Part shown: positions 1-33,724 of the stretch, piece after piece
How positions within the stretch are numbered: position 1 is the first letter of the stretch
Layout: every line of letters starts with the position of its first letter
NCBI GenBank assembly: GCA_016342495.1
Contig: JAEIOG010000055.1
Span: 1 to 33,724 of the forward strand
Source: Phycisphaerae bacterium
GTDB lineage: Bacteria; Planctomycetota; Phycisphaerae; Sedimentisphaerales; SM23-30
DNA: 33,724 nt
Reading direction: 5' to 3'
Position numbers and translations under genes: made by a program
The notes under the pieces: model-generated
Told to the model about the DNA's origin: nothing
The model's input: the letters and a program-made list of their open reading frames with translations, nothing else
Databases searched by the model: none

Positions 1-142
1 ACCCCCCAAAACAAGTGAAAAATTAGAGCTTAATTTTCTAATAGAATTGTCTCATTTTGCTTGACAATTACCGTCTCGACCAATTATCTTCGCCACTTAA
101 CGAGCAAATTTAAAAATAATGCAAAAACTAAGGCACAATAAT

Positions 143-1513
143 CTATTTCATTAAAGCTTGGATCTGCTGAATCATCTCGTTGGCAGTGTCGACATCTTTG
201 GCCTCGGCTATCAATCGCATAATAGGTTCGGTATTGCTGGCTCGCAAATGCACCCAACCATCTGGCAGGTCTATTCTTATGCCATCACTATTATCAACTC
301 TGGCACCACCTTCGGCCATCGCAAAATGACGACTGACCATTTCCAGCTTCTGGGCCGCCTTTTCTGCCGGACATTCAAACTTTGTTTTAATCATTTCATA
401 TTTTGGAATCTCGGCAACCAGCTCGCTGATGGTCTTACCTGTTTCAGCCAATAATTGTAGCACCAGCACAATACCCACAAAGCTGTCACGAACCGGTATG
501 ACCCGTAAATCAATAATACCGCCATTACCTTCGCCACCTACGATACAATCATTGGCTACCATGGCATTTGCGACATGAGCTTCGCCAACTGGGGTCCGGA
601 TAACTTCACAGCCCGCCTGAGCCGCCAAATCATCAATCATTCTTGAAGTGGAAAGATTAGCTGCGGCCTTGCCTTTTTTCTTGCTGAACATATATTTGGC
701 CGCTAGAGCCAAAGTATATTCTTCACCGATATAATTGCCTTTTTCATCAATCAATGCCAATCGATCAGCATCAGGATCCTGGGCAAAACCGACTACCGCT
801 TTATATTTCAGAACTTGCGGGCCTAAATCTTTTAGATTCTCCGCTGTTGGCTCTGGGGTATGAGCAAATATCCCCGTTGGCCTCTCATTCAAATGTATCA
901 ACTCACAACCCAATGCATGTAAAAGCTCGGCAGTTCCGATACAGCCAGCGCCATTAACGCTGTCCAATACAACCTTAAATCGCTTTGACCGAATCAAAGT
1001 CTTATCACAAAGCTGCATCGCAGTATCAACATGAAAAGCATGTGTTCGAGTATCAGCGGTGGCATTGCCAACATTAAGCGAATCCAGCTGATCAAAATCC
1101 CCATTACGGAAACTGTCCTGAATAACCTTAACTTCATCAGCGGGAAAAGCAATCCCATCATGCCTAAGCAATTTAATACCATTCCAAGGCACCGGATTAT
1201 GCGAAGCGGTTATTATCACCGAGCCATCACATTGTAGATTTTTACCCATCAGGGCCCCGCCGGGAGTAGTCACGATTCCTAAATCCACTACATCACAACC
1301 GCAAGCCATCAAGCCCGCACTAACCGCCGCAGCGATCATCGGCCCGCTGGGACGACTATCACGTCCGATAGCTATTTTAGGTTTCTTACCATCGCTGGCT
1401 TTACGCTTGAGATAGGTGCCAAAAGCCATCCCATATTCAGATGCCTCCTTAGGACCCAGATTTTCGCCAATTATCCCTCGTAAACCGCTTATACTTACAA
1501 TCAAAGGTACCAT
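143..1513 (-). CDS. glmM: Phosphohexomutase (phosphoglucosamine/phosphomannomutase type)
   Basis: This 456-residue alpha-D-phosphohexomutase interconverts hexose 6- and 1-phosphates. The likely reaction is glucosamine-6-P to glucosamine-1-P, for peptidoglycan and LPS precursors in the cytosol. All four family signatures are visible: the catalytic phosphoserine loop TASHNP (Ser104), the Mg-binding loop DPDADR (246-251), the sugar-binding GEGNGG (327-332) and the phosphate-binding RASNTEP (424-430). The length is normal for the family. DPDADR rather than DGDGDR is the variant I associate with archaeal and some bacterial GlmM or phosphomannomutase proteins. Substrate choice among glucosamine, mannose and glucose therefore cannot be settled from sequence alone. 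The start has only a weak AGAG upstream. The gene stands apart from DUF4914, with about 400 bases and a terminator between them, so it probably has its own promoter. Confidence 0.85.
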   Translation of the reverse strand: MVPLIVSISGLRGIIGENLGPKEASEYGMAFGTYLKRKASDGKKPKIAIGRDSRPSGPMIAAAVSAGLMACGCDVVDLGIVTTPGGALMGKNLQCDGSVIITASHNPVPWNGIKLLRHDGIAFPADEVKVIQDSFRNGDFDQLDSLNVGNATADTRTHAFHVDTAMQLCDKTLIRSKRFKVVLDSVNGAGCIGTAELLHALGCELIHLNERPTGIFAHTPEPTAENLKDLGPQVLKYKAVVGFAQDPDADRLALIDEKGNYIGEEYTLALAAKYMFSKKKGKAAANLSTSRMIDDLAAQAGCEVIRTPVGEAHVANAMVANDCIVGGEGNGGIIDLRVIPVRDSFVGIVLVLQLLAETGKTISELVAEIPKYEMIKTKFECPAEKAAQKLEMVSRHFAMAEGGARVDNSDGIRIDLPDGWVHLRASNTEPIMRLIAEAKDVDTANEMIQQIQALMK

Positions 1514-1847
1514 AACTCTAATGCTTTCTATTTAAAATAATAATTTCTATTAACCATTTATATTATCGGCTATTTTAGTTGGGAAATAATGTAAAACCAA
1601 CGCCAGACGCCAAGGTTCCGCCAGCAAGTGCCCCCTTGGCCTATACATGACGATATCTCCAATTAGATAAACTTTCAAACTTACTTAAGGGAGCCTCTAA
1701 TAATTGGTTTCGTCAGCGAGAGCGAAAGTTTTTTTGGCTGACAAAAAATGAAAAAATGGCATATTAGTAAATATTCCACGCATATCATTCTGTAGCTCAG
1801 GCGAAAAAAGATTCGCTCGCATAAGTAGCAAATTCCCAAACTTTATT
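1514..1847. other. Intergenic stretch upstream of the phosphohexomutase
   Basis: I see no convincing gene here. A 7-bp inverted repeat (GCCAAGG at 1609-1615, CCTTGGC at 1634-1640, 18-nt loop) lies about 100 bases upstream of the phosphohexomutase start. It could be a leader hairpin or part of a small RNA. A short open frame on the minus strand at 1697-1888 starts inside the DUF4914 terminator and is rejected. The phosphohexomutase promoter must lie here, but no clear -35/-10 pair was recognised. Confidence 0.4.
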
Positions 1848-1884
1848 AAAAAACCCTCGTCGATAAAACGAGGGCTGTTTTTTT
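1848..1884 (-). terminator. Intrinsic terminator after the DUF4914 gene (bidirectional shape)
   Basis: A 7-bp stem, CCCTCGT (1854-1860) paired with ACGAGGG (1868-1874), has a 7-nt A-rich loop. It is flanked by an A6 run on the left and a T-rich run on the right. Read on the minus strand it ends in six T residues and starts about 35 bases after the DUF4914 stop codon. Confidence 0.85.
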
Positions 1885-1909
1885 CCAATTATAACTGTCT
1901 ATGCTGTTA

Positions 1910-3823
1910 CTATTTCACCACCGATCCAACATCCATCAGGTTTTCATAGTCTGCTACCGTGCCATTATTCAAACAGCATTCAATAATCTTTCTGCCCAGT
2001 GGATCAAGATCTTCACTCAGGAAGTTTTGTAATTCTTTGACAAAGAAATCTTGCAGAATTTTAGCACCTTTGTCATATGCCTCTTCACCAACCTGACGTT
2101 GTTTTTCCGGGCGTAGCAGCCATTCAGGCATTTGCGTCCCTTCAATCTGCATGGTATTTAATGCATAGCCCATAAGTGGACAGCGCGCCGGACTGACTAG
2201 ATTAGGCATAAACTTTGCTGTTCCCCGTCTAGCCAGATATTCACGCGATACCCATTCTGTCATAAAACCAACATTCCAGGCCCCAACATGCTGATTAGGA
2301 ATCAATACATAGCGAACCCGTGGCGTACTCAGCATCTGTCTCAATAACAAATTCGCATGGTCAACCATACGTCCAGCGGCAAATGGCCAATATGAACCAA
2401 CACCTTCACTTGTCATACCTTCAGTGGCGGTGATACTTGGATTATCATGACCACGCGGTGAAACCAGTCGCCAAATCCATGCAAGAGCACCAGGTAAAAT
2501 ATTTAAATAACCTGCGATGCCATAGGTTGGATTCTTACTGGTACAAGCTGGCATCCTAATGCCAAAACTTCTTATCATAACTTCTGCCATACCATTTACA
2601 ATTTCGGGCATATACTGCCGCGGCAAAATCACACGCGGATTGGGACAAGGCTTCCCCGGATGATCTTCAGTATGCTCCCAGATTAAACAAGTGGAATCTT
2701 CAACACCATTCATATTCAAAAAGATCAAAGGCTCTGTAGGATGAATAGTCAAACTTTCCAAAGTGTGATCTGTCCCATATTTGTCGATATGATTTACCCG
2801 CAGAAACCATGCCTTCTCTGCATCACCAGCTAAAAGATAACCATCACTATGTTGGCCAACCGGTGCACATCTGGCCATATCATCAGTTACCGGCCTGAGA
2901 TCACAAGCCTGGTTCAATACCAGATGTCTGGTTTCTTTGGTAACTGTATTATTACCCAATAGCAAACGACCATCTCTCAAGCGATGTATACGCTCAAGCA
3001 TCTCGCTTTTGCCGCTGCCGCTGGCCCCTTCGTGCATAATTGTTGTCACATTATCATAAGGTGTCACTACCTGCACTGTCGCTCCATGTAAGGTCAGCCA
3101 TTCATCACCAGCAGTTGCCCCCAGAGAAAGCAGAATACCATAGACACCTTTTTTGGCACTGGGCCCTGGATATAAATTGTAGGCAAATACTTCATGAATA
3201 TATGGCAGACGATTGTGGACAACTACCTGCTTGCCTTCAAAATGGGTATGTCTGAATGGCGGTGCCAGGTAAATGATACTTTTAACCTTGAAATTTGCCG
3301 GAACCTCGTCACACGGAATCATTCCCTGCAAATCGCCAAGTCCGCCAATAAAAAAACCGGCATTGTCTGGAGCAATCAAAACGGCCCCCATGCCAGAATC
3401 AGGAGTGCTGTCGGCCAACATAAAAGGCATAACAACAAGATTCTGTTTTTCGAGCCAATCAAAGGTTTCTTGCCTTAAATCAGTAAATGTCGTACCAAAA
3501 CGCTCTACAAATTGGGTCTTATCGGTAGGTTGCTCATCAGCGATAACCATACATTCAGGGTCACGACGACGCATATATGCTTCGGGATAATTCACTGACA
3601 AACCATTTTTGCATTTTGTTACAGTTGCTTCTACGACCGTACCCATACCTGGAACTTCATATTTAACTTCAAATGTCCCTTTTTCCATTCCGCCCATAGC
3701 CATCGATAATACTTCCTGGCGACTTTTGGGGAAAATACATTTTGGACTGTTAGCTAATAAATTCTCAACCTCTGGAGGAAAACCTACTGTTTGCCATTTT
3801 TTTGAAAAATCAATTTTTTCCAT
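1910..3823 (-). CDS. DUF4914-family protein with PEPCK-like P-loop
   Basis: The 637-residue cytosolic protein matches what I recall of DUF4914, including the run EAYMRRRDPECMVI around residues 81-94. It has a clear Walker A loop, GASGSGKS (266-273), placed centrally as in phosphoenolpyruvate carboxykinase and HPr kinase folds. It is therefore probably a nucleotide-binding, PEPCK-like enzyme, but its reaction is not known to me. The start has AGGA seven bases upstream of ATG. No signal peptide or membrane segment is seen. It stands alone: 785 bases separate it from gdhA upstream, and a terminator follows at once. The family assignment rests on memory of conserved motifs, and the kinase or carboxykinase idea rests on the P-loop alone. 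Confidence 0.7.
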   Translation of the reverse strand: MEKIDFSKKWQTVGFPPEVENLLANSPKCIFPKSRQEVLSMAMGGMEKGTFEVKYEVPGMGTVVEATVTKCKNGLSVNYPEAYMRRRDPECMVIADEQPTDKTQFVERFGTTFTDLRQETFDWLEKQNLVVMPFMLADSTPDSGMGAVLIAPDNAGFFIGGLGDLQGMIPCDEVPANFKVKSIIYLAPPFRHTHFEGKQVVVHNRLPYIHEVFAYNLYPGPSAKKGVYGILLSLGATAGDEWLTLHGATVQVVTPYDNVTTIMHEGASGSGKSEMLERIHRLRDGRLLLGNNTVTKETRHLVLNQACDLRPVTDDMARCAPVGQHSDGYLLAGDAEKAWFLRVNHIDKYGTDHTLESLTIHPTEPLIFLNMNGVEDSTCLIWEHTEDHPGKPCPNPRVILPRQYMPEIVNGMAEVMIRSFGIRMPACTSKNPTYGIAGYLNILPGALAWIWRLVSPRGHDNPSITATEGMTSEGVGSYWPFAAGRMVDHANLLLRQMLSTPRVRYVLIPNQHVGAWNVGFMTEWVSREYLARRGTAKFMPNLVSPARCPLMGYALNTMQIEGTQMPEWLLRPEKQRQVGEEAYDKGAKILQDFFVKELQNFLSEDLDPLGRKIIECCLNNGTVADYENLMDVGSVVK

Positions 3824-4203
3824 TTCTATATCCTAAAATCCTAACTTTTATCTAGCAATCCCCAGCATATCTAATCTTGCCCTTACAAAAAGCAAAATAC
3901 CAAAGCTGTAATAGCTACTGCCCGGGAACAATCAATTCTCATGTATACGAAAAGTATCAACTATCTGCATACACAAAACCAGACTTTTATACCAGATTTG
4001 TATTTTATAATCAATATATTTATTATACGCAAAAACAAGCTATCACTTATGGACATACCAAAAACATCCCTATTATCCCAAAATCACGGGTAGCAAAAGG
4101 CAGTAAAATGCAAAAAAATGACCAAAATCGACCAAAAAGAGCAAATTTTCACATGTTTTTGCATCAAAAAATCGGGGAACTGGTACGACCAAAGCTAGGC
4201 GCG

Positions 4204-4252
4204 CAAAAAAAGCGAGAGAAAGAAGACGTCTTTTAGCTCTCTCTCTCTCTCG
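4204..4252 (-). terminator. Strong orphan intrinsic terminator
   Basis: On the minus strand a GA-rich arm, beginning GCGAGAGAGAGAG (from 4252), pairs over about 13 bp (two G-U) with the arm ending TCTCTCGC (to 4212). A run of seven T residues follows. It lies about 360 bases downstream of the gdhA stop and about 380 bases upstream of the DUF4914 start. It may therefore end a long gdhA 3' UTR, end an unrecognised small RNA, or act as an attenuator in a long DUF4914 leader. Confidence 0.7.
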
Positions 4253-4573
4253 CCCAAAGGAGGAGGAAAATGTTTATCTTTAATAGGAAACCGTAGTCTC
4301 CATGTCATTTATACATCAGTTATATCGGTCATGCAAATAAAATGTGTTAATTTTTCATCATTTTTAAATTTATTTAATATTTAACCTTAACATTTCTATA
4401 TGCTTTATTGACAGACATTTAAGCAAAATACCATTTTTTAACTTATAAAACGGGATATATACACATAAATATCTACATATAATTTTAAAAGTATTCTTTA
4501 TAAAGCTAGGGTAAATCCTACTCAATAAATTCTTATATTTATTACGCAAAACATCTGAATAATGTTCAATTAA

Positions 4574-4605
4574 ATAAAAATTAGTGAAAAATTATACATT
4601 TTCAC
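4574..4605 (-). terminator. Weak hairpin just after gdhA
   Basis: GTGAAAA (4584-4590) pairs with TTTTCAC (4599-4605), and a T-rich stretch follows on the minus strand. It sits within four bases of the gdhA stop. The stem is AT-rich, so termination would be leaky. Confidence 0.4.
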
Positions 4606-4608
4606 CCA

Positions 4609-5874
4609 TCAAGGCAACAAACCACGGGCGATTATGCCATCAGCTACTTTCTGGACGCCTATGTCCATAGCTGCATCACGCATCGATACTTTTTTGGATT
4701 GAGAATAGTCATAAACTTCTCCAAAACGCTTAAACATGCGATTATAAAGGCGTTGCTCGACATCTTCCAGAGTCATTTGTTCCCGTTGAGTTTCCTGAGT
4801 ATATTCCAGATATGAAACAAATACACCACCAGCATTAGCCAAAATATCAGGAATAATAAAAGCACCTTTTGCATAGAGGATTTCATCACCATCGGGTGTC
4901 ATAGGAGCATTAGCACCTTCGGCGATAATTTTGGCTTTAACTTTATCAGCATTCTGGGCAGTAATCTGAGACTGGGCGGCAGCGGGGATAAGAATATCGC
5001 AATCAACATATAAAACTTCGTCGCTGGCAACATCAGTGCCCCCGGCAAAGCCTTTAATCCCACCTGAAACATTGACATGATCAACTAAAGCAACCAGGTC
5101 GAGCCCTTGCTCATTGACAATACCACCGGTAACATCCGAGACAGCGATAACTTTTGAGCCGAGCTTGGCAATTTCCAAAGCTGCTACCGAACCAACATTA
5201 CCAAAACCCTGAACAGCAGTCCTGGTTTGGGAGATATCTATTCCCATTTTCTGGCAAGCAGCCTGGACGGTATAAACGCAGCCTTTGCCAGTAGCTTCGC
5301 GGCGACCTTCTATACCACCTAAGATCACGGGCTTACCGGTGACAAAACAGCCCTGAGTAATAGATTTACCGCTTGAATAAGAGATGCAGTCGCGAATATG
5401 GCCCATATCGGCTTCATTAGTACCCATATCAGGAGCTGGGACATATACTTCCGGGCCAATATGACGCAGAACCGCACGAGTAAAGGCTCGGATAATGACT
5501 TCTTTGCCAGCCTCCGAAACGGTAGTTGGGTCAAACTGGATACCACTTTTGCCACCACCAAAAGGTACACCAATAAGAGCGGTTTTCCAGGTCATTTCCA
5601 TCGATAAGCCACAAATATCGTCAAGGGTTACATCGCTGGCCATCCTAATACCACCTTTGGAGGGGCCGAGCGTATCGTTATGCCTGACGACAAAAACTTT
5701 GACATGCACATAGTCGCCATCGGGCTTTTCGGGATTGAGTGTGATTTCGATTTTCTCTTTGGGTTCCATAATTCGAGCGATAAGCTTATCTGAAAGCTTA
5801 AGCCTTTTGGCGGTTTGCTGGAAATTATAGATAGAAGTTTCAAAGATTCCTTCAGGGATTTTCTTGGAAGTCAT
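4609..5874 (-). CDS. gdhA: Glutamate dehydrogenase (Glu/Leu/Phe/Val dehydrogenase family)
   Basis: The 421-residue cytosolic enzyme catalyses reversible oxidative deamination of glutamate to 2-oxoglutarate and ammonia, linking nitrogen and carbon metabolism. The active-site spacing matches the clostridial enzyme exactly. Lys73 (GPSKGGIR), Lys97 (TWK), catalytic Lys109 (PFGGGKSG) and catalytic Asp149 (PAPDMGTNE) lie 24, 12 and 40 residues apart, as Lys89, Lys113, Lys125 and Asp165 do there. The Rossmann loop GFGNVG is at 223-228. Lys73 favours glutamate over branched-chain substrates. A strong GAGG site lies seven bases before ATG. A sigma70-like promoter with a perfect palindrome beside it lies upstream, so transcription is probably repressor-controlled. 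Coenzyme preference is not decided here. Confidence 0.93.
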   Translation of the reverse strand: MTSKKIPEGIFETSIYNFQQTAKRLKLSDKLIARIMEPKEKIEITLNPEKPDGDYVHVKVFVVRHNDTLGPSKGGIRMASDVTLDDICGLSMEMTWKTALIGVPFGGGKSGIQFDPTTVSEAGKEVIIRAFTRAVLRHIGPEVYVPAPDMGTNEADMGHIRDCISYSSGKSITQGCFVTGKPVILGGIEGRREATGKGCVYTVQAACQKMGIDISQTRTAVQGFGNVGSVAALEIAKLGSKVIAVSDVTGGIVNEQGLDLVALVDHVNVSGGIKGFAGGTDVASDEVLYVDCDILIPAAAQSQITAQNADKVKAKIIAEGANAPMTPDGDEILYAKGAFIIPDILANAGGVFVSYLEYTQETQREQMTLEDVEQRLYNRMFKRFGEVYDYSQSKKVSMRDAAMDIGVQKVADGIIARGLLP

Positions 5875-5937
5875 TGGCTTACCTCAAAATTCTGTAGCGA
5901 TTCCAACGCTAAAAAATGACCATTCTTGCACATTTTT

Positions 5938-5954
5938 GCTAATACCGTATTAGC
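5938..5954. promoter_or_regulatory. Perfect palindrome, candidate gdhA operator
   Basis: The 17-base GCTAATACCGTATTAGC has perfect 7-bp arms around CCG. It lies just downstream of the proposed gdhA -10 box, in the early transcribed region. That position would let a dimeric repressor block transcription. A looser inverted repeat (AAAAATG and CATTTTT, about 5912-5937) lies between it and the start codon. The binding protein is unknown. Confidence 0.55.
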
Positions 5955-5966
5955 TTCATAAAGGAG

Positions 5967-5996
5967 TTAATAATATATTTAGGGGGTCTGTGTCAA
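5967..5996 (-). promoter_or_regulatory. gdhA promoter (sigma70-like)
   Basis: On the minus strand TTGACA (5996-5991) is followed after 18 bases by TATTAA (5972-5967). The predicted start near 5960 gives an 85-base leader before gdhA. Confidence 0.6.
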
Positions 5997-6017
5997 TGGG
6001 CTATATCGGCAAAAAAA

Positions 6018-6054
6018 CAAAAAAAAGCCAACAGCATCTAGCTGAAGGCTTTTT
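6018..6054 (-). terminator. Intrinsic terminator between trxA and gdhA
   Basis: AGCC and CAGC (6026-6036 region) pair with GCTG and GGCT (6041-6050), with an A/A internal loop. Long A and T runs flank the stem. On the minus strand a long T-rich tract follows. It lies about 200 bases after the trxA stop and just before the gdhA promoter, so it insulates gdhA. Confidence 0.8.
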
Positions 6055-6252
6055 AAAATATAGAATCGTTGTTTAGAGTGATTAAACCTTGATTTTATCG
6101 GGACAAACAAACATTTAAAGTTAGAAAAAAAATATGACTTTCTTTGAAAATTTCTACAAAAAACGTTTATTTCAAACATAAATCTCAGTAGATTTTACGG
6201 AGTTCGAGGTAATCCTAGAGGCATTGTGCGCATTTCGTAGCAAAGTCTTTAA
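6055..6252. other. Long untranslated stretch between trxA and its terminator
   Basis: About 200 bases separate the trxA stop from the first terminator on that strand. No gene is seen. It would form an unusually long trxA 3' UTR or contain a small RNA that shares the terminator. Confidence 0.35.
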
Positions 6253-6579
6253 TTACAATAGTTCCTCAAGAACGCCTTGGAGGTCTTTTTTGCTGACCAT
6301 GCCAACCTTTTTGCTGGCGACCTGACCATCTTTAAAGAAGATCAGAGTGGGGATAGCGGTAATACCAAACTGAACAGCGGTTTCGCGATTATCATCGGTG
6401 TTAAGTTTGCCGAATTTGATTTTTCCGGCATAATCTTTAGCCAACTCTTCAATAATTGGAGCGATCATACGACATGGCCCACACCATTCGGCCCAAAAAT
6501 CCAGCAAAACCGGTGTAGTGCTGCTGATTACTTCGGCTTGGAAATTAGCATCTGTTATTTCAAGAACGTTCTCTGACAT
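6253..6579 (-). CDS. trxA: Thioredoxin
   Basis: This is a single-domain 108-residue cytosolic thioredoxin, a general protein disulfide reductant fed by thioredoxin reductase. The active site WCGPC is at 32-36 with the preceding FWAEW strand. The cis-proline motif IPT is at 76-78 (Pro77), followed by the usual FKDG turn. There is no signal peptide and the length is typical. AAAGGG lies eight bases before ATG. The gene is monocistronic or the last of a short run: the RidA-like gene is 139 bases upstream and a terminator lies about 200 bases downstream. Confidence 0.95.
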   Translation of the reverse strand: MSENVLEITDANFQAEVISSTTPVLLDFWAEWCGPCRMIAPIIEELAKDYAGKIKFGKLNTDDNRETAVQFGITAIPTLIFFKDGQVASKKVGMVSKKDLQGVLEELL

Positions 6580-6718
6580 ATCAATAGCCCTTTCAAATTT
6601 GTTATTTTGCCATTATTTCAATGAAACTGGGCATGGCGACCCCACACAATACAAAATTGTAGAGCTTAAGGCCACCAATGTCAAATAATGTATTTGGCAA
6701 ATCGTAATTTAAGCAAAA

Positions 6719-7177
6719 TTAAAGCGATTCAACGATCACTGCCAACTCGACTGCGGCATCTAAAGGAAGTTCGGCTACGCCTACGGCGGCACGGGCATGT
6801 AAGCCAGCGTCGCCAAAAACTTCATTTAAAAGCAATGAAGCACCGTTGGCAGCTATGGCCTGGTCAGTAAAGCCAGGGGCACTATTAACAAAGACTTCCA
6901 GTTTTACGATTTTTTTGACATTATCGAGGCTACCTAAGGCGCCTTTGATAACGGTTAAAGCATTAATAATACAGTATCGGGCCGCTGTCTGGCTATCTTC
7001 GATAGTGACATCAGAGCCAACCTTACCTGTAAAAGCTACTTTGCCATCTTTGATGGGCAACTGGCCGGAAAGATATAGCATATTGCCACTTTTAACTGAA
7101 GGCACATAAGCACCGGCAGCTTTGGGCATTGGAGGAAGTTCGATATTAAGTTCAGCTAATTTTTGTTCGATACTCAT
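6719..7177 (-). CDS. RidA/YjgF-family enamine/imine deaminase-like protein
   Basis: This 152-residue member of the YjgF/YER057c/UK114 family has typical members that hydrolyse reactive 2-aminoacrylate and other imines released by PLP enzymes. Arg129 (in LHARAAVG) and Glu144 lie 15 residues apart, the same spacing as the substrate-binding Arg105 and Glu120 of E. coli RidA. It is longer than RidA proper (about 128) because of an N-terminal extension (about residues 1-25) and an internal insertion. This resembles the longer YjgF-like subgroup with a less defined role. It lies 48 bases downstream of scpA on the same strand and may be co-transcribed with it. The Shine-Dalgarno site is weak. Confidence 0.82.
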   Translation of the reverse strand: MSIEQKLAELNIELPPMPKAAGAYVPSVKSGNMLYLSGQLPIKDGKVAFTGKVGSDVTIEDSQTAARYCIINALTVIKGALGSLDNVKKIVKLEVFVNSAPGFTDQAIAANGASLLLNEVFGDAGLHARAAVGVAELPLDAAVELAVIVESL

Positions 7178-7225
7178 TTTTCATTCTTTCTTAAAATTAG
7201 GTACAAGTCATGAGTTATAAGATAC

Positions 7226-8308
7226 TCACGAGTTTTTGTTTTCCTCTGATTGATTATCGTCAGTTGCAGGTTCCTGACTGGTGGCATCTTTTTCCAATTC
7301 TTCTTCTAAAATCCTATCAATGCCATCCTTAAAGTTAACTTTATCGGTATATTCCTCGTCAGCATCTGGTTCATCAGGAGTTAAAGGTTCAGGAACCTGT
7401 TCAACACCCATTTCATCTTCCAAAAACTCATCAATATCAGCTTTGGATTCAGGCTGGTTATCAATCTGGGCTATATCATTCTGGGGCTGATGAACATTAT
7501 CCTCGTAGCCATCTTCTTCCTGTCTTTGGCCAGAAACAGTGCGGGCAACGGCAAGTTCAGCGGGTTCATCGGTGAGCGGAAAAACATAAATATGGCCAAA
7601 GGTTTTTTCCTGTTCGATACGAACAAGCTTTTGACGCATCAATTCCAATAATGACAGGAACAACCCCATGCATTCCATTCGGGTTTTAACGGTTGCAAAA
7701 ACATCTTCAAATCTCAAAGACTTTTTCTGCTGAGCCATATCCAAAACATGAACTTCATAAACATCGATAGGGGTATAGTCGTGGATTACTTCATGGCCGG
7801 TATTCGCTAAAATACCTTTCATCAAGCGTTGGAAAGCATCCATCAGATCCCATATCTGCACGCTTTCCATATCCAGTTCCTGCTCGGATTTTAATTCTTT
7901 TTTTACTCGCTTGAGGTCAGCTAATGGCCGATGATATCGCATTGCCTGTTCTACGGCACTATCATCCAATACAGTGGAAGCATCTTTATATTTTTTATAT
8001 TCTAAAAGCTGCTTGACCAGCTCGAGCCTGGGGTCGCTGAGGTCTTCGCCTTCTTCGCCCTCACTGACCTCATCACGCGGAATCAACATAGCCGACTTGA
8101 TTTCCATAAGGGTTGCAGCCATCACGATAAAGTCGCCAGCTAACTCAAGGTTAATTTCCTTGATAACTTCAATATACTTAACATATTGATGGGTTATCGA
8201 GACAATTGGGATATCAGTAATATCAATTTCGTCACGGCGAATAAGATACAACAGCAAGTCCAAAGGGCCATTGTAAATATCAAGTTGTACACGGTATTTT
8301 TCTGTCAT
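7226..8308 (-). CDS. scpA: Segregation and condensation protein A (kleisin)
   Basis: ScpA is the kleisin that bridges the SMC heads, with ScpB, in bacterial condensin for chromosome compaction and segregation. The N-terminal domain shows the typical YNGPLDLLLYLIRRDEIDI run (residues 12-30) and the AATLMEIKSAMLIP helix (about 64-77). The C-terminal winged-helix domain follows (about 200-250). About 100 residues of acidic, probably disordered tail (260-360) make this protein (360 aa) longer than typical ScpA (about 250). No scpB is found in the window. A hairpin at 8332-8351 lies in the short leader. ATG has no strong Shine-Dalgarno site. Confidence 0.9.
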   Translation of the reverse strand: MTEKYRVQLDIYNGPLDLLLYLIRRDEIDITDIPIVSITHQYVKYIEVIKEINLELAGDFIVMAATLMEIKSAMLIPRDEVSEGEEGEDLSDPRLELVKQLLEYKKYKDASTVLDDSAVEQAMRYHRPLADLKRVKKELKSEQELDMESVQIWDLMDAFQRLMKGILANTGHEVIHDYTPIDVYEVHVLDMAQQKKSLRFEDVFATVKTRMECMGLFLSLLELMRQKLVRIEQEKTFGHIYVFPLTDEPAELAVARTVSGQRQEEDGYEDNVHQPQNDIAQIDNQPESKADIDEFLEDEMGVEQVPEPLTPDEPDADEEYTDKVNFKDGIDRILEEELEKDATSQEPATDDNQSEENKNS

Positions 8309-8331
8309 ATCTACTAAGCGTAGGGCTAACT

Positions 8332-8351
8332 ACCAGGTGCGAGCAACTGGT
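8332..8351. promoter_or_regulatory. Imperfect palindrome before scpA
   Basis: ACCAG and TGC (8332-8340) pair with GCA and CTGGT (8343-8351), with one unpaired base on each side. It starts 24 bases before the scpA ATG. It could be an operator or a leader hairpin. No function is known. Confidence 0.3.
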
Positions 8352-8461
8352 TGGTGCTTTATCGCTTCCGTTGGGCGTTTTCATGGTATTGCTTATCAAA
8401 GGTCTTAAGCAACGCCACAATTAAAAATTATTTTAGCCGAACAAAACAATCAACAATAATC

Positions 8462-8517
8462 GGTATCGCTATTGCGATATGATTTTTATCAGCATGGGCA
8501 CAGCCCATCCTACCTGC
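8462..8517. repeat. Triple-hairpin intergenic repeat, copy A
   Basis: This 56-base element is 53/56 identical to copy B at 22216-22271. It folds as three consecutive hairpins: TATCGC/GCGATA with a 4-base loop, TGAT/ATCA with a TTTT loop, and ATGGGC/GCCCAT with a 3-base loop. It lies between trpS and scpA. The third hairpin and its flank resemble the GGGC...GCCC palindromes of REP-like elements. Confidence 0.75.
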
Positions 8518-8560
8518 GATTTGCTTCATGTGGCTAAAATATTAACAAAATTATAATTAT

Positions 8561-9526
8561 TTAACGAAGCCCAACGGCACTGCGGACGCGTTCCATGACG
8601 ACATCAGCAGCTGCGCGGGCTTTTTTGCCGCCTTCATTAAGGACATCACGGACATAGTCCATGTCTTTTTTCAGCTCCTCATATCTAGCACGGAACGGGT
8701 CAAGTGTTTCATTGGATAGTTCAAATAAACGTTTTTTAACTTCGCCATAACCCATACCGCCTTCGGTGTAACGCTTACGCCAATGCTGTTGTTCTGCTTC
8801 ATCAGCAAAAAGTTTCAGCAAAGTAAAAACAGTACAGGCATCAGGATCTTTGGGATCTTCCATGGGGGTTGAATCCGTTGGGATCCGCATAATTTTTTTC
8901 TTAGTTGGACCCTGAGGCGTGAAAAGTTCAAGGGTGTTATCATAGCTTTTTGACATTTTTCGGCCATCAAGACCGGGAATAACAGCGGTATTTTCCCTGA
9001 TGCTGGCTTTGGGTACGGTCAGCACATCACCATAAATATTATTGAATTTAATGGCAAGGTCACGGGTAACTTCGATATGCTGTTTTTGATCCTGACCTAC
9101 CGGGACAATATCACTATCATAAATAATAATATCGGCAGCCTGCAAAACTGGATAGTAGAATAATCCATGATTAGGAGCCAAACCCTGTTCAACTTTATCT
9201 TTATAACTGACGCAACGTTGCAGCAGACCCATCGGACAAACACAAGAAAGGGCCCAGGTAAGTTCAGTAACCGCTGGCACCTGACTTTGCGGAAAGAAAA
9301 CTGACTTTTCCGGGTCAATGCCAACAGCCAAATAACCCAAAGCAACTTCTTCGACATTTGCACGCAACTGGGCGGGGTCCTGCACTGAAGTCATAGCATG
9401 GTAATCAGCGATAAAGAAAAAACATTCGGCATCCTGATTTTGCATTTCTACAAATTGTTGCATCGCGCCAAAATAGTTGCCAATATGAAGTTTGCCGGAC
9501 GGCTGGATTCCTGATAATACACGCAT
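8561..9526 (-). CDS. trpS: Tryptophan-tRNA ligase
   Basis: This class I aminoacyl-tRNA synthetase charges tRNA-Trp. The start is taken at the ATG of MRVLSGIQPSG, giving 321 residues. An upstream GTG at 9559 would add 11 residues with no homology value, whereas GGA lies before the ATG. HIGN (14-17, the HIGH motif), the tryptophan-binding region around FFIADYHA (37-44) and KMSKS (190-194) are all present, and the length is typical. No regulatory leader such as a T-box was seen. A triple-hairpin repeat follows the gene, and no clear terminator was found. Confidence 0.94.
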   Translation of the reverse strand: MRVLSGIQPSGKLHIGNYFGAMQQFVEMQNQDAECFFFIADYHAMTSVQDPAQLRANVEEVALGYLAVGIDPEKSVFFPQSQVPAVTELTWALSCVCPMGLLQRCVSYKDKVEQGLAPNHGLFYYPVLQAADIIIYDSDIVPVGQDQKQHIEVTRDLAIKFNNIYGDVLTVPKASIRENTAVIPGLDGRKMSKSYDNTLELFTPQGPTKKKIMRIPTDSTPMEDPKDPDACTVFTLLKLFADEAEQQHWRKRYTEGGMGYGEVKKRLFELSNETLDPFRARYEELKKDMDYVRDVLNEGGKKARAAADVVMERVRSAVGLR

Positions 9527-9652
9527 ATTCTTATATTCCAATAGTTTACAGTTATTCACGGTGGTTAATTAATAATTAAAACAAACGATTAGAATACCAG
9601 TACAGCATCCTAATAGTTCAGTCTGATTATTATCTTGTAGCACGACGAAATA

Positions 9653-9768
9653 ACCAGACATTTTTATCAGGACAATGTACTAGGCAAACAGAGAATTGTC
9701 AAACAGAATAAGGTGGATTTATCTTGTGTTGTTTTGGGGTAGCTGGTTAATCTACCAGACATTTTTAT
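9653..9768. repeat. Pair of 15-base direct repeats
   Basis: ACCAGACATTTTTAT occurs at 9653-9667 and again at 9754-9768, exactly 101 bases apart, in the trpS/kamA-like divergent region. It could be a pair of protein-binding sites or the footprint of a small duplication. Confidence 0.5.
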
Positions 9769-9818
9769 AGAACGCCGCCAATGGTAGGCCCACTAGGTTT
9801 CATATCATTATTCCCGGC

Positions 9819-9846
9819 TTGCTTTATCTGTGAAATCTGCTATAAT
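9819..9846 (+). promoter_or_regulatory. Promoter of the kamA-like gene
   Basis: TTGCTT (9819-9824) is followed after 16 bases by an extended -10, TGC-TATAAT (box at 9841-9846). The predicted start near 9853 leaves about 250 bases of leader before the gene. Confidence 0.65.
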
Positions 9847-10106
9847 AAAGTTGTTACTGCGATCGACCCCTTTGTTTTTTTATTGCATTATCAATAACAA
9901 ACCACATATGACTGATCACTATCAGGTCGATACCGGCGCAGACAATAGCTTACTGATCGCTATTTTTCGGTCTAAACTGGCAACACCACCAGAATTAAAC
10001 CGCCTTAATGGGGCAAAACCCTCTATTTTAGCGTCTACTAGATTATCGCAGATCTGGTTTGTCAATCATGAAGCTTTACTGTTTTGATCAGTCAGGAAAA
10101 TAAAGG

Positions 10107-11270
10107 ATGAAAAATATGAAACATTATGATGACACTTTCAGGGATTCGGGATATATAAACAATGTTGAGCAAATAGAAGGATTGACTCCAAAACAAAAAG
10201 CAGAGCTTTCTGAGGTAACCAACACCTATCGTTTTCGATCTAGTGAGTACTACCTATCTTTGATTGATTGGAACAACCCCAAAGACCCTATCCGCCGGCT
10301 GATTATCCCGGATAATTGTGAACTAGACCAATGGGGGGCACTGGACCCATCAGGCGAGCATAATTATACTATTATGCCAGGTCTGGAACACAAATATCAC
10401 TCGACGGCATTACTACTGGTTAGTAATGTTTGTGGTGGCATCTGCCGTTACTGTTTCCGTAAAAGGGTGTTTTTGACCGGTTCGGATGATATTTTAAAAG
10501 ACATCGATGCTGCTATCGATTATATCGCATTGCACCCGGAAATCACCAATGTGCTTTTAACTGGTGGAGACCCGTTGATTCTTTCGACTCGAAGACTTCG
10601 CCTGATTATCGATAGACTGGCACAAATCGAACATGTAAGAATTATTCGTATCGGTTCAAAAATGCTGGCTTTTAATCCATTTAGAGTAATTAATGACCCT
10701 GAGTTACCGAAAATGATTCGGGAAACCATCGAAGCGGGCAAACAGGTTTATGTCATGATGCATTTTAACCATGCACAGGAGATCACCGATGTTGCCCGGG
10801 AAGCAATAAAGATTCTTCAGGGGGCCGGGGCTATCCTTTGCAATCAAACACCAATGATACGAGGGGTAAATGATGACCCACTTGTTTTAGCGGAATTATT
10901 CCGAGAATTGTCATTTATGGGTGTGCCGCCATATTATATTTTCCAGTGTCGGCCAGCCAAAGGCAACCGGGCATTTTCAGTACCAATGGAAGAAGGTTAC
11001 CAGATTTTTGAAGCGGCAAAAGCGATGGTATCAGGACTAGCTAAACGGGCCCGATTTGTCATGAGCTGCACCAGTGGTAAAATCGAAATTGCAGGTTTGA
11101 CCGAAGATAAGGTATTCTTTAAATATCATCGGGCAGCAGAAGATAGCAATAGTTCTAAATTCATAGTATGCCAACGCAACCCGCAAGGCTACTGGTTCGA
11201 TGATTATGAAGAGCTTGAGCTGGATTCCCATGAAATAGATTCGACATCGGATTTTACTAATTGGGATTAA
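10107..11270 (+). CDS. KamA-family radical SAM aminomutase-like protein
   Basis: The 387-residue cytosolic protein belongs to the lysine 2,3-aminomutase family. These enzymes use a [4Fe-4S] cluster, SAM and PLP for 1,2-amino shifts. The cluster motif CxxxCxxC is Cys109, Cys113, Cys116. Arg118 matches the arginine that binds the substrate carboxylate in the clostridial enzyme. The C-terminal PLP region is atypical: instead of a PGGGGK-type loop it reads SCTSGKIEI, with Lys325 the probable PLP lysine. The aspartates that recognise the lysine side chain also appear replaced (Arg282 in CRPAKG, and the FVMSC stretch). The substrate is therefore probably not lysine; related enzymes act on glutamate or on EF-P. 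Two ATGs compete (10107 and 10116), with AGGA and AAAGG upstream. Confidence 0.8.
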   Translation: MKNMKHYDDTFRDSGYINNVEQIEGLTPKQKAELSEVTNTYRFRSSEYYLSLIDWNNPKDPIRRLIIPDNCELDQWGALDPSGEHNYTIMPGLEHKYHSTALLLVSNVCGGICRYCFRKRVFLTGSDDILKDIDAAIDYIALHPEITNVLLTGGDPLILSTRRLRLIIDRLAQIEHVRIIRIGSKMLAFNPFRVINDPELPKMIRETIEAGKQVYVMMHFNHAQEITDVAREAIKILQGAGAILCNQTPMIRGVNDDPLVLAELFRELSFMGVPPYYIFQCRPAKGNRAFSVPMEEGYQIFEAAKAMVSGLAKRARFVMSCTSGKIEIAGLTEDKVFFKYHRAAEDSNSSKFIVCQRNPQGYWFDDYEELELDSHEIDSTSDFTNWD

Positions 11271-11317
11271 TTATCAGTCACGGATTTAAGCTGATCAAGA
11301 TAATAATTTAAAACTCA

Positions 11318-11351
11318 AAAAGCCCATCGCTTGTTGAAACGATGGGCTTTT
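11318..11351. terminator. Bidirectional terminator between kamA-like gene and dapF
   Basis: A 12-bp perfect stem, AAAAGCCCATCG (11318-11329) with CGATGGGCTTTT (11340-11351), has a 10-base loop. It sits between two convergent genes and can serve both. Confidence 0.92.
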
Positions 11352-11371
11352 ATGTTTTGTACTGGAACAGT

Positions 11372-12277
11372 CTATTTTTCATCAGGCCATTCGCCGGTGA
11401 AGACTTCGGTCGCCGAGCCACACATGAATACTGTGTCTGCTTCCTGATCCCAGTAAAGAACCAGGTCGCCACCGGGCAGATGAGCTAGAATCTGATTATT
11501 GGATTGGGAAGCTAAAACACCTGCGACACAAACCGCCGATGCCCCGGTTCCGCATGCAAGGGTAATGCCTGTGCCGCGTTCCCAGGTTCGCATTATCACT
11601 TCGCCACCATCGACGATTTGCACGAAATGGACATTAATTCTCTGGGGGAAGATCGCATGCTTTTCGATCAAAGGGCCTAAATGCTCCAGATCTATGGCTT
11701 CGACGTCCAGGCAGAAAAATACGGCATGGGGATTGCCCATAGAGACACAAGTCATCTTTAAATTATAAGCTTCGATTGAAATCGGGTAATCGATTGCTGT
11801 TTTACCTGGGGTGTTAACCGGTATCAGTCCAGGGGTCAGGATCGGGGGGCCCATATCGACGCAGGCCTGCTGGACCTTGCCATCTTTAATTGCCAGACCA
11901 ATAGCTAAAACGCCTCTGCCGGTTTCGACTTTGATCTGTTTAAGTTCATCTTCATCAGGACAGGCATCTTTTAGCAATCGTTTGATTGTCGGGTTCTCCA
12001 GTTCGGTGCCTTTAGCTAAGCCATGGTCATAGCTATATTTAGCGACGCAGCGGACGCCATTGCCACACATTTGGCTTTCGGAGCCATCAGAGTTGAACAT
12101 CCGCATCCGCACATCAGCAGTTTCGGATGGGCAAATGAGAATCAAACCATCGGAGCCAATGGCAAAATTGCGGTCAGAAACGGCAATTGCCAGATTTTCA
12201 GGGTAAGGAACCTGTTCTTCAAAACAGTTCACATAAACATAGTCATTGCCAATTCCGTGCATCTTGGTAAAACGCAT
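11372..12277 (-). CDS. dapF: Diaminopimelate epimerase
   Basis: The enzyme converts LL- to meso-diaminopimelate, for lysine and peptidoglycan, by a two-base cysteine mechanism without cofactor. Both catalytic cysteines are present in their motifs: Cys71 in QMCGNGVRC and Cys242 in LACGTGASAVC. The N-terminal MHGIGNDYVYV strand and the TWERGTG motif are also typical. At 301 residues it is slightly longer than usual (about 275) because of an insertion around residues 95-110. AAAGGA lies eight bases before ATG. It ends at the shared bidirectional terminator and appears monocistronic. Confidence 0.95.
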   Translation of the reverse strand: MRFTKMHGIGNDYVYVNCFEEQVPYPENLAIAVSDRNFAIGSDGLILICPSETADVRMRMFNSDGSESQMCGNGVRCVAKYSYDHGLAKGTELENPTIKRLLKDACPDEDELKQIKVETGRGVLAIGLAIKDGKVQQACVDMGPPILTPGLIPVNTPGKTAIDYPISIEAYNLKMTCVSMGNPHAVFFCLDVEAIDLEHLGPLIEKHAIFPQRINVHFVQIVDGGEVIMRTWERGTGITLACGTGASAVCVAGVLASQSNNQILAHLPGGDLVLYWDQEADTVFMCGSATEVFTGEWPDEK

Positions 12278-12543
12278 ATTGTAAATCCTTTCAATTTCAG
12301 TTTATTATTTAACTGGGGATATTATCGCCTCAAAAGTAAATAATTTAAAGTAAAATTTTTGAGAAGCGATTAGCCGCTGATAATGCGGATCTAATTTGTT
12401 AAAACTCAAGATATTGTGCGGTTTATGCCAACAATAACGATTATGGGCACTGGACTACAAAAGAAGTATCGGTGATTAACAGGGCATTGCCTCGATTTAT
12501 ATTATATATTTACTATGTAATAATGTTTAAATAAAGGATGTAA

Positions 12544-13437
12544 ATGCAAAGAGATTTCATATTTTCAAATATAATGTATGGGCTGGTCTTAAGCGTTGTG
12601 CTCTGGACTGCCAACCATGTTGGTGCTAATATTTATGTGTTGGCGGGCATCAGTTTTGGTTTTGCTATTTTTGTAGGTTGTTCAAACTACCTGGCTGGCA
12701 GGCGGAAATTTAATTCCATCGCCAAACAAATGCGTAACCTTCGCTACGATAAAATCAAACAAATCGACCCGGGCAATGATGCTATGTACGCTGAAATTGC
12801 CAGTGAATATCATCGGCTTCATGCTGCCTATATTAATAGTCAACATGAAAAAGAAATCGCTATCGCCCAACAAAAGACCAAGCGTTGGCGTGAACAGCAA
12901 AAATTCAATGGCTCCCTGCAGAAAGCCCAAAAACAGGCTACTACCGATACTCTGACAGGCTTGAATAATCGAGCGGCTCTGCAAACATCAGCTGAGGAGC
13001 TGTTTGGCCAGGCTAAAAAACAAAATGCAGAACTGACCTGTTTGATGATTGACATTGATAATTTCAAACAGGTTAATGATAATTTTGGCCATGCCGTTGG
13101 CGATCAGGTCGTCACTTTTGCCGGACGTATGATACAGACGTGCATGCGTCAGGGAGATATGTGTTTCCGCTATGGCGGCGATGAGTTTGTTGTATTCCTG
13201 CAGGGATGTTCGCTTGGATATGCCGCCCAAGTAGCCGAACGTCTTAGAGGTTTTTTCATTCGCGAAGTTGGGATATTGCTGCCGGGGGAAATTCCTGCCG
13301 AGAAAAAGCCATCGCTAAGCATGGGGCTGGCCAGTTTAAAGCTACAGCAATCACCTTCAGTGGCTGACCTCATGGACGCTGCAGACCGGGCATTATACAA
13401 GGCCAAAGAAAATGGGCGTAATCAGGTAATATGCTAA
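12544..13437 (+). CDS. Membrane-anchored diguanylate cyclase (GGDEF)
   Basis: The 297-residue protein should make cyclic di-GMP from two GTP. Two hydrophobic segments (about residues 7-25 and 29-48) anchor it, with only a few residues between them outside. A charged, probably coiled-coil linker (about 95-130) follows, then the GGDEF domain (about 130-297). It starts with the usual DTLTGLNNRAAL and has DIDNFKQVND as the metal-binding segment. The active site is the intact GGDEF (211-215), and an RxxD inhibitory site (RQGD, 202-205) lies five residues before it. It is therefore predicted to be active and product-inhibited. No sensor domain is recognised. AAAGGA lies five bases before ATG. The downstream GC-rich hairpin is not a typical terminator. 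Confidence 0.92.
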   Translation: MQRDFIFSNIMYGLVLSVVLWTANHVGANIYVLAGISFGFAIFVGCSNYLAGRRKFNSIAKQMRNLRYDKIKQIDPGNDAMYAEIASEYHRLHAAYINSQHEKEIAIAQQKTKRWREQQKFNGSLQKAQKQATTDTLTGLNNRAALQTSAEELFGQAKKQNAELTCLMIDIDNFKQVNDNFGHAVGDQVVTFAGRMIQTCMRQGDMCFRYGGDEFVVFLQGCSLGYAAQVAERLRGFFIREVGILLPGEIPAEKKPSLSMGLASLKLQQSPSVADLMDAADRALYKAKENGRNQVIC

Positions 13438-13490
13438 TATGTATCGATGATTAAAGCAATTTTAGTGTTAAACCACAATTTACGTTTTTT

Positions 13491-13514
13491 AGCTGGGCGC
13501 TGCCGCTCCCAGCG
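13491..13514. repeat. GC-rich inverted repeat
   Basis: GCTGGG (13492-13497) pairs with CCCAGC (13508-13513) around a GC-rich 10-base loop, in an otherwise AT-rich gap between the GGDEF gene and marR. No T run follows on either strand, so it is not an ordinary terminator. Confidence 0.45.
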
Positions 13515-13597
13515 GCCTGTTGCTAGTTAACGCCATTACTTCAAGTCACTAAAGTGTTACAAAAAAACTTATTTTCAAAATATTTTTAAATTTCCCC

Positions 13598-13626
13598 TTG
13601 ACTTTAGTTCGCCTACGAACTATATT
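13598..13626 (+). promoter_or_regulatory. marR promoter
   Basis: TTGACT (13598-13603) is followed after exactly 17 bases by TATATT (13621-13626). The spacer is almost entirely the palindromic operator, so a bound repressor would exclude RNA polymerase. A possible TTG start at 13598 is the -35 box itself and is rejected as a gene start. Confidence 0.8.
13605..13622. promoter_or_regulatory. Operator O1, MarR-type palindrome
   Basis: TAGTTCG-CCTA-CGAACTA is a perfect 7-bp inverted repeat lying between the -35 and -10 boxes of marR. The same 16-base core recurs before the downstream hydrolase gene. This is what autorepression by the adjacent MarR protein would look like. Confidence 0.8.
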
Positions 13627-13660
13627 TATTACAGTAATACATTTTTTGGAAAACATTGTA

Positions 13661-14092
13661 ATGAACAATACAAATGGAATAATTGGACAATTTTCTCGAA
13701 TTACCGAAGCGGCGAACCTGATTATCAAAAATGAACTATCTGCTCGCAAAATTGAAGGCATTGTACCAGCCCATGGTCCAATACTGGTCTTTTTATTCGA
13801 GCAATCTGGTCCGATACCAATTAAAACTATCGTGCAAAAAATTCGACGAGTTAAATCAACCGTTACCGCAATGATAAATAATCTCGAACGTAATGGCTAT
13901 ATCAGCAAGCAACCATGCCAGAGGGACACCCGCATCATTAACGTAGAACTAACAGCCAAGGGTAATAATATCCGCAAAGATTTCTTTGAAATATCAGAAA
14001 TCCTTATTAACAAGACATATAATAATATACCTGAAAATCAACAGCAAGACCTAATGAAACAATTAAGTGTAATCGAATCAAACCTGACCTAA
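13661..14092 (+). CDS. MarR-family transcriptional regulator
   Basis: The 143-residue protein is a winged-helix DNA-binding regulator; MarR proteins act as dimers on palindromes and release DNA on ligand binding. The helix-turn-helix and wing read PIPIKTIVQKIRRVKSTVTA (about 52-71), MINNLERNGYISKQ and QRDTRIINVELTAKG, a standard MarR pattern. The ATG at 13661 is preferred over upstream alternatives, because the longer frame would begin inside the promoter. No strong Shine-Dalgarno site is seen. The operator in its own promoter and the copy before the next gene mark that gene, 52 bases downstream, as the regulated partner. The ligand is unknown; a sulfate ester or detergent is a guess from the neighbour. 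Confidence 0.88.
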   Translation: MNNTNGIIGQFSRITEAANLIIKNELSARKIEGIVPAHGPILVFLFEQSGPIPIKTIVQKIRRVKSTVTAMINNLERNGYISKQPCQRDTRIINVELTAKGNNIRKDFFEISEILINKTYNNIPENQQQDLMKQLSVIESNLT

Positions 14093-14107
14093 AAATTTTT
14101 CCACTTA

Positions 14108-14125
14108 CGGTTCGCCTACGAACTA
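14108..14125. promoter_or_regulatory. Operator O2, before the alkylsulfatase-like gene
   Basis: GTTCG-CCTA-CGAAC (14110-14123) repeats the core of O1; 16 bases (14110-14125) are identical. It lies between the marR stop and the hydrolase ribosome site, so the two genes are probably controlled together. No clear -35/-10 pair accompanies it. Confidence 0.75.
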
Positions 14126-14144
14126 AATTAGAAAGGCAAAACAC

Positions 14145-15557
14145 ATGAAACTTAAAAAAACAAAAACAATCACAATCGTCTTACTGCTTTTACTGGTCAC
14201 ATTTGCTCCGGCAATAGCAGAGGACACCCCTGCAACCAAACTGCTGAAAGCCCGTACCGCTGAATTCGATACTGAGATAATAAAAGTTACTGACAATATT
14301 TATACTGCCATAGGCTATTCAGTATCAGCAGTATCTATGGTAATAGGTACCGATGGCATCATCATCATCGACACCGGAATGGACACCATCTCGGCTAAAG
14401 AAGTTCTGGCCGACTTTCGCAAAATCACCACAAAACCAGTTAAAGCCATCATCCTTACCCACTCCCATGGCGACCACACCGGAGGAATACCTGTTTTTTC
14501 AGCTGATACCAATCCACAAATCTGGGCTTGCGAAAACTTTGGCTCCGAAACTGAACCACTAGCCAAAGCCGGCCTTACAATTCAAAACAAACGCGGTGCC
14601 CGACAAGGTGGCTTCATGCTTCCCCCAGAAAAACGTATCAACAATGGTGTCGCCAAAGCATATTGGCCTAAACGAGGCGGCGATGTTTTCAAGACTGCAA
14701 AAAACCTAAAACCAACAAACACATTTAACGCTCTCCGTAAAAAAATGAATATCGCAGGAGTTAACATTGAACTTGTTGCCATTGATGGCGAAACCACCGA
14801 CGCCCTGTATGTGTGGCTGCCTGACCACAAAACTCTGTTTGCAGGAGACAATTTCTATAAATCCTGGCCTAACCTTTATGCTATCCGGGGTACCATGTAC
14901 CGGGATATTTTGGCATGGGCAGATTCCGTAGATCAAATGCTAAACGAATCGCCAGAGTTCCTCGTCCCGGGCCACACCCGACCAGTCATAGGCAAAACAA
15001 AAATCAATGATATGATGACCGACTACCGTGACGCAATCCGGTTCGTATTTGACAAGACCATCGAAGGTATGAACAAAGGCCTTACACCTAATGAACTGGT
15101 TGAATATGTCAAATTGCCTGAACGCTTTGCCAATAAAGATTATCTTCGTGAATATTATGGCAATACCCAATGGGCTGTTCGCCAGATATTCAATGCATAT
15201 CTTGGCTGGTTTGATGGCAACCCGACCAATCTCTTTCCTCTTTTACCAAAAGATGAAGCTCAACGCATTGCACAGCTGGCAGGCGGCAAAGGCAACCTGC
15301 TAAGTCAAGCCAGGCAAGCAATTCAAACTGCCGACTATCAATGGGCAGCACAACTGGCTGATTACCTTATAACACTTGAACCCGATGCCTCCGAACCAAA
15401 ACTAATCAAAGCAACAGCTCTAGAACATCTTGCAGAAAACATCCTTACCGCCACAGGCCGCAATTACTATCTTACCTGCGTTCAGGAACTTCGCAATGCC
15501 GCTGGCAAAACACAAGCTAATGATAAACAAAAAACATCCAAACAAACTCAGGAATAA
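14145..15557 (+). CDS. Secreted alkylsulfatase-like metallo-beta-lactamase-fold hydrolase
   Basis: The 470-residue protein has an N-terminal signal peptide (basic start, hydrophobic 9-20, likely cleavage near AIA-ED, 23-26), so it acts outside the cytoplasm. The metallo-hydrolase domain carries the zinc motif THSHGDH (His106, His108, Asp110, His111), a later metal Asp in LFAGDN and a late PGH. The NLYAIRG segment and the C-terminal YGNTQWAVRQIFNAYLGWFD region match the alkylsulfatase (SdsA1/BDS1) family and its dimerisation domain. It lacks the SCP2-like third domain that makes SdsA1 about 650 residues, so either that domain is dispensable or the substrate differs. GAAAGG lies eight bases before ATG. 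It is probably regulated by the adjacent MarR protein. Confidence 0.85.
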   Translation: MKLKKTKTITIVLLLLLVTFAPAIAEDTPATKLLKARTAEFDTEIIKVTDNIYTAIGYSVSAVSMVIGTDGIIIIDTGMDTISAKEVLADFRKITTKPVKAIILTHSHGDHTGGIPVFSADTNPQIWACENFGSETEPLAKAGLTIQNKRGARQGGFMLPPEKRINNGVAKAYWPKRGGDVFKTAKNLKPTNTFNALRKKMNIAGVNIELVAIDGETTDALYVWLPDHKTLFAGDNFYKSWPNLYAIRGTMYRDILAWADSVDQMLNESPEFLVPGHTRPVIGKTKINDMMTDYRDAIRFVFDKTIEGMNKGLTPNELVEYVKLPERFANKDYLREYYGNTQWAVRQIFNAYLGWFDGNPTNLFPLLPKDEAQRIAQLAGGKGNLLSQARQAIQTADYQWAAQLADYLITLEPDASEPKLIKATALEHLAENILTATGRNYYLTCVQELRNAAGKTQANDKQKTSKQTQE

Positions 15558-15581
15558 TATTATCATACTAAACTAGTATAA

Positions 15582-15800
15582 TTACTCAGATTTTTCCTGT
15601 CGTGATTGCTGATTGATTTTTTCTACACGTTTTTCGGCCTGGTCGAGAATTTTGCGGCAATTTTGAATCAGCGTCATACCCTGTTCATATTTTTCGATAG
15701 ACTCTTCCAGCGGGATTTTGCCTTGTTCGACCTGGGCTACAATTTCTTCGAGAGTCTGCAGTGATTGCTCAAATGTAAGTTTATCTTTTGGGGTTGTCAT
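15582..15800 (-). CDS. xseB: Exodeoxyribonuclease VII small subunit
   Basis: The 72-residue XseB assembles in several copies on the coiled-coil arms of XseA to give the active single-strand-specific exonuclease VII. The canonical core LTFEQSLQTLEEIVAQVEQG (9-28) and the PLEESIEKYEQGMTLIQNC segment are clear, and the length is typical. It starts 17 bases after the xseA stop, with AAAGG seven bases before ATG, so the two subunits are co-transcribed. It converges on the alkylsulfatase-like gene with only 24 bases between them and no strong terminator. Confidence 0.95.
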   Translation of the reverse strand: MTTPKDKLTFEQSLQTLEEIVAQVEQGKIPLEESIEKYEQGMTLIQNCRKILDQAEKRVEKINQQSRQEKSE

Positions 15801-15817
15801 ATCATTACCTTTCGGTT

Positions 15818-17446
15818 TTATTCAGTTACTTTACTTGTTATTTTTTTATTATCAGCTAATTCAGTCACAATCAGGTCATCGATTTGGGCCTGATCCGGAC
15901 TTTTAATAATTGTGCCATCAGCCTTGCGGGTTATGCTATAGCCACGATTTAAAACCGCGCGAGGATCAAGAGCTCTGAGATGTTGGGCCAGATGCGATAG
16001 TTTACGATTTTGGATATTCATAGACACATCAAAGCCACGATTAAGACGTTGGTCTAACTGCTCCAGGTTCAATTTATTACGCTGGACTTTTTCAGTCGGG
16101 TCGATACGATGATGCTTATTGCTAAGTTCATTTAATTTTTGAGAGTCCCTTTGTAAGCGACGACTAAAACTCATTTGTAATGCCTGAAGTTTGTCATTCA
16201 ATTTCACCGAAGCAGTCGCGATGGCGGCATGTGGTTCGATTTTTTTCAGGGTATCAGTTTTGTGCTGTAAAAGCTGGCGATGTCGATGCAATCTATTCAC
16301 TGTCGTATGGTAAAGCACTTCAAGCTTTTCATCCAGCAATTGCTGCTGATTATTAATTCGCTCGGTGGGTCTGGCAAAAACCGGCCGGTCGGCCAAGCGA
16401 TTTATTTTCAATCTGGTCTCGGTAAGATTTCTGGCAATCGAATTAGTCAATCTATTTTTATTTCCACTGAGCCAATCGATTACATCATCAATTACCGGTA
16501 CAGCCAATTCAGCGGCAGCAGTTGGTGTGGCAGCTCGAACATCAGCTACAAAATCCGAAATTGAATTATCAATTTCATGGCCCACCGCTGATATAATCGG
16601 AATCGTAGAATTAAAGATTGCCCGGGCGACAACTTCTTCATTAAAAGCCCATAAGTCTTCCAACGAACCGCCGCCCCGGCCAACAATCATCACATCAATT
16701 TTGCCAAATTCTTTTTCACGGGAATTCAACTGCTGGATAGCGTCAGCAATTTGCCTGGCGGCAGTGGCGCCTTGCACCTGGACCGGAAACAATAATTTAC
16801 GAGCAATCGGCCAACGCCGACTCAATGTCCGGGTTATATCTTCAATAGCGGCCCCGGTGTCACTGGTAACGATGGCGATAGTAGCAGGATATTTTGGCAA
16901 AGTTTTTTTATGCTTATTATCAAAAATACCCTCGGCTCGCAATTTTTCTGCTAACTGTCTTAAAGCTAATTCCAAAGCTCCAGCACCGGAAGGTTCCAGC
17001 TTATTAACATAAAACTGATATTTCCCCTGGGGCTCATAGATATCGATACGGCCAGTAGCAATAACTGACAGACCATCAGCAGGTTTAAATTTCAAGCGGG
17101 CAGCATCCGATTTCCACATAACCGCCGGCATTGCGGTATCAGAATCTTTCAGGGTGAAATAGAGATGACCAGTGCCATGGGGCTTAAAGTTAGAAATTTC
17201 GCCAGAAACCATGATTCTGGATGGCATATTCTCATTTATGACATGCTTTAACAGACGAGTAGCCTGGGTAACCGATATTACCGTAGGGCCCTTCTTGATG
17301 GCAGGGACAGGTTTTTGTTGGGGCTTGGTACTATTAAAAAAATCATCTTTGCGCGTGAAAGATTTAGATTTGTCATTGCCAAAGTCAAATTGTTTTTGCG
17401 TCATAATGCTCGCCTGGTTCGCAGTAAAAAAACTCATCGTAGGCAT
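15818..17446 (-). CDS. xseA: Exodeoxyribonuclease VII large subunit
   Basis: XseA is the catalytic subunit of exonuclease VII, which degrades single-stranded DNA from both ends in repair. After a poorly conserved N-terminus comes the OB-fold domain (VSGEISNFKPHGTGHLYFTL onward). The catalytic core carries SDTGAAIEDI, VGRGGGSLEDLWAFNEE and SAVGHEIDNSISDFVADVRAATPTA. A long basic coiled-coil arm (last 200 residues) binds XseB. At about 540 residues it is longer than typical (about 450), mainly in the N-terminus and the arm. The start is uncertain: ATGs at 17446, 17437 and 17404 are all possible, and the last has the best-spaced AGG-containing site. A TTG at 17488 seems unlikely. It lies just downstream of the HDOD gene. 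Confidence 0.92.
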   Translation of the reverse strand: MPTMSFFTANQASIMTQKQFDFGNDKSKSFTRKDDFFNSTKPQQKPVPAIKKGPTVISVTQATRLLKHVINENMPSRIMVSGEISNFKPHGTGHLYFTLKDSDTAMPAVMWKSDAARLKFKPADGLSVIATGRIDIYEPQGKYQFYVNKLEPSGAGALELALRQLAEKLRAEGIFDNKHKKTLPKYPATIAIVTSDTGAAIEDITRTLSRRWPIARKLLFPVQVQGATAARQIADAIQQLNSREKEFGKIDVMIVGRGGGSLEDLWAFNEEVVARAIFNSTIPIISAVGHEIDNSISDFVADVRAATPTAAAELAVPVIDDVIDWLSGNKNRLTNSIARNLTETRLKINRLADRPVFARPTERINNQQQLLDEKLEVLYHTTVNRLHRHRQLLQHKTDTLKKIEPHAAIATASVKLNDKLQALQMSFSRRLQRDSQKLNELSNKHHRIDPTEKVQRNKLNLEQLDQRLNRGFDVSMNIQNRKLSHLAQHLRALDPRAVLNRGYSITRKADGTIIKSPDQAQIDDLIVTELADNKKITSKVTE

Positions 17447-17497
17447 TCGCCTTTTTAAGATTTTACACTGAAAAAGCAATTTGAGCAATTAGAAAGG

Positions 17498-19084
17498 TTA
17501 AAAAACAGATTCAGCCATCGCTAAATTAGTAGTAGGAGCATTTACGACCTGGTATCTAAAGCCACCGTCTTCATTTTCTTCGGCTAAGGTAAGCTGTTGA
17601 GCTGTCAATTCAAATGCCCTGTCGGCACAGCCAACAACAGCGGATTTCTTCCAGTGCACCATGCCGATACAAGCCTGTAATATCATGTCAGAATCAGATT
17701 CGGTCATTGTCTTAGTTTTTAACTCGTTGACTTTCTGATTTAAAGCACTGCAAAGCATCAATGCCTGATTTAGATTAACACCTTTAAGTGCGACAACTGT
17801 CCTGTCATGTTCAGACCTATAAAGAGCTCCGCTTTTCTGGAACAGCTCCGTTAGCATATTGAAATTCATCTCAGGTAGCTGACTCTCAACAGAAAAACCA
17901 TACTCTCCCATTAACTTAGCCAAATTTTTCAGCTTAATGAAAAAAACAGTTAAAGTCGTTTTGCTTTGCCGCACATCACGAGTGGCTCCATCAATATATT
18001 CTACAATTTGTTGTCGCTGTTCGGTAAGTTTTGTCGGATCAGACATCCCGGCGACACAGGACATCATCCCATTATTTAATTGTGCACATTGATTACGAAG
18101 TCTTTGCACTTCAGCTTCACAATCAAACATTTTGCGCTCGCTAGCGATAGCAACCTCGCTAAGCAGCTGATTAGCATTGCCAAGTAAACTGCCTATTTCA
18201 AGCTTTTCAGGCAATACTTCTTCAAACAATTTAGCCACACTAAAATATTCATCACGGGCAGATTCGAGCAATTTCCCGATTGCTTTAACATCAAGGCCAA
18301 ACGTACTTTCGCAATAATCTGCTAATTGTATATCTTCTTCGCTTAGTGTCTGGGGATCATCAAAAGCAAGACTTCCTATAAAATAGGCGATCTGTGAAAG
18401 CTGGACCTGCTGAGCTAATGACGGTACAGCCACCGATCTACGATGATGCGAAATCATTGGCAATGACAACAAATCGGGCAGGCCCCAGGTTTTTGTAATA
18501 ATTTCTAAGGATTCAATATGATCAACGCCAAAAATCTCTCGCTCCAGTTTGAAAAGCGATGTATTGGTAACTGACGTATTGGAAAGCATCTCAATATATG
18601 ACTCGCCAATAACCTGGGCTAACATCAAAACTCCAGATCCTTGTAACAAACCAATCAGAAATGCTTCTTCACGCCGAGCCGGGCAATAAACCCCTGCGAC
18701 CTGTCTAGCAAAAACTCCGCGTAATAATGCCACACGCCAATAATCGGTCATATTAAAACCCTGAGCATCCATCTTGTTTAATGCCGCTACCAGATGGAAG
18801 CCTAAAGCTATCGTCCTTACCTGTTTTAGACCCAATGCGGTAATAGCGCGTTCCAACGTAGTTGCTTTGATGCGTAAGCCATAAAAAGCAGAGTTAGCTA
18901 CGCACATTATCCGGCTGGTCAATCCCTGATCAGATTCGATAACCTTGGCGAAGGTAGCAAAGTTGGCATCCTCATCCTGGCATAATTCCAGTAGCTTCTG
19001 GGCGACCATCGGCAAGGTTGGCACTCTGGCTTCTTTTAATCTATAGCGAATAATTTTCGCCTGCTTATCTTGTGCATCGTCCAT
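17498..19084 (-). CDS. HDOD-domain signalling protein with degenerate GGDEF-like domain
   Basis: The 528-residue cytosolic protein begins with an HDOD domain (about 20-215). Its signatures are VPTLPMVAQKLLELC, IESDQGLTSRIMCVANSAFYG and AITALGLKQVRTIALGFHL. HDOD modules are catalytically inactive relatives of HD phosphohydrolases that act in signalling. After a helical linker comes a region (about 365-515) with the layout of a GGDEF domain but a ruined active site: SEHDR (424-428) sits where GGDEF would be, followed by the expected TVVAL strand. It is therefore probably a sensor or scaffold, not a cyclase. The gene lies directly upstream of xseA on the same strand, and co-transcription is possible. 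Confidence 0.83.
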   Translation of the reverse strand: MDDAQDKQAKIIRYRLKEARVPTLPMVAQKLLELCQDEDANFATFAKVIESDQGLTSRIMCVANSAFYGLRIKATTLERAITALGLKQVRTIALGFHLVAALNKMDAQGFNMTDYWRVALLRGVFARQVAGVYCPARREEAFLIGLLQGSGVLMLAQVIGESYIEMLSNTSVTNTSLFKLEREIFGVDHIESLEIITKTWGLPDLLSLPMISHHRRSVAVPSLAQQVQLSQIAYFIGSLAFDDPQTLSEEDIQLADYCESTFGLDVKAIGKLLESARDEYFSVAKLFEEVLPEKLEIGSLLGNANQLLSEVAIASERKMFDCEAEVQRLRNQCAQLNNGMMSCVAGMSDPTKLTEQRQQIVEYIDGATRDVRQSKTTLTVFFIKLKNLAKLMGEYGFSVESQLPEMNFNMLTELFQKSGALYRSEHDRTVVALKGVNLNQALMLCSALNQKVNELKTKTMTESDSDMILQACIGMVHWKKSAVVGCADRAFELTAQQLTLAEENEDGGFRYQVVNAPTTNLAMAESVF

Positions 19085-19451
19085 ATAATTTCTCTATCAT
19101 AATCAGGTTTCCCCCCAATATAATTCTCGGACTGAAAACTAACTCAGCCAACGATAATACATGGTTTTCCTTACTTAAGATATTTCGGCAATAAAACCAT
19201 AGCAGATTAACTAGTATTATCCAGTTATCAACAACTATGACGATTATTTTATTTTGTTATTATTTTAGCGTTTTTAACAGAACAAATGCCGATTTCCACT
19301 AGTCAAATAAGTAAAAAATATAGCAGAATTGAATTGAAACTTTATTATCGGACAAGCATCTACCCTAGCGGCTACCGGTATTAAGCTGAGTGGCAACAGG
19401 TACAAGTAATTTATTTGCGTCCCGAAGACAGAAAAACTACTCAAAATATTA
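19085..19451. other. Intergenic stretch between lnt and the HDOD gene
   Basis: These 367 bases have no supported gene and no clear terminator for lnt. The part near 19250 is very AT-rich and is the likeliest promoter area for the HDOD gene, but no -35/-10 pair is convincing. Confidence 0.35.
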
Positions 19452-20936
19452 TTACTTTTTCCGATGTAAATCTATATATAAGCTATAAAATATCAGAATA
19501 GCCATCAATATTTTTAATAGCGAGTTAAAATGATAGCCAAAACTGACAAATATCGTACGGTCATTGTTGGGCATTATTTTAGCAACAGCAGCTACATTTT
19601 GCTCTTGAACCGGTAGATTTCCCAGCAATTTTCCATTGGGGTTTACAATTGCAGAAATACCTGAATTACTGGACCGAACCATATAGCGGCGCAATTCTAT
19701 CGCCCTGAATCTGGCGATATCAATTTGTTGAAAACGTTGAGCCGTTGGCCATGCCATCGGATTCATTACCGGCGCTAACAAAAACTCTGCCCCTTTATCT
19801 ACCAGTTGTCGGGGGATATCGGTAAAGGAACCATCATAACAAATAAAAACACCTACGTTTCCATGGGCAGTTTTGAAAACTTCTTGCCGACTTGCCGGAT
19901 TGCCATCCATGAAAAAAGGTAAAGGTACCGCTTTAGCCTGGCTGTCTATTTTGCCATCAGGATGAATTAATAATGCGGTATTGTCATAATCACAGACACC
20001 AGGATTTTCCGGATCAACATGCACACCAAGGCAAATACAAACCTCATGTTTAGTTGCCAAAGCTTGAACTTTGTTTATAAATGGATCGTCAAGACCAATC
20101 CTGTCAGAAAATAAATGTTCAGGCATAACAATAAAATCTACCCCGACATTAGCTTCGATAGTTTTAGTTATCGTATCAATCAAAAGCTCTTTATTGACTG
20201 AATCAATCTGAATAGCCGCAGCAATGAGATTATCACCTGGTTGATTTTCACTAATTGTGCTCTGGCTATACAATGCCAGTACACCAATACAGATTATTAA
20301 ACCGACCAGAACCACCAGATGTTGCAACTGACGTTTTATAATCACCAAAGCAATTGCCGCATTAACCAGAATAATCAAAAAGCTTATAAAATAAACCCCG
20401 CCAATTGAAGCAATTTGGGCGATAAAAAGATTAGCCGATTGAGAATAACCAATCGCGGCATAGGCAAATCTGATTCGCGTCAGAGTTTCAGCTCTGATAA
20501 GCTCCTGTCCAACAATTGCGACCGGCATCAGCAATAGCAGCCAACCAATACCGTATTTCCGCATAAGAGTTGAAACACAATAAAACGCAACCGCTAACAC
20601 TAAGGACCATAAAAAGAATAAGGATAAAGATATAATAGCAGTAATGCTAAATAGCCAATTCAGGCAAAAGCAATAATAGCTCATAGCCAAAACAACACCT
20701 AAAATTGCGGCATTATCGGGCCTGAGCCTGGGAAGAACCAGAATTACAGGTACAAATCCAATCCAGGCTAAATAATGAAAATAATAAGGATAGAAGCAAA
20801 GTCTCATCAGATAGCCAGTTAAGAGCCCAGCGATAAGTATAGTTAACAAAGCAGGCCAACCTGTAATGTCAACATCACTTTTAATTATCTGGCCAATAGA
20901 CATGATTTTGTACCTATTTTTTAAGTATGATAACAT
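19452..20936 (-). CDS. lnt: Apolipoprotein N-acyltransferase
   Basis: Lnt adds the third acyl chain to the N-terminal cysteine of lipoproteins in the inner membrane. The N-terminal half has about six to seven hydrophobic membrane segments (about residues 28-222). The C-terminal half is a nitrilase-type domain with the catalytic triad visible as Glu273 (VMPEHL), Lys335 (QAKAVPLPF) and Cys366 (VFICYDGS). A final hydrophobic segment (about 470-488) closes the protein. The length is typical. The start is ambiguous for an unusual reason. An exact 33-base tandem duplication gives two in-frame ATGs (20936 and 20903) with the same upstream sequence; the shorter form begins MSIGQ. It lies 17 bases downstream of argJ. 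Confidence 0.9.
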   Translation of the reverse strand: MLSYLKNRYKIMSIGQIIKSDVDITGWPALLTILIAGLLTGYLMRLCFYPYYFHYLAWIGFVPVILVLPRLRPDNAAILGVVLAMSYYCFCLNWLFSITAIISLSLFFLWSLVLAVAFYCVSTLMRKYGIGWLLLLMPVAIVGQELIRAETLTRIRFAYAAIGYSQSANLFIAQIASIGGVYFISFLIILVNAAIALVIIKRQLQHLVVLVGLIICIGVLALYSQSTISENQPGDNLIAAAIQIDSVNKELLIDTITKTIEANVGVDFIVMPEHLFSDRIGLDDPFINKVQALATKHEVCICLGVHVDPENPGVCDYDNTALLIHPDGKIDSQAKAVPLPFFMDGNPASRQEVFKTAHGNVGVFICYDGSFTDIPRQLVDKGAEFLLAPVMNPMAWPTAQRFQQIDIARFRAIELRRYMVRSSNSGISAIVNPNGKLLGNLPVQEQNVAAVAKIMPNNDRTIFVSFGYHFNSLLKILMAILIFYSLYIDLHRKK

Positions 20937-20966
20937 GATTTTGTACCTATTTTTTAAGTATGATAA
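20901..20966. repeat. Exact 33-base tandem duplication at the argJ/lnt junction
   Basis: Two identical 33-base units (20901-20933 and 20934-20966) span the end of argJ and the start of lnt. Each carries, on the minus strand, a TTAA-containing segment, an AGG ribosome-site-like triplet and an ATG. Because 33 is divisible by three, both ATGs are in frame with lnt. Confidence 0.95.
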
Positions 20967-22156
20967 TCGGCATTAATTGTTACGTATCCTTTGGATAAAT
21001 CGCAAGTATAGCAAAAATCAGATGCCTGACCTGCACCGAGGTCTACTTCCACGAGCCATGCTGGGTGCTTCATTTTTGCACTTAGAGTGGCGGGGTCAAA
21101 TTTAACGGGTTGGCCATTGCGATAGACCACTTTGCCGGCAATTTTGCAGGTTAATTTTGACAAATCAAATTTTGCCCCGCTATAGCCAACGGCACTGACG
21201 ATTCGACCCCAATTAGGATCAGCGCCATTAAAAGCCGTTCGCACAAGGGGAGAATCGACAATCGCCCGGACCGCTTTGGTTGCATCTTTGGCAGTTGCCG
21301 CTGAATTAACCCGAACCGTTACAGCACAGGTAGCACCTTCGCCATCGGCGGCAATCTGGCGGGCCAAGTCATCGCAAACCTGCCACAAAGCTTTTTTGAA
21401 AATCTGATAGTTCTCATCTTCAGCTGCAATTTCATTATTACCGGCCATGCCCGAAGCCATAACTATCAACGAATCATTGGTCGACTGATGGTTATCAACC
21501 GAAACCTTATTAAATGTCATCGAGGCGACTTCTCGCAAAGCTTTTTTCAGCATAGCTGGTTTAATATCTGCATCGGTTGTAACAAAACCCAGCATGGTGG
21601 CCATATTAGGAGCGATCATCCCGGAACCTTTAGCGGTACCGGCAACTTTTACTACCTTGCCATCAAGTTTGATCTGCTTAAACGCCAGTTTTTGCGTAAG
21701 ATCAGTTGTCATAATAGCTTGTGAAAATTCAAGACCATTTGTTTCGCTGTTGTTTATCACGTCAAATGCCTTATCAATCCCTGCTGCGACTTTGTCCATA
21801 GGCATGAAATGGCCGATTATTCCGGTTGAATTAACCATGACATCACTTGACTTAATATTCAATTTACTTGCGATTTGGGTGCAAATTGTCTGGGCATCTT
21901 CCAGACCCTGCTGGCCAGTTGCGGCGTTGGCATTGCCGGCATTTACAAACACGGCCTGAATTTTGCCATTTGACACATGGCTACGACAGACATCTATCGT
22001 AGCTGAACATATTTTATTTGTAGTAAAAACCCCAGCTGTATTACAGGGCTTATCTGCTATAATCAAGCCAAGGTCCAGATTACCGGAAGCCTTAATGCCG
22101 GCCTTGACCGCAGCGACCCGAAAACCCCTGGGGGATGTTATTGTTTTATTTGCCAT
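20954..22156 (-). CDS. argJ: Bifunctional glutamate N-acetyltransferase/amino-acid acetyltransferase
   Basis: ArgJ transfers acetyl from N-acetylornithine to glutamate (the cyclic arginine pathway) and can also use acetyl-CoA in bifunctional forms. The 400-residue precursor self-cleaves before the nucleophilic Thr187, seen in GSGMIAPNMATMLGF with the Ala186-Thr187 bond. The N-terminal half shows NAGNANAATG and MVNSTGIIG; the C-terminal half shows FNGADPNWGRI. The length is typical. AAGGA lies eight bases before ATG. It lies downstream of argC on the same strand, separated by 114 bases that contain a triple-hairpin repeat. The gene end is involved in the 33-base duplication, but its own stop codon is intact. 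Confidence 0.95.
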   Translation of the reverse strand: MANKTITSPRGFRVAAVKAGIKASGNLDLGLIIADKPCNTAGVFTTNKICSATIDVCRSHVSNGKIQAVFVNAGNANAATGQQGLEDAQTICTQIASKLNIKSSDVMVNSTGIIGHFMPMDKVAAGIDKAFDVINNSETNGLEFSQAIMTTDLTQKLAFKQIKLDGKVVKVAGTAKGSGMIAPNMATMLGFVTTDADIKPAMLKKALREVASMTFNKVSVDNHQSTNDSLIVMASGMAGNNEIAAEDENYQIFKKALWQVCDDLARQIAADGEGATCAVTVRVNSAATAKDATKAVRAIVDSPLVRTAFNGADPNWGRIVSAVGYSGAKFDLSKLTCKIAGKVVYRNGQPVKFDPATLSAKMKHPAWLVEVDLGAGQASDFCYTCDLSKGYVTINADYHT

Positions 22157-22215
22157 TTTATTTTTCCTTAATCTTTTGTATTATTTTAGCCAAGTGAAAC
22201 AATATGCAATAATTA

Positions 22216-22271
22216 GGTATCGCTATCGCGATGTGATTTTTATCAGCATGGGCATAGCCCATCCTACCTGC
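22216..22271. repeat. Triple-hairpin intergenic repeat, copy B
   Basis: This is the second copy of the 56-base element at 8462-8517, in the same orientation. The three differences are at positions 12 and 40 (both in hairpin loops) and at position 18 (the terminal base pair of hairpin 1), so the structure is preserved. Its last base is the first base of the argC stop codon as read on the plus strand, so it forms the whole argC 3' end. Confidence 0.75.
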
Positions 22272-23275
22272 TAAAAACCCATCGTTTCTTCCAGATTGAA
22301 TATGATATTCATATTCTGAACTGCCTGGCCAGCTGCGCCTTTGACCAGATTATCAATAGCAGAGAATACTATCACCCTGCCCTTGGCATTAACCGGGAAA
22401 ATATCACAATAATTTGTATTGGCGACATCTTTCATTGCTGGGGGCTTATCACAAATCCGTACAAAAGGCTCATCCTTATAATATTTTTGATACAATTCAA
22501 TGAGCTTTGCATCACTGACTTTCTCGATTGGCTGGCAATAAATCGTTTCTGCTATGCCCCGGTCGATACTGACAACATGAGGCTGGAAAAGCAGACGAAC
22601 ATTATGGCCACACTTTTCAGTTAAAACCTGTTGCATTTCCGGCATATGCCGATGAACACCCACGCCATAGCCGAAATAATTTTCATTCATTTCCGGGAAA
22701 TGCCAGTTGAGAGCCGCTTTGCGACCCACGCCCGATGTCCCCGAAACCGCATTAACTATTATATCATCACAGGCTATCAGCTTATTTTCCAGTAGAGGTG
22801 CCAAGCCCAAAGTCGCAGCGGTCGGATAACAACCCGGATTAGCAACCAGATTGGCCCCTTTGATTTGCTCACGAAACAGCTCGGGCAAGCCATAAGCAGC
22901 ATTGGCGATATTATCGGGGTCAGTATGTTCAACTTTATAAGTCTTTTCATACAAATCAACATCATGGATTCGATAGTCAGCGCTGAAATCCACAACTTTA
23001 ACACCAGCATCAAGCATCTTGGGGACAAATTCCATCGACGCCTTATGAGGAAGACAGCACAATGCAACATCGGCTACCGTAGCTAACTTATCAATATCCA
23101 ATGCTTCAACTTCAAGGTCAAGTCGATCCCGCAATGCCGGAAAAATCTCACTTATATGACAATGCTGGGCTCGTGAGGTCAGGTAAGTTATCGTGGCCTG
23201 GGGATGGTTTAACAATATTTTAATCGACTCGATGGCCGTATAGCCGGTCGTTCCAATAATGGCTACTCTTATCAT
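22271..23275 (-). CDS. argC: N-acetyl-gamma-glutamyl-phosphate reductase
   Basis: ArgC makes N-acetylglutamate semialdehyde, the third step of arginine synthesis, using NADPH. The ATG of MIRVAIIGTTGYTAIE is chosen (334 residues). The Rossmann strand begins there and GAGGAA lies seven to eight bases upstream, whereas the ATG at 23290 has no ribosome site. The nucleotide-binding GTTGYT (8-13) and the catalytic Cys149 in VANPGCYPTA are clear. HRHMPEMQQ and the substrate-loop features are also present. It precedes argJ, giving a partial arginine cluster. The remaining arg genes are not in this window. Confidence 0.95.
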   Translation of the reverse strand: MIRVAIIGTTGYTAIESIKILLNHPQATITYLTSRAQHCHISEIFPALRDRLDLEVEALDIDKLATVADVALCCLPHKASMEFVPKMLDAGVKVVDFSADYRIHDVDLYEKTYKVEHTDPDNIANAAYGLPELFREQIKGANLVANPGCYPTAATLGLAPLLENKLIACDDIIVNAVSGTSGVGRKAALNWHFPEMNENYFGYGVGVHRHMPEMQQVLTEKCGHNVRLLFQPHVVSIDRGIAETIYCQPIEKVSDAKLIELYQKYYKDEPFVRICDKPPAMKDVANTNYCDIFPVNAKGRVIVFSAIDNLVKGAAGQAVQNMNIIFNLEETMGF

Positions 23276-23441
23276 TTTGAAATTCCTCATTCATTTCAAC
23301 TGTGGTATGTATAGTTGAATAGCGAATTTCACAAAGCGCAATCGTGCCAAATTCGATGCCATCAACTTATTTTATTTCCCGTATGTTATCATCTTTAATA
23401 ATGACTGTAAAGTGCATTAATTCACGAAGCGACGCCACCGG

Positions 23442-24008
23442 CTACTTTACTATTCTTATACGATGACTATTAAGCTCTTTATTTAACTGCTGGGCTTTAT
23501 TGGCCGTACACTTATCCAGCAAATGCCAAAAAGACCTGCCATGATTTTTATGCCGAATATGGCACAGTTCATGTAAGATCACATAATCCTGCAAACGTTT
23601 AGGTAATAATGCCAGATTAATATTCAATGAAATATTATTATCGCTGGAGCATGAACCCCAACGAGTTTTCTGACAGCGAAATGTCACGCGATTATATTTA
23701 AAATTATATTTTGCCGCCAAGAATCTCAAACGATTATATAAATCAGCTTGAGCTTGTTCAAAGTCGATATCAAAATTAGTATCACCCAGCAGTTTATCCT
23801 GTTCGGCATAAATATGCAGTTGCTTGACTATCCAATGCTTTTTGTCATTGATAAAATCCTTAGCTGCTTTTATCGTCCCGAATGTCGGAATCGTTACCGC
23901 AATTGTCTTGTCATGATTGATTTTTAAAATCATGTTTTTGGCAAGTCTGGACCGCGTCAAAGCCACCGTCCCAACATCTTCAATCTCAAGGTGCTTTTTC
24001 ATGTTCAT
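23442..24008 (-). CDS. YgjP-like metallopeptidase-domain protein
   Basis: The 188-residue cytosolic protein belongs to the YgjP/DUF45 family of predicted zinc metallopeptidases. The zinc motif HELCH (146-150) is followed by a third ligand candidate in NHGRSFW (His156). The strongly conserved RWGSCSS (116-122) and SLNINLALLP precede it. No natural substrate is known to me for the family. Its ATG overlaps the U32 peptidase stop codon as TAATG, so the two are translationally coupled. A second ATG at 24002 is possible. It ends about 165 bases before argC on the same strand. Confidence 0.87.
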   Translation of the reverse strand: MNMKKHLEIEDVGTVALTRSRLAKNMILKINHDKTIAVTIPTFGTIKAAKDFINDKKHWIVKQLHIYAEQDKLLGDTNFDIDFEQAQADLYNRLRFLAAKYNFKYNRVTFRCQKTRWGSCSSDNNISLNINLALLPKRLQDYVILHELCHIRHKNHGRSFWHLLDKCTANKAQQLNKELNSHRIRIVK

Positions 24009-25813
24009 TATATTTTTCTTATTACCATGCCACAGGTTTTACAATTAAATTCTAATTTAAATTTATTACATTCATAATCTATCAAAATCAAAGGCTCATT
24101 TTGGCCTTTTACAGAGCACAAACCCAATTGATGACGAATACAATATTTTGTCGTCATTACAATTTTGTCATCAAAATCCATACCAGCTTCTGCAGCTGGG
24201 GATATTTCCTGAACGCCATGCCGAATATAAAAATCCCTGGCTTTGGCGTTTAATACATTGCCATGATAATCCAAAATCTTTTGCGGATAGGGGATATTAT
24301 TAGGTTTAATTTCGACTTGAGTTATTGGCCGATTATCCTGACGGACAATTAGCATCTGCTCAACTAAATCCCGCCGCAGTTGATTCAAAACTGAAACCGC
24401 GAAAAAATAATCGCCTTGCAATTCATTTTTTATATCGCTACAGGTAAAAATAGAATTACCCATTTTTGTTAGCTGACTGACAATATTCCGCTGAGCCGAC
24501 CGGCCATTGCGAGCCGGCTCTTTTTGTGTTTTCAATTCCACTATGGCTATATTAGAATCACAATCAACAGCTTCAAGAGCGATGCCATCTGCCGTATCAT
24601 AAACCCGCAGCTTCAAATTAATCCTGCGGTCCGCTGGCGTACCTTCCAGCTTACTGATGAACTTATGATTATAATTACGAAAAATCTCCACCCCTTTGGT
24701 TAGATAATCCATCTTTTGCGGAAATATTTTCCCGCCCTCAACAGAATTAACCACAGTTCCCTGCAACTTCTTACTGGAATCAAAAAAACAAAGGCCATCG
24801 GCATTACTCAAATCATTATCTCTATCCAACATAAAATACTGTTGGCCTATTTCACTTACCACACCAACAAATTCCCCCATAGCCTTAGGCGTGTCAATAG
24901 AACCCAGTTTATGCTTTTTACTATCAATATTATAATTTGTGAACGAGCGATTGAAAGTTTTCGCCGGGTCAGGTTCAAAGCCCAGCTGAACATTACCCGA
25001 TGAGGCATGGGTCATATTCCTTTCGGGCAATAACTCATCCAGCAGTTCCCGATAATACCCCACAACATTAGCAACATAAGCATCATTCTTCAATCGTCCT
25101 TCGATCTTAAATGAATTTACTCCAATATCCAGCAAATCGGCCAAATGCTCCGAAAGATTCATATCTTTAATCGACAGCAAAAAACGATCCTGAACAATCG
25201 CTGTCCCATCTTCCTGATATAAACTATAAGGTTTCCGGCATGGCTGGGCACATTGACCTCGATTGCCGGACCGGCCACCCTGAGCATAGCTCATATAACA
25301 TTGACCGGAATAACCAACGCATAATGCACCATGTATAAAACATTCCAGCTCAACTGATGTGTGCTTGCGAATTTCTGCAATCTGGTCCAGAGAAAGCTCG
25401 CGGGCCAGAATGACCCGGCTAAACCCGACATCTTCCAGAAACTTCACCTTATCAACCGTACAATTATGCATCTGCGTGCTGGCGATCAAAGGCACCGGTG
25501 GCAAGTCCATTTCCAGCAAGGCCATATCCTGGACGATCAAGCCATCAATATCGCATTGGGACAAGCTGGCGATCAGATTTTGCGCCTGGGCCAGCTCACT
25601 ATCATACAATAGCGTATTAAGCACTACATACACTTTGGCATAAAACTGATGGGCAAATTCGATGACTTCCTGAATCTCTGAAATAGAATTAGATGCCGCC
25701 TGACGAGCCCCGAACTTCTGGGCCCCGATATAAACAGCATCGGCACCGCATCTAATAGCGGTTATGCCTGATTGGCTGTTTTGTGCTGGTGCTAATAGTT
25801 CGATTTTTTGCAT
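24008..25813 (-). CDS. U32-family peptidase (RNA hydroxylation factor type)
   Basis: The 601-residue protein matches the peptidase U32 family. Its E. coli members TrhP and RlhA are needed for hydroxylation of tRNA uridine-34 and 23S rRNA C2501. The N-terminal barrel begins ELLAPAQNSQSGITAIRCGADAVYIG. The conserved ECFIHGALC...GQCYMS and CAQPCRKPY segments give the cysteine set (158, 165, 172, 188, 192) thought to bind an iron-sulfur cluster. The long C-terminal region (about 290-540) resembles DUF3656, which makes it closer to RlhA than to TrhP. That subfamily choice is tentative. ATG has no clear Shine-Dalgarno site. It is coupled to the downstream YgjP-like gene by TAATG. Confidence 0.85.
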   Translation of the reverse strand: MQKIELLAPAQNSQSGITAIRCGADAVYIGAQKFGARQAASNSISEIQEVIEFAHQFYAKVYVVLNTLLYDSELAQAQNLIASLSQCDIDGLIVQDMALLEMDLPPVPLIASTQMHNCTVDKVKFLEDVGFSRVILARELSLDQIAEIRKHTSVELECFIHGALCVGYSGQCYMSYAQGGRSGNRGQCAQPCRKPYSLYQEDGTAIVQDRFLLSIKDMNLSEHLADLLDIGVNSFKIEGRLKNDAYVANVVGYYRELLDELLPERNMTHASSGNVQLGFEPDPAKTFNRSFTNYNIDSKKHKLGSIDTPKAMGEFVGVVSEIGQQYFMLDRDNDLSNADGLCFFDSSKKLQGTVVNSVEGGKIFPQKMDYLTKGVEIFRNYNHKFISKLEGTPADRRINLKLRVYDTADGIALEAVDCDSNIAIVELKTQKEPARNGRSAQRNIVSQLTKMGNSIFTCSDIKNELQGDYFFAVSVLNQLRRDLVEQMLIVRQDNRPITQVEIKPNNIPYPQKILDYHGNVLNAKARDFYIRHGVQEISPAAEAGMDFDDKIVMTTKYCIRHQLGLCSVKGQNEPLILIDYECNKFKLEFNCKTCGMVIRKI

Positions 25814-25895
25814 AAATTACTGCTAAATCATAAGGTTTTATAATGTATGTCTTAGCATAAACATGAAAAACCAGATCACGTTTTTGCAATGCGGA

Positions 25896-25901
25896 ATTAT
25901 A
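25896..25901 (-). promoter_or_regulatory. Extended -10 box upstream of the U32 gene
   Basis: On the minus strand TGC-TATAAT (box at 25901-25896) is an extended -10 with no good -35. It lies 83 bases before the U32 start, in the only gap available for that promoter. Confidence 0.4.
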
Positions 25902-25943
25902 GCATAAATTACTCAAACGCCCAGCATAAATTTAACTTCTATT

Positions 25944-27506
25944 TTACATTTTGCGAGTATAGCCCTGACTCTTAGCTTGTTCTAGAATTGCTGATAATTC
26001 CATTACCTTCTCAGGTCGCTTGAGCCAAAGATTTTCTTTCTCTTGCAGGTCATTTGCCAAATTATAAAGCTGCCCCTTGGGCCCGTCAGCGGTTGGCTTA
26101 ATTGACGATGGGCTGGAAAAACCGCCAGAACCCAGGCCCGCTATCAGCTTCCAGTTGCCTTTGCGAACCGCAAACATCCCATTGCCCGAATGATGGATAA
26201 TCGAATCCCTTATGGGCTGATCATATTTTTCACCAAGCAATACCGGTAAAATATTAAAACTATCCTCAGCGGCATTATCCGGCAAGTCAAAACCCACAAT
26301 GTCCGCCGTCGTTGCCATGAAATCGGCCAGGCAAATCACTTCGTCTGATTCCTTGCCAGCTCCAATTTTCCCCGGCCAGCGCGCAATAAATGGTACCCGA
26401 TGCCCACCTTCCCACGCATCAGATTTCATTCCCCGCCAATGAGCCGATGGGAAATGACCAAACTTATTCACTGAACCGGTCGGGCCACTATCATTGGTTC
26501 CATCACGGCCTGGGGATCCATTATCACTAGTAAATATCACTAAGGTATTATCTTCGATACCGTTTTTCTTGAGCTGCTGAATAATCCGGCCCATGCAGTG
26601 ATCTACTTCATGGACAAAATCACCATAGCGACCAGCTTGCGACTTGCCCTGAAATTCCGCGGTAGGTGCAATCGGGGTATGCGGGGCTGTCAAAGTAAAA
26701 AACAAAAAGAATGGTTTATCCGGTGTTTGACTTACCTGCTTATCGATATAGTCTACCGCCTTATCTGTTATCGTTGGCATAACATTTTCCAGCTTCCAGT
26801 CCGGCAGCATCGCCCCGGCATGACCAAACATATTATTGGGCTTTATCGCTGTTGGCATGCCAAGGGTCCGGTCATTTTCAATAAAGCAATAAGGCGGAAA
26901 ATTCGGCACATCATCGCCAAAATAATAATCAAAGCCATGGGCCAGGGGGCCATCGGCGATAGCCTTGGAATAATCTATCTTTGTCCCCACCTGATTCCTT
27001 TTGGCATTATTCATCCATAATGGAATTTCCATGTCATCTTTAGTCGCCCAACTCCAGCCCAAATGCCATTTACCGATGCAAGCCGTATTGTAATTCAGGC
27101 CTTTGAGCATCTCAGCTACGGTCAATCTTTCCTTGCTGATTAAAGGTTTGTCCCAGGGCCACAGCACACTGCTTTTCAACCGGGTACGCCAGGCATAGCG
27201 ACCGGTAAGTATACCATAACGCGTCGGCGTACAAACCGAAGTAGGACTATGGGCATCGGTAAAACGCATACCCTGGCCGGCCAGGCAGTCAATATTTGGC
27301 GTCGGGATTTTTGAATCTTTATTATAGCATTGCGGGTCACCATAACCCAGATCATCAGCTAAGATAAAAACAATGTTTGGCCTTGCCGCTTTCTTTGGGC
27401 CAAAGGCATTGCATCTGGAACAACCCACTACTCCTGCCGCTATAGTCCATGCTCCGGCAGCCTTTAGAAATGATCTCCGACTCATATTTTCAACTGTTTT
27501 CATCAT
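25944..27506 (-). CDS. Tat-exported type I sulfatase (formylglycine-dependent)
   Basis: The 520-residue arylsulfatase-type enzyme hydrolyses sulfate esters, probably on polysaccharides or aromatic compounds. A twin-arginine signal, SRRSFLK (9-15), precedes a hydrophobic stretch ending in VVGC (Cys29). This could be a lipobox, making it a Tat-exported lipoprotein outside the cytoplasmic membrane. The catalytic Cys92 lies in the formylglycine signature CTPTR (92-96). Calcium-binding DDLGYGD (51-57), GKWHLG and TSDNG are also present. The second ATG (27503) has better spacing from AAAGGA. No formylglycine-generating enzyme is in the window. A terminator lies only 11 bases upstream of the start, so expression may depend on read-through. 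Confidence 0.92.
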   Translation of the reverse strand: MMKTVENMSRRSFLKAAGAWTIAAGVVGCSRCNAFGPKKAARPNIVFILADDLGYGDPQCYNKDSKIPTPNIDCLAGQGMRFTDAHSPTSVCTPTRYGILTGRYAWRTRLKSSVLWPWDKPLISKERLTVAEMLKGLNYNTACIGKWHLGWSWATKDDMEIPLWMNNAKRNQVGTKIDYSKAIADGPLAHGFDYYFGDDVPNFPPYCFIENDRTLGMPTAIKPNNMFGHAGAMLPDWKLENVMPTITDKAVDYIDKQVSQTPDKPFFLFFTLTAPHTPIAPTAEFQGKSQAGRYGDFVHEVDHCMGRIIQQLKKNGIEDNTLVIFTSDNGSPGRDGTNDSGPTGSVNKFGHFPSAHWRGMKSDAWEGGHRVPFIARWPGKIGAGKESDEVICLADFMATTADIVGFDLPDNAAEDSFNILPVLLGEKYDQPIRDSIIHHSGNGMFAVRKGNWKLIAGLGSGGFSSPSSIKPTADGPKGQLYNLANDLQEKENLWLKRPEKVMELSAILEQAKSQGYTRKM

Positions 27507-27517
27507 ATTTCCTTTAC

Positions 27518-27549
27518 AAAAAAAAATCCCCCGGATTACACCCAGAGGA
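27518..27549 (-). terminator. Terminator or attenuator immediately before the sulfatase
   Basis: On the minus strand TCCTCTGG (27549-27542) pairs with CCGGGGGA (27534-27527), including two G-U pairs and a 7-base loop, followed by nine T residues. It lies 27 bases after the Met-rich gene and 11 bases before the sulfatase ATG. It either ends the upstream transcript or modulates read-through into the sulfatase. Confidence 0.7.
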
Positions 27550-27575
27550 CTTATTAAATTCTCAGCTACAAACTT

Positions 27576-29417
27576 CTATTCTCCAATATAAAGTTTTTTG
27601 TTCTTGCGACTGTTCTTATACATTGGCCGTTTATCCAGACATTTCCGTATCAACTCTTTAGCTTTGTCGGCTTCTGCTGAATCGGGGTATTTTTCCAGTA
27701 CCTTATCACACCAATCCATCGCGATATTAAATGATAAAACTCTCATCTTGGTCTCTGCCATACTCAGCCACTGCGTAGCTTCATGGTTGGCAATCACCGC
27801 ATCTACATCATCAACTTCTTTTACTTTAACTTCTTTTTTGGTTTCTGTCGCTGTTACCGCCTGGCCACCCTTGACCGCCTGGGCAACCTTCGCCTGATCA
27901 GCTTCGCTCATATTCTGACCGGATGCCTTCATCATATTGCCCATCATTTCTAACATGCCGGTCGCAATCGCCTGTTCAGCGCCTGACATATCTAAGCCAC
28001 CACCGGCAAGGCTAATGCCTTGCGCTTCACGAGCCATGCAGTTAAAAGCTAACGCCCCACCGACAGGGCCAGCATAACAAATATCACCTTCAACACCAAC
28101 TAAAACCATTATTGGCGAAGCTGTCTGAAATTCCTTACCCAGGCTGTCAAAGAATGCCTTATTTTCTGTGGCATTTCTCATACAATTTATAAATGGCCAG
28201 CTTTGCTTGCTCAATACATCAACTACATCTCCCAGTTGTTGAACCTCATTACAATTAACCGCGACAAACTTGACACTACCCAGAATACCATGCTTTGCGG
28301 CCTGAACATACAATTCACGGAATTGATTGACATTGCCATCCAGATCTAAAACTGTTGGCTTGACAGCATTTGCCTTTACTTTAGCTCCACGATTATTAAA
28401 GCCCATGCCAGGCATGCCCATGCCCATCATGCTATTAGGGCCACCCTGAACTTTTGACTTAGGTGGCAAGGTCCACAATAACATCGCCAGCATATTGCCA
28501 TTACCAGGGTTATAATTAAAACGACAGCCATTCATATCAACAAGATTCATCATAGGAACCTTCAAACCCAGGCTTTCAACTGGCATATATCCAATCTGCA
28601 AATTTAATGCCGACTTGGTGGCAGCACCAAATCCACCAGGCATGCCCATTCCCATGCCACCGGGCATACCCATGCCAGGCATACCCATCCCCATATCCAT
28701 GCCACCGCGATTGTTATTACCGCGGGCATTTCTATCAGAAGCAGCACTGGAATCAATACCCTTGTAAGAATCCAGACTCAATTTTGCTTGCAATAGTGCA
28801 TCTGAACCGGCCTCAACACTGGCCTTTGCACGGACTAATTGACCTAAATAATCACCTAAATTTTTGTAATCCTTACGAATATAATAGAGATACACTAATG
28901 CGTCAGAGCCATTTTTGTCATAATTCGCTCTTTTCAATGAACTCTTGATAGAACTAATCTTTTTGTCTAAATCATCATCTTGACCGGCAAAATATGCCAT
29001 ATAGGCTTCCGCCAAATCAATGTTAACCTTAGCTACAGGGTCATTATTGATGACCTTCTGTTCGTCTCTGGTCAAACCAGTAACCATATCATTCACATAT
29101 GAAACAGTATTAGGATCGACGGATTTCCCTGACAAAACAGTTCTATCCAGAACTGATGCTAAAATATTCGCAGCTTTTTGGCTGGCCTGCTGGGCGGTCT
29201 GCTGAGGGTTCATATTATTGGGCCTGTTGCTCAAGCCACTTGCTTTGCTACTAGAGCCGCCTTGCAATTCATTGCTGATACCCTGAACTGCATTCCGCTC
29301 GTTTAATCCGCCAAACTGGCCATAAAGATTTTCAGTGGCTAGAGCAAATGTCAAAACAACTGCAAAAATAGCCCCACTCAACAAATTTACTGTTACAAGT
29401 CTTTGATAATTAAACAT
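27576..29417 (-). CDS. Secreted Met/Gly-rich protein with thioredoxin-like fold lacking CxxC
   Basis: I do not recognise this 613-residue protein as a named family. It has an N-terminal signal or anchor (hydrophobic 8-28), a helical region (about 70-220), then a Met-Gly-Pro tract (240-264). A segment resembling a TlpA/ResA-type thioredoxin fold follows (about 280-460): SLGLKVPMMNLVDMNG, then MLAMLLWTLPPKSK where LLFWATWCPPC would be, then a short insertion with a second Met-Gly-Pro tract (329-339). Later come VKFVAVNCNE and SPIMVLVGVEGDICYAGPVGG. The redox cysteines are therefore missing. The C-terminus (about 545-595) looks like a TPR pair. The gene has a strong promoter and a GGAGG site, and lies upstream of the sulfatase on the same strand. 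Confidence 0.7.
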   Translation of the reverse strand: MFNYQRLVTVNLLSGAIFAVVLTFALATENLYGQFGGLNERNAVQGISNELQGGSSSKASGLSNRPNNMNPQQTAQQASQKAANILASVLDRTVLSGKSVDPNTVSYVNDMVTGLTRDEQKVINNDPVAKVNIDLAEAYMAYFAGQDDDLDKKISSIKSSLKRANYDKNGSDALVYLYYIRKDYKNLGDYLGQLVRAKASVEAGSDALLQAKLSLDSYKGIDSSAASDRNARGNNNRGGMDMGMGMPGMGMPGGMGMGMPGGFGAATKSALNLQIGYMPVESLGLKVPMMNLVDMNGCRFNYNPGNGNMLAMLLWTLPPKSKVQGGPNSMMGMGMPGMGFNNRGAKVKANAVKPTVLDLDGNVNQFRELYVQAAKHGILGSVKFVAVNCNEVQQLGDVVDVLSKQSWPFINCMRNATENKAFFDSLGKEFQTASPIMVLVGVEGDICYAGPVGGALAFNCMAREAQGISLAGGGLDMSGAEQAIATGMLEMMGNMMKASGQNMSEADQAKVAQAVKGGQAVTATETKKEVKVKEVDDVDAVIANHEATQWLSMAETKMRVLSFNIAMDWCDKVLEKYPDSAEADKAKELIRKCLDKRPMYKNSRKNKKLYIGE

Positions 29418-29484
29418 TTATAATGCCTCCGGTAAGGTTATGTATCTTCCCCACTTATAGTCAATTTCTATCCGTTGCCTGCCT

Positions 29485-29513
29485 ATTATACCCCCTATTT
29501 AATCAAATTACAA
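29485..29513 (-). promoter_or_regulatory. Promoter of the Met-rich thioredoxin-like gene
   Basis: On the minus strand TTGTAA (29513-29508) is followed after 17 bases by a perfect TATAAT (29490-29485). The predicted leader is about 60 bases, ending in GGAGG eight bases before ATG. Confidence 0.75.
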
Positions 29514-29525
29514 CTCAACTTTATA

Positions 29526-29560
29526 CAAAAAAACCACCAAACATAATGTAAGGTGGTTTA
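29526..29560 (-). terminator. metK terminator
   Basis: AAACCACC (29531-29538) pairs with GGTGGTTT (29552-29559) across a 13-base loop. On the minus strand the stem runs into further T residues. It lies 45 bases after the metK stop and just before the promoter of the next gene. Confidence 0.85.
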
Positions 29561-29604
29561 TAATAATCTAATATGGTTTATTGCTTATAAGGCAAAAGTT
29601 TATA

Positions 29605-30789
29605 CTATTTAATACCAGCTTTCTTAGCCAGTGCTTCGGCACGGTCAGTTTTTTCCCAGGTAAAATTTTCACCCTTGCGGCCAAAATGACCGTGAGCTGC
29701 TGTGGCCTGATAAATCGGTCTCAACAAATTCAAATGTTTGATAATACCTGCCGGGGTCAATGGAAATTCTGTACGAACCAACTGAGTGATGGCATTATCA
29801 GGGATTTTGCCTGTCCCAAAGGTCTCTACCAAAACCGAAACCGGCTCGGCAACACCAATAGCATAAGCAAACTGCACTTCACAATGCGTCGCGATACCGG
29901 CGGCTACGATATTCTTGGCTACATAACGGGCCATATAGCAAGCCGAACGGTCAACTTTCGATGGATCCTTACCGCTAAAAGCACCGCCGCCATGACTACC
30001 CATGCCGCCATAAGTATCGACGATAATTTTTCTACCAGTCAAACCACAGTCGCCATGTGGGCCGCCAACCACAAATCTACCGGTAGGATTGACAAAAATC
30101 TTCATTTTATCATCAACCAGTCTCTTTGGCAGGATCGGGGTAATGACATGTTCAATGATATCTTTACGAATCTGGGCCTGGCTGACATCGGGGTCATGTT
30201 GAGCAGAAATAACTACGGTATCGATTCGTACCGGTTTTTTACCTTCGTATTCAACTGTAACCTGGCTTTTGGCATCAGGCCTGAGCCATTTGAGCTTTTT
30301 GCCACGAAGCTTAGCAAGTCTTTCGGTTAGACGATGGGAAAGGTGGATTGGCATAGGCATTAATTCAGGTGTGTCCTTACAGGCATAGCCAAACATCAAA
30401 CCCTGATCGCCAGCGCCCTGCTCTCTGCCTTTGTCAGCAGTAACACCCTGGCTGATATCGGGTGACTGAGTACCAATACTAACCAGCACGGCACAATATT
30501 CAGAATCAATTCCATATTCAGCGGAAGTATAGCCAATGTCTTTGAGTGTCTTGCGAACAACCATCGGGATATCAACATCAGCTTTGGTTGTTACTTCTCC
30601 AGCTACAACGACCATACCTGTTGTAATCAAAGTCTCACAAGCAACCCGACTTAGCGGATCTTGAGCCAGCATAGCATCCAAAATAGCATCAGAAATCTGG
30701 TCGGCTACCTTATCTGGATGCCCCATAGATACTGATTCACTGGTAAACAAATGACGTTCAACACAACTAACTTGTTTTTCTTTAGCCAC
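29605..30789 (-). CDS. metK: S-adenosylmethionine synthetase
   Basis: MetK makes SAM from ATP and methionine; SAM also feeds the radical SAM enzyme encoded at 10.1 kb. The 394-residue protein has GHPDK (23-27), the signature GAGDQG (125-130) and the phosphate-binding GGGAFSGKD (266-274), and its length is typical. The start is GTG at 30789, with AGGAG eight bases upstream. No SAM riboswitch of a class I can recognise lies in the leader. An AT-rich inverted repeat over a TATAAT box about 100 bases upstream may be its control point. It is monocistronic, with its own terminator. Confidence 0.96.
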
Positions 30790-30886
30790 TAAATATACTC
30801 CTAAATAATTAAATATTTATATTCTTCCTAAAAACACCCAGAGCCGTTTATCGATACGAATCAATACAACAGAGCTCTAGAAGCGT

Positions 30887-30905
30887 TATAATAACACTTA
30901 TTATA
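30887..30905. promoter_or_regulatory. Inverted repeat over a TATAAT box upstream of metK
   Basis: TATAATA (30887-30893) and TATTATA (30899-30905) form a 7-bp inverted repeat with a 5-base loop. On the minus strand one arm contains TATAAT. A TTGACC lies upstream, but with a 22-base spacer, which is too long for a normal promoter. It may be an operator or a leader hairpin. Confidence 0.35.
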
Positions 30906-31352
30906 GGCTCACTCAACCAGTAATATCGGTCAAAATCATACAATTACGCTTATTATTTACTTTTTTTGATCAAAAATACAAAAAAAAGGCTGTTATTCCC
31001 AATATTATAGTCAGTGCCAACGCCCCAACAATAATCCTATCCTCGTCCGGATAAAATCTGAATGCCAAGTCGCCAAACAATCAATTCCAGCAAAACAGTG
31101 TCGTTTTTTCGCAACATGTCGACACAAACATTTTAACTAAAACAATCAAAGCTTAGCTAAAATAATTTCAAGTCTAACCCAAGATTATATCTCCAAAAGT
31201 ATTGATTCACAATAACCAAACTGGTAAAATAATATCATCAGAGACCTATAAGCAAAGTATTCTTTTATTTATAAAACAAATATGCATAGCCTGCTACTAC
31301 TATGCCAACTAAGATGTGTTTATTTCTTAAACAAAGGAAAGGAAACGAGAAA
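30906..31352. other. Divergent region between metK and the PPC/dockerin gene
   Basis: About 450 AT-rich bases contain no supported gene. Promoters for the plus-strand secreted protein gene should lie in the right half, but none is clear. No riboswitch of a class I recognise was seen. The plus-strand gene has an upstream in-frame ATG (31302) that is rejected in favour of 31353. Confidence 0.4.
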
Positions 31353-33311
31353 ATGAGAAAGATTTTTTATACCCTGGCAATCTTATTTGCTACTCTGGCA
31401 GCCACAACCGTCAATGCCGCAACTGAAACTGAAGACAATAATATTCCAGCAGAAGCCAATGTCATCACAACCGATGGCACATTCTTCTCAGGGATTATTA
31501 CCGCCAGCGATGAAGACTGGTTCAAATTCACCCCGGTGGCAAACACTCTTTACCGCGTCACGCTCAATGGCGAAATCAACAAAGACTATAAAAATATGGA
31601 TATTTTCCAAATCGATGAATTTGAAAATCTTCATAAAACACTTGGCTTTTATTCCTATAGCAATAATGCAGAGGTCAGGACTTTTTTCATTGAAAAGGCC
31701 GATGATATTTATATCAAAATGTATAATTATCAGGGTGGCTACAGTTTCTATATCGAAACACTGGGAAACTTCCCAGTTGACGGGCACTCTAATGACCATG
31801 TCACAGCTTCAGCAATAACTGTCGACGCTACACCTACCAGTGCTACTTTGGACCACGATCCAGAGGGAACTGTTGATGTCGATTGGTTTGTATTTGAAAC
31901 CGAACCCCTGCATAAATATCAAATCAATCTCAAAAAAGCCGACAATACCGATGTTAATTGCCAGCTACACAATGCTGAAGGCACTTTACTTCGTGGTGGT
32001 AACAAAACTCATACCGTTACCAGTTGGTTTGGCGAACAATACAAAATCTATGTCTACGGCTATGCCCAATATCTTGGCACATATTATACCCTGGAAGTAG
32101 TCGACCTGGGCGTATTTCCTGATGATTATAACAATATTCCAGAAACCGCTACCACTATCCCGACTGATGGAACCTTTATCGAAGGTAAAATTCAATATTC
32201 CTCAGACATCGGCAGCGATGAAGACTGGTTCAAATTCACCCCAGTAGCCAACACTCTTTACCGCGTTACACTCAATGGCGAAATCTATAAAGACTACAAA
32301 AATATGGATATTTTCCAAATCGATGAATTTGATAATCTATATAAAACACTTGGTTTTTATTCCTATAGCAATGAAATACAAGTTAGAACTTTCTTTATCG
32401 AAAAAGCTGATGACCTTTACCTTAAACTATACAACTACAATGGTAATTACAGTTTTTATATAGAAGCCATCGGCAACTTCCCACCCGATAGCCACCAAGA
32501 CAATCATTCGGCGGCTTCAGCTATCACTGTCGATGCCGCACCAACTGAAGCGACACTAAACCATCGCCCCGACGGCACACTTGATGTTGACTGGTTTGTA
32601 TTTGACACCCAACCTTTGCATAAGTATCAAATCAATCTTAAAAAGGCCGACAACACCGATGTTAATTGCCAACTACACAATGCCGAAGGAACTTTACTGC
32701 GTGGCGGTAACAAAACCCATACCGTTGTCAGCTGGTTTGGCGAACAATACAAAATCTATGTTTATGGCTACCCGCAATACCTTGGCACACATTATACTCT
32801 GGAAGTAGTCGACCTGGGAGCGTTCCCAGATGACTATCCGAATACCCCAGCAACTGCTGTAAGCATCCCCAAAGATGGCACGGTGATCGAAGGTGAAATC
32901 CAATATTTAGCCGATATTAATGATGATGAAGACTGGTTCACTTTCACTGCACCGCTGGCAGGTGACTATCAATTTATGCTTAATGGAGAAGTGAACAAAG
33001 ATTATAAAAACATTAAGATTTACTGGCAGGACGAACTGGATGCCTTGAACCTGAAAAAAGAATTTTATGTTTACTCTAATGAAGTTAAAAATATTACTGT
33101 TAATTTGCCTGCAGGAACAATTTATGTCAAACTCTTTAACTATCTGGGTGGTTACTCATTCTCGGTTGTCTCACCGGAACCACGCTGTGGCGACCTGGAC
33201 CATCCATACCCAGCTGGTGATGCTAACTTTGACTGTTATGTCAACCTCGAAGACTTAGCTATCATGTCGGCCAACTGGCTCAGCTGCACTGCTCCGGAAT
33301 GTTCCGAATAG
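31353..33311 (+). CDS. Secreted protein of five PPC-like modules with C-terminal dockerin-like domain
   Basis: The start at 31353 is chosen (652 residues). AGGAAA lies eight bases upstream, and the protein then begins with a clean signal peptide, MRKIFYTLAILFATLAATTVNA. The mature protein is five beta-rich modules in A-B-A-B-A order. Each holds a D-x-DWF motif (SDEDWFKF, DVDWFVF, SDEDWFKF, DVDWFVF, DDEDWFTF), as in bacterial pre-peptidase C-terminal (PPC) domains. The first two A-B pairs are nearly identical even at DNA level; the last A is diverged. The C-terminus has one EF-hand-like loop, DANFDCYVNLED, and flanking cysteines, the dockerin-like ending seen in Phycisphaerae proteins. It has no catalytic domain, so it is probably a binding or scaffold protein. 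A terminator follows. Confidence 0.82.
   Translation: MRKIFYTLAILFATLAATTVNAATETEDNNIPAEANVITTDGTFFSGIITASDEDWFKFTPVANTLYRVTLNGEINKDYKNMDIFQIDEFENLHKTLGFYSYSNNAEVRTFFIEKADDIYIKMYNYQGGYSFYIETLGNFPVDGHSNDHVTASAITVDATPTSATLDHDPEGTVDVDWFVFETEPLHKYQINLKKADNTDVNCQLHNAEGTLLRGGNKTHTVTSWFGEQYKIYVYGYAQYLGTYYTLEVVDLGVFPDDYNNIPETATTIPTDGTFIEGKIQYSSDIGSDEDWFKFTPVANTLYRVTLNGEIYKDYKNMDIFQIDEFDNLYKTLGFYSYSNEIQVRTFFIEKADDLYLKLYNYNGNYSFYIEAIGNFPPDSHQDNHSAASAITVDAAPTEATLNHRPDGTLDVDWFVFDTQPLHKYQINLKKADNTDVNCQLHNAEGTLLRGGNKTHTVVSWFGEQYKIYVYGYPQYLGTHYTLEVVDLGAFPDDYPNTPATAVSIPKDGTVIEGEIQYLADINDDEDWFTFTAPLAGDYQFMLNGEVNKDYKNIKIYWQDELDALNLKKEFYVYSNEVKNITVNLPAGTIYVKLFNYLGGYSFSVVSPEPRCGDLDHPYPAGDANFDCYVNLEDLAIMSANWLSCTAPECSE
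31431..32831. repeat. Tandem A-B repeat of about 700 bases inside the PPC/dockerin gene
   Basis: The A-B unit starting at 31431 recurs at 32124 (693 bases later), and a third A begins near 32832. Long stretches, such as the run encoding KYQINLKKADNTDVNCQLHN, are the same in both B modules. This suggests recent duplication or gene conversion. Confidence 0.85.
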
Positions 33312-33327
33312 CGATCTCTATCTAAAA

Positions 33328-33367
33328 CCAAAAACCTCTGCCGACCAAAATCTGCAGAGGTTTTTTT
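33328..33367 (+). terminator. Terminator after the PPC/dockerin gene
   Basis: ACCTCTGC (33334-33341) pairs with GCAGAGGT (33354-33361) over 8 bp, extended by A-T pairs, and a T-rich run follows. It begins about 17 bases after the stop codon. The flanking A run means it could also serve the minus-strand LamG fragment. Confidence 0.9.
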
Positions 33368-33371
33368 ATTT

Positions 33372-33638
33372 TTATTGTGACTTTCCAGCTTCGAAATACA
33401 TGCAGGCATCATTTTGGGGAAACTCTGCTAATGCATCTTCGACCCACATACTGATTGTATATGAATCAATTAAAGCATTATGGATGGTGGCTGGAAGAGT
33501 AAGGTGGTATTGGCCGTCGATAAATAAGCATGTGCCATTATAGCCATCGATGTTCCAGAGATTGGTATCTGAATCTGTGTCGATTTGACCATTGTGATGA
33601 TTAGAACTGCTATCGATTGCAAAAAAAATTGTAATCCT
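33372..33638 (-). pseudogene. Decayed LamG-domain fragment
   Basis: The minus strand reads as a LamG/concanavalin-like segment: AIDSSSNHHNGQ, then NGTCLFIDGQYHLTLPATI, then DSYTISMWVEDALAEF, ending FEAGKSQ and a stop. This covers only the first half or so of such a domain. The frame is closed upstream by a TAA (33639-33641) and has no start codon. Beside that lies a run of eight T residues (as read on the minus strand). One extra base there would join it to an ATG at 33649 that overlaps the preceding gene stop as TAATG. It is probably a frameshifted, truncated remnant or a deletion scar. It is too short for a full domain (about 150 residues). Confidence 0.6.
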
Positions 33639-33648
33639 TTAGTATACA

Positions 33649-33724
33649 TTATTCCTGTTGCTCCAATGCCGTTCGATACAATTTTTCTACATCTTGCTGA
33701 CTTAATGGAAAATCATACATGGCT
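33649..33724 (-). CDS. C-terminal end of a LamG-like protein (partial, continues beyond window)
   Basis: The last 24 or so codons of a minus-strand gene read AMYDFPLSQQDVEKLYRTAL, then EQQE and a stop. The YDFPLS...QDVEKLYR pattern is the usual closing strand and helix of LamG-type lectin domains. Its upstream part lies outside the window, so the rest of the protein is unknown. The stop overlaps a possible ATG for the decayed LamG fragment that follows. Confidence 0.55.
   Translation of the reverse strand, partial: AMYDFPLSQQDVEKLYRTALEQQE

Follow-up and report, generated by a model that had tools for sequence, protein, structure and literature searches.

The 33,724-nucleotide stretch of DNA analysed here (the window) carries a gene for a MarR-family regulator with a palindrome on either side of it, one (O1) inside the marR promoter and one (O2) before the next gene. 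We consider it quite probable that this is a local autoregulated switch, in which a MarR dimer would sit on both O1 and O2 until some small ligand releases it, and marR and the cargo gene behind O2 would come on together. As the earlier note had proposed, this MarR very probably has the palindrome as its operator. The position suits autorepression, and every readable ortholog retains both sites in this arrangement; the operator reading is strongly supported by comparison of the orthologous loci.

The marR promoter and the two palindromes

The locus contains the following features:

13598..13626, + strand: marR promoter (-35 TTGACT 13598-13603, 17-bp spacer 13604-13620, -10 TATATT 13621-13626)
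13605..13622, strandless: putative operator O1, TAGTTCG-CCTA-CGAACTA, inside the marR promoter spacer
13661..14092, + strand: marR, MarR-family winged-helix regulator, 143 aa (Pfam MarR E 7e-10)
14108..14125, strandless: putative operator O2, CGGTTCG-CCTA-CGAACTA
14145..15557, + strand: predicted secreted metallo-beta-lactamase (MBL)-fold hydrolase with an alkylsulfatase dimerisation domain, 470 aa, the putative target

The pair TTGACT/TATATT is the best-scoring promoter-like site within 2.5 kb around marR (10 of 12), and the marR reading frame listed from 13598 is merely an upstream TTG extension. O1 is a perfect 7+4+7 palindrome at 13605-13622 which leaves free only the first base of the spacer and extends two bases into the -10, confirming the earlier claim that a palindrome fills the spacer of this promoter. 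The recurrence of a 16-base core before the neighbour was likewise found as claimed: the 16-mer GTTCGCCTACGAACTA is identical in both sites (13607-13622 and 14110-14125), while the left flank is CG at O2 versus TA at O1, and the core of O2 lies 18 bp 3' of the marR stop and about 20 bp 5' of the MBL start. Inverted repeats with 7-bp arms and a 4-bp centre occur five times in the window against 2.6 expected from Markov copies, and a single palindrome of this kind is by itself not rare. The repeated 16-mer is expected 0.05 times per Markov copy of the window and is improbable by chance. Promoter elements at O2 are weak (-10 2.8/6; -35 3.3/6 at 19-bp spacing). In nearly all orthologs (e.g., L101, L107 and L098), the marR stop is followed by a T-run whose end is roughly 9-12 bp 5' of O2.

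In the mechanism that we propose, a MarR dimer would bind the palindrome T-R-GTTCG-N4-CGAAC-Y-A. Since O1 overlies the spacer and the first bases of the -10, a dimer bound there would keep RNA polymerase off the marR promoter, which suggests steric autorepression. At O2, the dimer would hold down the next gene, and because the promoter elements there are weak it may do so by covering a weak overlapping promoter, by blocking read-through from marR, or both. A small ligand would then free the dimer, switching on both marR and the cargo gene at once.

Pattern searches over 5,418,934 bases found exact GTTCG-N4-CGAAC at two sites in the 5.4-Mb genome, both at the marR locus, so that the palindrome is not the common, randomly placed element which the earlier note had weighed against its own reading. 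With one mismatch there were 45 sites in total (150 for the control pattern), and the other 43, on inspection, lay nearly all within long coding frames and offered no convincing target; the longer TAGTTCG-N4-CGAACTA with two mismatches gave six sites, two of which are O1 and O2. The best-scoring extra sites (L123 and L128) have scores equal to or below those of the weakest true sites; L123 was rejected as a further target, its site being in an RHS-type coding end, and L128, about 220 bp upstream of a gene for a secreted protein, is an unlikely one. The expectation that the operator would reveal more targets was therefore disappointed in this whole-genome scan with one- and two-mismatch patterns, and, as exact sites occur only here and one-mismatch sites are nearly all coding, the regulon of this MarR appears local in the window genome.

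Elsewhere in the window, two intergenic spaces (8461-8516 and 22216-22271) share a repeat some 56 bp long (GGTATCGCTATYGCGAT.TGATTTTTATCAGCATGGGCA.AGCCCATCCTACCTGC). When up to 2 mismatches are allowed, its 28-bp core is present 80 times in the genome and the reversed control not once: a REP/MITE-like family. An ORF of 669 aa (31302-33311) without a Pfam match contains repeats at intervals of about 708 bp (near 31505, 32213 and 32925), and a tandem direct duplication with 33-bp spacing is found at 20900-20966, at the start of an apolipoprotein N-acyltransferase-like ORF (19452-20936). There was no Rfam match in the window.

Conservation of the regulator and its probable operators in Sedimentisphaerales

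A profile search over 161 genomes of the order Sedimentisphaerales (Planctomycetota) found the MarR in 20 genomes of several families, and those orthologs that were aligned to the window protein are 45-58% identical to it; an earlier contig scan with a single protein as query had returned no relative. No close ortholog was found outside the order in a sample of 392 genomes of the phylum, and the tree of the MarR orthologs is poorly resolved. O1 is present in the marR promoter of all 20 orthologs (the exact 10-base core in 19), where the aligned promoters read TTGACa-N17-TATAaT (mean 5.3/6 and 4.4/6). O2 lies 17-23 bp past the marR stop in 19/19 readable orthologs, the remaining contig ending, and in L096 it was recovered only by a looser look. 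The consensus of 38 sites is T-R-GTTCG-Y-V-B-R-CGAAC-Y-A, in which the invariance of the inner TTCG/CGAA columns is overstated because the site search fixed those bases. Across the orthologs, the arms are near-invariant and the 4-bp centre is variable; at the G033 locus, for example, where the MarR is 59% identical, palindromes on both sides of marR have the centres TGCA and AGGG, and at the L056 locus the centres are ATAT and ACGC.

As an independent check, TTGAC-N4-GTTCG-N4-CGAACTA was searched with one mismatch in all 161 genomes, with no use of marR as a guide. This promoter-operator signature occurs at marR in 18 of the 20 marR-carrying genomes, and it misses G502 (one extra base between the -35 and the core) and G491 (an outer-arm change). 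Only three matches were found elsewhere (in G480 and G022, and a second one in G033), inside a coding sequence which is endonuclease V-like, a family assigned from the protein sequence and not by a profile.

Three other readings of the paired palindromes were weighed against binding of a dimer at each site. That they are RNA hairpins, acting as a terminator or attenuator, is suggested by the form of each one (a perfect stem with a 4-nt loop), by a terminator-like call that falls on O1, and by read-through from marR, which would transcribe O2. We regard this as highly unlikely: O1, between the -35 and -10, is outside what the marR promoter transcribes, the T-run at O2 comes before the stem and not after it, and the arm sequence is kept in all genomes apart from a few deviations (L105, L106, L096) that are one-sided and never compensatory. 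The lack of compensatory changes, together with an O1 untranscribed from its promoter, favours a protein operator over an RNA or cruciform structure. It is also improbable that only O1 is functional and O2 a decoy or relic of duplication, even though O2 is without a strong promoter and the two sites in the window share even their centre, as they would after a recent copy or conversion; O2 is kept in all 19 readable orthologs with different centres and before different genes, which calls for selection. A DNA loop, in which marR would be bridged by dimers bound at the two sites some 500 bp from each other, could draw on the spacing of 498-528 bp in all measured orthologs, but this distance tracks how long marR is, and the helical phase is not preserved (47.4 to 50.3 turns). 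As MarR proteins bind as dimers and a tetramer is without evidence, we give looping little credence. The preferred reading stays that of a protein operator at both O1 and O2.

The gene behind O2 and the question of alkyl sulfates

The protein encoded behind O2 in the window has the two domains expected of a type III alkylsulfatase (PF00753, 76 bits, and PF14863, 154 bits) and HxHxDH at residues 106-111, and its best solved relative is YjcS (phmmer E 5e-59). The MBL fold, HxHxDH and the dimerisation domain are shared with SdsA1, SdsAP, Pisa1 and YjcS. However, type III alkylsulfatases have about 630-670 aa against 470 aa here, and the window protein ends after the dimerisation domain, with no match to the SCP-2 domain. 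Both this domain and the zinc ligands Glu303 and Glu322 of SdsAP are described in PMC5426288. Of these two signature glutamates, 19 residues apart, the window protein keeps one (E216, aligned with Glu303) and has an aspartate, D235, at the position of Glu322. The label "alkylsulfatase" is therefore not justified on these alignments, while that of an MBL-fold hydrolase of the alkylsulfatase-like group is.

The first gene past O2 is not the same throughout the order. It is an MBL in 3/19 readable orthologs (the window, L056/G511 and L112/G427), a PNPOx-like flavoprotein in eight genomes, with a remnant in G426, and a cupin in four, one of them truncated. DUF3795 is first in G465 and G033, in the latter followed by an MBL, and in G469 a PQQ-type protein comes before the PNPOx. 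Differences are present even within a genus (PNPOx and MBL in g290, PNPOx and cupin in g324). Since nitroreductase and PQQ-type genes recur farther downstream of marR, the cargo differences could equally well stem from replacement or from differential loss out of a longer ancestral operon. In G033 (L035 5473-8631), a DDE_3 (IS630-type) element has inserted into the DUF3795 gene behind O2 and split it, a further copy of this element lies upstream of marR, and the MBL after DUF3795 is frame-broken, so that decay affects the cargo but has left marR and both operators intact. From the loci compared, it is the controlled gene that looks exchangeable, against a regulator and two operators that look constant. 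To go one step further, and tentatively, the locus might be a regulatory socket, in which MarR with fixed O1 and O2 is kept across the order, the cargo is repeatedly replaced, even within a genus, and O2 serves as a ready-made operator or roadblock; we hold this to be possible, with the balance somewhat against it.

These findings bear on the proposal, made in the earlier note, that alkyl sulfates are the signal which frees MarR and turns on the hydrolase. The alkylsulfatase dimerisation domain of the window neighbour speaks for such a regulon, and so does the presence of this MarR in each of the five genomes of the order that have a close MBL, although the associated figure of 1.8e-5 is only indicative given the relatedness of the genomes. 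Against it, no MBL is found behind the operator in 15/19 readable orthologs, two alkylsulfatase features are missing from the window protein (SCP-2 and one of the zinc-ligand glutamates, PMC5426288), and no operator was found near the MBL copies that G426 has elsewhere, the sequence before one copy being partly N. In the phylum, 17/392 genomes have MBL orthologs at E<=1e-40, including the window's own and G033, and no exact operator was found near the orthologs of the remaining genomes among those 17. A cargo gene that changes between MBL, DUF3795, PNPOx-like and cupin lends no support to alkyl sulfates as the inducer, which we consider unlikely. What stands of the self-contained regulon of the earlier note is the MarR, its two putative operators and a local layout kept in orthologs; the MBL as its defining target, first behind O2 in only 3/19, does not. 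With a constant switch and differing cargo, the signal of the proposed autoregulated switch is probably general, for example xenobiotic or redox, rather than alkyl sulfates.

Relation to known MarR regulators and significance

The regulator belongs to the MarR domain family, with a winged-helix domain flanked by dimerisation helices (PF01047, 39.1 bits against a cut-off of 24.6), and its predicted structure (pLDDT 85) has as best PDB matches the MarR-family proteins MexR, MepR and SarZ. Among the named NCBIfam MarR equivalogs (BilQ, FabT, OhrR, HpaR, SlyA and the rSAM-pair regulator), the best score was 48.6 bits against 240, below the curated cut-off. The recognition-helix region R-x-KSTVT is near-invariant among the orthologs. 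A redox-thiol mechanism through Cys86 of the wing was considered and rejected; this residue is Ser in many orthologs, and because it is not conserved, a conserved thiol switch there is unlikely.

The best fold match of the window model is MexR of Pseudomonas aeruginosa (Foldseek E 9.8e-08), which binds two palindromic sites, PI and PII, with inverted GTTGA half sites that overlap the promoters of mexR and its target (PMC9892617). PII reads TTTTAGTTGA-CCTTA-TCAAC (PMC9892617), close to the window operator TTTAGTTCG-CCTA-CGAAC, and the published PII oligonucleotide contains TTTTAGTTGACCTTATCAAC (PMC9892617), which strikingly resembles TTTAGTTCGCCTACGAAC of the window. Unlike these sites, with GTTGA and a 5-bp centre, the window has the half site GTTCG and a 4-bp centre, the two proteins are only 18% identical, and mexR controls an efflux operon whereas the window marR runs toward co-directional, non-efflux cargo. 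Autorepression with repression of a small neighbouring unit has been described as the ancestral MarR pattern (PMC6401476). SlyA/RovA and the classical MarR autorepressors would share this pattern with the window system as we reconstruct it. Their operator sequence differs from that of the window, whose neighbour is no efflux pump and which gives no sign of a large regulon. The window system is a probable autoregulated MarR with two putative operators, of a kind already known and close to MexR in fold and operator.

In the literature searched, which was of limited reach, we came across no account of a Planctomycetota MarR operator, and nothing on this operator or on a MarR-alkylsulfatase pair. 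The system is of an ordinary kind; its footprint is unusually clean, and the change of cargo behind a constant switch is notable. The exact operator consensus makes the reading testable with one protein and short DNA. Additionally, the inducer of a MarR should, with due caution, not be read off the nearest neighbour in a single genome. Across about 20 loci of the order, a constant regulator and operator are paired with differing controlled genes, and this natural series lets one ask how a one-input switch gains new output genes.
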